Assembly: GCA_945787955.1 (NCBI GenBank)
Contig: CALZKF010000005.1
Coordinates: 1 to 55,600, forward strand
Origin: an uncultured Acidobacteriota bacterium
GTDB lineage: Bacteria > Acidobacteriota > Polarisedimenticolia > Polarisedimenticolales > Polarisedimenticolaceae
Direction: 5' to 3'
DNA length: 55,600 nt
Shown: positions 1 to 55,600 of the stretch, piece by piece
Position numbering within the stretch: position 1 is the stretch's first letter
Layout: every line of letters starts with the position of its first letter
The notes under the pieces: model-generated
What the model was told of the DNA's origin: nothing
The model's input: only the letters and a program-made list of their open reading frames with translations
Databases searched by the model: none
Position numbers and translations under genes: made by a program

Positions 1-1285
1 TCTGCTCGTTGACCCAGCTGCCGCGGTAGTGCTGGTTGAACCCCATGGTCCAGAAACTGGCGACCTTGCGATCAGTCTCGCAATAGAGGTCGGCCAGTTG
101 CATGAGTTTCTTCTTGAACGAATCCATGGATTCGTCCACATCGCCCCGGGCCAGTTCGGCGGTGAACTCCAGGGTGTACGGCTCCAGACCTTTCTTGAAC
201 TCGTCGAAACCGATCATCCAGTGCGCCATCGGCTTTTTGGCGTTGTTCTGCTCCACCACGGCGCCCGGTTCCTTGCGCTGGCCGATCGCCTCGTATTTGT
301 CCAGGGTGACCCGGAGTTCCTTGGCCTGGGTGTCCTTCTCGGATTCGTACGCGAACTTGTCGGTGGGACGCATGCCGTAGCCGATGTCGTACGGACCGGT
401 GGCGAATACGCAATGCTTCTTCACGAAGTCCTCGTTGACCGCTCCCCGACTTACGATTTCCCTGGCCAGGAAGTTGGTGATCGCAAGATCGGTCCCCGGC
501 TTGAAGACGATCTCGAGATCGGCCAGGTCGGAAGTCTGGTTGCTTACGGTGGTCAGGTTGACGACCTTGACCTTGTCCGGCTCGCCCAGTTTACGGTCCG
601 TCGCCCTGGACCACAGGATCGGATGCATCTCCGCCATGTTGGCGCCCCAGGCGACGACGGTGTCGGTGGCTTCGATATCGTCGTAGTTTCCGGAGGGCTC
701 GTCGATGCCGAAAGTCTGGATGAAGCCGACCACGGCGGATGCCATGCAGTGCCTTGCGTTGGGGTCGATGTTGTTGCTGCGGAAACCGGCCTTCATCAGC
801 TTGGCGGCGGCATACCCTTCCTGGACGGTGTACTGGCCGGAGCCGAACACGGCGACGCCGGCCGGCCCGAGCTCGTCATACGCTTTGCGGAACCGTTCTT
901 CCATAACGTCGAAAGCGGTTTCCCAGCTCACCGGGACGAAGTTCCCCTGTTTGTGGAACTTGCCGTCCTTCATCCGAAGCAGCGGCCGGGTCAGCCGGTC
1001 CTCGCCGTACATGATCTTGCCGTTGAAATACCCTTTGATGCATGTCAGGCCGCGGTTCACCGGCGCGTCCGGGTCGCCCTTGGTCCCGACCACCCGGCCG
1101 TCCTTGGTGCCGACCAGGATCCCGCAGCCGGTGCCGCAGAAGCGGCAGACCGATTTGTCCCACTTCCAGCCTTGTTCGGCGGTACCGGCCTGGGCCAGGG
1201 CGGTATCGCTCAAAGGAATACCGACCGCAGCGGCGGTGCTGGCGGCCACACTGGCTTTCAGGAAATCGCGGCGTGATGCATCCAT
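1..1285 (-). CDS. napA: Periplasmic nitrate reductase catalytic subunit NapA (3' end cut by window edge)
   Basis: Molybdenum enzyme that reduces nitrate to nitrite in the periplasm. The N-terminus has a twin-arginine export signal (SRRDFLK at residues 4-10) followed by an alanine-rich stretch. The 4Fe-4S motif is Cys47-x2-Cys50-x3-Cys54-x27-Cys82, followed by Lys84. The NARHCMAS segment puts the likely Mo-ligand cysteine near residue 180. About 428 residues are visible; NapA is usually about 750-830, so the C-terminal half lies outside the window. I chose ATG 1285 because AAGGAG sits 8 nt upstream. An in-frame ATG at 1291 overlaps the napD stop (ATGA) but is only 2 nt from the Shine-Dalgarno. 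It follows napD directly and is surely co-transcribed. The family call is firm; electron donors are not visible apart from the divergent cytochrome gene. Confidence 0.96.
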
Positions 1286-1287
1286 TC

Positions 1288-1593
1288 TCATCGCTCCTTC
1301 AGGGCAGGCTGGTCTCTCAACATTGCAGGCAGGTTTTTGACAGGGTCGATCTGTTCCTGGTCGTCTTCGAAGTGATGGTGAACCAGTTCCGCCAGGATGA
1401 TGTGGGGGAGTTCCTTGATCCGTTTCAGGCCGTCCACCTCGGCATGGACCGAATCGGCTTCCTGGGTGACCACGATACGGCCGGTTTCGGGGTCGGTGTG
1501 GTGGACATCCACGCCGGGCAGGGCGTTCAGGCGACGGATGGTGTCCTGGAGACGGTCGGATGGTGTGATTACCAGGATTCCCGAGACGTTCAT
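1288..1593 (-). CDS. napD: NapD chaperone for the NapA Tat signal
   Basis: Small cytoplasmic protein (101 aa) of the NapD family, which binds the twin-arginine signal of NapA to control its maturation and export. The ferredoxin-like fold is suggested by the opening [11 protein letters not shown], the central [18 protein letters not shown] strand-turn-strand and a later EELPH-like segment. The longest open frame starts at 1653, but ATG 1593 has GGAGG 7 nt upstream and gives the usual family N-terminus. The stop lies within a few bases of the napA start, so the two are translationally linked. Chaperone before enzyme fits an operon read napD-napA on the minus strand. The 255 bp between this start and the divergent cytochrome gene holds no gene I can see. 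Confidence 0.9.
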
Positions 1594-1848
1594 CTCCCGT
1601 CCTCCGGCCAACCCGATGAATACACTGGGAATAGGCCACAATCCCATTATCAAAAATTAACTATATCCCACCGCGTAGTCATCCGGAACACTGGAATGCT
1701 TTAAAAAAGCTTTGGATTGTCGAGTGAATCTGTCGATTGAGGATGGTTTAGGTCTACTGCAAATCCGACCATGTTCGTCATATTTGCGTACAATATTTCG
1801 CGAAAGGGATAGCAACTAACCCATGGGGATGGGACTGGAGTAAAGACC

Positions 1849-2871
1849 ATGATTGAAAAGAGGATTCAAATTCGTCCGATAATACATCTATCGTTGCTTC
1901 TGGTCGTTCTGCTGACCGCCTGTAGCCTCGCACTGGCCTACGATCAGTACTCGGCTGCAAGAGACGCAACGAACTGCAGAGCCTGCCATGGCGATTTCCG
2001 AGCCAGTCCTTACGTGTCGCTCAAAGACGGTTTGTCGTGGGGCGATGATCTGCATGACGTGCACCGGAACATCATGCTGACCAGTGAATGCGACACCTGC
2101 CACTCCTCCGGGCGGTTCCCGGTATTCCTGGGCTCATCCAACGGCGGCTTCGGTCTCCCGGCCATCAGCTGCGTCGGCTGCCACGGCCGTGCCGCAGACG
2201 GCACCGGAACCGGTGCCGAAGGGTACGGCGCCGGCCTGCGGCAGCACCACTATGTCACCGGCACCACCGGATGCATCACCTGCCACGCCGATTCCGATCC
2301 GGCGGCGTACACTCCGGTCTCGGAGGCGATCCTGCCGCCGTACTATCGTACCGGCGATCCGAACTACCCGGACATGCCCTCGGACCCCTGCAACCCGAAC
2401 CTGACCGAGGAACATTACAGGGCTTCCACTCTCGGCCTGGACAACGACGGCGACAACGCTTACGACATGGCCGATCCCGATTGCAGCGGAGTCGCAGCCA
2501 CACCGGGAGAGAGTTCCGCTTTGGCGCTGCAGCCGCTCATAGTAACCGCATTCGATCCGACCGGCGGAACCATGTCCCTGAGCTACGAAGCCGGTTGTTC
2601 GTCCACCGACCACAACCTGGAGTGGGGCGCCCTGGGTTCGGTTTCGACCTACGGCTACAACGCCCAGACCGCCAACGAATGCGGCATCGGCGCCGGCGGA
2701 ACCTATGTCTGGTCTTACCCGGCCACGCCGGGCGACATCTTTTTCCTGATCGTCGGCAACGACGGGTCTGCCGAAGGATCCCTGGGCTTGAACAGCACAC
2801 CTGCAGAGCGTCCGGAGAACACCGGCGGTATCTGCGATATCGCCCAGAGTCTGGGAGACCGCTGCGACTGA
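1849..2871 (+). CDS. Tetrahaem cytochrome c, exported
   Basis: A 340-aa exported protein with four CxxCH haem c motifs: Cys43-His47, Cys81-His85, Cys108-His112 and Cys142-His146. The N-terminal hydrophobic segment (about residues 11-30) ends in LTAC (Cys25, possible lipobox) and then ALA-Y (possible signal peptidase I site), so it may be a lipoprotein or soluble periplasmic protein. The haem region takes up the first 150 residues. The C-terminal half has no haem motif and includes an Asp-rich loop (DNDGDNAYDMADPDC near residue 198) that looks like a calcium-binding or exposed surface loop. It is divergent from napDA, so it may pass electrons to nitrate reductase, but it is not a recognisable NapB or NapC. 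An upstream TACAAT at 1789-1794 could be a -10 box. Confidence 0.85.
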   Translation: MIEKRIQIRPIIHLSLLLVVLLTACSLALAYDQYSAARDATNCRACHGDFRASPYVSLKDGLSWGDDLHDVHRNIMLTSECDTCHSSGRFPVFLGSSNGGFGLPAISCVGCHGRAADGTGTGAEGYGAGLRQHHYVTGTTGCITCHADSDPAAYTPVSEAILPPYYRTGDPNYPDMPSDPCNPNLTEEHYRASTLGLDNDGDNAYDMADPDCSGVAATPGESSALALQPLIVTAFDPTGGTMSLSYEAGCSSTDHNLEWGALGSVSTYGYNAQTANECGIGAGGTYVWSYPATPGDIFFLIVGNDGSAEGSLGLNSTPAERPENTGGICDIAQSLGDRCD

Positions 2872-2872
2872 C

Positions 2873-4225
2873 TCACAGCCCCAGCAGAAGCTCAACGTTC
2901 GGTATAAGGGCATCGGCGATCAGCCGGTGCCCTTTTTGCGTCGGGTGGCAGTGGTCCGAGAACAATGCGGCAGCCTCTTCATTGCTGCCGGATGATCTCA
3001 GCACCTGCCTGAGATCGAGCACGTGCCCGCCGCCGGCCGTTAGCAGCGCATCTTCCAGAACGCTGCCGACCCGGTGGGTCCGAACATCCAGATCCAGGGC
3101 AGCCTGCAGTTCCGGCAGGCCTGCCGTCGGTTGTCCCGCCTTGTAAAGAGATACTCCCAGCCAATAGTGCAGGCTGGCGTCCTCCGGAAACGAGTCGGAC
3201 AAATGCATCAGCTGTTCTGTTGCCTGTTCCCATCGACCTGCTTCAAGCAGTTCCAGCGCCTGAAGGAATTGACCCAGTTCCGGCCTGCCTTCCAGGGTCA
3301 GCAAGTCGCCGGCGGCGATGGTGGGCGGCGACCACAGGTTCGCTACCGGCACTGCGATGAGCACCGGAATACCGGTCCGTGATCCCAACTCGACCATCCC
3401 GCGGATGTTGGCCCCGAACTGGTCCGCAGCTTCGAGCAACAGTCCGGCCTCCGGTCTTTGGCGCTGCTCCACCGGCAGGGTGGAGGGATCGAATACAAGA
3501 CTGCGGCCGGCTTGCAGGGCGGCCACATCCTCCCGGACTTCCCGGTATTTTTCGGAACGACGCAGGGAGGAGACCAGGTGGTCGATCCAGCGGTACAGGT
3601 TGGACGACTTCAGCAGCCCCAACCGCAGGCGGCTGCCTTCGATATCCGGCCCCCGGTCGACCTGGCCCTGCAGCAGTTCGTTGTGGCCGCTGTAAACGAT
3701 GAAGAGATCCGGATCCAGGCTCGTCACGCTTTCCATCAGGTTCAAAACCCGGTTGCTGGCCCACCCGGGACAACCCAGGTTGATGACCTCGAAAGTCCGG
3801 TCAGGATGCCCCTGTTCCAGTCGGGTCCGGAGTTGCCCGGAGAACGCTTCCTCCTCGCCCACATAGAGTCCGTAAGCGGATGACCCGCCCAGAACGAAGA
3901 TCCTTAGCGTGCCCGGACCTTTCTTCATCGGGAGCCGTCCGGGACGGAAACCCGGGTTCAGGAAGAACCGTCCGGCGGCAGTACCCTGGGTGGCCTCCAG
4001 GCCGACGCCGGGGTTGATCCAGTCGGGCCGGATTTCCACTTCACCGTTTCCGGTGTCGCGAAATGGGGAAAATTCTTCCCCGTAGGTACGTTCATAAAAC
4101 AACAGCGGATCTTCGGGAGGGACGATCCCGGCCATACCCAGGGCGACGTCCAGGATCAACAGAAGGACCACCGGCAGGGCGACGGCGGTCAATCGGAACC
4201 ATTTTGCTCGATTCTGTTTCATCAC
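2873..4225 (-). CDS. Membrane-anchored SGNH/GDSL-type hydrolase with TPR-like region
   Basis: A 450-aa protein with one N-terminal membrane segment (residues about 13-33) and an extracytoplasmic hydrolase domain. Block I is GGSSAYG (Ser115/Ser116 as nucleophile candidates), an IVYSGHNE segment supplies the block III Asn, and DHCHPTQKGH near the C-terminus supplies the catalytic Asp-x2-His pair. Between blocks III and V is a helical insert with TPR-like repeats (segments around ELLEAGRWEQA and GVSLYKAGQ). This matches SGNH hydrolases that act on acyl or acetyl esters of envelope polymers; the substrate cannot be told. Two adjacent ATGs (4225, 4222) are possible starts. Its stop lies 1 nt from the stop of the convergent cytochrome gene. 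Confidence 0.85.
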   Translation of the reverse strand: MMKQNRAKWFRLTAVALPVVLLLILDVALGMAGIVPPEDPLLFYERTYGEEFSPFRDTGNGEVEIRPDWINPGVGLEATQGTAAGRFFLNPGFRPGRLPMKKGPGTLRIFVLGGSSAYGLYVGEEEAFSGQLRTRLEQGHPDRTFEVINLGCPGWASNRVLNLMESVTSLDPDLFIVYSGHNELLQGQVDRGPDIEGSRLRLGLLKSSNLYRWIDHLVSSLRRSEKYREVREDVAALQAGRSLVFDPSTLPVEQRQRPEAGLLLEAADQFGANIRGMVELGSRTGIPVLIAVPVANLWSPPTIAAGDLLTLEGRPELGQFLQALELLEAGRWEQATEQLMHLSDSFPEDASLHYWLGVSLYKAGQPTAGLPELQAALDLDVRTHRVGSVLEDALLTAGGGHVLDLRQVLRSSGSNEEAAALFSDHCHPTQKGHRLIADALIPNVELLLGL

Positions 4226-4280
4226 TGCGGCACAGGATAACCTATATGGGCCGTGTACACTGTGCCGGGGAGGACGACGG

Positions 4281-5420
4281 ATGGATACCCTTATAGCCGG
4301 GGATCAGCACTGGATCCTCTGGGCGATCCTGCTGGGGGCGGCCGCCTTCGGCCTGTGGGCCGAAAAAACCCGGTGGGGTGCCAGGCTCTCCGGGGCGGTG
4401 ATCGCCATCTTCGTCACGTTCCTGCTGTCCAACCTGAGGATCATCCCTATTGCCGCGCCGGCCTACGACACGGTATGGTCGTTCTTCGTCCCGCTGGCGA
4501 TCCCGCTCCTGCTGCTGAAGGCCGACCTGCGGCGAATCCTCCGTGAGGCCGGCCCGACCCTGCTGGCGTTCTGCGCCGGCGGGATCGGTACGGTGATAGG
4601 AACCTTGATCGCTTTTCAGATCGTCCCCCTGGGTGAGGAAGGGTACAAGCTGGCCGGAATCTTCTGCGCCACCTATATCGGCGGTTCGTTGAATTACGTC
4701 GCTGCTTCGGAAGCTCTGGGGTTGCGGTCCGGCGATCTGTTGACCGCCGGGGTGGCGGCGGACAACCTGGTGATGACGCTGTACTTCCTGGTGCTGTTCG
4801 CCCTCCCATCCATCGGCTGGTTGCGCAGGCGGTATATCCGGCGCAATGAAGCGGAGGAACCGGCGGCCGGAAACAGGGCTCAGGAACAGGAGTCCGGCAG
4901 CAGGATCCGGCTGGTCGACCTGGCAACCGTTCTTGCGCTGTCCGCCGGGATGTGCGCCGTCGGCTACGGCATCGCCGTCCTGGCCGGTATGCCCAGTGCG
5001 GCGATCCTGATCGTCACCGCACTGGCGGTGTTCCTGGCAACCGCGTTCCCTGAAAAGATATCCCGGCTGACAGGCGCCCATGAAGCCGGCACCCTGCTGA
5101 TGATGGTGTTCTTCGCCGTCATCGGAGCCAGCGCCAATATCGGTGTGGTATTCCGCGAAGGTCCGGTGCTGTTCGTTTTCGCCGCACTGATCCTGATCAT
5201 CCACCTCGTGTTCATCCTGGGGGCGGGCCGGCTCCTGCGACTGGACCTGATCGAGATCGTCATCGCCTCCAACGCCAACATGGGAGGGCCGACCACGGCG
5301 GCGGCCATGGCCACGGCCCGGCGATGGGACGCCCTGGTGACGCCGGCGATCCTGGTCGGCACCCTGGGGTACGCCATCGCCACCTTCATCGGGACGGCGG
5401 TAGGGAACTTTCTGCGCTGA
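4281..5420 (+). CDS. DUF819 family polytopic membrane protein
   Basis: A 379-aa integral membrane protein with about 10 hydrophobic segments and a charged cytoplasmic loop near residues 184-215 (rich in Arg, Glu and Gln). The pattern, including an FVPLAIPLLLLKADLR segment, a GGSLNY segment and a C-terminal ANMGGPTTAAAMA segment, matches the DUF819 (YjcL-like) family, whose transported substrate is unknown to me. The start ATG is preceded by GGGGAGG with suitable spacing. Its 3' end overlaps the convergent FAD dehydrogenase gene by 35 bp. It is divergent from the SGNH hydrolase gene with a 55-bp gap. Confidence 0.85.
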   Translation: MDTLIAGDQHWILWAILLGAAAFGLWAEKTRWGARLSGAVIAIFVTFLLSNLRIIPIAAPAYDTVWSFFVPLAIPLLLLKADLRRILREAGPTLLAFCAGGIGTVIGTLIAFQIVPLGEEGYKLAGIFCATYIGGSLNYVAASEALGLRSGDLLTAGVAADNLVMTLYFLVLFALPSIGWLRRRYIRRNEAEEPAAGNRAQEQESGSRIRLVDLATVLALSAGMCAVGYGIAVLAGMPSAAILIVTALAVFLATAFPEKISRLTGAHEAGTLLMMVFFAVIGASANIGVVFREGPVLFVFAALILIIHLVFILGAGRLLRLDLIEIVIASNANMGGPTTAAAMATARRWDALVTPAILVGTLGYAIATFIGTAVGNFLR

Positions 5421-6663
5421 GCCGGCCGTCCATAAGGAACGGCTTCAGAGCCAGCGAGGTGTTCCCGTCCAGGATCGCCTCCGACGCCAGACGGCCGGTG
5501 AGCGGTCCGAGGAGAAAGCCCATCATGGCGTGACCGGTTGCCACGAATACCCGGTCCAGGCCGCCGGCCCAGCCGATGGCCGGGAGGCCGCCGGCGGTCA
5601 AGGGGCGGAGGCCGCACCAGGTCGATGTCACACGGGCCTGGTCGATCCCCCGGATGTATTCGGCGGCGCCTCGTAAAAGCTGGCGGCACCGGGTCGGGTT
5701 CATGGACAGGTCCAGGCCGGCCAATTCCACGGTTCCGGCCAGGCGGAGACCGCCCTCAAGGGGCGTGACCGCCACCAGGCTCTCCGCCAGCACCGATGTG
5801 GTCGTCGGGCGATGGGCTGTTCCTTCCAGGACCAGGTGATAGCCCTTGCCTCCCTGAAGAGGGATTCCCAGGCCACAGGTCCGGGCCAGCGGCGTGGACC
5901 AGGCTCCGGCGGCCAGGACCAGGTCGTCGCCTTCCAGCGTTTCTCCTGCGGTTGTGATCACATGAAGAAACCTGTGGTCCCTGGACACGATCCGATCCGC
6001 TTCGCAAGATTCGCGGATCGTCCCACCGTGCCGCCGTACGGCTGCCGCCAGGCCGTCCAGAAACCGGCCCGGATGGGCGAAAGCGCTGTCCTCGAACAGC
6101 AGGCCGCCATGGAGGGTGTGTACGAACGCCGGTTCGGCGATGCGGAACCCGGCTCCGGTCCGTTCCCGAACCCGGTAGCCCCGATCCCGCAACAGATCGG
6201 CCAGGGGAAGGGCCGCCTCGTAATGAACCCGGTCCCGGAATACTTCCAACCAGCCGGTACCGCTGTACCCGCAGTCGATCGCTTCCGCTGCCACCAGGTC
6301 CCGGAAACAGGTTCCCGCTTCGCGACCAATGGCGCACAGGGCGTCCATGGAGGCCATGAACTTGTTTCGACTGCAGGCCATGGCGAACCGTGCCAGGAAC
6401 GGCAGCAGGGAGGGATCCAGGCGCAGCCGGATGAACACCGGTGACTTGGGGTCCATGAGCATCCGGACCGCCGACCGCAGCATCCCCGGCCGTGGCAGGG
6501 GCGGGTGGGCCTGGGCCAGAATACCGGCGTTGCCGGCGGATGCGCCGTCACCGATCCGGTCCCGCTCCAGGACGGTAACCTCCGCTCCCCGGCGGGCCAG
6601 GAACAGGGCGGTGGACAAGCCGACAATGCCGCCGCCGATAACGATGACCTTCCTCAGTTTCAC
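5386..6663 (-). CDS. FAD-dependent amino-acid dehydrogenase (DadA-like)
   Basis: A 425-aa flavoprotein of the DAO family. The N-terminus is a clear FAD-binding Rossmann motif (VIVIGGGIVGLSTALFLARRG) followed by the acidic residue of TVLERD. A C-terminal GLRPLTAGGLPAIGW segment and a GHAMMGFLLGPLTG segment are typical of D-amino-acid dehydrogenases of the DadA type, which oxidatively deaminate D-amino acids at the membrane. No hydroxyproline or D-amino-acid operon is next to it, so the substrate is open. The start codon is GTG with no Shine-Dalgarno, but TAGCAT lies exactly 6 nt upstream, suggesting a leaderless transcript. The 3' end overlaps the convergent DUF819 gene. Confidence 0.88.
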   Translation of the reverse strand: MKLRKVIVIGGGIVGLSTALFLARRGAEVTVLERDRIGDGASAGNAGILAQAHPPLPRPGMLRSAVRMLMDPKSPVFIRLRLDPSLLPFLARFAMACSRNKFMASMDALCAIGREAGTCFRDLVAAEAIDCGYSGTGWLEVFRDRVHYEAALPLADLLRDRGYRVRERTGAGFRIAEPAFVHTLHGGLLFEDSAFAHPGRFLDGLAAAVRRHGGTIRESCEADRIVSRDHRFLHVITTAGETLEGDDLVLAAGAWSTPLARTCGLGIPLQGGKGYHLVLEGTAHRPTTTSVLAESLVAVTPLEGGLRLAGTVELAGLDLSMNPTRCRQLLRGAAEYIRGIDQARVTSTWCGLRPLTAGGLPAIGWAGGLDRVFVATGHAMMGFLLGPLTGRLASEAILDGNTSLALKPFLMDGRLSAESSLPPSR

Positions 6664-6669
6664 GGGAGT

Positions 6670-6675
6670 ATGCTA
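6670..6675 (-). promoter_or_regulatory. Candidate -10 box for leaderless FAD dehydrogenase mRNA
   Basis: TAGCAT on the minus strand ends 6 nt before the GTG start at 6663. A TTTACT element (6694-6699) lies 18 nt upstream and matches TTGACA at four of six positions. No Shine-Dalgarno is present between the box and the start, so transcription would begin at or next to the GTG. Same geometry as at recJ and at the last gene of the window. Confidence 0.4.
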
Positions 6676-6842
6676 ATGCGGACGCCGGGATGGAGTAAAC
6701 CAGCGAACCGGCCGCTTCGCAGCGATAGCGAACAACGCTGCGCAGCACTGCCGAAGAACCCTGTCGATTCCAAGGCATGCCGATGGCAGCAGACTTGCAG
6801 TGAACCTCCCCAGCGGCATCCCGGCCGCAGGAGGAGGTGGCC

Positions 6843-7700
6843 ATGAAAACCAGAGCGATCCTGACAGTATTTATCCTTGTTTTTGCTGTGGCCTCGATCG
6901 GCTGCGCTACCCGGCAGAAGAGCATCAGCAGCAACGCGTTCGAGTACCTGTACCCTGAAGGGAGCAACGGCACGCCGGGGGATACGGTTTCCCTGGAACT
7001 CCCGCTTCGCGTCGGCGTCGCCTTTGCTCCCGGCTCCGACTACCGGAGCACACTCACCGCCGCCAATCAGGGTGATCTTCTGGAAACGATCGCCGCTTCA
7101 TTCCGTGACCGGGAGATGGTGGAGCGGATTGAAGTCGTGCCGGGCCATTACCTGACCCGTGGCGGTGGATTCGAGGAGATGGACCGGATCAAGACGGCAC
7201 TGGGCCTGGACCTGATCGTTCTGGTTTCCTACGACCAGCATCAGTTCACCGATCCCGGCGTCAGCTCGTTTACCTACTGGACGGTAGTAGGCGCCTACAT
7301 CGTCAAAGGGAGCAAACAGGACACGGCAACCATGATGGATGCAGCCGTATTCGACATCGCATCCAAGGCGTTGCTGTTCCGTGCCGCAGGGGAGAGCAAC
7401 GTCAAGAATCGATCCACCGGAGTGGGCGAGGACAAGGCCTGGAGGAAGGCAAGCGACCGGGGCTTTGACGATGCAACCGTCGCCCTGGCGGCCAACCTGG
7501 ACGAGGCTCTGACCGAATTCACGAAGCAGGCCGCCGGCGGCACGGTTCGTGGGAAGGGCACCCCGAAGCTCAGCGTTACCGCATCACCCGGGTACCAGGG
7601 CAGCCTGGGCGCCGGTGCCGCCGGCTGGATCGAAATTGCCGCGCTGGCGACCCTGCTGGCCGGTGCCCTCGTCATCAGGTTTCGTTCAACGGGGCTCTGA
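6843..7700 (+). CDS. Rhombotarget-type lipoprotein with C-terminal sorting-like tail
   Basis: A 285-aa lipoprotein: the hydrophobic N-terminus ends in ASIGC with the lipid-modified Cys at residue 21. The body contains an LRVGVAFAPG strand, a VVSYDQHQFTDPG motif and a WTVVGAYIVKG segment, which I recognise from 'rhombotarget lipoprotein' family proteins. The C-terminus is tripartite: a Gly-rich linker (GSLGAGAAG), one membrane helix (IEIAALATLLAGALVIRF) and a basic end. This resembles the GlyGly-CTERM signal thought to be cut by rhombosortase-type rhomboid proteases. ATG 6843 is preceded by GAGGAGG at 6831-6837; a GTG two codons earlier falls in the Shine-Dalgarno. No rhomboid protease gene is in this window. 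Followed by a strong terminator. Confidence 0.75.
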   Translation: MKTRAILTVFILVFAVASIGCATRQKSISSNAFEYLYPEGSNGTPGDTVSLELPLRVGVAFAPGSDYRSTLTAANQGDLLETIAASFRDREMVERIEVVPGHYLTRGGGFEEMDRIKTALGLDLIVLVSYDQHQFTDPGVSSFTYWTVVGAYIVKGSKQDTATMMDAAVFDIASKALLFRAAGESNVKNRSTGVGEDKAWRKASDRGFDDATVALAANLDEALTEFTKQAAGGTVRGKGTPKLSVTASPGYQGSLGAGAAGWIEIAALATLLAGALVIRFRSTGL

Positions 7701-7720
7701 TCCGGAGGTCGATGCAAAGA

Positions 7721-7748
7721 AAAAGCCGAGGCATCAGCCTCGGCTTTT
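7721..7748. terminator. Bidirectional intrinsic terminator
   Basis: A perfect 12-bp stem (AAAAGCCGAGGC at 7721-7732 with its complement at 7737-7748) around a 4-nt ATCA loop. The stem ends in T4 on one strand and the matching A run gives T4 on the other, so it can stop the lipoprotein transcript from the left and the tRNA transcript from the right. It is the only clear terminator between converging genes in the window. Confidence 0.92.
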
Positions 7749-7761
7749 CGGTTGGGTCAGT

Positions 7762-7838
7762 TGGCGGAGCCGACGGGACTTGAACCCGCGATCTTCGGAG
7801 TGACAGTCCGATATGTTAACCAACTACACCACGGCTCC
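7762..7838 (-). tRNA. tRNA-Asp (anticodon GTC)
   Basis: 77 nt with CCA encoded (plus-strand TGG at 7762-7764). The acceptor stem GGAGCCG/CGGCTCC pairs fully, with discriminator G. The anticodon stem CGGA/TCCG encloses loop CTGTCAC with anticodon GTC. The T arm reads GCGGG-TTCAAGT-CCCGT. It lies 55 nt downstream of tRNA-Val and is probably processed from the same transcript. Confidence 0.97.
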
Positions 7839-7893
7839 GTATGCTCTAATGTATTGCAGCTGCAGGCTTTCCGCAATGTGCCGCTTCATCCTA

Positions 7894-7969
7894 TGGTGGG
7901 CGGTACCGGACTCGAACCAGTGACAGCCTGCGTGTAAAGCAGGTGCTCTACCAGCTGAGCTAACCGCCC
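7894..7969 (-). tRNA. tRNA-Val (anticodon TAC)
   Basis: 76 nt with CCA encoded at 7894-7896. The acceptor stem GGGCGGT/ACCGCCC pairs fully, with discriminator A. The anticodon stem CCTGC/GCAGG encloses TTTACAC with anticodon TAC. The T arm has the TTCGAGT loop. First gene of a two-tRNA unit with its own promoter just upstream. Confidence 0.97.
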
Positions 7970-7985
7970 TTAAAATGAAGGACGG

Positions 7986-8014
7986 ATAATACGGTAGGAT
8001 CCGGGTGCCGTCAA
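7986..8014 (-). promoter_or_regulatory. Sigma-70-type promoter of the tRNA-Val/tRNA-Asp unit
   Basis: On the minus strand TTGACG (8009-8014) is followed by exactly 17 nt and TATTAT (7986-7991), near consensus at both boxes. The predicted start is about 10 nt upstream of mature tRNA-Val. It shows that the host housekeeping sigma uses the ordinary TTGACA-N17-TATAAT pattern. Confidence 0.85.
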
Positions 8015-8058
8015 GGAACCGGGGCCGAACCGGGCATGCCGGTGGGCCGGCCTCGGAT

Positions 8059-8064
8059 TATAAT
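8059..8064 (+). promoter_or_regulatory. Candidate -10 box for the downstream secreted protein gene
   Basis: Consensus TATAAT on the plus strand, 49 nt before the GTG start at 8114. No good -35 hexamer is seen 16-18 nt upstream, so support rests on the -10 box and its position alone. Confidence 0.35.
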
Positions 8065-8113
8065 TCCCCACAGCCGGGAATGGACCGCAACTGCCGGTTG
8101 TTGAAGGGATGCA

Positions 8114-8839
8114 GTGAGAATATCAATGGATTTCGGAAGAACAGCGGTGCTCTCGGTCCTGGCCCTCACCCTGGCGATGCCGGCATTGCCCGGGAACGAG
8201 GGGACAAGCCTCAAGGGCAGCGCCCGCCTGGGCCGCAACCGGCCGGTGGTTGGAGCGAGTGTTCGCATCAGCCCTGAAAACGACCGTTCCCGTTACCTTT
8301 TGACATCCACGGATGGGCGGGGTCTCCTGGAGACCATGGACCTCCCTGACGGTGATTACCAGGTCCGGGTGACCAAGGACGGTCTGGCCCCGGTGACGAA
8401 ATCGGCGGTTACCGTCCGCTTCCCCTTCCGCCCGGTGGTGGAGGTGGAAATGGCCCCTGGATCGTCTATGGAAGCGGTGCCTGCAGCCGTCTACTCCGAA
8501 GATCCGCTGGAACTGACCGGCCGGATCTTGACCCGTAATGGAGATCCGGTACCTGACGCGACCGTTCGTTTGACCCGGATGGACGGCGCCGGAGATCCGG
8601 TTCGGATCCGCAGCGGGGAAGACGGCGCACTGGCCGGCTCCGGTTTGGCGCCGGGCAGTTGGGAGTTTGAAGTGCGGGGAGTCGGCTTCCTGTCCATCAG
8701 ATCGATTCTGGACCTGGATGGTCCGGTCCGGGTGGTGGCTTTGCTGATCCCTCAGCCTGCCGGGTACCTGGCGCCGGCATTGGACCTGCTGCCCGAAGAA
8801 CAGCCGGTTCCGCCGGCGGGAGCTATTCCGCAGCCTTGA
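8114..8839 (+). CDS. Secreted protein with two carboxypeptidase-regulatory-like domains
   Basis: A 241-aa protein with a signal peptide (hydrophobic segment about residues 9-26). The body has two tandem beta-sandwich repeats of the carboxypeptidase-regulatory-like type: a first one with GASVRI and a LPDGDYQVRVTKDG segment, and a second with GRILTRNGDPVPDATVRL and LAPGSWEFEVRG. Such domains are structural modules of surface and secreted proteins; no catalytic residues are seen. It ends in a Pro-rich tail. GTG 8114 has GAAGGG 5 nt upstream; an in-frame ATG at 8126 is the alternative. It overlaps the convergent von Willebrand gene by 17 bp. Confidence 0.7.
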   Translation: MRISMDFGRTAVLSVLALTLAMPALPGNEGTSLKGSARLGRNRPVVGASVRISPENDRSRYLLTSTDGRGLLETMDLPDGDYQVRVTKDGLAPVTKSAVTVRFPFRPVVEVEMAPGSSMEAVPAAVYSEDPLELTGRILTRNGDPVPDATVRLTRMDGAGDPVRIRSGEDGALAGSGLAPGSWEFEVRGVGFLSIRSILDLDGPVRVVALLIPQPAGYLAPALDLLPEEQPVPPAGAIPQP

Positions 8840-9995
8840 CCGCGAAGAATCCCCGCCGGGCCCTCACCTTGTGTTCCGGAATGTCGGATTGCACCTTGAG
8901 TTTGACCCAGTGCCCGTCCCACTCGGTCACGGCGGTGGAATAGGTCAGGTAGTACTGGGTCCGCAACTCCTCGGCAATACGCTGGTAAACACCTTCCAGA
9001 TCTTTCGCCTTGCCGACGAAAAAAGCGCGTCCGCCGGTGACTTCGGCGAATTCCTTGAGGACGCCGCGATCCAGGTTGCTGTTGAAACCACCGCCCAGGC
9101 CGATGGCGAAGATTATGATGTTGTTCGCCTTGGCTTCTTCAAGGACCCGCTTGTAGCCGAACTGGCTGGCGGTATCGGCGCCGTCGGACAGCAAAACGAT
9201 CGCCTTCCTGCCCTCGATACCCCGCAGCTTGCGATAAGCGGCGTGGAAGGCGTCGTACATGGCGGTGGCGCCGATCGGTTCGGTGCTGGTCACCGCCTCC
9301 AGCAGGGCATCGTGATCCGAGGTCAGGTCCTGGATCATGAACACCCGCTCATCGAAGTCGATGACCAGGGCCTGGTCCTCCGGTCGCAGGGTTTCCACAA
9401 ACGAACCGGCTGCGGCGTGGACCTCTTTCATGGCATCCTGCATCGACCCGGATGTGTCCAGGAGGATCGCCAGGCTGATCGGTCGGTCCTCCAGGTAGAA
9501 GTCGATGATGCGCTGTTCCCGGCCGTTTTCCTCGACAGTAAAGTTCGCCTTGTCCAGATCGGTGATCAGCGTTTCCTTCTTGCCGGTGACGGTGACCCAC
9601 AGGATCACCCGGTTGACCTGTTCGATGGCGCTGAAACGCATTTTGCGGGTGATGACCGCATCACTCACCGTGGGGCCTTCCTGGTGGTAGGCCACGGCCC
9701 GAATGATCCAGCTTTTGGAATCGCTGCCAAAATCGTGGGTGCACTCCCAGGGCGGTTCTCTGTCAATGAAAATCACATCGTCGCCGACCATGAATTCGAC
9801 ACGGTCCATCATCTCCGGCTCATCCAGCTTAACTTCCGCCGTAATACGGATCCTCCCGAAGGCGACCTCCTGGTCCAGCGGTTCGGTGATGGTTATGGAA
9901 AATCCCCGGCGCTGTTCGGCGTCCTGGGACCACAGCGGACCAGCAGCCGACAACAGCAGCAACAGGATCACACCTGCCGGACCGTACGCCCTCAT
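8823..9995 (-). CDS. Exported VWFA-related (von Willebrand type A) domain protein
   Basis: A 390-aa protein with a signal peptide (residues about 6-23), an Ig-like segment, then a von Willebrand A domain whose MIDAS motif is complete (Asp180-Thr-Ser182-Gly-Ser184 in ILLDTSGSMQD). The arrangement, with a TVEENG segment just before the domain, matches the VWFA-related family that is greatly expanded in Acidobacteriota. It likely binds a metal ion and a partner protein in the periplasm. ATG 9995 (51 codons inside the open frame) is chosen because GAGGAAGG lies just upstream and the start overlaps the stop of the TPR gene (ATGA). The overlap implies coupled synthesis with the TPR protein. Confidence 0.88.
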   Translation of the reverse strand: MRAYGPAGVILLLLLSAAGPLWSQDAEQRRGFSITITEPLDQEVAFGRIRITAEVKLDEPEMMDRVEFMVGDDVIFIDREPPWECTHDFGSDSKSWIIRAVAYHQEGPTVSDAVITRKMRFSAIEQVNRVILWVTVTGKKETLITDLDKANFTVEENGREQRIIDFYLEDRPISLAILLDTSGSMQDAMKEVHAAAGSFVETLRPEDQALVIDFDERVFMIQDLTSDHDALLEAVTSTEPIGATAMYDAFHAAYRKLRGIEGRKAIVLLSDGADTASQFGYKRVLEEAKANNIIIFAIGLGGGFNSNLDRGVLKEFAEVTGGRAFFVGKAKDLEGVYQRIAEELRTQYYLTYSTAVTEWDGHWVKLKVQSDIPEHKVRARRGFFAVKAAE

Positions 9996-11467
9996 GATCC
10001 TTCCTCCCCGGTCAATTGTTGAAGGATGCGCCGGACCTGTTCCGACGCCGTGTGCTTTCCGCCTTCCTGCAGGAAGCGGCGGAATGCAGCGACGGCCGCT
10101 TCGTCTTCTCTGAGGCGGACCAGGGCGTTGCCCAGGTACAACCACGCGTCGGGGTTACTGTCGTCCAGTTCGAGAGCCCGGCGGTACGCGGTTGCCGCCT
10201 CCCGGTCCCGGCCCAGGCTGGCCAGCGCGATGCCCTGGTTGAGCAACAGGCCTGTGTCGCCGTTGAGTCCCGGCAGGGTGCGGTACAGTTCGGCGGCCAG
10301 GGAGTACTCTCCCGCCTGGAGCAGGTAGTAGCCCAGGACCGCCTGATCGGCCCCGGGTCCGGCCATGCCCAGGAGCTCCGCAGCCCGGCTCCACTCGTTC
10401 CTGGAGGCGTGAATTCGCGCCAGGGAGGCGTAATCTTCGCTGGCGGCTCCGTCCGCCGCCACCGTGGCGCTCAAGCCGTCAAAGCGTTCCGCCTCGGCCC
10501 GGATGGCGGTTCGATAGTCCTTGAGTTCCTTGAGCGCCGCAGGCCTGAGACGGCTGTCTTCCAAAGCCTGGTCGACCCGGATCAACGCGTCCGGGTAACG
10601 GCCCTGCCGACGGGCCAGTTCCGCCAGTCCGTGGTGGGCTGCGGCCAGGGCCGGGTCCAGTTCCAGGGCTCGACTGAACGACTCCTCGGCCCGATGTGCC
10701 AGGCCCAGTTCCATCTGGATCATCCCCAGGGAAGTTGGATGCTCCGGCTGTTCCGGAGCCAGTTCGATCGCCTTCTCGATGGTGGCCACGGCATCGTTGT
10801 ACATGCGCAGGTGGGTGAACCCTCGCGCCAGGCGGTTCAGGCCCGGGGCATAGTCGGGCCGGATCACCACCGCCTCGGAGAGCAGCCGGACCGCATCCTG
10901 GTAGCGGCCGATCCTGAGGTACAGGTCGCCCAAATGGGTATACGCCGGGGCGAAACCGGGATTGCTGGCGATGGCCCGCTGGTAGAACTCTTCCGCCTGG
11001 CCGTCCTGGCTCCGGGCCTCATACGTACGGGCGATGCCGTCCAGGGCGTTGGGAAATTCCGACCGCACCTTGAGCGCCCGGTAATACGCCGCCATCGCCT
11101 CATCGGTCTCGCCCATTTTCAGGTAGGCGTCGCCGTAGGCCACCAGGGAGGTCAGGTGGTTGGGGTCCAGGTCCAGGGCGATCTCAAGGGCTTCCAGCGC
11201 CTCCTGGTAATGCCGGGTTCCGATAAGCGCCAGCCCGAGGAAGTGATAAGCGCGGAATGAATTCAGCGCCATGGCGGCGGAACGCCGCAGCTTCTCCACC
11301 GCCTCGACGAAGCGGCCGCGATTGTAGGCGGTGACCCCCTCGTTGAGCAGCCTGAATGATTCCACCCGGATCTCCACAGCATTGCCGGCGTAGAGTACAG
11401 GGGCCGGCACGGTCAGGGCGGCCGCAAGGATGATCATGAGTGTGGCGTGTGCAACAAGTCGCTTCAT
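9992..11467 (-). CDS. Exported TPR-repeat protein
   Basis: A 491-aa protein with a signal peptide (MKRLVAHATLMIILAAALTV, ending near YAG) followed by about ten tetratricopeptide repeats. Repeats are visible as recurring units such as AYHFLGLALIGTRHYQEALE, FAPAYTHLGDLYLRIGRYQD and a last NPDAWLYLGNALVRLREDE. TPR arrays hold proteins together; the four-base overlap with the VWFA gene suggests that protein is the partner. ATG 11467 is chosen since it begins a clean signal peptide. No Shine-Dalgarno precedes it; TAAACT lies 8 nt and TATTCT 3 nt upstream, so a leaderless start is possible but not well supported. Confidence 0.87.
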   Translation of the reverse strand: MKRLVAHATLMIILAAALTVPAPVLYAGNAVEIRVESFRLLNEGVTAYNRGRFVEAVEKLRRSAAMALNSFRAYHFLGLALIGTRHYQEALEALEIALDLDPNHLTSLVAYGDAYLKMGETDEAMAAYYRALKVRSEFPNALDGIARTYEARSQDGQAEEFYQRAIASNPGFAPAYTHLGDLYLRIGRYQDAVRLLSEAVVIRPDYAPGLNRLARGFTHLRMYNDAVATIEKAIELAPEQPEHPTSLGMIQMELGLAHRAEESFSRALELDPALAAAHHGLAELARRQGRYPDALIRVDQALEDSRLRPAALKELKDYRTAIRAEAERFDGLSATVAADGAASEDYASLARIHASRNEWSRAAELLGMAGPGADQAVLGYYLLQAGEYSLAAELYRTLPGLNGDTGLLLNQGIALASLGRDREAATAYRRALELDDSNPDAWLYLGNALVRLREDEAAVAAFRRFLQEGGKHTASEQVRRILQQLTGEEGS

Positions 11468-11503
11468 GGCAGAATAGTTTACCCGCGATTCCCGGCGTGG
11501 GCG

Positions 11504-11583
11504 AAAATGGGGACATTCCACTTTAAATTTCAATTGTTCTCAGTCTGAAAGAAATGAACTATAAAGTGGAATGTCCCCATTTT
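11504..11583. repeat. Perfect 22-bp inverted repeat between divergent genes
   Basis: Arms at 11504-11525 and 11562-11583 are perfect inverted copies with core TGGGGACATTCCAC, separated by 36 nt of AT-rich sequence. The element is much more AT-rich than its surroundings. It lies 36 bp upstream of the TPR gene start and 41 bp before the NicO-like gene start. It could be a mobile miniature repeat, a palindromic operator or an RNA hairpin. Neither arm is followed by a T run, so a terminator is less likely. Confidence 0.85.
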
Positions 11584-11624
11584 GAACAGCAGCGTCGGTT
11601 GGTGTATTCCCGGAGGGAGACTGG

Positions 11625-12329
11625 ATGCTCGACGGTTTTTCCTGGACCATGATTCTGGCTGCCGCGGGGATCGCCGTTCTGCACACCGCTCTGGGCCCGG
11701 ACCATACCCTGCCGTTCATCATGCTGGCCAGGGCGCGGCGCTGGTCGATGCGGAAAACCATCACCGTAACCCTGTTGTGCGGCATCGGTCATGTAGGGTC
11801 CTCCCTGTTGCTGGGCGGCCTCGGGTTGGCCATCGGGATCGGCGTCGGCCGGTTCGAGATTTTCGAAGGGTTCCGGGGCAGTCTGGCGGCATGGCTCATG
11901 GTGGTGTTCGGATTCGCCTACGCCTTGTGGGGGCTGCGGCTTGCGCTGCGGCGCCGGGCCGGCATCGTGCCCCATGATCACGACGGCAAGGTCCATATCC
12001 ATGCCGGCGGGCGGCATCATCACCACCATATCGGCAACGACCTTTCGAACACCACTTTCTGGATGTTGTTCACCGTCTTCGTGTTGGGTCCCTGCGAGCC
12101 GCTGATCCCGTTTTTCATGGTCCCTGCGAGCCGGGGCGACTGGGGGCTGGCGCTGGTGACAGGCGCCGCCTTCGGCATCGCCACCCTGGTGACTATGGCC
12201 GCTCTGGTTGCCCTCGGCCTTGCAGGCGTGGACAGGCTGCACCTGGGCGCATTGGAGCGCTGGGCCCATGCCCTGGCCGGGGTGGTAATCGCTTCGTCCG
12301 GCCTTACGGTGATTTTCCTTGGGCTTTAG
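11625..12329 (+). CDS. NicO/RcnA-like nickel-cobalt transporter
   Basis: A 234-aa membrane protein with about six hydrophobic segments. The first carries HTALGPDHTLPF, the His/Asp motif typical of NicO-type and UreH-like transporters, and another has GIGHVGSS. A cytoplasmic loop around residues 118-140 is rich in histidine (HDHDGKVHIH, then HHHHH), as in nickel or cobalt permeases. The direction of transport cannot be told. GGAGGGA lies 6 nt before ATG. No urease, hydrogenase or cobalamin gene is near. The 3' end overlaps the convergent DUF429-like gene by 26 bp. Confidence 0.82.
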   Translation: MLDGFSWTMILAAAGIAVLHTALGPDHTLPFIMLARARRWSMRKTITVTLLCGIGHVGSSLLLGGLGLAIGIGVGRFEIFEGFRGSLAAWLMVVFGFAYALWGLRLALRRRAGIVPHDHDGKVHIHAGGRHHHHHIGNDLSNTTFWMLFTVFVLGPCEPLIPFFMVPASRGDWGLALVTGAAFGIATLVTMAALVALGLAGVDRLHLGALERWAHALAGVVIASSGLTVIFLGL

Positions 12330-13554
12330 ACGGTCTTCCGACCGGTTCGGTTTCATAAGAGGCGCTCAAGACTTTGAAGCGGTAGATCTTGTTGTCCCGG
12401 GGACCCATCAACGCCCGCCAGGCAGTCGGGGACTGGAACCGGAACGACAGCGCCGAATGACGACTACGGACCAGCTCCAGGGAACCGGGTCCATTTTCAA
12501 GGCAGACGGAAAGTTCCATTAGACCGTCGGTTGGCAGCGCCGGGCCACCCACATGCCGACAGCGTTTCCACCACAGCATTTCATCCACGTTCTCGAATTC
12601 GTAGCAGGGGATCTCCCTGAATACCGCCTGCAGTTTCCTCGGCCTGCCTCGCACCGCCAGGAGGTCCGGTGAGCGGATTTCGGCCATCTCACCCAGGCTC
12701 TCCTCCAGGGTTGCCTGGGGAAACAGCTTGCCACGGCGGCCGGAGGGAGCGGGAAGGAGCAGCCGTCGCAGAAAATCGTCCGACGGCAGGATGGTGTAGC
12801 CGGTCTCCCGCTCTCCAACGAACACGCAGGATTCAGGAGTGTCCAGATGGCGCCGGGCGGTGCCGGCGATAACACACGCGTCGAACAGGGAGGCGGCCCG
12901 GTCGGCGTCTTCGTCCCCCTCCACGGTAGCCAACGCATCCAGGACCGGTTTGAAATCGTATCCCCGGGTTGTGGACAGTGAACGGATCAACAGGTCCAGG
13001 GTTGAGGCGATCTCCTCGGGGCCGGACCGTTTGCGGGCGCCGGCGCGCCGGTACACGGGCAACTTATAGGATTTGCAAAACTTCTCCCGCTCGGTGTCGC
13101 CAAGACCATCGCCGACCCGGGAGCCGCTCCACAGCAGCCCCTTGAGTGCCGGGCCGGGGTGGATCTCAGCCAGGCCGGAGTTGTGGCTGTTGCGGTCCGG
13201 GTAGGTCAGACAGGCATAGCCTGCGCTGGCCAAAGCGCCGAGCAGTTGCTCGCCGGTGATCCGCCGGTCCTCCGCTCTGTTCCCGGCGGTGAGCCTGGCG
13301 CCGAACTTTTTTCGGAGGAGGCCTTCGAACGGCCGCGAACGGGTAGGGCGGGCCGGGATCACAACCGGGATATTGACGCCCAGCAGGAACGGATCCTCCC
13401 CGGTGAGGGCGGCTATCTCCGCCACCAGGCCGGGAAGCGAAGAGGGTCGCCGGATCTCGGTGACAGTCCCTGAACCGTCGGTGGAAACCAGGGTCCACTC
13501 CGGTGAGCCCTTTTCCGGAATCCCCTGTGCCAGATCGGCGCCGAACACGTTCAC
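12304..13554 (-). CDS. DUF429-like protein (predicted RNase H-like fold)
   Basis: A 416-aa protein whose N-terminus (VNVFGADLAQG, then a TLVSTDGSGTV strand) and later EIHPGPALKGL and YPDRNSHN segments resemble DUF429, a predicted RNase H-like family with unknown activity. The central and C-terminal parts are not recognised. The open frame runs back to 13623 inside glmM, but GTG 13554, preceded by GAAAGGGG at 7 nt, gives the conserved N-terminus. It starts 13 bp after glmM and is likely the last gene of the ftsH-glmM operon. Medium confidence on the family. Confidence 0.55.
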   Translation of the reverse strand: MNVFGADLAQGIPEKGSPEWTLVSTDGSGTVTEIRRPSSLPGLVAEIAALTGEDPFLLGVNIPVVIPARPTRSRPFEGLLRKKFGARLTAGNRAEDRRITGEQLLGALASAGYACLTYPDRNSHNSGLAEIHPGPALKGLLWSGSRVGDGLGDTEREKFCKSYKLPVYRRAGARKRSGPEEIASTLDLLIRSLSTTRGYDFKPVLDALATVEGDEDADRAASLFDACVIAGTARRHLDTPESCVFVGERETGYTILPSDDFLRRLLLPAPSGRRGKLFPQATLEESLGEMAEIRSPDLLAVRGRPRKLQAVFREIPCYEFENVDEMLWWKRCRHVGGPALPTDGLMELSVCLENGPGSLELVRSRHSALSFRFQSPTAWRALMGPRDNKIYRFKVLSASYETEPVGRPSKAQGKSP

Positions 13555-13567
13555 GGCGGCACCCCTT

Positions 13568-14923
13568 TCAGGTCGTGGTGTTTCCCAGTTCCCGCTTGAT
13601 GATACCAGCCAGCCGTTTCGCATGATAGCGGACCGCGTCCGGGTCCCGGCCCTCCACCATCACCCGGGTCAGCGGCTCGGTTCCCGAGTACCGCAGGACC
13701 ACCCGCCCGGTTCCTTTTAAGGCCCGTTCCGCCTCTTGCACGGCAGGTCCAATCACCGGATGGATCCTGAGATCCGGTTTTTCGTGGACCCGCACGTTGA
13801 TCAGCAGCTGGGGGTAGGGCAGGATCCGATCCATGATCGTCTCCAGAGAGTCGGCCTCCTGCTTGATGCAATGCAGCAACATGATCCCGGTGAGGATACC
13901 GTCGCCTGTGGTGGCGTGATCGCGAAAAATGATGTGACCCGACTGCTCGCCGCCCAGGACCGCATCCTCCTGAAGCATCATCTCCAGCACGTATTTGTCG
14001 CCTACCGAGGCGCGGACCAGCCGGATCCCTTCGTCTTCCAGCTGCTTTTCAAGCCAGAAGTTGCTCATAATGGTGGCAACCACGACGTCATTCCGCAGCC
14101 GGCCCAGCCGCTTGAGGTGCCGTGCCGCCAAATACAGGATATGGTCGCCGTCGACGGTGCGGCCATTGCGGTCCACAGCCAGGGCCCGGTCGGCGTCGCC
14201 GTCGAAAGCGATGCCCAGGTCCACCCCCCGGTCCCGGACCTCCTTGGCCAGGCCTTCCAGGTGGAGTGAGCCGCAGTTCAGATTGATATTGCGACCGTCC
14301 GGAGCTGTGCCGATCGTCTCCAGGTCGGCGCCCAGGCGGTTGAAAAGACGAGGCGCAACAGGAGCCGCCGACCCATTGGCGCAGTCCAGTACCAGATGGC
14401 AGCCCCGCAGGCCGTCCTGGCCCGAGCCCAGTTTCTCCAGATCCTGAAGGTAGGCATCGAGGATCGCCAGGTCCTCGCACGGTGCAACGATCTTTTCCCC
14501 CGGGTCTTCGATCCCCGAATCCAGCATCAAGCTTTCAATTTCCCGCTCCAGCCCGTCGCTCAGTTTCATACCGTTGGCGGCGAAGACCTTCAACCCGTTG
14601 TCCTCGAACGGATTGTGGCTGGCCGAGATCATCACCCCTGCGTCGTAGACGGTGGTGCGCACCGCGTGGGCGAGCCCGGGTGTCGTGATGACGCCGGCGT
14701 CCCTGAATTCGGCCCGTCCGGCGTCCAGCCCGGTGAACAATGCGTCACGCAGCCACTCACCTGACTGCCTTGTGTCCCGCCCTATCAGGATCCTCGGGGA
14801 ATGGTTGGTTTCCTTGGCGAGAACCGCCGCCAGGGCAATGCCGAATGTTCGGACGGTTGCCGGGTCCAGCGGTGGTTCGCCGGCCACACCGCGGATGCCG
14901 TCGGTGCCGAACAGACGTTTCAT
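13568..14923 (-). CDS. glmM: Phosphoglucosamine mutase GlmM
   Basis: Converts glucosamine-6-phosphate to glucosamine-1-phosphate for UDP-GlcNAc, hence peptidoglycan and lipopolysaccharide. The 451-aa length is standard. Visible features: the opening KRLFGTDGIRG, the catalytic phosphoserine loop ISASHNP (Ser102), the Mg-binding DGDADR and the C-terminal phosphate-binding RYSGTEPLTRVM. Its ATG overlaps the cdaR stop (ATGA). In Firmicutes the cdaA-cdaR-glmM trio is conserved and GlmM binds and restrains CdaA; the same order here suggests the same coupling of cell-wall supply to c-di-AMP. Confidence 0.97.
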   Translation of the reverse strand: MKRLFGTDGIRGVAGEPPLDPATVRTFGIALAAVLAKETNHSPRILIGRDTRQSGEWLRDALFTGLDAGRAEFRDAGVITTPGLAHAVRTTVYDAGVMISASHNPFEDNGLKVFAANGMKLSDGLEREIESLMLDSGIEDPGEKIVAPCEDLAILDAYLQDLEKLGSGQDGLRGCHLVLDCANGSAAPVAPRLFNRLGADLETIGTAPDGRNINLNCGSLHLEGLAKEVRDRGVDLGIAFDGDADRALAVDRNGRTVDGDHILYLAARHLKRLGRLRNDVVVATIMSNFWLEKQLEDEGIRLVRASVGDKYVLEMMLQEDAVLGGEQSGHIIFRDHATTGDGILTGIMLLHCIKQEADSLETIMDRILPYPQLLINVRVHEKPDLRIHPVIGPAVQEAERALKGTGRVVLRYSGTEPLTRVMVEGRDPDAVRYHAKRLAGIIKRELGNTTT

Positions 14924-15882
14924 TCCGATATCCTCCGATCGGTGAGCAGGACCCGGACCTCCCGGGTGGACACCGTCTTCTCTGTGATCCGCGACAAATC
15001 CCTGGCGGCTACGCCGATATAGTCCACCCGGATTTCAAGTTGATACGGTTCGGTCCGTGGTGCAAGGTCCGCAATATCCACCACCGCCCGCAGGTTGCCG
15101 GAATTGATCCGTGCAAGGACCGCCGTCGGCGCCGCCACGGTGACCTGGATGGCCGCCGGCGAGACCTGGGCTTCGTAGACCTGTCCGGCCAGCACAACCG
15201 GGATGCCATCCAGGACTCGCACGACGCTGGCTTCATCGATGGTGACCTGAACCCTGAGGGTTTGCTCTCCCATTACCTGGGTGTAGCGACCTTCCGGAAC
15301 GATTCCGGTCTCCACCATGAAGCTACGGGATCGGCCGGTGATGCTGATGGTGTCGGTCAGGAGCCGGTTGAGCTCCGAGACCTCCGATGCCGGCCCCTCC
15401 ACCTCAAGGGTGTCCGGGAACGCCGTGGCGCCGTAAAACTGGTACCCGTCGGCCGGCTCGCCGTCGATGGCCGGGAACACCGGTAGGGCTGTACGCATCC
15501 GCTTGTCCAGCGTGAGGGCCAGGCGGGCCGGTTCGAACCGTTCCACCACCACCCCCTTCGGCACCCCGCTCAGGTCCGCCGGGCTGAACTGGACGTTCCG
15601 CTCCCCGGTGGTGGAATCGGCCAGGTTCAGGTTGAGTCGCATATTCAGGGGATCGAGCCTCCTGATGGACGTGGCCCGGCCGCGGATGCGCACCGAGACC
15701 TGGTTCGGTGTCGTACCGACCACCGTCATGCTGTCCGAGAGGGATACCACCAGCGGCACCGAAAAATGATTCACAATCATCGACTCGCCGGTGACGGTCA
15801 GCCAGATCGCGTAGGCCAGGATCACCGACAACAGCTTCAGCGGCCAGCGGTGCAGGACCATGTGCCGGACCGGTTCACGCAT
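14920..15882 (-). CDS. cdaR: YbbR-domain protein CdaR, regulator of diadenylate cyclase
   Basis: A 320-aa protein with one N-terminal membrane segment (WPLKLLSVILAYAIWLTVTG) and an extracytoplasmic array of YbbR repeats, visible as recurring units that start with VSVRIRG, LEVEGPASEV and VTVAAPTAV. CdaR proteins sit in the membrane with CdaA and modulate its activity. ATG 15882 is chosen inside a longer open frame: it has GGAGGGG 6 nt upstream and overlaps the cdaA stop by 8 bp, and its own stop overlaps the glmM start. The tight overlaps imply stoichiometric synthesis of CdaA, CdaR and GlmM. Confidence 0.88.
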   Translation of the reverse strand: MREPVRHMVLHRWPLKLLSVILAYAIWLTVTGESMIVNHFSVPLVVSLSDSMTVVGTTPNQVSVRIRGRATSIRRLDPLNMRLNLNLADSTTGERNVQFSPADLSGVPKGVVVERFEPARLALTLDKRMRTALPVFPAIDGEPADGYQFYGATAFPDTLEVEGPASEVSELNRLLTDTISITGRSRSFMVETGIVPEGRYTQVMGEQTLRVQVTIDEASVVRVLDGIPVVLAGQVYEAQVSPAAIQVTVAAPTAVLARINSGNLRAVVDIADLAPRTEPYQLEIRVDYIGVAARDLSRITEKTVSTREVRVLLTDRRISE

Positions 15883-16705
15883 GACCTGCCCCTCCATCGG
15901 ATGCGGCACCGGTCTTGCGGGCCTCCACCCGGGGTCGCAGTGCGGCCCGGATTCTGCTGGCCAACCGCTCTCCGTCCAGGTCCTCGAGGATCTTGCCGCC
16001 CTCGGCCAATGAGACGACCCCTCGTTCCTCGGAGACGACAACCGCCAGGGCGTCCGATTCCTCGGTGATCCCCACCGCGGCCCGGTGCCTGGTCCCGAAC
16101 GCCCGGGACAGTGTCGGGTTCAGGGTCAGCGGCAGGTAGCAGGCGGCGGCCTTGATCCGACCCTCGACGATGATTACCGCCCCGTCGTGAAGCGGCGAAC
16201 CGGGAGTGAAGATGTTCCGCAGGAGATCGTAGGACACAACCGCTTCAAGCTTGATCCCGGTCTGGGAGAAAGCGCGCAGGCCGGTGGTCCGCTCCAGAAT
16301 GATCAGGGCGCCTTGGCGCTTGCTGGCCAGGGTGGTGGCGGCCAGGGCAACTTCTTCCGCTACCGATTCGTGCTCCCGGCGGTGCATGAAGGCGCTCATC
16401 GGGTTGCCGCCGATCCGCATCAGTGCCTGACGGATCTGATTCTGGAACAGCACGATGATGGCGAACGGGATGTACAGCCGCAGGTCACCCAGGGCGTTGT
16501 GCACCGCAGGGAGGCCAAGCCGGCCCGGCCCGGTGAGAATATAAATCACCCAGACACCGGCGACGCCGAGGGCCATTTGCACCGCACGGGTGCCCCGCAC
16601 GAGAAGGAGCAGCTGGTATATCACCAGCGCCAGGATGGCGATGTCCAGGATCGCCATACCGCCCAGCTCGTTGAGGTGCAGTAGGTCGGAGAGTTGCTGC
16701 AGCAT
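15875..16705 (-). CDS. cdaA: Membrane diadenylate cyclase CdaA
   Basis: Makes cyclic di-AMP from two ATP. The 276-aa protein has three N-terminal membrane helices (about residues 16-36, 43-58 and 77-92) and a DisA_N/DAC domain with both catalytic motifs: PLHDGA (Asp174-Gly-Ala) and GTRHRAA (Arg206-His-Arg), followed by the conserved GITEESDA. The context (cdaR and glmM downstream) fully supports CdaA rather than DisA. It starts 8 bp after folP. No c-di-AMP phosphodiesterase or receptor gene is recognisable in the window. Confidence 0.96.
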   Translation of the reverse strand: MLQQLSDLLHLNELGGMAILDIAILALVIYQLLLLVRGTRAVQMALGVAGVWVIYILTGPGRLGLPAVHNALGDLRLYIPFAIIVLFQNQIRQALMRIGGNPMSAFMHRREHESVAEEVALAATTLASKRQGALIILERTTGLRAFSQTGIKLEAVVSYDLLRNIFTPGSPLHDGAVIIVEGRIKAAACYLPLTLNPTLSRAFGTRHRAAVGITEESDALAVVVSEERGVVSLAEGGKILEDLDGERLASRIRAALRPRVEARKTGAASDGGAGHA

Positions 16706-16713
16706 GCTGCCGA

Positions 16714-17499
16714 TCAGTCCAGGTCGCGGATCGCATCCACCATCCGGACCACCCGGACGGTTTCGCAGACATCATGGACCCTAAGGATATGGGCTCCCTG
16801 CCATGCCGCCACCGCCGCCACCGCCAGGCTCCCCGTGAGTCGGCGATCGACAGGCAGATCCAGTGTGGCGCCGATGAACGATTTCCGGGAAGCTCCGATC
16901 ATCAGTGGCCTCCCCTCGGCGGTCAACTCCGGCAGGCGGCGAAGGATCTCCAGGTTTCCCCGCCTGGACTTCCCGAAGCCGATACCCGGGTCGAGAATGA
17001 TCTTATCATCGGAGATCCCCTGTTCCGCCGCCTTTTCCGTCGCTTTTCTCAGGTCTCCGCGGATTTCGCCGATCAGATCGTCATAGGCGGTGTGGTCCTG
17101 CATGGTGGCCGGGTCGCCGCGCATGTGCATCAGGATCAGGGGCGCGCCATGTTCGCCGGCAACCCCGGCCATGGCCGGATCACTTAGGGATGAGACGTCG
17201 TTGATCAAGGAGGCGCCCTCGTCCAGAGCCCGGCTAGCTACACCTGCCTTGCGGGTGTCCACCGACACGATGCAATCGAACCGCCTGCGGATCTCCCGGA
17301 TCACCGGAACCACCCGTTCCGTCTCCAGGTCGACCGGTACTTCCGCAGCGCCGGGCCGGGTGCTTTCACCGCCGGCGTCGATCAGGTCCGCCCCTGCGGC
17401 GAGCATCGCCTCAACCTGCTGGAGGGCATCGTCCACCTGCTGGAAGCGGCCGCCATCGGAAAACGAATCGGGTGTCAGGTTCAGGATCCCGGCAACCAG
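16714..17499 (-). CDS. folP: Dihydropteroate synthase FolP, non-canonical start
   Basis: Joins para-aminobenzoate to the pterin pyrophosphate in folate synthesis. TIM-barrel motifs are all visible: [14 protein letters not shown] (pterin/pyrophosphate loop), [56 protein letters not shown] and RVHDV. The first ATG/GTG/TTG in frame is GTG 17436, which would remove the essential [12 protein letters not shown] segment. The frame is open only back to a TGA at 17509-17511, and the sole plausible starts before the motif are CTG 17499 (AAGGA 3 nt upstream) or an ATC. I therefore place the start at CTG 17499, overlapping the ftsH 3' end by 19 bp. The function is secure; the start is an inference, and an assembly error is the alternative. 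Confidence 0.85.
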
Positions 17500-19427
17500 T
17501 GTTCCTTGTCATCGTCCCGGCCGTGGTCCTTCTCGGAGCTTGCGCTGTCCTTGGTGACTTCCGGGGCGCGGTTACTCCGAACCGGGGCCGCCGCCGGCAA
17601 TTCCTTCCCTTCGGTCAGCAGGTCGATCTGGTGCCCGTCCAGGGATTCCCGCTCCAGAAGCGCTTCAGCGATCCGGATCAGCGCCTCCCGGTTTGCCTCC
17701 AGAATGCGGCGGGCTTCGGCGTAGGACCGGTCCACGATCTGGCGCACCTCCCGGTCGATTTCCTGGGCGGTGTCCTCGCTGTAGTCCCGGTGCTGGCTGA
17801 TCTCCCGGCCCAGGAAGATCTGCTCCTCCTTTTTACCGAAGGTGATCGGACCCAGTTTTTCCGACATGCCCCATTCACAGACCATCTTGCGGGCCATGTT
17901 GGATGCGCGCTCGATATCGTTCCCTGCGCCGGTGGTCAGCTGACCGAGATGGATCTCCTCGCTGACCCGGCCGCCCATGAGCACGGTCAGGGTCGACTCG
18001 AGGTACTGTTTGGAGTAGGTGTGCTTGTCGTCTTCCGGGAGTTGCATGGTGAGACCCAGAGCCCGGCCCCGGGGGATGATGGTGACTTTATGCACCGGGT
18101 CGGCCCCGGGCAGCAGGAAGGCGATCAGGGCGTGGCCGGCCTCGTGGTAGGCGGTGGCCCTGCGTTCGTCATCACTGATGATCAGCGACTTGCGTTCCAC
18201 TCCCATGAGGACCTTGTCCTTGGCGACTTCAAAGTCCTCCATCTTGACACTGTTGCGGTCCAGCCGGGCGGCATACAGGGCCGCTTCGTTTACCAGGTTG
18301 GCCAGGTCGGCGCCGCTGAATCCGGGGGTCGACCGGGCGATGACAGCCAGGTCCACATTCGGGTCCATGGGGATCTTCCGGGAGTGGACCTTGAGGATCT
18401 CCTCACGGCCGCGAACGTCCGGGCTGCCCACCACGACCTGGCGATCAAACCGCCCGGGCCGCATGAGAGCCGGGTCCAGCACGTCGGGCCGGTTGGTGGC
18501 CGCCACCAGGATCACGCCGTCGTTGGTCTCGAAACCGTCCCACTCAACAACGAGCTTGGTCAGGGTCTTATCCCGTGCGTCGTTACCACCGCCCCGGCCG
18601 GCGCAGCGGTGCCGGCCGACGGCATCGATCTCATCGATGAAGATAATGCACGGGGCGTTTTTCTTGCCCTGGTCGAACAGGTCCCGCACCCTTGAGGCGC
18701 CGACCCCGACGAACATCTCCACAAAATCCGAGCCGGAGATCGAGAAGAACGGCACGTTGGCCTCGCCGGCGATAGCACGGGCCAGCAGTGTTTTGCCCGT
18801 TCCCGGAGGGCCCATGAGCAGGACGCCCTTTGGGATCTTGCCTCCCAGTTTCTGGAACTTCTGGGGTTCCCTGAGGAACGCTATGATCTCGTCCAGTTCC
18901 TCTTTGGCCTCTTCTACGCCGGCCACGTCCTTGAACGTGACCTTCTTCCCGGAAGAGGAGGTCAGCTTCGCACGCGACTTGCCGAATGACATCGCCTTGT
19001 TGCCGCCGGACTGCATCTGCCGCATGAAGAAGATCCAGATCCCCAGGATCAGCAGGATCGGGGACCAGGTCAGCAGCAGGGTCAGGAACGAGGCGTCCCG
19101 GGGCGGCTCGGTTTTGACGGTGACGCCCCGTTCTCTCAGGGTGGCGGTCAGCGCCTCGTTCTTCACCACATAGGTCTTGAACGTCTTGTACTCACGGCCA
19201 CCGTCCACCAGCCGGCGAGGTTCTTTGTATTCGCCTTCGATTTCATAACCGATGACGTCCCCGGTGATCTTGACCTCCTTGATCTCGTTGGCTTCGACCA
19301 GGGAGTAGAACTCGGATTCGTCCAGTTCCCGGCTGGGGGTTCCGGCTGTGTTGAAGATCTGGTAACCGATCACCAGGATGGCGATGACCACGAGCCAGAT
19401 AACGAGTGTTTTCAGGTGCGCATTCAA
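17481..19427 (-). CDS. ftsH: ATP-dependent zinc metalloprotease FtsH, divergent loop
   Basis: Membrane AAA+ protease that extracts and degrades membrane and regulatory proteins. 648 aa: two membrane helices (about 7-25 and 114-135) around a periplasmic domain, Walker A GPPGTGKT (206-213), pore motif MFVGVG (238-243), Walker B IIFIDE (261-266), [23 protein letters not shown], and zinc motif HEAGH (428-432). The segment at 275-296, nearly invariant in the family as [22 protein letters not shown], is altered at about ten positions. Start is TTG 19427 with AGGAGG 9 nt upstream; no in-frame ATG lies nearby. First gene of the operon leading into folP. Confidence 0.95.
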
Positions 19428-19480
19428 CGGGAGCGTCCTCCTGGGTGTGGTTCGCCCGTCAGGACGGGTTCAACATTCAA

Positions 19481-19508
19481 TATATAGGACGAGGTGGACC
19501 GATGCCAA
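19481..19508 (-). promoter_or_regulatory. Candidate promoter of the ftsH-folP-cdaA-cdaR-glmM operon
   Basis: Minus-strand TTGGCA (19503-19508) and TATATA (19481-19486) are separated by 16 nt, about 53 nt upstream of the TTG start. Good fit to the housekeeping pattern; a second box, TATACT around 19543, lies farther upstream. Confidence 0.45.
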
Positions 19509-19639
19509 GGCCGCCCACCGGAAACAGTTCAACACAGGGGAGTATAACCCGGTTGTTTTCTATATGATCCGCCGAGTCGCGGACACGGTGTGGCGGAAAA
19601 CCCCAATCGTGAGAGAATCCCCTGACCGAGGTGGTTTTT

Positions 19640-20137
19640 ATGCAGTCCGTACCGCGGAAACAGAGGATTGCGGTTTACGCCGCTGTCACGGCGCTGGTGG
19701 TCCTTCTGGATCAGTTGGCCAAGGTTGCGGCGGTTCGCTGGCTGGCCGGTGAAGCACCCAGGCTATGGCTCGGCGGCTCGTTCCGGCTGCAGTACGTCGA
19801 GAACCGGGGCGCCTTTCTGAGCCTGGGCGCAGCGCTGCCGGAGGCGGCGCGGACCGGGATCTTCGTGGTGGCGGTGCTGGCGGTTCTGATCCTGATTTCG
19901 ATCTACATCCTCAGCGGCGCGCAGGTCGCCCGTGGAGAACTGTGGGCTGCTTCGCTGTTCACATCAGGAGGTGTGGGCAACCTGATCGACCGCGTCCTCC
20001 TCGGGTATGTCCGCGATTTCGCCAACATCGGGATCGGTCCCGTGCGCACCGGCGTGTTCAACCTGGCGGATGTTGCGATTACGGCCGGAGCGATCGTGTT
20101 GTTGATCCACCTGTTTCGGAGCCGGTCCGGCGGCTAA
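19640..20137 (+). CDS. lspA: Lipoprotein signal peptidase LspA
   Basis: Aspartic protease of the inner membrane that cleaves the signal peptide of diacylglyceryl-prolipoproteins. 165 aa with four membrane helices. Diagnostic motifs: VLLDQLAK near the N-terminus, VENRGAF, the first catalytic Asp in GGVGNLIDRV and the second in FNLADV. ATG 19640 has GAGGTGG just upstream; a GTG three codons earlier falls in the Shine-Dalgarno. It is divergent from ftsH and its last 4 bases overlap the convergent hpt gene. Its presence agrees with the many lipoprotein signals in this window. Confidence 0.96.
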   Translation: MQSVPRKQRIAVYAAVTALVVLLDQLAKVAAVRWLAGEAPRLWLGGSFRLQYVENRGAFLSLGAALPEAARTGIFVVAVLAVLILISIYILSGAQVARGELWAASLFTSGGVGNLIDRVLLGYVRDFANIGIGPVRTGVFNLADVAITAGAIVLLIHLFRSRSGG

Positions 20138-20649
20138 TCCCCAATGGTCGCAATGTACGGCAGGTTGCGGTACAGGCCGCCGTCGTCCAGCCCGTAGCCG
20201 ACCACCCAACGGTCCGGGACCTCGAACCCTATGTAATCCGGCTCCAGCGTCACCTCCCGGCGGGACGGTTTGTCCAGCAAAACGGCGATCCTCAGACTGC
20301 GGGGCTCGAGGGAACGGAGGTGGCGGGACAGGCTGTCCAGGGTCTGTCCGGTATCCAGGATGTCCTCGACCACCAGCAGGTCCGCCCCTTTTACCGGGAA
20401 CAGTTCAGGGAGGCGGATCCGGGAAGGATCGCCTCCCCGGGCCACGGACCGGACCGGAACCATCGCCAGGTGGACCGGCGATTTGAAGTGCCGAATCAGG
20501 TCGGCGCAAAACATGAAGGCGCCGTCCAGAAGGGCCAGGACCGAAAGGGTTGCGCCGGCTGCAGTGCCGGAGTCGATGGCTGCCGCCATTTCCCGCACTC
20601 TGGCGGCAATCCGATCTTCCGGGATCAGGATCTCTCCGGCGGCCCTCAC
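20134..20649 (-). CDS. hpt: Hypoxanthine phosphoribosyltransferase
   Basis: Salvages hypoxanthine and guanine to IMP and GMP using PRPP. The type I phosphoribosyltransferase signature is VVEDILDTGQTL, the catalytic region is preceded by a LALLDGAFMFCADL loop, and PDYIGFEVPDRWVVGYGLD near the end closes the purine site. About 171 aa, the normal length. GTG 20649 overlaps the tilS stop (GTGA); an in-frame GTG at 20658 is the alternative, and neither has a strong Shine-Dalgarno. The tilS-hpt pair is common in bacteria, frequently directly before ftsH; here lspA intervenes on the other strand. Confidence 0.93.
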   Translation of the reverse strand: MRAAGEILIPEDRIAARVREMAAAIDSGTAAGATLSVLALLDGAFMFCADLIRHFKSPVHLAMVPVRSVARGGDPSRIRLPELFPVKGADLLVVEDILDTGQTLDSLSRHLRSLEPRSLRIAVLLDKPSRREVTLEPDYIGFEVPDRWVVGYGLDDGGLYRNLPYIATIGD

Positions 20650-21641
20650 AGCCCGCACCCGTTCTTGCCGGACAGGATAAGAGCTTCCCGGGTCCGGACC
20701 GCTTTGCAGCCGCCTGCCAGGTGGAGCCGCCTTCCGCTGCCTCCCCGGTCCAGGTCCAGAACCGCCTGAATCAACCGCCTGGAGATCCTGCGCTCCGGCA
20801 CGCCGGCATCCCTGAGGGCGAGGACAGCCACGCGACGGGCCACCACCGCCGGCGTGGCCGACAGCCTTCCGGCCGCGAGGCGGACCATCGCGTCTGCATG
20901 CCGATCGCGGATCGCCTGGTAGCGCCGCCTGGCAGTCTCGTCCAGATGTTCCGCATCGTCCCGGATCAGGGCGGCGGCCTGCACCAGGTGGGCGGCAGCC
21001 GCCGGATTGACATGCTCTTCAAGGAAAGGAAGTACTTTAAGCCGCAACCGGTTGCGGTCGTATCGCAGGTTCCTGTTGGTCGGATCCTGGCGGAATGGGA
21101 TTGAACGCGCCGCCAGCCATGCCCGTAGATCCCTGCGTTCGAGGCCGAGCAGCGGCCGGACAAACGGTCCGGGGCCGGACTCCCTTATGCCGCACAACCC
21201 GGTCGGTCCTGCGCCACGCAGGAGGCGCATCAACACCGTTTCCGCCTGATCGTCAACTGTATGGCCGGTAGCCACCACCAGCGCGCCGGCCTGGTCCATG
21301 GCATCCAGGAGGAACTCTCGACGGACCCGTCGGGCCGCTTCCTCGGGGGATTCCGATTTCCGGCCAAGCGCTTCCACAGGGCGGTGTTCGGATACCAACG
21401 GAAGGCCGAGATCTGTCGCCATCCCACGGACGAAGCGCAGGTCGGCCGCGGAGCCCCGGCGCAGGCCGTGGTCCAGATGGCCCACGACAAGGTTGAGCGG
21501 GTAACCGGCGCCGATCCGAACCAGCAGGTGCAGCAGTGCGATCGAATCACCGCCGCCGGATACTGCAACAAGAACGTCCGAGTTCCGCGGGATCAGCCGT
21601 CCCACCGCCTTGCGAGCCGCCAGTTCCAGCCGGTCTCCCAT
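20646..21641 (-). CDS. tilS: tRNA(Ile)-lysidine synthetase TilS
   Basis: Attaches lysine to C34 of the tRNA-Ile CAU anticodon, so it reads AUA. The PP-loop ATP-binding motif is VAVSGGGDSIALLHLL near residue 25. Further family segments are VGHLDHGLR, ATGHTVDDQAETVLMRLLRGAG and a PLLGLERRDLRAW region. At 331 aa it is of the shorter type, with a reduced C-terminal domain compared with the 430-aa E. coli enzyme. It begins 2 bp after the ABC permease stop and its stop overlaps hpt. Confidence 0.95.
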   Translation of the reverse strand: MGDRLELAARKAVGRLIPRNSDVLVAVSGGGDSIALLHLLVRIGAGYPLNLVVGHLDHGLRRGSAADLRFVRGMATDLGLPLVSEHRPVEALGRKSESPEEAARRVRREFLLDAMDQAGALVVATGHTVDDQAETVLMRLLRGAGPTGLCGIRESGPGPFVRPLLGLERRDLRAWLAARSIPFRQDPTNRNLRYDRNRLRLKVLPFLEEHVNPAAAAHLVQAAALIRDDAEHLDETARRRYQAIRDRHADAMVRLAAGRLSATPAVVARRVAVLALRDAGVPERRISRRLIQAVLDLDRGGSGRRLHLAGGCKAVRTREALILSGKNGCGL

Positions 21642-21643
21642 AA

Positions 21644-23335
21644 TTATTTTCCCCGCGCCAGGGCCAGGAGGTTCTCCCTCCGTTTATCCAGCAATTCCAT
21701 GGTAATCCGTTCCAGATACCGGGCGACGAAGAATGCCAGCATGATCCAGATCAGAAGCAACGCCATCGGCGTCCAGCCCGGCAGGCCGCGCCATCCGATG
21801 ATCCCCAGAGCGGCACCGGGAGCGACCAGCAAGGCAGTAACGACGGTCCCGACGAAATTGGACAGGGGGTGAGGGTTGGATGCGTTGCCGATGGAGTTCA
21901 GATCGGCGGCCCTGGGAAGCAGCACCGACAGGTTGGCGCCGAAGATACCGAGAACGGCGAACACCGCCACCGCGTTCAGCGGCACGGTGATCCATGCCAG
22001 TAACGGGCCATCTCGACCGAGCAGCGCCGCCAGCGCGATGTTGGCCGCCACTACCGGGGCGGCCATCATGGCGAGTGTGATCTGCTTGCCCCGCAGGACC
22101 TGGAGTCGGCTTACCGGAAGGACAAAGGACGCTGAAAGCCCGCCGGCGTCCACGGCGAACTGGTTCAACAATATCGGGTTCAGGGTCAGGAAGGTCAGCA
22201 GGATCCCGAACTGGGCCAGCATCGGCCCTTTGTAGATCACCATGGAACCGGGGAGGACGTCCATGAGGTTACGGCTCCACAACAGGTTGATCACTACCAG
22301 GAACAGGGGTGGGGCGATCCAGGCCACCTTGCCGCGGATGGTGCGGGTATAGGCCCGAAACCAGGCCTGGCCCATGGCCGCCACCGTCGGAGAAACCAGA
22401 GGGAGCTGGAGCCAGTACGGTTCGCCGGTCCGGCTGCCGCGAGCGCCGCCGCCGGTTTCCGGGATGAGCAGCCTGCGTTGGAAGATCGCCAGTGAGAGCA
22501 GGTACAGCAGCGCCACGGCTACAACCAGTACGGCGACCCCGGCGGTTGCCCTGCTACCGCCGGTCTGAACCAGGTCGGATACGACCCCGGCGTAATTCTC
22601 CGAGGGTAATGCCCTGGTCCAGAACGGGATCGACTTCAGGGCGGTAACCTTAAGTGAAAATTCCACTTCCGTGTCGCGGTCTTCCGCGCGGTCAGCGAAG
22701 AAAGGCGGCAGGAAGGCGGCAAAAGTTATTGCCAGGATCAGGATCAGCGAAATCAGCTCCGCCCGCTGCCGCCGGCGAAACAACAGCGCGGCTCCGCTTG
22801 CAGCGACGCTGCCGATGAGGGCGAGGCACATGACTGTCAGTGCACCACAGAGCAGGAGCACTCCGGCTGCTCCCGGCCTCCCGGATGCGGCGACGCCGGC
22901 CGGCAGCAGGACCAGCGCAGGCACGATCCCCAGCAGCCATGGATCGGTGCATGCCGAAACGATCTGTTGCAAGTGCAGCGCGTGCCTTGAAACCGGCATC
23001 AGCACCAGCCGGTTGATGGTGACTCCGGCGCCGAACCCTGAGCGAAGCACCGGAGCGATGAGCATGGCGACGGTGACCGCCGCCAGCACGAGCCGGGTTA
23101 CGATGGTCGCGGTGTCCTGCATTTCCCTGCCTTCAAACAGATTTTTCCCGAGGAACAAACCTCCAAGGCCGAGGCCGGCGGCGATCGGCAGGGTGATCAG
23201 AATGAAAAGCACCGGGACGAGGATCGCCAGGATTCTTGAAGCGGTCTCTATGCCGTCGTTCCGCCGGCGCCGGGACAGGCTGTTCACGGCGAGTCGCCAC
23301 CGCATCCAGGCCCACGCAGCGGCCAGTCTCAGCAT
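21644..23335 (-). CDS. ABC transporter permease
   Basis: A 563-aa polytopic membrane protein with about 12 hydrophobic segments in two blocks, split by a charged region near residues 195-250 and another near 300-340. It resembles large ABC-2-like exporter permeases encoded beside a lone ATPase. The start ATG overlaps the ATPase stop by one base (TGATG), which argues that the two form one exporter. The substrate is unknown. It is followed 2 bp later by tilS, so the exporter genes head an operon that ends with hpt. Confidence 0.8.
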   Translation of the reverse strand: MLRLAAAWAWMRWRLAVNSLSRRRRNDGIETASRILAILVPVLFILITLPIAAGLGLGGLFLGKNLFEGREMQDTATIVTRLVLAAVTVAMLIAPVLRSGFGAGVTINRLVLMPVSRHALHLQQIVSACTDPWLLGIVPALVLLPAGVAASGRPGAAGVLLLCGALTVMCLALIGSVAASGAALLFRRRQRAELISLILILAITFAAFLPPFFADRAEDRDTEVEFSLKVTALKSIPFWTRALPSENYAGVVSDLVQTGGSRATAGVAVLVVAVALLYLLSLAIFQRRLLIPETGGGARGSRTGEPYWLQLPLVSPTVAAMGQAWFRAYTRTIRGKVAWIAPPLFLVVINLLWSRNLMDVLPGSMVIYKGPMLAQFGILLTFLTLNPILLNQFAVDAGGLSASFVLPVSRLQVLRGKQITLAMMAAPVVAANIALAALLGRDGPLLAWITVPLNAVAVFAVLGIFGANLSVLLPRAADLNSIGNASNPHPLSNFVGTVVTALLVAPGAALGIIGWRGLPGWTPMALLLIWIMLAFFVARYLERITMELLDKRRENLLALARGK

Positions 23336-24120
23336 CAGGACAGCCAGTCCAGTACGGCGTCTTCATCGGCGCCGGCTCCGACCCGATCCAGGAACAGCTC
23401 TTCCAGAGTCCCGGATCGTCCGCCCGCGGTCTTGAGTTCAGCGGTGGAGCCCTGGGCCACCAGGCGGCCGCGGTGGATGATTCCGATGTGGGTCGATAGC
23501 TTCTCCACGATCTCAAGGATGTGTGATGTCAGGAAGACCGTGCCGCCCCCTGCGGTGTAGGAGCGCAGTAAGGAGCGGATTTGCCGCGAGGCGACGGCGT
23601 CGATGCCTTCAAACGGTTCGTCCAGAAACAGCAGCCTCGGCGCCGGCAGCAGAGCAGCCGAAAGAGCGATCTTTTTGCGCATGCCGTGGGAGTAATCCAC
23701 CACCTGGCTTCCTGCGGCGTCGGTGAGGTCCATGAGGGTCAGGAGCTCTGCGCTGCGGTCGCGGATCTGTTCTCGGGCAATGCCGTAAACCCGGCCCACG
23801 AACTGCAATGTTTCCAGCCCGGTGAGTCGCTCGATGAGAGCCAGATCCTCCGGCACGACACCAACCTGGCGCTTCACCGCCAGCGGTTCCTGCAACGGGT
23901 CCAGCCCCAGGATCTCGATATCCCCGCCGGACGGCGGGAGCAGGCCGGTCAGGCATTTGATGGTTGTGGATTTGCCGGCGCCGTTGGGGCCGAGGAAGCC
24001 GTAGAAGCTGCCCCGGGGCACATGAAGGTCGATGCCGTCCACCGCCCGAAAATCGTCGAACGTGCGAACCAGGGCCCGGGTCACGATGGCGGGATCGGTT
24101 GTGCTCAGCGTCGTATCCAT
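23335..24120 (-). CDS. ABC transporter ATP-binding protein
   Basis: ATPase of an ABC exporter. Walker A is GPNGAGKST, the Q-loop region VGVVPED, the signature is a variant YSHGMRKK (in place of LSGGQ), Walker B is LLFLDEP and the H-loop is TSHI. The variant signature with SHGM is typical of ABC-2-type exporters. The first ATG is at 24132, but ATG 24120 lies exactly 7 nt after a TATGAT box and neither start has a Shine-Dalgarno, so I prefer 24120 as a leaderless start. First gene of the exporter-tilS-hpt operon. Confidence 0.88.
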   Translation of the reverse strand: MDTTLSTTDPAIVTRALVRTFDDFRAVDGIDLHVPRGSFYGFLGPNGAGKSTTIKCLTGLLPPSGGDIEILGLDPLQEPLAVKRQVGVVPEDLALIERLTGLETLQFVGRVYGIAREQIRDRSAELLTLMDLTDAAGSQVVDYSHGMRKKIALSAALLPAPRLLFLDEPFEGIDAVASRQIRSLLRSYTAGGGTVFLTSHILEIVEKLSTHIGIIHRGRLVAQGSTAELKTAGGRSGTLEELFLDRVGAGADEDAVLDWLS

Positions 24121-24127
24121 ACCGTTT

Positions 24128-24133
24128 ATCATA
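24128..24133 (-). promoter_or_regulatory. Candidate -10 box for leaderless ABC ATPase mRNA
   Basis: TATGAT on the minus strand ends 7 nt before ATG 24120, with no Shine-Dalgarno between. No good -35 is seen. This box covers the alternative ATG at 24132, which would then not be transcribed. Confidence 0.35.
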
Positions 24134-24210
24134 TCCCGAAACCCCGCCTGTTCTGGTATCTTGAATCGGTTAAGCCGGGGAGCGAACGGTTACTACAGGA
24201 GACCGGGATC

Positions 24211-25584
24211 ATGATCGACAAGGAACTGCCTCCCGAGTTGGAGGTCGCTCTGGCGGCGCGAGACTTCCCGGCGCTGAAAGAGATCTTCGTCCGGATTGAT
24301 CACCACGACGTGGCCGCCATCATCGAGGACATGCCGGAGGAAGACCGTGTAATCCCGTTCCGCCTTTTGCCGTATGATCTGGCCGCCGACGTGTTCGAGT
24401 ACATTTCGCCGGAAACCCAGGAGAGCCTCATCAAGAATCTGGGTAAGGACCAGGCTGCCCGGATCCTCAACGAGATGTCCGCCGACGACCGTACAGACTT
24501 GCTCGAGGAACTGCCGTCGGAGGTCACACGCCAGATCCTCCAGATGCTGTCGGTGGAGGAACGGCGCCACGCCGTTACGCTGCTGGGGTACCCGGAAGAG
24601 AGCATCGGCCGCCTCATGACGCCGGACTATGTCGCTATCCGGGAGAGCTGGACCGTACAGCAGGCCCTTGATTTCATCCGGTCCAACGGCAAGGATTCGG
24701 AAACCCTGAATGTGGTCTACGTCACCGGCGAGCGGGGAAAACTACTCGCGGAGGCCAGGATCCGCTTCCTCCTGCTGGCCGATCCCAAGGCCCTGGTCGC
24801 CGACATTACCGACGATTACTTCATCAGCCTGCAGGCCTGGGATGACCAGGAAAAATCGGTGGCGGTGTTCGAAGAGTACGACCGGGTGGCGCTGCCGGTA
24901 ACCGACTCCCGCAACAACCTGCTGGGGATCGTTACCATCGATGATGTTCTGGACGTGGCTCGCGAAGAGGCGACCGAGGACATCCAGAAGATGGGAGGCA
25001 CCGAAGCTCTTGACGACCCGTACATCGAATCCGGATTCCTGCACATGTTCCGGAAGCGGGTCGGTTGGCTGGTCCTGTTGTTCATCGGTCAGTTGCTGAC
25101 GCTGAACGCCATCGCCGTTTTCGAGGAGCAGATCATGACCGCGGTGGTCCTGGTGCTGTTTATGCCGCTGATCATTTCCAGCGGCGGCAACAGTGGTTCC
25201 CAGGCTGCGACCCTGATAATCCGCTCCCTTGCTCTGGAGGAAATCCACCTCGGGGACTGGCTGCGGGTCCTGGGCCGGGAGATACTGTCCGGACTCGCGC
25301 TTGGCGCGGTTATCGCCTCCCTGGGTTTCATCCGGATATTCGCCGGCGGCGCCGCGAAGTTCGGGCCGGACTGGCCTCTCCTGGGGCTGACTATTGCCAT
25401 TTCCCTTGTCGGCGTGGTTCTGTGGGGATCCCTGGTCGGCTCCATGCTGCCGTTCGTCATGCAGCGACTGGGGGCCGATCCGGCAGCGTCGTCCACTCCG
25501 TTCGTCACCACCGTTGTGGACGTCACCGGGCTGCTGTTCTACCTGCTGGTTGCGTCAACGATGCTGCAGGGAACGTTCATTTGA
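24211..25584 (+). CDS. mgtE: Magnesium transporter MgtE
   Basis: Dimeric Mg2+ channel gated by cytosolic Mg2+. 457 aa in family order: an N-terminal superhelical domain (residues about 10-130, with EMSADDRTDLLEELP), a CBS pair (about 135-265, with LPVTDSRNNLLGIVTIDDVLD), a connecting helix and five membrane helices. The pore segment has ISSGGNSGSQAATL, the characteristic signature. The start ATG has AGGAG upstream at a rather long spacing of about 9 nt. No magnesium riboswitch can be fitted in the 90-bp divergent gap with the ABC ATPase gene. The stop abuts the stop of the convergent kinase gene, forming the palindrome TGATCA. Confidence 0.95.
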   Translation: MIDKELPPELEVALAARDFPALKEIFVRIDHHDVAAIIEDMPEEDRVIPFRLLPYDLAADVFEYISPETQESLIKNLGKDQAARILNEMSADDRTDLLEELPSEVTRQILQMLSVEERRHAVTLLGYPEESIGRLMTPDYVAIRESWTVQQALDFIRSNGKDSETLNVVYVTGERGKLLAEARIRFLLLADPKALVADITDDYFISLQAWDDQEKSVAVFEEYDRVALPVTDSRNNLLGIVTIDDVLDVAREEATEDIQKMGGTEALDDPYIESGFLHMFRKRVGWLVLLFIGQLLTLNAIAVFEEQIMTAVVLVLFMPLIISSGGNSGSQAATLIIRSLALEEIHLGDWLRVLGREILSGLALGAVIASLGFIRIFAGGAAKFGPDWPLLGLTIAISLVGVVLWGSLVGSMLPFVMQRLGADPAASSTPFVTTVVDVTGLLFYLLVASTMLQGTFI

Positions 25585-28182
25585 TCAGTTGCTCGCCGCC
25601 GGCCCACTTTTGAACAGCAGCTTTCGCACCAGCCGCAGCAGCTCCTCCGCCGTGTACGGCTTATGGATGAACCCGGCATACGCCAGGTCGGACACCTGGC
25701 TGCTGGCGTCCATTTCGCTATACCCCGAAGTCAGGATTACCGGCAGTTTCGGCTGGATTCGCTCAATCTCCATCAGGGTTTCCCGGCCGTCCAGTTCCGG
25801 CATGGTCATGTCCAGCAGCACCGCATCCACCGCCGGTGCATCGGCCATCAGGAGTTCCAGTGCCGCCCGGCCGTCAGCCGCCTCGTGGACGGTGAACCCA
25901 CCCCCCTCCAGTGCGCGGCGGCTCACGTCGCGGACGATCTCCTCGTCGTCCACCACCAGGATGGAGGCGCCGGCGCCGCTTTGCCCGCTGGCGTGGTCTG
26001 TCGATTTCTCCTCGACCGATGCGGAGGTTGCACTGATAGGCATCAGAACGGTGAACGTCGATCCCGTCCCCGGTGTCGAATCTACGAATATCCGGCCGCC
26101 ATGGCCGCGAACGATCCCCAGCACAGCCGCCATCCCCATACCCCGCCCGGCGAACTTGGTGGTGAAGAACGGCTCAAAGATCCGACGGCAAGCTTTTTCG
26201 TCCATGCCGCAGCCTGTATCGGAGACTTGAAGGCTGACATACGGGCCGGGGGCCGGGGAGGCCGACAAGAACGGCTCGTAGCCGCCGACCGGGCAGGTTT
26301 TCACGATACCGGTCCGGATGGTGACGGTGCCCGGTTCATTGCCGATCGCTTCGGATGCGTTGGTGATCAGGTTCATGATCACCTGCCGGATCTGTGTAAC
26401 GTCGCCCTCCAACAGGGGAACGTTCGGCACGAGGATCAGCTCCATTTTCGCTTTCTTGGACAACGAAGACTCGAGCAGGCCGGTCATCTCCCGGACCAAT
26501 TCGCCGAGGTCGAATGTACGGACAACGAACCGGCCCTTGCCGGAGTATGCCAGCATCTGGTTGGCCAGGTCACCGGCCCGGCGCGCAGCATTCTCCGCCT
26601 CTTGCAGGAGGGCGGTGGCCGGGGCGTTCTCGGGGATCGCCGCACGGGCCATGCTGGTATTCCCCAACATACCGACCAGCAGGTTGTTGAAATCATGGGC
26701 CAGTCCGCCGGCCAGGATTCCGAGACTCTCCAGCTTCTGGGCCTGAAGCATGTGGGATTCCGAAACGCGACGTTCCTCGGCAGCTCGTTCACGCTCCTCG
26801 GTCAGGGCGATCCGATCCAGGGTGACGGCGATGTGGGCGCACATAGCCAGCAGGAACCTGCGGCTCGGGCCGTCGGGTGATTGCACCCCTTCGGGGCCGA
26901 AACTGCCGGTGCCGAAGTGGCGCGACCGTCCATCGGCATCGCCGAGGCCGATCAATACAACCGTCCATGTCTCCAGCCGACTGCCCGGGGAGCCGGGCAG
27001 GGCGGAGGCATCCGGGATCACCAGCGTGGCGGGTTCGTGCGGGTGCCTGATCGTCCACTGGCACATGTCACCCAGTTCGATGAGCTCCGGTCCCGGGTCG
27101 AAGCCGGCAGGGAATCCGGAGGCCAGGATCGGACCCGCGGTGTCACGATCCTGGATCCAGACCCGGGTATATCCCAGGTTGTCCCGGACAATCCTGCCGA
27201 CGGCCTGCACCAGCTCTTCCCGGGAACCGACCCTTTGCAGCCGGCTTGATCCGGTCAGCAGCGCTTCGCCGAGGGTCCGGTCCCTGCGCAGGATTCTCTG
27301 GCGCCGCAATCCCCGGTTCAGGAATACCCCGACAATCAGCGCCAGGATCGATCCGGCCGCCAGCATCAGTTCCGTGGCCGGATTGCGCAGGGCGTCCATC
27401 AGCAACGTGGACGGCATGATCTCGAGTGTCCAGTCCCGGTCCACGACGTGGACAGGGAAACGGTGGACCGCCGTGTCGCCGCCGGCCCAAGGTGATTCAC
27501 CCAACTGATGGAACGGTTCGCCGTCCGCTTCGGACAGCCTGTAGCTGTAGCGGTCCGGCAGGTCGAACTCGGTTTCCATCTCGGCGACGACCCGGTCGAT
27601 TCTCAGTACGCCGTTGACGTAACCCTGCCGGACGCCGTTGCGCTCGCTTATGACCGGAGTGTAGGTTGCGACACCCAGACCTCCCTGGAGCAGCCGGATC
27701 ACCGATGTCCTTGTCATCAGACCGCTGGTTTCGGCCTGCCGTATCGCCTCGGGGACTGATCGTTCCGGGTGCCTGGAGAGGTCACTTCCCAGTGCCGGCT
27801 CGTTGCCTTTCTCGGGCAGGATGACCCGGATGACCATGTCGGTGTCGATCCAGTTCATCGCCTGGATATCGGAGGTGGTGTCCAGGTGAGGCAGGGCCGC
27901 CTCGATGAATGCCTCCGGGCTGACCTGCTCCAAAGGCTGGAGGGTCTCGCCGACATGATGGAAAACGCCGATGCGATGCTCGATCCAGGCTTCCAGGTGT
28001 GCCCGTATCCGCGTGGCGGCGAACTCCGATTCGGCATCGAGAAGGGCCTTCTGCTGATGTTTCAGGGAAGCCCACGCAAACAGGCTCAGGGCGAGAATCG
28101 CAACGGCGGCCCCCAGGGGCAGCATAATTTCCGAGGCCGGTCGTCGGCCGACCGGAGAGGGACTGAGCCGCAATCGCGCCAT
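25585..28182 (-). CDS. Hybrid sensor histidine kinase with CHASE-like sensor and receiver
   Basis: An 865-aa membrane kinase. Membrane helices at about 20-40 and 271-290 enclose a periplasmic CHASE-like sensor. A GAF-like domain (about 305-455) precedes the dimerisation helix with phospho-acceptor His496 in GGLAHDFNNLL. The ATPase domain has the N-box NLITNASEAI, G1 DTGCGM and the FFTTKF/GMGMA region. A C-terminal receiver (about 740-860) has the acidic pair DDE and phospho-acceptor Asp791 in LLDMTMP. The HDFNN-type kinase with attached receiver fits families that relay to another response regulator; no partner gene is adjacent. AAGGGGAG precedes the ATG at 9 nt, and TATACT at 28225-28230 may be its -10 box. 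Confidence 0.92.
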   Translation of the reverse strand: MARLRLSPSPVGRRPASEIMLPLGAAVAILALSLFAWASLKHQQKALLDAESEFAATRIRAHLEAWIEHRIGVFHHVGETLQPLEQVSPEAFIEAALPHLDTTSDIQAMNWIDTDMVIRVILPEKGNEPALGSDLSRHPERSVPEAIRQAETSGLMTRTSVIRLLQGGLGVATYTPVISERNGVRQGYVNGVLRIDRVVAEMETEFDLPDRYSYRLSEADGEPFHQLGESPWAGGDTAVHRFPVHVVDRDWTLEIMPSTLLMDALRNPATELMLAAGSILALIVGVFLNRGLRRQRILRRDRTLGEALLTGSSRLQRVGSREELVQAVGRIVRDNLGYTRVWIQDRDTAGPILASGFPAGFDPGPELIELGDMCQWTIRHPHEPATLVIPDASALPGSPGSRLETWTVVLIGLGDADGRSRHFGTGSFGPEGVQSPDGPSRRFLLAMCAHIAVTLDRIALTEERERAAEERRVSESHMLQAQKLESLGILAGGLAHDFNNLLVGMLGNTSMARAAIPENAPATALLQEAENAARRAGDLANQMLAYSGKGRFVVRTFDLGELVREMTGLLESSLSKKAKMELILVPNVPLLEGDVTQIRQVIMNLITNASEAIGNEPGTVTIRTGIVKTCPVGGYEPFLSASPAPGPYVSLQVSDTGCGMDEKACRRIFEPFFTTKFAGRGMGMAAVLGIVRGHGGRIFVDSTPGTGSTFTVLMPISATSASVEEKSTDHASGQSGAGASILVVDDEEIVRDVSRRALEGGGFTVHEAADGRAALELLMADAPAVDAVLLDMTMPELDGRETLMEIERIQPKLPVILTSGYSEMDASSQVSDLAYAGFIHKPYTAEELLRLVRKLLFKSGPAASN

Positions 28183-28257
28183 GGGTCCGGCTCCCCTTCG
28201 ATTGGACCGAATGTGAGCTTTCCGAGTATAGACTGAAGGTGACCGGTATTGGGAAGT

Positions 28258-29007
28258 TTAGGCGCCCGGCTCCAAGGCGGACAGCGGGTCGGCGGTGCGT
28301 GCGATCTGTTCGAGAAAGCGTTGGATGCTTTCGTCGGTCGGCCCGGCCTCGCCCAGGAGGCGGACCGCTTCGGCAAGGTCGTCAGCCAGACCGGGCATAG
28401 CGTCGAGGCAGCCCTGCAGCAATCTGTCAAGGTCCCGGCTCATGCCGTTGTCCTGCGGGTCTTCTCCGGATGAGCGTCTCACCAGTTCTGCGAGTTCTTC
28501 CCTGTGGGCTGCAACCGCCAGTCCGAAAGCCGTTGTGCCGCCCAGCGCGGAAGGTGTGTTGGCCAGATGCCACCGGACCAAGTCGAATCGGAACGGGTCG
28601 TGGAGGATCTCCTCCACCGACTCCTCGCCGAGCATGAGCTCGCCGGCCAGTTCCAGGATCACGTCGTCATCAGGTCTGGCGGCGATCTGCCAGGAGAACC
28701 AGTCGGTGACCCAGTCGGACAGGGCCAGAGGCGGGAGTTCGCCGGCTTTCACCAAATCCAGGTTCCGCACCATTCCGTCCCGTGTGATGGCCAGAGGCGG
28801 ATCGAAATCGATCTCCGAAACGAAGGGGTCGATGCCGGCCTGTTCCAGCAGTTCGTGGGGAAAGGTGGAAACGCCGATGCAGCCCGAGACCAACTCGGCC
28901 ATGGCGGCATCTGACCGAACTCGTCCCCGGACCTCTGCGGCGGTCAACTGCCCCCGGATGTAGGACGAGGCCAGTTGCTTAACCGTTTCAAGGACGCCCG
29001 GTTCCAT
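28258..29007 (-). CDS. Protein of unknown function (249 aa)
   Basis: Not recognised. Acidic, largely helical, with no signal peptide or membrane segment. Notable stretches are an N-terminal SSYIRGQLTAAEVRGRVRSD segment, IDFDPPLAITRDG, and WHLANTPSALGGTTAFGLAVAAH. It follows the TPR lipoprotein gene without a gap: GTG 29013 would overlap it by 4 bp, while ATG 29007 lies just after the stop and is preceded by a GGCGGG element. Coupling suggests a shared function with the TPR protein, but none can be assigned. Confidence 0.65.
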   Translation of the reverse strand: MEPGVLETVKQLASSYIRGQLTAAEVRGRVRSDAAMAELVSGCIGVSTFPHELLEQAGIDPFVSEIDFDPPLAITRDGMVRNLDLVKAGELPPLALSDWVTDWFSWQIAARPDDDVILELAGELMLGEESVEEILHDPFRFDLVRWHLANTPSALGGTTAFGLAVAAHREELAELVRRSSGEDPQDNGMSRDLDRLLQGCLDAMPGLADDLAEAVRLLGEAGPTDESIQRFLEQIARTADPLSALEPGA

Positions 29008-29009
29008 GC

Positions 29010-30295
29010 TCACCCGCCGTCCCTGGTGGGATAGATGCGGTCCGCCTCCGCCGCCCGCTTCAGAAGGGCGATGGACCGTGTGTGGAATCCGGCCGCCTGG
29101 TAGAGGTCGCTGGCGCGGCGCAGGAACTCCCGCTCTTCAGGTCCGTCCTTTACCGCCTTGTCCAACTGAACCAGGGCCATGGACGCGTCGTCCTTGGACA
29201 GGAATCGAACCGCCCTGGCCAGGGCGACCCTGGAATCCGAGATCCGCAGCACCCTGGACAGTGCTTCGTCTCCGGCCTCGATCTCTCCCCGGGCAAACTC
29301 CGCCTCGGCCCTGCCGGCCAGCAGGCGGTCGGTTTCTCCGCCGAGACGCTCCGCCCGGGCGAACCAGACCATGGCCGGCTCCACCTTGCCCTCGGTCAAT
29401 TCCAGTTCGGCGACGGCCAGGCATGCCAGCGGGTCGGTCCCTGCCAGAGCGTCCACTGTCCAGAATCGTTTGCCCCGTTCGTAGTCTTCAAGTCGACCGG
29501 CGATGATCGCCTGGTCTCTGGCCTCTTCGGTCCGGCCGGACCGTTTCAGGAGTCGGGCCAGATCCAGGTGGGCGTTCAGGTGGTCCGGTTTCATCAGGAT
29601 CGCATCCCGCAGAGCCGTCTCCGTTTCGTCCAGTCTGCCCTGGCCGCTGCGCAGCATCCCCAGAGCGTGGAACAGGTCCGGTGAGGTCGCACCTTCCATC
29701 CGGGTTTCCTCGTAGACCTTTTCCGCACCTGCCAGGTCGCCGTGGCCGGCCAGAAGGCGTCCGGATCCAGTTCCCTGGCTCGCCTCATGGCCGCCAGGGC
29801 AGCGGCCGGATCTCCGGCTTCCTCAAGAGCCCGGCCGTGATAGAAGTGGACCTCGGCCTGGCCGGGTTGGATGGCGGCGGCCTGCCGGAAGGATTCGGCA
29901 GCCGCTCCCCAGCGAGCCAGCCGGGCCTGGTGCAATCCACGGTAGAACCAGGGCCACGGCTGTTCCGGCATGGTGCCGGTCATGTAGTCAAAGAACTCGA
30001 TCGCCCCGGGATCGTTGTGGCCGCCCTGGAAGAACCCGCTGGACAAGGCATAGGGCTCCCGGAGATGAGGCGCTTCCGCCAGGGCTTCCCGGACCTGAAC
30101 GATGGCGTCCAGGAACCTGCCCTGGCGTCCCAGCGCCAAGGCTTCGTCCCGGGCCGCAATGTACGCCTCCGATCGCGGCTCCTGGACCTGGGTCGGGGTC
30201 GCGCCTGGCGGATCGGTATCCGGTCCGCCACAGGAGATCATGACCAGGATCGGTATGGTTATGGCTGCGAAGCCGGCCCTCTTAAGGTACGTCAC
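29010..30295 (-). pseudogene. TPR-repeat lipoprotein gene with a -1 frameshift
   Basis: Two open frames together make one lipoprotein of about 428 aa. The 5' part (from GTG 30295) begins with a lipoprotein signal (MTYLKRAGFAAITIPILVM-SCGG) and continues through TPR repeats to ARELDPDA. Then the frame changes at about 29754-29755: the other frame goes on as LAGHGDLAGAEKVYEETRM and further TPR repeats to the stop at 29010. Exactly one base is missing at the junction. Either the gene is broken or the assembly has an error. The start is uncertain (ATG 30340 is the other choice; neither has a good Shine-Dalgarno). It lies between the RapA-like gene and the unknown 249-aa gene, and probably belongs to the same operon. 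Confidence 0.75.
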
Positions 30296-30336
30296 ACAGT
30301 TCAAGGGGATGCATCTCCTCGAGAACCATAAGAGTA

Positions 30337-32916
30337 TCATGAGCCCAAAGTCGTTTTTCGTATCGATTGCTCGATGAGGAACGCCGCCAGGGCGACTGGT
30401 GCGCCATGTCGTTCCAGCTTGCGTCCCAGGGTCCGGATACGGTTGCCCCAGCCGGCCTGTTGCGCCCAGACCTCGGGCTTGACCGAACGGGATCGCAGCG
30501 GGCGCCGAATGACGAACCGGGCCCATTCGGGTTTCTCTTTCCCGGCCAGGTCCACAGCGACCGGCCGGAATCGCGGCCCGTCCTTCACAATGGCCAGGAT
30601 GCCGAATCCGGGAGGGACTTCTCCCCGGGTTGTGGTGTGCAACAGGGCAACCCTGCCGCGCCAGCTCTCTTCAAGGTAGGCCAGGAGTCCTTCCACGATC
30701 GGGTGGCCGGCTGCCAGGAAATCAATCCGTTCATCCTCCAGAGCCTCAACCCGGTCGAAGCTCCCCAGGAAGTTACTGCCGCCGGGAACCCCCTGCAAGC
30801 TTCCGATAGTGGCGCGGTTGCCGAATTCGATGGCGTACACCGCCTCGCCCCGCTGTCGCTCGCAGTGCAGTCCCAGCCGTTCACACGCCACCGTAACCAC
30901 TTCCTCGTTCAACTCTTCAAGCTCTGCGGGAACGCGGCCGAGGATCGAATCGGCCATCTCGTTGCGGAACGGGTTACGGTGCAATTCATGGAACGCGGCG
31001 TCCTGCACCCGGTCACGGGCGGAGCGTGCCTCCTGGACCAGGGCATCGAAGCCGCCTGCATCCGGTAAACCTCCGGAGAGGGCTGCATTCTGAATGGCCG
31101 GCCCGATTCCGGCCAGTTCCCGCTCCAGGCCTCCCAGCGGTTCCCGGAAAAGACCGAGGGATTCATATAGACCGGCAACCGATCGCCCCAGGCCGGCCGG
31201 CGGCCGGAAGTACACGATCTCCACCGGGATCGTGCGCCCGATGCGGTCCAGCCGGCCGATACGCTGTTCCACCGCCATCGGTTCCCAGGGCAGGTCGAAC
31301 AACACAACCCGGGTGCAAAACTGGAAGTTGCGGCCCTCGCCGCCGCACTCGGTACATACCAGCATGGAGGGACCGTCTGCCAGGCGGAACTGGGCGACCT
31401 CGATGTCACGCCGGGCCGGGGACAGATCTTCGTGGAACAGCCCTACCCGGATCTGGGCCCTGCGGCTCATTTCGCTGCGGATGGTCTCAAGGGATTCCCG
31501 ATGTTTCACAAACACCAGCGTCTTGTCGCCGGCGTTGCGCCATTCTCCGGCCCGGTTGCCGAGCCACTCCAGCCGCGGGTCCTCCTTTACCGCCCGATCG
31601 GCGAGCCGCCGCCCGGTTTCGTCACCAGGCTCAAGGATCTCCCGGAGAGCGGCGCCGCAGGACAGGGCACGCTGAATACGCTGCAACTTGCGGCTGCGAT
31701 GGACCGGACCGACAGCCTCCCTGCGGGACATTTCGTTCTCCAACTCCAGAAGCGGCGACCAATCGCCGGTCTCGTCCACCTCCACCGGACGGCCGACCCT
31801 GGGAGGGAGGCCGCCGATGTCCACACGCCGGGTGGCGCTGGTGCAGGCCGGGAGCGGTTCCCGGGCGTCGATGCGGTCTTTGAAACCAAGTCCTTCCGGG
31901 AACTCCTCCGGCCGGAGCAGTTGCAGGAGGCGGAAGAAGCCGTGGGCGTCCTCCTCCATCGGGGTGGCGGTCAGCAGCAGGACATGCCTCCCCAAGTCGC
32001 AGATCGGTCGCACGAGGCGGTACGCCGGGTTCCCCGGATGCCGCTCCGGCCGGCGCAAATGATGTGCCTCGTCCACGATCAGCAGGTCGACGCCGGCCTG
32101 CACTGCCTGGCGAGACAGATGGGGGTTGTCCACCAGCATCTCCATTCCCAGTACTATCTGGCCGTAAGCATCGAACGGGTTAAAGCCCTTGCCGTATTCC
32201 TTTTCCACATCGGCCAGCCGTTGATTGTCCAGGAGAACGAATACCTGGTGGTATTTTCGCCACAGCTCTCCGAGCCACTGCACCGTGAGGGTTTCCGGCG
32301 CGATCACCAGGGTCCGTTCCGCCCGGCGGGTCCGTACCAGACGGTTCAGGATCAGGCAGGCCTCCACCGTCTTGCCCAGTCCGACCTCGTCGGCCAGCAA
32401 CCACCGCACCGGGTCGGTTCTCGAAGCCTGTTCCGCTGCGAAGAGCTGGTGGGGGAACAACTCGATGCGCCCTCCAAGATAGGAGCCCAGCCCGTCAGCC
32501 TCCCGGATCGTGGCCAGGTACAGCGCATCCACCAGGAGGGCGAAATCTTCCACGTTGTCGACGTCGCCGCGGGCCAGGCGTTCCACCAGGGAGTCGTCCT
32601 GATCCAGCGGCCAGAGTTCGTCTTCCCGTACCTCGCGGCCGTCGGTCAGCCGGACCCGGTTTTCGGGCAGCGTCGCCTCGACGGTGACCTCAATGCCAGT
32701 CGGCTCATGGAGGGCGCGGCATCCGGCCGGGAGCATCAGCGGCCGCAGGGCTTCCGAATCCATGGCCAGGCGCAGCACCGTTCCGGTCTTGGGGAATTCC
32801 ACCACCAGAGTGCGATCTTCCACGATCCGTACCTTGCCGGGTCCCAGTTCCGGGTTGTAACGGTGGATGACCCGATGGTTCATCAGATCGTCCAGTCCGG
32901 GGTCCCGGGGGGTCAT
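30337..32916 (-). CDS. RapA-like SNF2-family ATPase
   Basis: Helicase-like ATPase that in E. coli (RapA/HepA) binds RNA polymerase and helps recycle it. 859 aa. An N-terminal tudor-like region (about 15-110) precedes motif I DEVGLGKTVEACL, motif II DEAHHL, motif III LLLTATPM, and in the second lobe motif V ECGGEGRNFQFC and motif VI QRIGRLDRIGR. The spacing and the long C-terminal domain resemble RapA rather than a plasmid SNF2 or restriction-linked helicase, though it is about 110 aa shorter than E. coli RapA. Its ATG overlaps the stop of the methyltransferase gene (ATGA), an unusual pairing. Confidence 0.85.
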   Translation of the reverse strand: MTPRDPGLDDLMNHRVIHRYNPELGPGKVRIVEDRTLVVEFPKTGTVLRLAMDSEALRPLMLPAGCRALHEPTGIEVTVEATLPENRVRLTDGREVREDELWPLDQDDSLVERLARGDVDNVEDFALLVDALYLATIREADGLGSYLGGRIELFPHQLFAAEQASRTDPVRWLLADEVGLGKTVEACLILNRLVRTRRAERTLVIAPETLTVQWLGELWRKYHQVFVLLDNQRLADVEKEYGKGFNPFDAYGQIVLGMEMLVDNPHLSRQAVQAGVDLLIVDEAHHLRRPERHPGNPAYRLVRPICDLGRHVLLLTATPMEEDAHGFFRLLQLLRPEEFPEGLGFKDRIDAREPLPACTSATRRVDIGGLPPRVGRPVEVDETGDWSPLLELENEMSRREAVGPVHRSRKLQRIQRALSCGAALREILEPGDETGRRLADRAVKEDPRLEWLGNRAGEWRNAGDKTLVFVKHRESLETIRSEMSRRAQIRVGLFHEDLSPARRDIEVAQFRLADGPSMLVCTECGGEGRNFQFCTRVVLFDLPWEPMAVEQRIGRLDRIGRTIPVEIVYFRPPAGLGRSVAGLYESLGLFREPLGGLERELAGIGPAIQNAALSGGLPDAGGFDALVQEARSARDRVQDAAFHELHRNPFRNEMADSILGRVPAELEELNEEVVTVACERLGLHCERQRGEAVYAIEFGNRATIGSLQGVPGGSNFLGSFDRVEALEDERIDFLAAGHPIVEGLLAYLEESWRGRVALLHTTTRGEVPPGFGILAIVKDGPRFRPVAVDLAGKEKPEWARFVIRRPLRSRSVKPEVWAQQAGWGNRIRTLGRKLERHGAPVALAAFLIEQSIRKTTLGS

Positions 32917-34112
32917 GAGATCCTCCTGGCTTCGATAAGCAGGTCGGCGTACCAGCGCGTCTCGGCCACCGGCACGATACGGGTACGATAACCCAGGGCC
33001 TCAAGCAGATCGGCCCAATCTTCCAGAGTGCGGTACCGGCGTCCATGAGCCGGCCGCCACCTCCGGATGCCGGCGATCCGTTCGGCTGCGCTGGTCAGCC
33101 GGAAGCGCCAGCCGGCCCCGGCGTCGGTCTCCCGTATCAGGAGCACACCCCCGGGCTCCAGGGCCGAATACACCCGCGCCAGGACCGATTCCTGTTCCGC
33201 GTATGGGAGATGGTGCAGCACGTCCAGCAGCAGTACGCCGCGGCAGGGCGGGATAGGTTTGCGGACCAGGTCCCCGCGCTCGATGGTGGCGATTCCACGC
33301 AGCGCCCGCCGGGCTGTGCGGGCCAGTGCGCTGTGGGACTCCACCCCCCGCAGGACCCACGGGCCGCGGCAGGCCGGCCAGTCCGCCGGCCTGGCAGGGT
33401 CTTCCGAGAGTTCACGGGCTGCAGCCAGCAGGGAGAACAGCAGCCCGCGCCCGCAGCCCAGGTCGACGATGGTGCCCTGGGCAGGCAGCAGTCCCCGGCG
33501 CAGGATCAATTCATACACACCGTCGTAATTCAGCTTGGCCCGAACGAACTCCCAGTTGAAGATGCCGGTGTTGACGTAGCGCCGGGACACGGCGTCCACA
33601 AGTTTCTTTCCGAAGGAAGGCTCCTTCTTCTGCAGTCCGATCCACAGCGCCAGCAAGCCCAGGAGGGCGCCCAGGGCCAGGCCGACAACCAGGCTGCCCA
33701 GCAGCAGGCTGAGCCCAAGCTCCCGCAGCCCCAGTCCGGAGACTTCCGCGAAACTCAGGGAGGGGAAACGGCCGGACAGCAGCCAGCGGCCGACTCCGAA
33801 CTCGATGAAGATAAGGAACGGGGCGAACATCGGGTTGCTGATCTGTGCCGCCAGGGTCGCCTTTACGACGTTCAGGCGGAACAGGCGGCATAAGAAGATG
33901 CAGGAAGGGATATGAAAGCCGTAGAACGGGGTGCACCCGGCGAAGGTCCCGATTGCGATGGACCATGCCTGTCTCCAGGGTGTGTCGTCGGCGGTCCGCA
34001 GACGGTAATGCAGTTCGGCGTATTGCCAGCCGAGACGCTTGCGTTTGCCCCACGCGGTGTGCCGGGCCAGGGGGCGGTCCGCACGTGGCGACTGTCGGGG
34101 CTTTGGACTCAC
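32913..34112 (-). CDS. DUF2062 membrane domain fused to a SAM-dependent methyltransferase
   Basis: A 399-aa fusion. The first 170 residues are a DUF2062 domain, with WRQAWSIAIGTFAGCTPFYGFH, the hydrophobic IFLCRLFRLNVVKA segment, SNPMFAPF and two more membrane helices. The rest is a class I methyltransferase: motif I VDLGCGRGLLFSLLAAA, an acidic ESHSALARTA motif II, LLLDVLHHLPY motif IV and ALEPGGVLLIRE motif V. The substrate is unknown; anchoring suggests a lipid, quinone or membrane-bound target. I start it at GTG 34112, since upstream residues of the open frame look non-coding; GGAGGG is 12 nt upstream. It overlaps RapA by 4 bp. Confidence 0.8.
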   Translation of the reverse strand: MSPKPRQSPRADRPLARHTAWGKRKRLGWQYAELHYRLRTADDTPWRQAWSIAIGTFAGCTPFYGFHIPSCIFLCRLFRLNVVKATLAAQISNPMFAPFLIFIEFGVGRWLLSGRFPSLSFAEVSGLGLRELGLSLLLGSLVVGLALGALLGLLALWIGLQKKEPSFGKKLVDAVSRRYVNTGIFNWEFVRAKLNYDGVYELILRRGLLPAQGTIVDLGCGRGLLFSLLAAARELSEDPARPADWPACRGPWVLRGVESHSALARTARRALRGIATIERGDLVRKPIPPCRGVLLLDVLHHLPYAEQESVLARVYSALEPGGVLLIRETDAGAGWRFRLTSAAERIAGIRRWRPAHGRRYRTLEDWADLLEALGYRTRIVPVAETRWYADLLIEARRIS

Positions 34113-34288
34113 GATAGGCCGATCCCTCCCGTCCAACCGCCGGACGCCGCAATAGCGTAGCGATTCGGGCCGATTCCCGTCAAGCAGGCCGAGGCAGGGT
34201 ATGCTGCACGGCCGGGGTCGAATAAACTGTGCGCCAGTGGGTACCCTATGTTGCGCGGCATCCAAGGCCGGCTGGAAGGGACTCGCTG

Positions 34289-34903
34289 GTGGAGACGATT
34301 TTGGCGGTGGAAATATGCGAAAGCGATGCGGATCTGATCCGCAGGGCCCAGGACGGTGATCGGGCCGCTTTCGGCTTTTTGGTGGAGCGGTACATGAAGA
34401 GGGCCTATTACTCGGCCCTCGGATTGGTCGGCTCACCTGAAGACGCCAGGGACCTCTCCCAGGACGCATTCGCCAGGGCGTACCGTGCCAGACAGACCAT
34501 CGATCCCGACCGGCCGTTCTTCGCGTGGTTGTACCAGATCGTGCGCAGGCTCTGCTTCAACTTCAACCGGGACCGGCGCAGCCGCCGGGAAAAGCTCAGG
34601 GATGCGTCCCTGTGGCTGGCCGAGGAGGCGGAGGCTCGCGCCCCCGCTCCCGGTCCATCCCGGGTGCTGGAGAAGAGCGAGTTATGCCGGACCGTGCGCC
34701 AGGCGATCGAAGAGCTCCCCGAGCGGGAGCGGGAGGTCCTGGTGCTGAAGGAATTCGAAGGCCTGCGATACCGCGAGATAGCCGAACTGGTCGGCATACC
34801 GATCGGCACGGTGATGTCACGGCTGTATACGGCCAGGAAGCATCTGGCAGCGGCGCTGTCCCGAACGGTCACCGTAAGGCAGGGAGAGGAGAGCGGGCGA
34901 TGA
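34289..34903 (+). CDS. ECF-type sigma factor
   Basis: A 204-aa group IV sigma-70 factor that directs RNA polymerase to a small regulon. Region 2 runs through DLIRRAQDGDRAAFGFLVERY and the DLSQDAFARAYRA segment; region 4 through LPEREREVLVLKEFEGLRYREIA and an IPIGTVMSRLYTARKHL recognition helix. The open frame extends to 34229, but GTG 34289 with GGAAGGG 8 nt upstream gives the expected length. The stop overlaps the next gene (ATGA), a membrane protein that is likely its anti-sigma factor. Confidence 0.9.
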   Translation: METILAVEICESDADLIRRAQDGDRAAFGFLVERYMKRAYYSALGLVGSPEDARDLSQDAFARAYRARQTIDPDRPFFAWLYQIVRRLCFNFNRDRRSRREKLRDASLWLAEEAEARAPAPGPSRVLEKSELCRTVRQAIEELPEREREVLVLKEFEGLRYREIAELVGIPIGTVMSRLYTARKHLAAALSRTVTVRQGEESGR

Positions 34904-35349
34904 CGACTCGCGACGATTCCCGCCGATTGATGATGGCCGCTCTGGACGGGGAGATCAACCCGGACCAGCGCCGGCAACTGGACCGGCTGCTCGCAGACAA
35001 TCCGGACCTCCGGGACGAGTGGGAGCGGATGGGCCGGGTGAAGGAGGTGACGAGTTCCATGGCCTACCGCGAACCGCCGGAGGAGATCTGGCAAGAGTAC
35101 TGGGTTTCGGTTTACAACCGGTGCGAACGGGGTGTCGGCTGGCTGCTGATGACCCTGTCCACGGTGATCCTGCTGTCCTGGTCCGCCTGGCAGGTGATCG
35201 CGGCGATGTTCGCCGACTCCGCCATGCCCTTGTTTCTCAAACTAGCCGTGCTGGGAGTCGCAGTTGGCGCGATCATACTGCTGGTATCGGTGGCGCGGGA
35301 AAAATGGTTCGTCCGGCGCAAGGACCCGTATCGGGAGGTAATTCGATGA
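34900..35349 (+). CDS. Membrane anti-sigma factor candidate without zinc ligands
   Basis: A 149-aa protein whose N-terminal 60 residues have the helical anti-sigma layout (MMAALDGEINPDQRRQLDRL, then a NPDLRDEWERM segment) but lack the His-x3-Cys-x2-Cys zinc motif. Two membrane helices follow (about residues 79-103 and 110-132), then a short basic tail. It overlaps the sigma gene by 4 bp and the next gene by 4 bp. The position and layout make an anti-sigma role likely; the stimulus is unknown. Confidence 0.75.
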   Translation: MTTRDDSRRLMMAALDGEINPDQRRQLDRLLADNPDLRDEWERMGRVKEVTSSMAYREPPEEIWQEYWVSVYNRCERGVGWLLMTLSTVILLSWSAWQVIAAMFADSAMPLFLKLAVLGVAVGAIILLVSVAREKWFVRRKDPYREVIR

Positions 35350-35666
35350 TACTGACTCCTGCTTCTTCCGTCTCCGGCTATCGGGTGGCCAAGAGCTTCG
35401 GCCTGGTCAGGGGCAACACCATCCGGGCCAGGCATGTCGGCAAGGACATCATCGCTGCGTTCAAGAATATGGTGGGCGGCGAGATCGAGGAGTATACAAA
35501 GATGATGGCCGAGTCCCGGGAACAGGCCCTTGACCGGATGAAGGCGGAAGCCCGGAACATGGGCGCCGACGCTGTGCTGGACCTGCGGTTCAGCACCTCC
35601 TATATCATGGGGATGGCGGCGGAGATCCTGGTCTACGGCAACGCGGTGATTCTGGAGAAGGAGTAG
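35346..35666 (+). CDS. YbjQ/DUF74 family protein
   Basis: A 106-aa protein of the YbjQ family (putative heavy-metal-binding fold, forms pentamers in solved structures; physiological role unclear). Matching segments are VSGYRVAKSFGLVRGNTIRA near the start, KNMVGGEIEEYTKMM in the middle and GADAVLDLRFST before the end. The ATG overlaps the anti-sigma stop (ATGA), so this gene completes a three-gene sigma operon; it may be a target or co-regulator. It ends 5 bp before the stop of the convergent unknown gene. Confidence 0.88.
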   Translation: MILTPASSVSGYRVAKSFGLVRGNTIRARHVGKDIIAAFKNMVGGEIEEYTKMMAESREQALDRMKAEARNMGADAVLDLRFSTSYIMGMAAEILVYGNAVILEKE

Positions 35667-35671
35667 GACCG

Positions 35672-36193
35672 TCAGCTCCCGGCGATGCGCACCAGATGCT
35701 CCCGGACACCGCCCCAGGTTTCCGGGTCCACCGCCAGCAGGGCTGCCAGGTACAGGCCGACCCGTTCCCCGGGAAACCGCTCCTCCAGGGAGGCGACCGC
35801 CGCCGCAATCTTTTCATGTTCGGGAGTCGTGAGATCATAATCGTCATCGATCATCCCGGCGTCGTTGGGGATCTCAAGGGTGTCCAGGAATGCGACCAGG
35901 ATGTCCCGGCGCTCGCCCATGTGCAGCGACAGCAGGAGCGATGTGGCCAGGGAGTCGTCGGGGCGGACCCCCCGGGCCACGTAGCCGGTTCGCTTTTCGA
36001 CCGGGAGGCGATGAACCGCTGCCGGCCGAAACTTGAGATTGACGGCGATCGCCATGTTCGCTTCCAGTTTAGATTCCTTGTTCTCCCCGGCGTAGAGGTT
36101 CCGGGCCGCCTCGAGGCGATCGTCCAACTCCATGGCGGCCCACAGCCGGGACGGAGTCAGTCGGTCCAGGTCGATATTTTTCAGGGCGATCAT
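35672..36193 (-). CDS. Protein of unknown function (173 aa)
   Basis: Not recognised. Soluble, acidic, with no signal peptide or membrane segment. Notable stretches: LDRLTPSRLWAAMELDDRLEAARNLY at the start, then NLKFRPAAVHRLPVEKRTGYVARG, a run of leucines in TSLLLSLHMGERRDILVAFLD, and a helical end. The ATG has a GGAG element about 10 nt upstream. A single-gene unit between two plus-strand operons. Confidence 0.6.
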   Translation of the reverse strand: MIALKNIDLDRLTPSRLWAAMELDDRLEAARNLYAGENKESKLEANMAIAVNLKFRPAAVHRLPVEKRTGYVARGVRPDDSLATSLLLSLHMGERRDILVAFLDTLEIPNDAGMIDDDYDLTTPEHEKIAAAVASLEERFPGERVGLYLAALLAVDPETWGGVREHLVRIAGS

Positions 36194-36332
36194 GGCTGCC
36201 GAATCTCCAAGAATAACGGGAAGGCAGAAGTGTACAACGTCACGGGACGGGATGCAGCTTGCAAAATAGAGTGCGGTGGCTGTGGCCGATCGGTTTAAAC
36301 TGCCAAGGCAGGTATATTACGGATGAGGTGTC

Positions 36333-36737
36333 ATGACCCGATGTCCTGATTGCGGCGAGCCGCTGTTGATCTATGAGATGGACGGCGTGGAGACCGACCA
36401 CTGCATCGCCTGTGGAGGTACCTGGCTGGACGCCGGCGAACTGGAGCTGGTGGTGGAGAAAGCCGGTGTCGATCCTACGCCTATGGTGGAGGCGCTGGAG
36501 GGTGCGACCCTGGGCGGGAAAGGCTCCAGGCGGTGCCCCCGGTGCCGCAGGAAGATGTTCCTGACCCGCCTGGGCCCCGAGGACGGTGTTGAACTGGACA
36601 TCTGTGCGGCGGGCCACGGCATCTGGTTGGACCGGGGGGAGATGGAACAGGTGGCGAGCGCATTTTCGGAAGGCGCCGCTGGCGCCGTAGCATCGTATTT
36701 CGAGGAGCTCTATCCAACGGAGAGGAGAGAGGGATGA
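36333..36737 (+). CDS. Zinc-ribbon protein with two TFIIB-like zinc fingers
   Basis: A 134-aa protein with two zf-TFIIB-like units: Cys4-x2-Cys7 with Cys24-x2-Cys27 (MTRCPDCGEP, then HCIACGGTWLDAGEL), and a second one with CPRCRRKM, paired with DICAAGHGIWLDRGEM. The repeated W-L-D-x-G-E ending is typical of the family. The function of such proteins is not known; they bind zinc. It begins a run of six plus-strand genes with gaps of 36 bp or less, and overlaps lemA by 4 bp. TATATT at about 36312 may be the -10 box of the whole run. Confidence 0.85.
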   Translation: MTRCPDCGEPLLIYEMDGVETDHCIACGGTWLDAGELELVVEKAGVDPTPMVEALEGATLGGKGSRRCPRCRRKMFLTRLGPEDGVELDICAAGHGIWLDRGEMEQVASAFSEGAAGAVASYFEELYPTERREG

Positions 36738-37285
36738 CAGCGATTTATTTTTTGGTGGCCCTGGTGGTGATTGCCGCCATTCTGATGGGGATGTACAACG
36801 CTCTGGTCCGGGTTCGAAACCAGGTCCGGAACGCCTGGTCCCAGATCGACGTCCAGCTCAAGCGACGCCACGATCTGATCCCGAACCTGGTGGAGACGGT
36901 CAAGGGCTACGCCGGCCATGAGAAGCAGACTCTTGAAAACGTGGTCAAAGCCCGCAGCCAGGCTGTCTCAGCCCAGGGTGTGGAAGCACAGTCCATGGCG
37001 GAAGGCGCGCTGTCGTCCGCACTGGGCCGCCTGATGGTGGTAGTGGAGCAGTACCCCGACCTCAAGGCCAATCAGAACTTCCTCGCCCTGCAGGAGGAGC
37101 TGTCCTCAACGGAAAACAAGATCAGCTTCTCGCGGCAGCACTACAATGACAGTGCCATGGTGATGAACAACAAGGTCGAGACGTTCCCCTCCAACATCGT
37201 CGCCGGCATGTTCGGTTTCAAGAGAGAGCCGTTCTTCGAGGTCCAGGACGAGGTCGAGCGGGAGGCCCCCAAGGTCCAGTTCTAG
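36734..37285 (+). CDS. lemA: LemA family protein
   Basis: A 183-aa protein with one N-terminal membrane helix (residues about 4-20) and a helical-bundle domain. Characteristic segments are VRNAWSQIDVQLKRRHDLIPNL, a QYPDLKANQNFLALQEEL motif, STENKISFSRQHYND and the FPSNIVAGMFGF segment. LemA proteins are often encoded next to M48 (HtpX-like) proteases, as here, and are thought to act with them in the envelope. Its ATG overlaps the zinc-ribbon gene and it lies 12 bp before the protease. Confidence 0.95.
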   Translation: MTAIYFLVALVVIAAILMGMYNALVRVRNQVRNAWSQIDVQLKRRHDLIPNLVETVKGYAGHEKQTLENVVKARSQAVSAQGVEAQSMAEGALSSALGRLMVVVEQYPDLKANQNFLALQEELSSTENKISFSRQHYNDSAMVMNNKVETFPSNIVAGMFGFKREPFFEVQDEVEREAPKVQF

Positions 37286-37297
37286 TCCGGTTCCGCC

Positions 37298-38680
37298 ATG
37301 TGGGAAGCGATCCGTGCCAACAAGATCCGTTCCCGGGTGCTGATCAGCGCCATGGGCGGGGTGCTGGTCGGGCTGGGTGCGTTGTTCGGTGCGGTCTACC
37401 ACGCGGAAACCGGCGCCGCCGTCGGCGCCGTATTCGCCCTGGGGATCTGGGTTTTCCTGGTGCTGGTCGCTTTTGCCGGCGGCGACAAGATCCTGCTCAT
37501 GAGCGCCGGGGCCAAGAAGATCGAAAAGCAGGACGCTCCCCAGCTCTGGAACGTCGTTGAGGAGATGACCATTGCCTCCGGACTGGGCCGCATGCCGGAC
37601 GTCTACGTCATAGATGAAGATGCGCCCAACGCCTTCGCCGTCGGGCAGGACCCGTCCCGTGCAGCCGTGGCCGTGACCCGGGGGCTTCTGCGGCGCCTCA
37701 ACCGTGACGAGCTCCAGGGGGTGGTGGCCCATGAGATCGGCCATATCCGGAACCTGGACGTCCGCTTCATGACTCTGGCCTCGGTGATGCTGGGAAGCAT
37801 CGTTCTGCTGTCCGACGTTTTTCTCCGGTCGCTTTGGTTCGGGGGAGGCCGGCGCCGTGGACGGGGGGGGGAAGGCGGGCAGGCCCAGTTGATCCTGGTT
37901 GTGGTTTCCATCCTCCTGGCGATCCTGGCGCCTCTGCTGGCCCGGCTGTTGTACTTCGCATGTTCCCGGCAGCGGGAATACCTGGCGGACGCATCGGCGG
38001 CTCGATTCACCCGCTACCCCGAAGGACTGGCTTCCGCTCTTCAGAAGATCTCCCGGCCCACCGGTGGGAAGGTTGGCCGCAAAGGGGCCAACCGGGCCCT
38101 GGCGCCGATGTACATTGTCCGGCCCGAAGGTTTCCGTTCTCTCACCGGCATGTTCTCCACCCACCCTCCCCTTGAACGGAGAATCGGCATCCTGCGCTCC
38201 ATGGGTGGAGGCGCCGGGTACGCCGATTACGAGCAGGCCTGGCGACGGAACGGGGGAGACGGTGCACTGCTGGATGCACGCACCCTGTCCGGGGACCAAT
38301 CGGTGGCAGCCAGGCAGCCTACCCCTCCGCCTGCGTCCAAAAAGGAAGCGGACGAAACGGTCCGAGAAGTCCTGGATGTATTCGACCGTCTGGCCGGGTT
38401 CCTCATTCTCGGATGTGCATGCGGTGTCAGGATCAAGGTGCCGGAAGGGTACGGCAAGGCAACGGTGCCTTGCACCCGCTGCGGCCGGGAGAACCCGGTC
38501 CCGCAGGCTGCCGCCCCCGAACAGCGATCCGGGACGGCGACGTACCAGCGCACATCCAAGGGCTGGGAATCGTTGCGCTGCCCATGCGGCCGGAATGTTC
38601 AGATCAGTCCGGCGTTCCAGGGGGAGTTCAAAAAATGCCCGACCTGTGGCCGAAAAATCAAGATTATGCAACCGGCTTAA
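37298..38680 (+). CDS. M48 (HtpX-like) membrane protease with two C-terminal zinc ribbons
   Basis: A 460-aa protein. Residues 1-70 hold two membrane helices; the catalytic zinc motif is HEIGH (145-149), and SRQREYLADASA supplies the third ligand (Glu). Two further hydrophobic segments lie around 160-235. This matches HtpX, which clears damaged membrane proteins, but HtpX usually ends at about 290-330 aa. Here a linker leads to two rubredoxin-like zinc ribbons: Cys373-x-Cys375 with Cys392-x2-Cys395, and Cys428-x-Cys430 with Cys447-x2-Cys450. Such ribbons may bind substrate or sense zinc or redox state. It lies between lemA and an ECF sigma gene in the same operon. Confidence 0.9.
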   Translation: MWEAIRANKIRSRVLISAMGGVLVGLGALFGAVYHAETGAAVGAVFALGIWVFLVLVAFAGGDKILLMSAGAKKIEKQDAPQLWNVVEEMTIASGLGRMPDVYVIDEDAPNAFAVGQDPSRAAVAVTRGLLRRLNRDELQGVVAHEIGHIRNLDVRFMTLASVMLGSIVLLSDVFLRSLWFGGGRRRGRGGEGGQAQLILVVVSILLAILAPLLARLLYFACSRQREYLADASAARFTRYPEGLASALQKISRPTGGKVGRKGANRALAPMYIVRPEGFRSLTGMFSTHPPLERRIGILRSMGGGAGYADYEQAWRRNGGDGALLDARTLSGDQSVAARQPTPPPASKKEADETVREVLDVFDRLAGFLILGCACGVRIKVPEGYGKATVPCTRCGRENPVPQAAAPEQRSGTATYQRTSKGWESLRCPCGRNVQISPAFQGEFKKCPTCGRKIKIMQPA

Positions 38681-38716
38681 ACCGTCCGCAGCTCCGGGAC
38701 GTTGTACCTGAGTGTG

Positions 38717-39334
38717 ATGACCGCATTGACCCTGGCAATACCGTTGACCAACGATCGAGAACAGAACCTGCCACCGCAGCCTGACCGTGCGGATCCGGAA
38801 GAGCTCCGGTTGGTTAACCGGGCCCGCCAGGGTGACGTGCGGGCGTTCGAGGAACTGTACCGCCGGTTCGTTCCCCGGGTGTTCGGGCTATGCCGGCGGA
38901 TGGTGGGGGACGTCTCACTGGCCGAGGAACTGACCCAGGAAGTGTTCGTCAGGGTTTGGGAGAAATTCCCGCTGTTCCGCGGGCAGGGCCCGTTCGCTCC
39001 CTGGTTGCTCACCGTCGCCTCCCGGGTTGTGTTCAGCCACCGCAGGTCTTCGCGCCGTCGCGAGGACAAGATCCATGCGGTAGACGATCTGGCCCGGCTC
39101 GAACCGTATGCCGCCGATTTCGACCGCTCTGCCCCCAGGGCCGCCGACAGAGGCATCGACATCGAGGCTGCCCTGGCCCAGCTCCCGGAGAAGGCCAGGA
39201 AGGTTTTCATTCTCCACGACGTGGAGGGGTACAAGCATCGCGAGATCGCCCGGGTGACCGGCACGGCGGTTGGAACCAGCAAGGCACAGCTGCACCGTGC
39301 CCGCCGGATCTTGAGGGAGGTGCTGGCGAAATGA
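38717..39334 (+). CDS. ECF-type sigma factor
   Basis: A 205-aa group IV sigma factor. Region 2 is ELRLVNRARQGDVRAFEELY with EELTQEVFVRVWEKF (the W-E-K-F end is typical), and region 4 is LPEKARKVFILHDVEGYKHR followed by GTAVGTSKAQLHRARRIL. It begins 36 bp after the M48 protease gene. ATG 38717 is chosen although no good Shine-Dalgarno is seen; TTG 38702 and GTG 38714 are alternatives. Its stop overlaps the anti-sigma gene (ATGA). Confidence 0.9.
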   Translation: MTALTLAIPLTNDREQNLPPQPDRADPEELRLVNRARQGDVRAFEELYRRFVPRVFGLCRRMVGDVSLAEELTQEVFVRVWEKFPLFRGQGPFAPWLLTVASRVVFSHRRSSRRREDKIHAVDDLARLEPYAADFDRSAPRAADRGIDIEAALAQLPEKARKVFILHDVEGYKHREIARVTGTAVGTSKAQLHRARRILREVLAK

Positions 39335-39954
39335 ACTGCAACACGATCCTGGAACGGTTGGACGATTACATAGACGCGGAACTCGATACCCGCGAGCGCG
39401 ACCTGATTCGTAAGCACCTCGAGCACTGTGCCTCCTGCAGACGGGAGTATCGGCTCACGCTGCGGCTGCTGGAGCAGGCGGCGGCACTGCAGCGGGACGA
39501 GGAGCCTCCCCGGGATCTCTGGGAAGGAATCCGCGGCCGGGTCAAGCCGTCGTCGGCCGCAACCGGTTCCGGTTCACGACCCTGGGTCCTGGTCGCCGCC
39601 GTGGCGGCGCTGATCCTGGCCGTGATGGTCGGGCCCAGGCTGTTGGGCCCTGGCGGCAGGCCGGAGGGTGACCCGGCAACGGTTCCGGTGAGTTACCAGG
39701 AGGCCGATGAACGGTTCTGGGAGGTCCGGGAGCAGCTGCTGGCAGACCTTACGAGCGGCGAGGACCGCCTCGATCCGGAAACGGTGAGGGTGGTCAGGAA
39801 AAGTTTGAAGGTGATGGACCGCGCCGCGACGGAGATCCGCAAGGCGCTGGCGGCGGACCCGGGCAATTCCGGTCTGCGGCGGATGCTGCTGGCGTCGTAT
39901 CGGCACCAGGCGAAACTGTTGACCCGGGTCCGGGAATACCCGGAAGCGATCTAG
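39331..39954 (+). CDS. Zinc-binding (zf-HC2) membrane anti-sigma factor
   Basis: A 207-aa protein. The N-terminal anti-sigma domain has the ZAS zinc motif Cys3, His29-x3-Cys33-x2-Cys36. One membrane helix (about 86-104, VLVAAVAALILAVMVGPRLL) separates it from an extracytoplasmic helical domain with many charged residues, a likely sensor. The overlap with the sigma gene and the motif together make the role clear. ZAS anti-sigma factors often release sigma upon regulated proteolysis or thiol oxidation; the M48 protease two genes upstream is a natural candidate, which is inference. Confidence 0.9.
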   Translation: MNCNTILERLDDYIDAELDTRERDLIRKHLEHCASCRREYRLTLRLLEQAAALQRDEEPPRDLWEGIRGRVKPSSAATGSGSRPWVLVAAVAALILAVMVGPRLLGPGGRPEGDPATVPVSYQEADERFWEVREQLLADLTSGEDRLDPETVRVVRKSLKVMDRAATEIRKALAADPGNSGLRRMLLASYRHQAKLLTRVREYPEAI

Positions 39955-39966
39955 AGAGGTGACGTA

Positions 39967-40875
39967 ATGACGATCAGGATATTCAAGTCGGTAGGCAGCC
40001 TGTTCATTTTGGCGCTGGTTCTGGCGCTGGTCGCTTCGCCGGTCCTGGCGAAGCGTTCCGTGGACAAGTCCTGCGACGTGTCCGGTCCAGTTCGTGTCAG
40101 CGTGGAGTCGATGAGCGGCAAAATAATCGTTCTGGGCGGCGGAACCTCGGTGCAGGTCCGGGGGGAGATCGGCGACGACGTGGAAGGGGTGGATCTGGAC
40201 TGCGCCGGCGGCAAGGTGGTGATCTCCGTGTTGTACCCGGATCACATGAAGCGCATGAGCGCCGGCGAGGCCGACCTTGAGATCTCCGTGCCGGCATCCT
40301 CCTACGTCCGTGTGGAAGGCATGTCCACCAACCAGACGATCAAGGGGGTGACCGGCCGGGTAGTGCTGGAGGCGATGAGCGGAGACCTGGTGGTCGAAGG
40401 TCATCCTGCGGATGTCCGTGCCGAGACCATGTCGGGAGACATCCGTATCAGCGCCGGTGCAGGGAAGGTCACGGCCGAGGCGGCAAGCGGAAATATCACC
40501 ATCGTGGGCGTATCCGGCGTGGTTCGGGCCGAGACCATGAGCGGGAATATCGAAGTTGAGGCCTCCAACCTGGAAGAGGCCGACCTGGCCACCGTGGCCG
40601 GGTCGGTGCAATGCCGCTGTGATCTGTCTCCCGGAGGCAGATTATCGGCGGAAGCGGTCAACGGCAGTGTGACCCTGGATCTGCAGGACAGCGTAAACGC
40701 CACCTTCAACCTCGAAACCTTCAACGGCTCCATCGAGTCGAGCCTTGGCGGCGTGGAACGCCGCCCGAAAAAGGACGGCCGCTACGGGCCGGGTCGAAGC
40801 CTGGAGTTCACGCTGGGTTCCGGCGAAGGTTCGGTGAACGTGTCCGTGTTCAACGGCAAGTGCGTTGTGAAATGA
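39967..40875 (+). CDS. Exported DUF4097 (adhesin-like beta-helix) protein
   Basis: A 302-aa protein with a signal peptide (about residues 10-28, ending in VLA-K). The body is a repetitive beta-solenoid in which units of about 20 residues recur with the pattern E-x-M-S-G-x-I/L (VESMSGKI, LEAMSGDL, AETMSGDI, AEAASGNI, AETMSGNI, AEAVNGSV, LETFNGSI). This matches DUF4097, often encoded downstream of sigma/anti-sigma pairs; its function is unknown. It closes the six-gene run and ends 1 bp before the convergent RsbW-like gene. Confidence 0.88.
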   Translation: MTIRIFKSVGSLFILALVLALVASPVLAKRSVDKSCDVSGPVRVSVESMSGKIIVLGGGTSVQVRGEIGDDVEGVDLDCAGGKVVISVLYPDHMKRMSAGEADLEISVPASSYVRVEGMSTNQTIKGVTGRVVLEAMSGDLVVEGHPADVRAETMSGDIRISAGAGKVTAEAASGNITIVGVSGVVRAETMSGNIEVEASNLEEADLATVAGSVQCRCDLSPGGRLSAEAVNGSVTLDLQDSVNATFNLETFNGSIESSLGGVERRPKKDGRYGPGRSLEFTLGSGEGSVNVSVFNGKCVVK

Positions 40876-40876
40876 C

Positions 40877-41323
40877 TCAGACCGGCGGCGCCTTGTACAG
40901 CAACAGCTCGGTGCCGCCCTTCCTGTATTCCATCTCGTCCACCAGATGCCGCATCATGAAAATGCCGCGGCCGTGGTGCAGCAGCCGGCGGTCCTCGCCT
41001 CGGGGATCGGGGACCCCATGCGGATCGAAACCGCCGCCCTCGTCCCTGATGGCGATCCACAGTCCCTGTTCCCGGCTGCCGTAGCAGCGCAGGTAGACCG
41101 ATTTCGAAGCGATGGCCCGGTTGCCGTGAAGCGCCGCATTAGCCAACCCTTCCCGCAAGACTATTTCCAGATCGGACATCACATCTTGCCGCGAGCAGAC
41201 ACCGCCAAGGAGCTCCATGGTCTCTTGCACGGCCCGGTTAACGGCTTCCCGGCTGCTGCCGAGGTGGGTCCGGTGGCGCAGGGAGAACCGGCTGCGGTTG
41301 AACGGCTGTCTGTCCTTCGCCAC
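40877..41323 (-). CDS. RsbW/SpoIIAB-like ATP-binding (anti-sigma kinase-type) protein
   Basis: A 148-aa stand-alone GHKL ATPase domain. The N-box is LREGLANAALHGN, the G1 box IRDEGGGFDP, and the G2-like region HHGRGIFMMRHLVDEMEY. These are hallmarks of serine kinases that phosphorylate anti-anti-sigma factors in partner-switching systems. No STAS-domain partner is encoded in the window. The start is GTG 41323 with AAGGGAGGA close upstream; GTG 41341 is the alternative. It is a single-gene unit, divergent from the EVE gene. Confidence 0.88.
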   Translation of the reverse strand: MAKDRQPFNRSRFSLRHRTHLGSSREAVNRAVQETMELLGGVCSRQDVMSDLEIVLREGLANAALHGNRAIASKSVYLRCYGSREQGLWIAIRDEGGGFDPHGVPDPRGEDRRLLHHGRGIFMMRHLVDEMEYRKGGTELLLYKAPPV

Positions 41324-41441
41324 GAATCCTCCCTTGCCCACAGCGCGGAAGGATAATGCAGAATCACCCTCTCAGGCTACAATCGTCGGTCCGGTTGGAG
41401 AAAATGAAGTGTAATCCGGCTTATTGCCGAGAGGAAACAGG

Positions 41442-41909
41442 ATGGCGAAAAGGTACTGGTTAGTGAAATCCGATCCGGATACATACGGGTGGGATGACCT
41501 GGCGGCTGAGAAACACCAGACCACCTGCTGGGACGGTGTCCGCAACTACCAGGCGCGAAATATGCTGCGGGACGAGATCCGGGAAGGTGACAGGGTCCTG
41601 TTCTACCACTCCCAGGCCGATAAGGCGGTCCTGGGTACCGCCCGGGTGGTGCGGTCCGGTTATCCCGATCCGACCCAGTTCAGGCCGGGGGTGAAAGGAT
41701 ACGACCCGGTTTCCACCCGATCCGACCCCCGGTGGTTCGCCGTGGACATCCGGCGGGAGGACTCGTTCCGAACCGCTGTGACCCTGGCCCGTATGAAGGA
41801 GATCCCCGGCCTCCACGGGATGGCGCTCCTGCGCCGTGGTAATCGTCTATCGGTAATGCCTGTCACGGCGGCGGAATGGAAGCTGGTTGTCCGGGAAGGA
41901 TTAGGCTAG
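41442..41909 (+). CDS. EVE-domain protein
   Basis: A 155-aa protein of the EVE (DUF55, thymocyte nuclear protein 1-like) family, a PUA-like fold that binds modified bases in DNA or RNA. Signature segments: YWLVKSDPDTYGWDDL, CWDGVRNYQARNMLRD, GDRVLFYHSQ and RSDPRWFAVDI, with GMALLRRGNRLSVMPV at the end. ATG 41442 has GAGAGG upstream; the longer frame from 41424 has none. TACAAT at 41378-41383 could be the -10 box. It precedes the M24 peptidase gene by 22 bp. No restriction genes are nearby. Confidence 0.92.
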   Translation: MAKRYWLVKSDPDTYGWDDLAAEKHQTTCWDGVRNYQARNMLRDEIREGDRVLFYHSQADKAVLGTARVVRSGYPDPTQFRPGVKGYDPVSTRSDPRWFAVDIRREDSFRTAVTLARMKEIPGLHGMALLRRGNRLSVMPVTAAEWKLVVREGLG

Positions 41910-41931
41910 GGTTCGGAGGAGGAGAGGCAAC

Positions 41932-43158
41932 ATGAATGACATCTATGGGCGGCGGCGTGCGCGGTTGATGGAGCTGTTACCCCAGGGCATCCTGCTGGTG
42001 CAGGCCGGGGCCAACGGCCGTCCCAACCGGAACTTTACATACCTTACCGGCCTGTCCACAGGCTCCGGCGCGCTGCTCCTGGCTCCCGACGGGGTGCGGG
42101 CCTGCACCGGCCGGAACTATCCGGGGCCGGACTACCTCCGGGGGAAGATCGTCCGGCAGGTGCTGTTCCTGCCGCCGGCGAACCCGTTGCTGTCACGCTG
42201 GGGAGAAGACTCCGCGGTGACCGCCGGTGCGCTGCGGCCGGAAGAGACCGGAGTCGACCTGATACTCCAGATCGGTGCAATGGACGAACTGCTGAGTCCC
42301 GCCCTGGATCACGGGGCGACGCTGAACTACGTCCGGGCGGCGGCCGCCGGCCTGTCCGGAGGGGCCGACGAAGACAGCCTGTTCCTGGACCGTGTGCGCC
42401 AGAGGTTCTTCGACGTGCGGCTGGTGAACGCCACTCCGGTGTTGGAGGAGATGCGCCGGCTGAAGGAGCCGGACGAGATCGACAAGACCCGCAAGGCGAT
42501 CGCGGTGACCGACGTGGCGTTGCGCCGGGTCTATGCCATGGCCCGGGCCGGTATGTTCGAGTACGAGCTGGAAGCGGTGATCACCGGTCATTACCGCTCC
42601 CACGGCGGCACCCACGCCTTTGAGCCGATCGTTGCAGCCGGTCGCAACGCCTGTTCCCTGCACTACACCGACAACCGGGGCAGGATCGCAGCCGGCGACC
42701 TGGTGCTGGTGGACACCGGTGTCAGTCTTGACGGCTACAACAGCGATATCACCCGGACATTCCCGGTAGACGGCCGATTTTCCAAACGGCAGCGGGAAAT
42801 CTACGACGTGGTTCTGGAGGCGCTGGAGGCCGCCACGGCGATGGCGGCGCCTGGGGCGGACCTTGGGGCGATCCACGCCTGCGCATGGGACGTGATCCAC
42901 AAGGCCGGGTTCGGCCGGTACTTCATCCACGGCACATCGCACTTCATCGGCATGGACACCCACGACGTCGGCGACCGTTTTACGCCGCTGGAACCCGGGG
43001 CATTGTTCACCGTGGAGCCGGGAATCTACATCCCGGAAGAGAGCATCGGCGTCAGGCTTGAGGACGAGGTCCTGGTTACCACAGGCGGCCACGAGGTCCT
43101 CAGCGCCGCCCTGCCGCGGAAAGCGCAGGAGATCGAGGAGATTCTGGCCGGCCGATGA
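41932..43158 (+). CDS. M24 metallopeptidase (Xaa-Pro aminopeptidase type)
   Basis: A 408-aa pita-bread peptidase that removes N-terminal residues preceding proline. The N-terminal creatinase-like domain (1-150) contains NFTYLTGLSTGSGALLLAP. The catalytic domain has all five metal ligands: Asp in LVDTG, Asp in NSDITRTF, His in GTSHFIGMDTHD, Glu in VEPGIYI and Glu in RLEDEV. Length and motifs are normal for PepP-like enzymes. Its stop overlaps the next gene (ATGA), coupling it to the Nudix/MBL fusion. Confidence 0.93.
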   Translation: MNDIYGRRRARLMELLPQGILLVQAGANGRPNRNFTYLTGLSTGSGALLLAPDGVRACTGRNYPGPDYLRGKIVRQVLFLPPANPLLSRWGEDSAVTAGALRPEETGVDLILQIGAMDELLSPALDHGATLNYVRAAAAGLSGGADEDSLFLDRVRQRFFDVRLVNATPVLEEMRRLKEPDEIDKTRKAIAVTDVALRRVYAMARAGMFEYELEAVITGHYRSHGGTHAFEPIVAAGRNACSLHYTDNRGRIAAGDLVLVDTGVSLDGYNSDITRTFPVDGRFSKRQREIYDVVLEALEAATAMAAPGADLGAIHACAWDVIHKAGFGRYFIHGTSHFIGMDTHDVGDRFTPLEPGALFTVEPGIYIPEESIGVRLEDEVLVTTGGHEVLSAALPRKAQEIEEILAGR

Positions 43159-44558
43159 GTGAGCGACCGTTCGGCATTGAACCGGCCCGGGTCCCCGAGC
43201 CCCGGGATAGCGCCCTGGGCATCCTGCTGCGCAAAGGCTCTTCCGGCAGGTGGCAGGTGCTTCTGGGCCGGCGAGCCCGCAAGGCCCGGTTCCTGCCGGG
43301 GCACCTGGCTTTTCCCGGCGGACGGATGGAACCGGAAGACCGGTCGGGCGAGCGATCGCAGTGGCGGCGCTGCGCCTCCCGGGAGATTCGGGAGGAAACA
43401 GGTATCCGGGTGGACCCCGATGCCTGGCTGGACGGCGGCGAGCGCACGACGCCGGCGATGTTCCCGGTCCTGTACCGCACCGCGTTTCTGGTCGCGGAAC
43501 TACCGGCAGGGGATGATCCCGCTCCACCTCCGGTGTCGACGGAGAACGAGTCGATGCGCTGGCTCGAGCCGGGCGCCGCCATGGGAAGTTACGGCGCCGG
43601 TGATATAGAGATGCCACCACCCGTCCTGGCGGTGCTGCGGGCCATGGCCACCGATCCGCCGGCGGACCTGGCGGCGGCGGCGGAGTTGGCCCGAACGGTC
43701 AATTGCACGGAAGAGGCGGCTCCCAGGATCGAGTTCGTGCCGGGTGTGTGGATGCTCCCCGTACGGTCCGACACCCTGCCGCCGGCGACCCACACCAACG
43801 TTTACCTGCCGGCGGCGGAGCGGTTCGCGGTCATCGACCCGGGTTCAAGCCGCCCGGCGGAGATCGGCCGGCTCCTGAAAGTGATAGGTCGCCTGGAGAG
43901 CACTACAGGCGCCGTGCCTTTCGGTGTGCTGTTGACTCATCATCACCAGGACCACAGCGCCGGCGCCGCAGAGGTGGCCCAGGCGTTGGAAGTGCCGGTA
44001 TTCGCCCATCCCGAGGCGTCCTGCTCCATGCACACCGAGCCGCTGACGGACCGCCATGCCTTGGACCTGGGTGGGATGACCCTGGTGCCGGTGCTGACCC
44101 CCGGCCATGCCCCGGGTCACCTGGCGTTCCACATTCCGGAGAAGGACGCCCTGATTTCCGGCGACCTGGTCAGCGGACTGTCGACCATGGTGATACCCCC
44201 GGAGCCGGGGGCGATGGACAGTTACCTGGCCTCCCTGGCTCTGGCATCGAGCCTGGGCGCCGGCCGGCTGCTGCCGTCCCATGGGCCGCCTCTTTCGGCG
44301 AAAATTCTGGCTAAAACAGCCGCACACCGTTTGCAGCGGGAGAACCGGATTCTGGAAGCACTGGGGCAGGCAGGGCAGGGACCGGTCCATATCGCCCGAC
44401 TCTCCGCCGCCGCATACGCCGATTCTCCCGGGGTGATCCGATTTTTGGCGGAACGGCAGGCCGAGGCGCACCTGCTGCGGCTGGAGGCGGCGGGCCGGGT
44501 GCGGAGGTCTGCAGCCGAATCCTGTTCCTGGCAACTGTGCCGCCCCGCCGGGCGATGA
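43155..44558 (+). CDS. Nudix hydrolase fused to metallo-beta-lactamase-fold hydrolase
   Basis: A 467-aa two-domain protein. Residues about 15-165 are a Nudix domain with FPGGRMEPED and REIREETGI (Nudix box with a longer loop between the halves, as in NUDT7/NUDT19-like CoA pyrophosphatases). Residues about 190-400 are an MBL-fold domain with THHHQDHSAG (zinc ligands), a TPGHAPGHLAFH ligand, SGDLVSG and SHGPPLS, followed by a winged-helix-like tail, as in LACTB2-like enzymes. The combined activity is unknown. Four-base overlap with the M24 peptidase gene. Confidence 0.9.
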   Translation: MSERPFGIEPARVPEPRDSALGILLRKGSSGRWQVLLGRRARKARFLPGHLAFPGGRMEPEDRSGERSQWRRCASREIREETGIRVDPDAWLDGGERTTPAMFPVLYRTAFLVAELPAGDDPAPPPVSTENESMRWLEPGAAMGSYGAGDIEMPPPVLAVLRAMATDPPADLAAAAELARTVNCTEEAAPRIEFVPGVWMLPVRSDTLPPATHTNVYLPAAERFAVIDPGSSRPAEIGRLLKVIGRLESTTGAVPFGVLLTHHHQDHSAGAAEVAQALEVPVFAHPEASCSMHTEPLTDRHALDLGGMTLVPVLTPGHAPGHLAFHIPEKDALISGDLVSGLSTMVIPPEPGAMDSYLASLALASSLGAGRLLPSHGPPLSAKILAKTAAHRLQRENRILEALGQAGQGPVHIARLSAAAYADSPGVIRFLAERQAEAHLLRLEAAGRVRRSAAESCSWQLCRPAGR

Positions 44559-44669
44559 TATGCTTCAATTTCCGTCCTGAACCTGGACGCAGATGGTACG
44601 TAACCACTTCTACCGAGTGCTAGTGGAAATACCGGGGGGCCGGACAGCCTCCCCGGTGGAGGGATCAAG

Positions 44670-46454
44670 ATGCATGAATTCATGAGGCGGAGGGCGAACC
44701 TGCCTCTGCTGCTGCTGTGTGTTGCGGCGCTGGCCGTCGCTCCCGCCGTCGCCGAAATCGACACCAACGTGCCGGTGGAAGTCTTCAATCTGGACAACGG
44801 CATGAAGCTGTTGCTGGTGGAGCGGCCGGAGATGACTACCGTATCCGCCGGTTGGGTCGCACACGTCGGGTCCGCCAACGAGCGGCCCGGCATCACCGGG
44901 CTCAGCCACCTGTTCGAACACATGATGTTCAAGGGAACGCCGACCATCGGTACGACCAACATCAAGCGGGATCTGGAGATCATCGCCGAACAGGAAATGA
45001 TCCAGGAGCAGATCCGGCAGATCTACCGGGAGCAGCGCAGGCAGTACCGCCTGGGCGGCAACGACGACCCGTTCGATCCGGAAACCCGCACCGAGAAGCA
45101 GATCGAGCTGGAAAAACAGTTCATGGCCCTGGTGGAAGAACAGCGTTCCATCATGATCAAGGACGAGTTCGACAAGATTTACACCGGGGCGGGAGGTTCC
45201 GGCATGAACGCCGGCACCACCAACGATCTGACGCTGTACTTCATCACCGTGCCGGCCAACAAGCTGGAATTGTGGTTCTGGATGGAATCGGATCGTCTGG
45301 GCAACCCGGTGTTCCGGGAATTCTACTCGGAGCGTGACGTGGTCCACGAGGAACGGCGCATGCGGACCGAATCCACGCCTACCGGCAAGTTCGCCGAACA
45401 GTTCGATGCCATGTTCTGGGAGTCCCACCCGTACAGTTGGCCGGTGGTTGGCTGGCCGTCGGACCTCAAGGTGATCAGCAAGCAGCAGGCCGACGATTAC
45501 TACGCCACGTACTACGCTCCCAACAACCTGACCGTCGCCATGGTCGGCAACTTCGATTCCGACCAGGTCAAGGCGTTGGCGAAGAAGTATTTCGGCCGTA
45601 TCCCCCGGGGCAAGACCGATCCGCCGGATGTGGTTACCCTGGAGATGGAGCAGATGGCGGAGAAGCGCATGAAAGCCGAATGCGACTGCCAGCCCCAGGT
45701 CGAAGTGCGCTACCACACCGTGCCGTTCATGCATGTCGATTCCTACGCTCTGGACATCCTTGCCGAACTGCTGAATGGCCGCACCGGCCGTCTGTACAAG
45801 GAACTGGTGCTGGGCAAAGAGATCGCCTCCTCCGCGTCCGCCGGTCAGGATTCCGGCAAGTATGCCGGATCGTTCTCGTTCAGAGCCGAGACCAAAGGCA
45901 ATGGAACACCGGACGAACTGGAGAAGGCGTGGTACATGGAATTGCGCAAGATTCAGGATCTTCCGATCCCTGCCAGGGAGCTCGAAAAGGTCAAGAACAA
46001 CGTGGCCGCCGGTTCATTCCGCCGCCTGCAGAATCCGTTTTTCCTGGCGCTGCAGTTGATGTTCTACGACGGTCTGGGCGACTGGACCTACCTGGACAGC
46101 TGGGCCGATAAGACATTGGCGGTCACCGCGGAGGACATCAAGCGTGTTGCCGGCAAGTATTTCGAGCCTGAAAACCGGGCCGTGGCAAGTTACTACCGCC
46201 TGGCCGGCGCCGACGAGGAAACCTGGCCTGCCGGTTTGGAAGACCTGGACGGCCAGATCCAGATGATGGTCAAGGCCCAGATACGACAGCTGCGCCAGAT
46301 AGAAGACGTTTCCCAGTTGCAGGCGTTCATGGGTCAGCTTGAGGAGCAGAAGGCATCGGCGCCTCCACAGTTCCGGGACGTCATACCGATCATGGAGAAG
46401 TTCCTGACGGACCGGATTGCGGAGCTGTCCGCAGCAGGCGGGGGTGACCAGTAA
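44670..46454 (+). CDS. Exported M16 zinc peptidase, catalytic subunit
   Basis: A 594-aa protein with a signal peptide (about 10-28). The inverted zinc motif HLFEH is at residues 80-84, and the third ligand Glu is in VVHEERR near 227. The spacing between them is about 143 residues rather than the usual 75 because of a charged coiled-coil insertion (about 98-165), a known subfamily trait. GTGRLYKELV-like text (GRTGRLYKELV) in the second half completes the clam-shell. It likely degrades peptides in the periplasm together with the non-catalytic partner encoded next. GGAGGG lies 6 nt upstream of ATG. The stop and next start share one base (TAATG). Confidence 0.93.
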   Translation: MHEFMRRRANLPLLLLCVAALAVAPAVAEIDTNVPVEVFNLDNGMKLLLVERPEMTTVSAGWVAHVGSANERPGITGLSHLFEHMMFKGTPTIGTTNIKRDLEIIAEQEMIQEQIRQIYREQRRQYRLGGNDDPFDPETRTEKQIELEKQFMALVEEQRSIMIKDEFDKIYTGAGGSGMNAGTTNDLTLYFITVPANKLELWFWMESDRLGNPVFREFYSERDVVHEERRMRTESTPTGKFAEQFDAMFWESHPYSWPVVGWPSDLKVISKQQADDYYATYYAPNNLTVAMVGNFDSDQVKALAKKYFGRIPRGKTDPPDVVTLEMEQMAEKRMKAECDCQPQVEVRYHTVPFMHVDSYALDILAELLNGRTGRLYKELVLGKEIASSASAGQDSGKYAGSFSFRAETKGNGTPDELEKAWYMELRKIQDLPIPARELEKVKNNVAAGSFRRLQNPFFLALQLMFYDGLGDWTYLDSWADKTLAVTAEDIKRVAGKYFEPENRAVASYYRLAGADEETWPAGLEDLDGQIQMMVKAQIRQLRQIEDVSQLQAFMGQLEEQKASAPPQFRDVIPIMEKFLTDRIAELSAAGGGDQ

Positions 46455-47995
46455 TGAAACAGTATAAATCGATAACCATGATCCTGGCCGTGGCGGTGCT
46501 TGTTGCAACCATGGCGAGTCCGGCCCTGGCCGGTAAGAAGACCGGGAAAAAGCGGGGCGGTGACGCCATCCCGGCCCACCCCTCCGACCTGAAATACCCT
46601 GACCTGAAATTTACGGTGCCGGAAGCCAAGGACTATCGCCACCAGCTGTCCAACGGCATCCCGGTGTACATCGCCGAGGATCATGCCTTCCCGCTGGTGG
46701 ACATATCCATAACCCTGAGGATCGGCTCGTTCGTGGAGCAGACCGATGACGGGCTGAAACAGGGCGTTGCCCCGTTTACGGGAAGCCTGATGCGTCAAGG
46801 CGGCGCCGGGGGAAAAACAGCCGAGGAGTTCGACGAAGCCGTGGACTTCCTGGGTACAACCATGGGCAGCTACACCGGCGGCACCCAGGCCGGCGCCAGC
46901 ATGAACAGCACCACCATGGTGCTGGGTGAAAGCCTCGATTTGTTCTTCGATATGCTGAAGAACCCTGCTTTCGAGCAGGCCAGGATCGACATCCGCAAGG
47001 CTGAGCTGCTGGAGAACATGAAGCAGCGCAACGACGACGCCCAGAATATCGCCGGCCGTGAATGGAACTGGCTGATGCGTGGTGAGAAGCACTTCAGTTC
47101 CCGGGTCTCCACCGCGGACAGCGTCAACGCCATCACCCGTGACGACCTGGTATCGTTCCACAGGAAGTATTGGACTCCCTCCACCATGATGATCGCCGTT
47201 TCCGGCGACGTGAAGCCCGAGGAGATCCTGAAAGACCTGGAGGCACGCTTCGAGGGCTGGGACACGGTGCAGGTCGATGTGCCGTGGCCGCCTCCGGCGC
47301 CGGCATTTACACCGAAGCCCGGGGTGTACCACGTTGAAAAAGACATCCCCCAGGGGAGAGTCAGGATCGGACACCTCGGTGTGCAGCGCACCGATTGGGC
47401 AGACCCGGACCTGTTCGCACTCCAGATCATGAACGATGTGCTCGGCGGCGGCGGGTTCACCTCGCGTCTGGTCAAGCGGATTCGATCCGATGAAGGGCTG
47501 GCCTATAGTGCCGGCTCTCGGTTCGGGATCGGGGAGTACTGGCCCGGCACGTTCATGATGCTGTATCAGTCCAAAAGCGAGACCGTCGCCTATGCGGCCC
47601 AGATCGCCGTTCAGGAAATGAAACGGATCATGAACGAACCGGTTTCCGAATCGGAAGTCGAGACCGCAAAGGCTTCGTTCGTCGACACCTTCCCCGGCCG
47701 GTTCGATTCCGCCCAGGCGGTCGCCGGCACATTCATGGACGACGAGTTTATGGGCCGGCCGGCGGATTACTGGCAGAAGTATCAGGAGCGCATGGGGGCG
47801 GTGACGGCGGAAGATGTCCGCCGTGTCGCTAAAAAGTACCTGGATCCGGAGAAGCTGGTGTTCCTGATCGTCGGCCAGTGGGACGACATCAAGCCGGGCG
47901 ATAGCGACGGCCGGGCCAGCATGAAGGAGTTCTTCGATGGAGCAGCAACCGAGCTGCCGCTGCGGGACCCGCTGACCCTGAAATCGATGCAGTAG
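46454..47995 (+). CDS. Exported M16 family protein, non-catalytic subunit
   Basis: A 513-aa protein with a signal peptide ending near ALA-G (residue 26). It has the M16 fold (LSNGIPVYIAEDHAFPLVDISITL, GGGGFTSRLVKRIRSDEGLAYS, then AGTFMDDEFMG), but the HxxEH site is replaced by APFTGSLMRQG, so it cannot bind zinc there. This is the usual inactive partner that forms a heterodimer with the catalytic M16 subunit and supplies the Arg/Tyr substrate-binding residues. Coupled to the previous gene by a one-base overlap. The transcript likely ends at the hairpin 40 bp downstream. Confidence 0.92.
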   Translation: MKQYKSITMILAVAVLVATMASPALAGKKTGKKRGGDAIPAHPSDLKYPDLKFTVPEAKDYRHQLSNGIPVYIAEDHAFPLVDISITLRIGSFVEQTDDGLKQGVAPFTGSLMRQGGAGGKTAEEFDEAVDFLGTTMGSYTGGTQAGASMNSTTMVLGESLDLFFDMLKNPAFEQARIDIRKAELLENMKQRNDDAQNIAGREWNWLMRGEKHFSSRVSTADSVNAITRDDLVSFHRKYWTPSTMMIAVSGDVKPEEILKDLEARFEGWDTVQVDVPWPPPAPAFTPKPGVYHVEKDIPQGRVRIGHLGVQRTDWADPDLFALQIMNDVLGGGGFTSRLVKRIRSDEGLAYSAGSRFGIGEYWPGTFMMLYQSKSETVAYAAQIAVQEMKRIMNEPVSESEVETAKASFVDTFPGRFDSAQAVAGTFMDDEFMGRPADYWQKYQERMGAVTAEDVRRVAKKYLDPEKLVFLIVGQWDDIKPGDSDGRASMKEFFDGAATELPLRDPLTLKSMQ

Positions 47996-48032
47996 AACCT
48001 GGGCGTTGACCCGGCATTGAATCGACCGTTAT

Positions 48033-48070
48033 CCTCCCGGTGCCCGTTCGGGGCGCCGGGAGGTTATTTT
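48033..48070 (+). terminator. Terminator-like hairpin that contains the next gene's Shine-Dalgarno
   Basis: Left arm 48033-48045 (CCTCCCGGTGCCC) pairs with right arm 48051-48063 over 13 bp with one G-T pair and a 5-nt loop, followed by TTATTTT. It has the form of an intrinsic terminator for the M16 operon. The right arm ends in GGGAGG, which is the Shine-Dalgarno of the isoaspartyl peptidase gene starting at 48071. It can thus limit both read-through and translation of the next gene. Confidence 0.75.
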
Positions 48071-49060
48071 ATGCAACCTGCACGAATCACCGCCGTTGTC
48101 CTCTCCGTTCTGGTTGTACTCGCCTGTGGACCGGCGGGACAGCCCGCCCCCGAGCCGCCGGACTGGATCCTCTTGATCCACGGCGGCGCCGGCGTCATCT
48201 CACCGGACACCGCCGCCGACGAGAGGGAGCGCTACGCCGCCGGTCTCAGGTCGGCCCTCGCGGCCGGCCGGGACGTTCTGGACCGCGGCGGCTCCGCTGT
48301 TGACGCGGTTGAAGCGGTCCTGATGTTGATGGAAGATGATGCGCTGTTCAACGCCGGCCGGGGGGCGGTCTTTACCTGGGACGGAACTCATGAACTGGAT
48401 GCGTCCATTATGGACGGCGCCGGCCATGGTTGTGGAGCGGTGGCCGGCGTCACCACCGTGAGGAACCCGATCCGTCTGGCCCGGCTGGTGATGGATCGGT
48501 CGGACCACGTTCTGTTCGCCGGAGAGGGAGCTGAAGCCTTCGCCGATTCCACCGCTGTGGAGCGGGTGGACAACCACTGGTTCGATACCGCTCGGAGGCG
48601 GGAAGCGCTGGAGAAGAAGAAGGCGGGGCAGGACAGGCTCGGCACCGTCGGCTGCGTCGCCCGGGATCGTGCCGGCGACCTGGCGGCGGGGACTTCCACC
48701 GGAGGAATGACCGGAAAACGGTTCGGCCGTGTCGGCGACTCACCGATTGTCGGCGCAGGAACCTGGGCGGACAACGGCACCTGCGCGGTCTCCTGCACCG
48801 GCATTGGCGAGGAGTTCATCCGTTACGGCATCGCCCAACGGATCGGCGACATGATGGAATACGGCGGCCTGAGCCTGCAGGAGGCCGCCGACCAGGTGGT
48901 GCATCACATCCTGGAGGAAGGTGACGGCGGCCTCATCGCACTGGATGCTGACGGTAACGCCGTCATGGCCTACAACACAATCGGCATGTTCCGGGGCGCC
49001 GCCTCCTCCGCCGGCAGGTTCGAGGTCGCCATCTGGGACGAGCCCGAACGGCCGCAATAG
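48071..49060 (+). CDS. Lipoprotein isoaspartyl peptidase / L-asparaginase (Ntn hydrolase)
   Basis: A 329-aa plant-type asparaginase. WILLIHGGAGVIS opens the domain, ALFNAGRGAVFT and LDASIMDG are the substrate-side motifs, and the self-cleavage site is Gly191-Thr192 (GTVGCVARD), where Thr192 becomes the N-terminal nucleophile; GTSTGGMTGKRFGRVGDSP follows. Unusually it has an N-terminal lipoprotein signal (VLSVLVVLAC, Cys19), so it should act outside the cytoplasm, perhaps trimming isoaspartyl peptides beside the M16 peptidases. ATG 48071 is chosen for its GGGAGG and signal peptide. Two bp before the MFS gene. Confidence 0.9.
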   Translation: MQPARITAVVLSVLVVLACGPAGQPAPEPPDWILLIHGGAGVISPDTAADERERYAAGLRSALAAGRDVLDRGGSAVDAVEAVLMLMEDDALFNAGRGAVFTWDGTHELDASIMDGAGHGCGAVAGVTTVRNPIRLARLVMDRSDHVLFAGEGAEAFADSTAVERVDNHWFDTARRREALEKKKAGQDRLGTVGCVARDRAGDLAAGTSTGGMTGKRFGRVGDSPIVGAGTWADNGTCAVSCTGIGEEFIRYGIAQRIGDMMEYGGLSLQEAADQVVHHILEEGDGGLIALDADGNAVMAYNTIGMFRGAASSAGRFEVAIWDEPERPQ

Positions 49061-49062
49061 CT

Positions 49063-50268
49063 ATGCTCCGCCGCTTCGCACTGTACGGGTTCCTGAAGAA
49101 TCAGCGTTACTTCGAGCCGTTCCTGCTCCTGGTGTTCCTGGAGAAGGGGCTGGACTATTTTCAAATCGGTCTTCTTATCGGGTTCCGCGAGGCCTGTGTC
49201 AACCTCATGGAGATCCCCAGCGGAGCCGCGGCGGACCTGTACGGCCGGCGCCGATCCATGCTGCTGTCCTTCGCGGCCTACATCGTTTCCTTCGCTCTGT
49301 TTGCCACGGCGCAAGGGATGGCGACACTGGCGTCGGCGATGTTCCTGTTCGCAATCGGCGAGGCGTTCCGCTCCGGCACACACAAGGCGATGATTCTGGA
49401 CTGGTTGAACAGGCAGAACAGGAGCGATGAGCGGACCCGGGTGTACGGTTTTACCCGTTCATGGTCCAAGATCGGCGCCGCCCTGTCGGTGCTGATCGCC
49501 GCCGGCCTGGTTTTCTGGACCGGCCGCTACGCCACAATCTTCTGGTTCTCCATCCCGCCTTACCTGTTGGCGATGGTGAATTTCCTGGGTTATCCCCGGG
49601 AGCGGCACCGGCCGGCAGGGCACCGGGTGTCCCTCCGTAAAACCGCGTCCCACCTCAAGAGCTCCCTGGCCGACGCATTTCGCAATGCCCGGATCCGAAG
49701 GCTGGTGCTGGAGTCCAGCGCTTTCGAAGGTGCGTTCCGCGCCGGGAAGGATTACCTCCAGCCGGTGCTGCAGCAGGTCGCCGTCGGGATCCCGATACTG
49801 GTTTCCCTTCCGGCGAACCGGCGCTCCGCCCTGCTCATCGGTCTGGTCTACGCCGTGCTGCACCTGTTCTCCAGCCTGTCCGCCCTGAACGCCTATCGTC
49901 TGGCGGGAGCCCGGGGTGGCGAGGACGGCGGCTCCGCACTGCTGTGGGGCGGCGTCCTGGTGGTCTACCTGGTTCTCGTCCCGGCGTTCCACCTCGAGAT
50001 ACTGCCCCTGGCGGTGATCGGGTTCGTTGCCCTGGCGGCGGCCCAGAGTTTGTGGCGACCGATGATCATCAGCCGGTTCCATCGCTGCGCCCCACCGGGG
50101 CGGGAGGCGACCGTCCTATCCATCGAATCTCAATCCGCTTCCGGCGCCACCATGATCCTGGCGCCGGTCGTCGGGTTCCTGGTGGAACGGACCGGGTTCG
50201 CCTCCATCGGTATTACCGGCGTGGTGCTGGCGGCGTTAATCCTGCTGGGCTTCTACACGCGACGGTGA
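49063..50268 (+). CDS. MFS transporter
   Basis: A 401-aa protein with about 12 membrane helices. The loop between helices 2 and 3 has the MFS signature as PSGAAADLYGRRRSML, and an RVYGFTRSWSKIGAALS segment marks helix 5. The central cytoplasmic loop (about 180-205) is basic. It resembles drug or metabolite exporters, but the substrate is not clear. It begins 2 bp after the isoaspartyl peptidase gene, so the two are probably co-expressed; export or uptake of peptidase products is a speculation. Confidence 0.88.
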   Translation: MLRRFALYGFLKNQRYFEPFLLLVFLEKGLDYFQIGLLIGFREACVNLMEIPSGAAADLYGRRRSMLLSFAAYIVSFALFATAQGMATLASAMFLFAIGEAFRSGTHKAMILDWLNRQNRSDERTRVYGFTRSWSKIGAALSVLIAAGLVFWTGRYATIFWFSIPPYLLAMVNFLGYPRERHRPAGHRVSLRKTASHLKSSLADAFRNARIRRLVLESSAFEGAFRAGKDYLQPVLQQVAVGIPILVSLPANRRSALLIGLVYAVLHLFSSLSALNAYRLAGARGGEDGGSALLWGGVLVVYLVLVPAFHLEILPLAVIGFVALAAAQSLWRPMIISRFHRCAPPGREATVLSIESQSASGATMILAPVVGFLVERTGFASIGITGVVLAALILLGFYTRR

Positions 50269-50364
50269 AAGTGCTGAAAGAACACAGCTGATTCCCGTCT
50301 CCTTGTGAGTTTCCGATGGAATCCTGATTCGGACCGACGTAGGCTTGCAGCACAAGGGGGTGGC

Positions 50365-52620
50365 ATGATGCGTCTCCAGGTCCATTTGTTCGCGATTGTG
50401 TTCTGTGTCCTGCTGCCTCTCACGTTCTTCCCGGCGGTCGGCCAGGAGGACGAGCCGCCGCCGCCCCGGGATATCGGGCTGCAGGAAACCGATGTCAAGG
50501 GTATCGTTCAAGTCGACGTCAGCACCAGCGGCCCTGCCGCGGTGCTGAGAAACCTTACTGCAGGTGATTTTCAGATCGTTGTCGACGGCCGTGAAATCTC
50601 CAAAATCAAGGTCGACCCGGTTTGCTCCGGCCAGGTTGCCGGCGCAGCAGGCGGTGTGCCGGAGTCTGCGGCGGACCGGCAAGCCGGCATCAGCTACATG
50701 TTCTACTTCGACCAGTTTCACTTGAAAATGGACGGTCGGGCCAGGGCCCTGGATCTGGCCCGGGAGTTGATCCCGACACTGCTGGACGGATCCGCCAGGG
50801 CGATTGTTGTTTCCGGCGGCAGTGAGGTCCGGACCTATGGAACCTGGACGGAGGACCAGGCTGCGCTGCTGGCGGCGCTGGACGAATTGGACAAAGATCC
50901 GGAGCAACTGGACCCGTACGCCAGCGGCGAGGACCAGCGGGTGGCCGAGGTCCTGAGGAGGCTGGGATCCGGCCTCGAGGATAAATTCTCCGGAAACATG
51001 GAGAATCGGAGAGCGCTGGGTGACCTGATGGGCGACCTGGGGGGAATGGACACCAGCCGCTTTCCCCGGTCGGCTAAACAGGGCAGTCTGGACGACAGTC
51101 CGATCAACATAGATGCGTGGAAATCGTCTGTTGAAGAGTCGGCTGAACTCCTTGAAAACATCATAGCGATGTCTGAGACCGCCGACCTCCATATGGCGGT
51201 GCAGGCGGCGGAGAGCCACGAGAGCTCCGACATCTGGCAGGCGGAAAAAGGGCTGAACCGGTTTTCCGTCGCCCTGGGCCGCTTTGCCGGACGGAGCGCG
51301 CCCAAGGCGGTGCTGTACTTTGCGGACAACATGCGCGGTAATGCCGGGGCTCACTACCTGAGCCTGTTCTCGGCGTCGAAAATGTCCCCGGCCAGCCGGC
51401 GGTCCACCCCGCTCGCTATTGCCAACGACGGTAAGTTCAGGATGACAGCGGGGTCGACAGTGGCCGGCTACGAAGAGGTGCTGAACCAGGCGGCGATCCA
51501 TGGCGTCCGCCTCTACACCGTACAGGCGGAAGGTCTGGTAACGGATGACAGTATGGCCGGTCTGTCCTCTTCAGCGGGTTCAGGCTCCTACGTGAACTCC
51601 TTCGCCGGCACCCGCCGCCACGACGACGCCAAGGCCTCCCTCAGGGAGTTTGCATCCTCCACCGGCGGGAGGAGCTTTTTGAACGGCGTTCCCGGGAAGA
51701 AAATCGCCCGTGCCTTGATCGGCGATTTGAGCTGCATCCACCTGATCAGCTTTGACGCCGGAGGGCTGCCGGAGGACCGGCCGCTGGCGCTGGAAGTAAC
51801 GGTGAAACAGCCGAAGGTGACAGCCTCGGCCCGGAGCCATGTCATTGTGGAGAGCGATTCGTCCCGACTGGAATCGCGGATCGCATCCGCCTTCACCATG
51901 CCGGCAGAGCACCGCGATGACGGCGGCATCCGAACCGAGGTGATTCCCACCGGATTCGTGAACAGCCGGTACACCGCCTTGGTGCAACTCATCATCCCGG
52001 GAAGCAACCTTCCCCAGGGGTCCTGGGACCTGGGTCTTTCCCTGGTCGCCCGGGGTGGGGTCCGCAGGGAAGTATCGGGGCGGGTGTCTGTGAACCGACC
52101 GGGAGTGCCGGTGGTATTCGAAGCCGAGATGTTACTTCAGCCAGGCCCCTATGAGATCGTCGCCGTGGCTCATGATCTGTTGGAGGACCGCATCCTGTCC
52201 CAACACATCGAAAGCGATCTGCCTGAGTTGAAAGGTGGCGGCGGTGTGGTTTTGGGACCGCTGACCCTGTTGCAGCCGGCAGAAGGAGCGTTCCTGAGGG
52301 ATGGCCGCGCTCGCAAGCGGGGCGCTCTGGCCCGGAGTGGAGATGACCACGTAGATCCCGATCTCCCCCTGGTGGTGGTCGGGCTGGTATGCCGCTCCGG
52401 CCGCCACGACGGCAGCCTGACTGTGGAGCGCCGTCTAACCGGTGAAAACACGGTACCGTTTCCGGCTCAGACCATCCGGTTCGAGGAGGATCACTGCTTC
52501 CTGATCCGGGACCTGGTGACGGCCGGAACCCTCTCCAACGGCATGTTCCTCTATGACATGACAGTTGGAAACGGGGAAGGAAGAGTTACGGCCGGTAACC
52601 TGGAGTTCGCCGCCTACTAA
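50365..52620 (+). CDS. Exported VWFA-related protein with degenerate metal site
   Basis: A 751-aa protein with a signal peptide (about 5-25). A VQVDVSTSG...LTAGDFQIVVDGREI segment leads into a VWFA-related domain like that at 8.8-10 kb, but the MIDAS is replaced by MFYFDQFHLKMDG. This Asp-x-x-His-Leu form is typical of the large 'VWFA-related' family in Acidobacteriota. The domain is enlarged by a helical insert (about 190-310). The last 230 residues form beta-rich domains of unknown type. Function unknown; likely surface or periplasmic binding. Two starts are possible (ATG 50365, ATG 50368) after AAGGGGG. Confidence 0.82.
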   Translation: MMRLQVHLFAIVFCVLLPLTFFPAVGQEDEPPPPRDIGLQETDVKGIVQVDVSTSGPAAVLRNLTAGDFQIVVDGREISKIKVDPVCSGQVAGAAGGVPESAADRQAGISYMFYFDQFHLKMDGRARALDLARELIPTLLDGSARAIVVSGGSEVRTYGTWTEDQAALLAALDELDKDPEQLDPYASGEDQRVAEVLRRLGSGLEDKFSGNMENRRALGDLMGDLGGMDTSRFPRSAKQGSLDDSPINIDAWKSSVEESAELLENIIAMSETADLHMAVQAAESHESSDIWQAEKGLNRFSVALGRFAGRSAPKAVLYFADNMRGNAGAHYLSLFSASKMSPASRRSTPLAIANDGKFRMTAGSTVAGYEEVLNQAAIHGVRLYTVQAEGLVTDDSMAGLSSSAGSGSYVNSFAGTRRHDDAKASLREFASSTGGRSFLNGVPGKKIARALIGDLSCIHLISFDAGGLPEDRPLALEVTVKQPKVTASARSHVIVESDSSRLESRIASAFTMPAEHRDDGGIRTEVIPTGFVNSRYTALVQLIIPGSNLPQGSWDLGLSLVARGGVRREVSGRVSVNRPGVPVVFEAEMLLQPGPYEIVAVAHDLLEDRILSQHIESDLPELKGGGGVVLGPLTLLQPAEGAFLRDGRARKRGALARSGDDHVDPDLPLVVVGLVCRSGRHDGSLTVERRLTGENTVPFPAQTIRFEEDHCFLIRDLVTAGTLSNGMFLYDMTVGNGEGRVTAGNLEFAAY

Positions 52621-52648
52621 AGTCGACCGGCATGAGTCATCGCCCTGC

Positions 52649-52654
52649 TATAGT
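52649..52654 (+). promoter_or_regulatory. Candidate -10 box for leaderless recJ mRNA
   Basis: TATAGT ends 6 nt before ATG 52661. The sequence between (CCTCCT) is the complement of a Shine-Dalgarno, so no ribosome binding site exists. The -35 region shows no clear match. Confidence 0.45.
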
Positions 52655-52660
52655 CCTCCT

Positions 52661-54397
52661 ATGCGCCGCCCCGACAGCACCGAAGCCGTACCTGCCCGCT
52701 GGGTGCTGCGGGAAGCTGATCCTCCAGTTGTCGCCCGGCTGGCGGCCGGCCTGGATATCCCCCTGCCGGTAGCCCGGGTGCTGGTTACAAGGGGCTACAC
52801 CACCGAGGAACAGGTCCGGGAGTACTGGGACCCGTCCCTGTCCTCGTTGCACCCGCCGGCAGCATTCCGGGACATGACGGTGGCTGTGGACCGGATTCGG
52901 AAAGCGGCGGCGTGCCAGGAACGGATTCGGGTCTACGGCGACTACGATGTAGACGGGATCAGCGCCACAACGCTGCTGGTGAAACAGTTGCGGCGGATGG
53001 ATGCGCTGGTGGATTACCGAATCCCCAGCCGCTTTACCGACGGCTACGGCATCGGGGTTCCGGCGGTGCAACAGGCGGCGGAAGATGGCGTCCGGGTCCT
53101 GGTGGCGGTGGACAACGGTTCGGTGGCCTACAAGGCCCATTCCGCCGCCCGGGAAGCCGGAATCGACATGATCGTCTGTGACCACCACCAGGCCGGAGAC
53201 CACCGCCCGGACGTGCTGGCCCATCTGAATCCGAAGGCGGCGGATGCCGCCTACCCGTTCCCCGACCTGTGCGGCGCCGGGATTGCATGGAAGCTGGCCC
53301 AGGGACTGGGGGCCAGCCCGGATGAGTTGACCCAGTACGCGGTTTTGGGAACGGTGGCGGACATGGTGCCGCTCCGGGGGGAGAACCGGGTCATCGCCAG
53401 GTTCGGCCTGGACCGTCTCAATCAGGCGGTGCAGCGCGGCGACCCGGGCCTGGCGGCGCTGGCAGGGGTGTCCGGCCTTCAGGGGCGGCGGATCGGCGGC
53501 GGCCATATCGGGTTCCAGCTCGGCCCGCGGCTGAACGCCGCCGGGCGGATGGAGGACGCTTCAGCCGGCGTGGAACTGCTCCTGGCCCGTGAGATCGACG
53601 AGGCCCGGATAATCGCCGCCGGGTTGGAGGACTCCAACATGGATCGGCGGGAGATCCAGGAACGGATGTACCTCACTGCCATGGAGCAGGCGGAGACCGA
53701 GGTCCGGAACGGCGCCTATGGCCTGGTGCTGGCCGATCGCACCTGGCACAGCGGCGTGGTCGGCATTGTCGCATCCAAGGTGGTGGAGACCTGGAACCGT
53801 CCGGCGATCCTGATCGCGGTGGACAGCGCAGGCTTGGGCAAAGGCAGTGGCCGGTCGGTGCCCCTGTACGATCTGCACTCCGGCCTGGCCAGTCTGGGCC
53901 ATCTCCTCGAACGTTTCGGAGGTCACGTCATGGCCGCCGGCCTCACCCTCCGGGAGGAGAACATCTCCGAGTTCCGCCGGCTGTTCCGGGAGCAATGCGG
54001 TGTCGCTCTGAAAGGGGCGGACCTGAGGCCGATAGTAACCTGTGATGCGGAACTGGATCTGGCGGAACTGAATGAGGCCTTTGTCGATGTGTTGGAACGG
54101 GGTGCCCCGTTCGGACTGGGGAACGCGACGCCACAATTCCTGGTCCGTTCCGTCCGCCCGGTGGGGGAGGTCCGGGTCCTAAAGGACCGGCACCTGAAAT
54201 TCCGGATAGCGTCCCCTGAAGGCCGTTCCATCGATTGCATCGGATTCGGCATGGCGGATGAGGCCGGCCGGTTGCAGAGCTGCGATGACCGTGGCCTGGA
54301 CCTGGCGGCCCGGGTTGAGATCAACGTCTGGCAGAACCGGCGCTCGGTGCAGCTGCATTTGAAAGCGGTCCGTCCGGCTTCTCCCGAGGTCGGGTGA
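52661..54397 (+). CDS. recJ: Single-stranded-DNA exonuclease RecJ
   Basis: 5'-to-3' exonuclease of recombination and mismatch repair. 578 aa, normal length. DHH-family motifs are in order: YGDYDVDGISAT (motif I), VAVDNGS (II), VCDHHQ (III), VLGTVADMVPL (IV), then in the DHHA1 domain RTWHSGVVGIVASKVVE and the GGH motif as FGGHVMAAGLTL; an OB-fold follows, with FGLGNATPQF. ATG 52661 is chosen, since the frame upstream runs into the previous gene; it has no Shine-Dalgarno but TATAGT is 6 nt upstream. XdhC follows after 1 bp. Confidence 0.95.
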   Translation: MRRPDSTEAVPARWVLREADPPVVARLAAGLDIPLPVARVLVTRGYTTEEQVREYWDPSLSSLHPPAAFRDMTVAVDRIRKAAACQERIRVYGDYDVDGISATTLLVKQLRRMDALVDYRIPSRFTDGYGIGVPAVQQAAEDGVRVLVAVDNGSVAYKAHSAAREAGIDMIVCDHHQAGDHRPDVLAHLNPKAADAAYPFPDLCGAGIAWKLAQGLGASPDELTQYAVLGTVADMVPLRGENRVIARFGLDRLNQAVQRGDPGLAALAGVSGLQGRRIGGGHIGFQLGPRLNAAGRMEDASAGVELLLAREIDEARIIAAGLEDSNMDRREIQERMYLTAMEQAETEVRNGAYGLVLADRTWHSGVVGIVASKVVETWNRPAILIAVDSAGLGKGSGRSVPLYDLHSGLASLGHLLERFGGHVMAAGLTLREENISEFRRLFREQCGVALKGADLRPIVTCDAELDLAELNEAFVDVLERGAPFGLGNATPQFLVRSVRPVGEVRVLKDRHLKFRIASPEGRSIDCIGFGMADEAGRLQSCDDRGLDLAARVEINVWQNRRSVQLHLKAVRPASPEVG

Positions 54398-54398
54398 G

Positions 54399-55436
54399 AT
54401 GCGGGACGTTCTCGGCAGCATCCGCGCCTGGCGAAAACAGGGCAGGAAGATCGCCGTGGCCACCCTGGTACAGGTCTGGGGGTCGGCTCCGCGGCGGCCG
54501 GGGGCCCGGGTAGTGGTTTCCGACGCCACCGAACTGGCCGGCTCGGTCAGCGGCGGCTGCGTGGAGTCGGCTGTGCTGCAGGAGGCGGTGGAGGTCCTTG
54601 GAACCGGCCGCGCCATGACCCTGGAATACGGGGTGACCGACGAAGATGCCTGGGCGGTCGGGCTGACCTGCGGCGGCGCCATCGAGCTGTTGGTCGAAGA
54701 GATCCCCGGGGAAGGGGCCGACCCGGTGTGGGACACGGTGCTGGACCGGATCGGATCGGAAGCGCTGTTCGGCATGGCCACCGTCCTGTCCGGGGACCGT
54801 CAAGGCGGCAGGCTGTTGGTCTTCCCGGACGGAGCGAGAACAGGCAGCCTCGGGCAGGCCGGACTGGACGATGTGGCCGCCGCGCTCCTGGATGGCGGCT
54901 TTCCCGGTCCCGCCGCCTGGCGTCACCTGGTCGTCGAACATCAGTGCGAGTTGTTCCTTGAGATTTTCGGCCCCAGGGAAAAGCTGGTGATTTTTGGGGG
55001 CGTGCATATCGCCATCCCCCTGGTCCGGATGGCTCGGGACCTGGGTTGGCACACCACTGTTGTGGATCCCAGGACCGCATTCGCCACTCGGGAGCGATTC
55101 CCGGACACGGACCGGCTCCTGACCCTGTGGCCCGATGAGGCTATGACCCGGCTGGCGGTGGATGCCGGCACCGCGGTGGCTGTCCTGAGCCATGATCCCA
55201 AGATCGACCTCCCGGCGGTCCAGGCGGCTCTGGCATCGCCGGCGTTCTACGTTGGCGCCCTCGGCTCCCGGAAAACCCATCAAAAAAGGGTGGCTGCGCT
55301 ACAGGACGCCGGTGTTTCCCCGGAAGCGATCGCACGGATTCACGCCCCGATCGGCCTGAATCTGGGCGGCCGGCTGCCACAGGAGATCGCCCTGGCGATC
55401 CTGGCCCAGATCGTGGCGGTCAGGCGCAAGATCTGA
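54399..55436 (+). CDS. XdhC/CoxI family protein
   Basis: A 345-aa protein related to XdhC, which binds molybdenum cofactor and passes it to xanthine dehydrogenase-type enzymes. The XdhC-CoxI domain has VATLVQVWGSAPRRPGARV and the GSVSGGCVESAV motif. The C-terminal Rossmann domain has VIFGGVHIAIPLVRMARDLGW and VGALGSRKTHQKR, ending in IGLNLGGRLPQEIALAILAQIV. No xanthine dehydrogenase gene is in the window; the only molybdoenzyme here is NapA, which uses a different cofactor form. One bp after recJ, probably read from the same promoter. Confidence 0.92.
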   Translation: MRDVLGSIRAWRKQGRKIAVATLVQVWGSAPRRPGARVVVSDATELAGSVSGGCVESAVLQEAVEVLGTGRAMTLEYGVTDEDAWAVGLTCGGAIELLVEEIPGEGADPVWDTVLDRIGSEALFGMATVLSGDRQGGRLLVFPDGARTGSLGQAGLDDVAAALLDGGFPGPAAWRHLVVEHQCELFLEIFGPREKLVIFGGVHIAIPLVRMARDLGWHTTVVDPRTAFATRERFPDTDRLLTLWPDEAMTRLAVDAGTAVAVLSHDPKIDLPAVQAALASPAFYVGALGSRKTHQKRVAALQDAGVSPEAIARIHAPIGLNLGGRLPQEIALAILAQIVAVRRKI

Positions 55437-55460
55437 ATGGTCCGGAACCCGGCCTGCTGC

Positions 55461-55466
55461 TAGAAT
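55461..55466 (+). promoter_or_regulatory. Candidate -10 box for a leaderless mRNA of the last gene
   Basis: TAGAAT ends 6 nt before ATG 55473 with no Shine-Dalgarno in between. No good -35 is seen. Same spacing as upstream of recJ and of the FAD dehydrogenase. Confidence 0.4.
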
Positions 55467-55472
55467 TCGATC

Positions 55473-55600
55473 ATGGCTACCAACACCAGAACCAATGAAC
55501 TCTCCTTTGGCGAACCGGAACTGTCCGCCTCTTCTTTTTCCAGGCTGAGCCAGGGTCTCAAAGGGTCCAGGATCCTTCAGATCGCCGGGCAGGTTCGGGA
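55473..55600 (+). CDS. N-terminus of an unidentified protein, possibly a PLP-dependent aminotransferase (cut by window edge)
   Basis: Forty-two complete codons from ATG 55473 stay open to the window end (begins MATNTRTNELSF, then FSRLSQGLKGSRILQIAGQV). The R-L-x-x-G-L-x-G-S-x-I-L-x-I-A pattern reminds me of the start of class I/II aminotransferases, but the piece is too short to be sure. It was too short for a reliable call from coding signals alone; frame and codon use look like the neighbours. Confidence 0.4.
   Translation, partial: MATNTRTNELSFGEPELSASSFSRLSQGLKGSRILQIAGQVR

Follow-up and report, generated by a model that had tools for sequence, protein, structure and literature searches.

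The active site and the termini of the protease HtpX are cytosolic. To our knowledge, both the choice of substrates by HtpX-like proteases and the function of LemA are poorly understood; the two form a known pair, and at most of the tail-less LemA-linked loci examined here the LemA gene lies directly 5' of the M48 protease gene. Another known arrangement joins an ECF sigma factor, a zf-HC2 anti-sigma factor (ZAS) and a DUF4097 protein. The original prediction for the window (the whole stretch of 55,600 nucleotides that was analyzed) recognized both pairings, correctly in the light of our searches, and merged them into a single zinc-rich stress operon headed by a zinc-ribbon protein. The source contig is part of a 3.83-Mb Acidobacteriota genome (87% complete), the congeneric sister of which is Candidatus Polarisedimenticola svalbardensis.

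We confirmed by gene calls, Pfam searches and alignment that six genes lie on the + strand as predicted, with ribbon cysteines in the protease, ATGA overlaps between the ZnR and LemA genes (36734–36737) and between the sigma and anti-sigma genes (39331–39334), and gaps of 12 bp (LemA–M48), 36 bp (M48–sigma) and 12 bp (anti-sigma–DUF4097). The sister species carries all six genes in unchanged order (locus L031; M48 identity 88%), and its M48–sigma gap is likewise 36 bp long. Because the order is kept in this second species, it is no assembly accident.

The first gene (36333–36737, +) encodes ZnR, a soluble protein of 134 aa that combines two TFIIB-type zinc ribbons (PF13453) with a C-terminal helix. 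Its assignment to PF13453 follows from the score (83.2 bits against a cut-off of 22, E = 8e-24, with two stretches both above the cut-off) and from the four metal ligands in each ribbon; in the source genome the family is confined to ZnR. Hydropathy gave no membrane segment, the AF2 model has a pLDDT of 85.5 and a pTM of 0.77, and C7, C24, W31, D33, E36, C68, C71, C91, G96 and E103 are invariant in the alignment. The nearest relative of solved structure is ZifS of Thermus thermophilus (TTHA0897, PDB 8yoz), with which ZnR shares the TFIIB-type ribbon at 40% identity across 57 columns; unlike ZifS, ZnR has two ribbons, an added C-terminal helix and a tie to an M48 protease. The second gene (36734–37285, +) encodes a LemA protein of 183 aa (PF04011, 217.8 bits against 26.2, E = 7e-65) with a membrane helix at residues 1–19, an Arg-rich flank and a helical domain; identity across 22 loci is 54–90%. 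Hydropathy and charge suggest that the helical domain is cytosolic. A defence function was considered and set aside, PADLOC having given nothing except a marginal LemA–ZorA match.

The third gene (37298–38680, +) encodes a predicted membrane protease of 460 aa of the M48B/HtpX-like type with a C-terminal tandem zinc-ribbon tail (Peptidase_M48, 110.9 bits against 20.3). Its HExxH motif reads HEIGH (145–149), the downstream Glu ligand E227 lies within SRQREYLAD, and S223, R224, R226, E227 and D231 are invariant among 32 homologues. Hydropathy peaks at 14–32, 41–59, 153–181 and 196–214, before and after HExxH, and helices are also present there in the AF2 model (pLDDT 86.5, pTM 0.86), in which the ribbons are folded (pLDDT about 82–96). 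Foldseek matched the protease part to ZMPSTE24, Ste24p and HtpX; the best NCBIfam match, PRK04897, scored 298.1 bits, below the equivalog cut-off of 355, and we therefore call the protein HtpX-like rather than an HtpX equivalog. With the HtpX/M48B zinc proteases (PRK04897 group; 3cqb, ZMPSTE24 4aw6, Ste24p 4il3) it shares HExxH, the Glu in SRxREYLAD and four hydrophobic helices, whereas it is about 160 residues longer and has the tandem ribbon tail in addition. The two extra ribbons that had been predicted are borne out: cysteines 373, 375, 392, 395 and 428, 430, 447, 450 are all invariant in 21 two-ribbon homologues. The first three genes thus form a variant of the LemA–HtpX pairing, with LemA directly 5' of M48 as usual but with ZnR upstream and a ribbon tail added.

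The remaining genes encode the sigma module. The ECF sigma factor (38717–39334, +; 205 aa) has regions 2 and 4 above their cut-offs (Sigma70_r2, 63.6 bits against 24; r4_2, 66.2 against 25.7) and matches TIGR02937 (89.4 bits against 42.9); ATG at 38717 is the best start, an in-frame TTG also occurring at 38702, and the source genome has about 20 ECF paralogues. The anti-sigma gene (39331–39954, +) encodes 207 aa with an N-terminal zinc motif (Cys3-His29-x3-Cys33-x2-Cys36), a membrane helix at 86–104 and an extracytoplasmic C-terminal domain; the zf-HC2 domain (PF13490, 39.2 bits against 22.2, E = 7e-10) with its zinc motif, the helix and the adjoining sigma gene assign it to the ZAS family. 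Gene order points to the predicted pairing of the sigma with this anti-sigma. The last gene (39967–40875, +) encodes a DUF4097 'toastrack' protein of 302 aa with an N-terminal signal/anchor helix (PF13349, 41.2 bits against 22.9, E = 1.6e-10). Convergent with it lies an RsbW/SpoIIAB-like HATPase_c_2 gene (40877–41341, –), which adjoins the DUF4097 gene in the sister species too. On the other side, 1.4 kb upstream of ZnR, a second ECF sigma gene (34229–34903) keeps its place in the sister species; behind it in the window come a putative anti-sigma-like frame and a gene of the YbjQ family (35343–35666; PF01906, annotated as putative heavy-metal-binding).

We compared the neighbourhoods of relatives fetched with the M48 protein, scoring them by profiles of the six window proteins; tailed loci were found via M48 sequence patterns, by which distant variants may be missed. 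ZnR, LemA and M48 recur as closely spaced neighbours in Acidobacteriota, Planctomycetota (Phycisphaerae, Brocadiaceae), Omnitrophota, Hydrogenedentota and Krumholzibacteriota, the Planctomycetota counts deriving from the M48-relative fetch alone; the three genes constitute a separate three-gene cassette in at least five phyla. Among 26 loci, the sigma–ZAS–DUF4097 trio stands behind a tailed M48 only in the window and the sister species, and the six-gene order is not conserved beyond them. Conversely, when ZAS and DUF4097 were used as queries in 41 relatives and in the fetched regions, the trio was found adjacent and on a single strand, with the same order and domains, at 12 loci spread over 11 further genomes of the class, and none of those 12 had M48, LemA or ZnR beside it. 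The window trio differs from these modules in sitting behind an M48 cassette, which it does only in the genus of the window. In a genome of the same family (G002) the cassette and the trio lie on different contigs (C12 and C106); genome G004 carries its trio at 3.48 Mb and its tail-less HtpX at 5.70 Mb. The claim of a single unit therefore stands within the genus and fails outside it, where the two halves are independent, as the original prediction had named as grounds for its own rejection; neither module needs the other for basic function. We conclude with high confidence that the interval consists of two independent old modules that came to lie side by side in the Polarisedimenticola lineage. 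Outside the genus, no other recurrent gene family was found beside the cassette in the tailed M48 neighbourhoods. An ECF linkage was rejected as a recurrent theme, since besides the genus it appeared just at L043 and, in divergent orientation, at L040, which is too few. At L043 (9566–11347) an ECF sigma gene follows 182 bp downstream of the cassette, and next comes an anti-sigma-like protein with an apparent heavy-metal-associated (HMA-like) domain at its end; the arrangement is unlike the window trio.

We performed an ungapped motif search of the trio upstream regions of 12 relatives, excluding the window and the sister species, and found the motif TTCCAACC-(about 14)-GGCA (in short form, AACC-N14-GGC[A/G]), whose EM likelihood score was 96.8, compared with 69–81 for six shuffled sets. 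A two-block matrix built from eight clear sites was then used for scanning. In L031, the M48–sigma junction carries AAACC-N14-GGCGTTGTA, rank 1 of 34714 positions, and in the window the site TTAAACC-N14-GACGTTGTA (38675–38707, +), which covers the M48 stop codon and the M48–sigma gap, is rank 47 of 111136 positions, its score of 6.4 being modest beside the 20–31 of the training sites. Upstream of ZnR, where an ECF-type promoter had been anticipated, neither a canonical ECF promoter (GGAAC...CGTC type) nor the trio motif was found, the best site in the matrix scan there ranking 1012. The recurrence of the motif in the gap of both species, together with its absence upstream of ZnR, makes it probable that the trio has a promoter of its own, for which the gap site is the candidate. 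The genome-wide scan for the motif was uninformative, with 36 matches against 20 in the reversed control and many of them not before genes. The top match in the window (1762–1794; score 15.6, rank 1) precedes a multihaem cytochrome-like gene (1849–2871) by 54 bp. Upstream of ZnR, a divergent gene of 173 aa with no Pfam or NCBIfam match (35672–36193, –) is separated from it by a 140-bp intergenic region, part of which (a block at about 36195–36275) is conserved in the sister species. This block was rejected as an ECF promoter of ZnR on account of unsuitable spacing; lying within a divergent intergenic region, it may serve the other gene instead.

These results bear on the circuit of the original prediction, in which the M48 ribbons sense zinc, thiol or unfolded-protein stress, the protease degrades ZAS and the freed sigma induces all six genes. 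The order and the 36-bp gap conserved in two congeneric species speak for it, and by hydropathy the M48 domain, the ribbons and the ZAS N-terminus are all probably cytosolic, so that protease and ZAS could face the same compartment. However, the modules are apart in all relatives outside the genus, and the linkage of protease to sigma and anti-sigma genes across relatives that regulated anti-sigma proteolysis would lead one to expect is absent there; the candidate promoter in the gap, with its sigma-type motif missing upstream of ZnR, speaks against the induction of one six-gene operon by this sigma. Moreover, the zinc theme is loose: the anti-sigma of the window has its zinc motif, but the ligands are not conserved across the class, the Cys3-equivalent being absent from L159 and L161 and Cys36 and His29 being replaced in L160. 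The clearing of ZAS by M48 is thus unsupported, and we regard the circuit as very improbable. In a looser coupling, the trio would have its own promoter, envelope stress would raise both modules by way of read-through from the cassette or of their common locus, and the junction would be selected without any proteolytic circuit. Such a coupling would accord with the junction and gap length kept by both species and with the lack of a terminator-like site on the + strand within the M48–sigma gap. It is nevertheless rather doubtful, since a single genus is concerned and two close genomes may share an ancestral neighbourhood.

The association of ZnR with the tailed protease is strict. ZnR was located just upstream at 26/26 distinct tailed M48 loci for which 1 kb or more of upstream sequence was available, and at none of the 43 tail-less ones (0/33 LemA-linked and 0/10 LemA-less; one with <1 kb upstream), which upholds the earlier view that the zinc protein belongs with LemA–M48. 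When 247 Acidobacteriota genomes were scanned with the ZnR profile, it scored 174, 154 and 136 bits in G000, G008 and G013, which are exactly the genomes with a tailed M48, and at most 92 bits elsewhere. The tailed M48 proteins, from all five phyla, form a single clade in the tree (support 100/100), within which L063 (Acidobacteriota) is sister to L054 (Krumholzibacteriota) at 99/98; this grouping of different phyla suggests that the cassette spread horizontally. ZnR and the tail arose once together, and the linkage therefore counts as one evolutionary event long kept rather than repeated gain. In the L048 genome, LemA has left for a different contig and ZnR remains 21 bp from M48, so ZnR follows the tailed protease rather than LemA. 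Two further PF13453 proteins were observed near or within possible protease contexts. At L180 (2063–3529; G153:C101), an 84-aa single-ribbon PF13453-type gene lies 343 bp downstream of a tail-less HtpX, near Hsp20 and Lon-like genes, and is possibly an independent PF13453–HtpX link; at L193 (735–1415; G152:C80), a PF13453-like protein with two ribbons continues into a hydrophobic segment and may be a fusion with a membrane protease such as rhomboid.

The ribbons might have no role beyond zinc storage or the stabilization or anchoring of the protein, with ZnR hitch-hiking in a conserved operon. Operons may indeed persist for expression reasons, tail length is variable among tailed M48s, and at five loci the tail has a single ribbon, ZnR being still kept there; yet ZnR stays by M48 where LemA has gone, and the tail cysteines are invariant, which leaves this explanation unlikely. 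Equally unlikely, in our view, is that ZnR is a nucleic-acid or RNA polymerase regulator of the cassette and no partner of the tail. The name of the TFIIB-type family and weak Rpb9-like fold matches of ZnR are in its favor, whereas its best structural relative is the small protein ZifS, its invariant motifs are acidic (W-x-D-x-G-E) rather than basic surfaces, and its linkage tracks the protease tail and not merely the LemA–M48 operon.

We also searched for relatives of the tail itself. Profile searches gave weak ribbon matches only, LysW being among the best, and no sequence match to TMEM55B. The best additional Foldseek match was nonetheless the tandem RING-like domain of TMEM55B, which is weak (prob 0.96–0.97, E 0.15–0.17, rmsd about 11.6 Å), the rmsd reflecting a different mutual position of the two ribbons. 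The tandem unit of TMEM55B, called unique among known proteins by its authors, serves as an adaptor platform, binds a peptide motif and has LysW as another fold neighbour (PMC12393467). TMEM55B (PIP4P1; 8oqh/9qm9) is, like M48, a membrane protein with four-Cys ribbons in tandem, cytosolic in TMEM55B and probably so in M48, and with a LysW-like ribbon; unlike M48, it is eukaryotic, is no protease and arranges its ribbons differently. We treat it as a functional analogy and not as kin; weak as it is, the resemblance counts in favor of a docking role. Ribbons also occur at the opposite protein end: LemA-linked HtpX proteins of Acidobacteriota at L067, L068, L069, L085, L091, L096 and L097 have an N-terminal CxxC...CxxC zinc ribbon, probably likewise on the cytosolic side, but neither a C-terminal tail nor a ZnR gene. 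This lineage indicates that zinc ribbons were added to LemA-linked HtpX more than once.

The reading that we prefer, and hold to be reasonably likely as a whole, is that of two modules, a cassette for membrane quality control with ZnR as adaptor and a trio with its own switch. The cassette would most likely be an inner-membrane protein quality-control unit, in which the predicted HtpX-like protease would cut on the cytosolic face, LemA would be its membrane-anchored partner, the tandem zinc-ribbon tail would provide a docking platform and ZnR would be a cytosolic adaptor or regulator working with that tail; the trio would be an autoregulated switch for envelope stress, of the ordinary kind, driven from its own promoter within the 36-bp gap. 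With the LemA domain, the HtpX active site and termini, and ZnR all placed in the cytosol, the cassette would bring all of its zinc elements together at the cytosolic face. The adaptor mechanism itself is put forward tentatively, at somewhat less than even confidence. More speculative still is the extension that ZnR and the tail form a zinc-based adaptor system, carried between phyla as a three-gene cassette, through which ZnR would supply the tail of the HtpX-like enzyme with substrates from the cytosol or the membrane, or with a stress signal.

An attractive 'integrated stress operon' from one genome thus proved to be a junction of two separate modules, and the lasting point is the cassette with its strict ZnR–tail linkage. 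We found no description of this cassette in the open-access literature. Through the strict tie of ZnR to the tail, the cassette supplies a specific and testable candidate for a partner dedicated to HtpX and, if the adaptor system is real, it would represent a mode of substrate delivery for which we found no description in HtpX.
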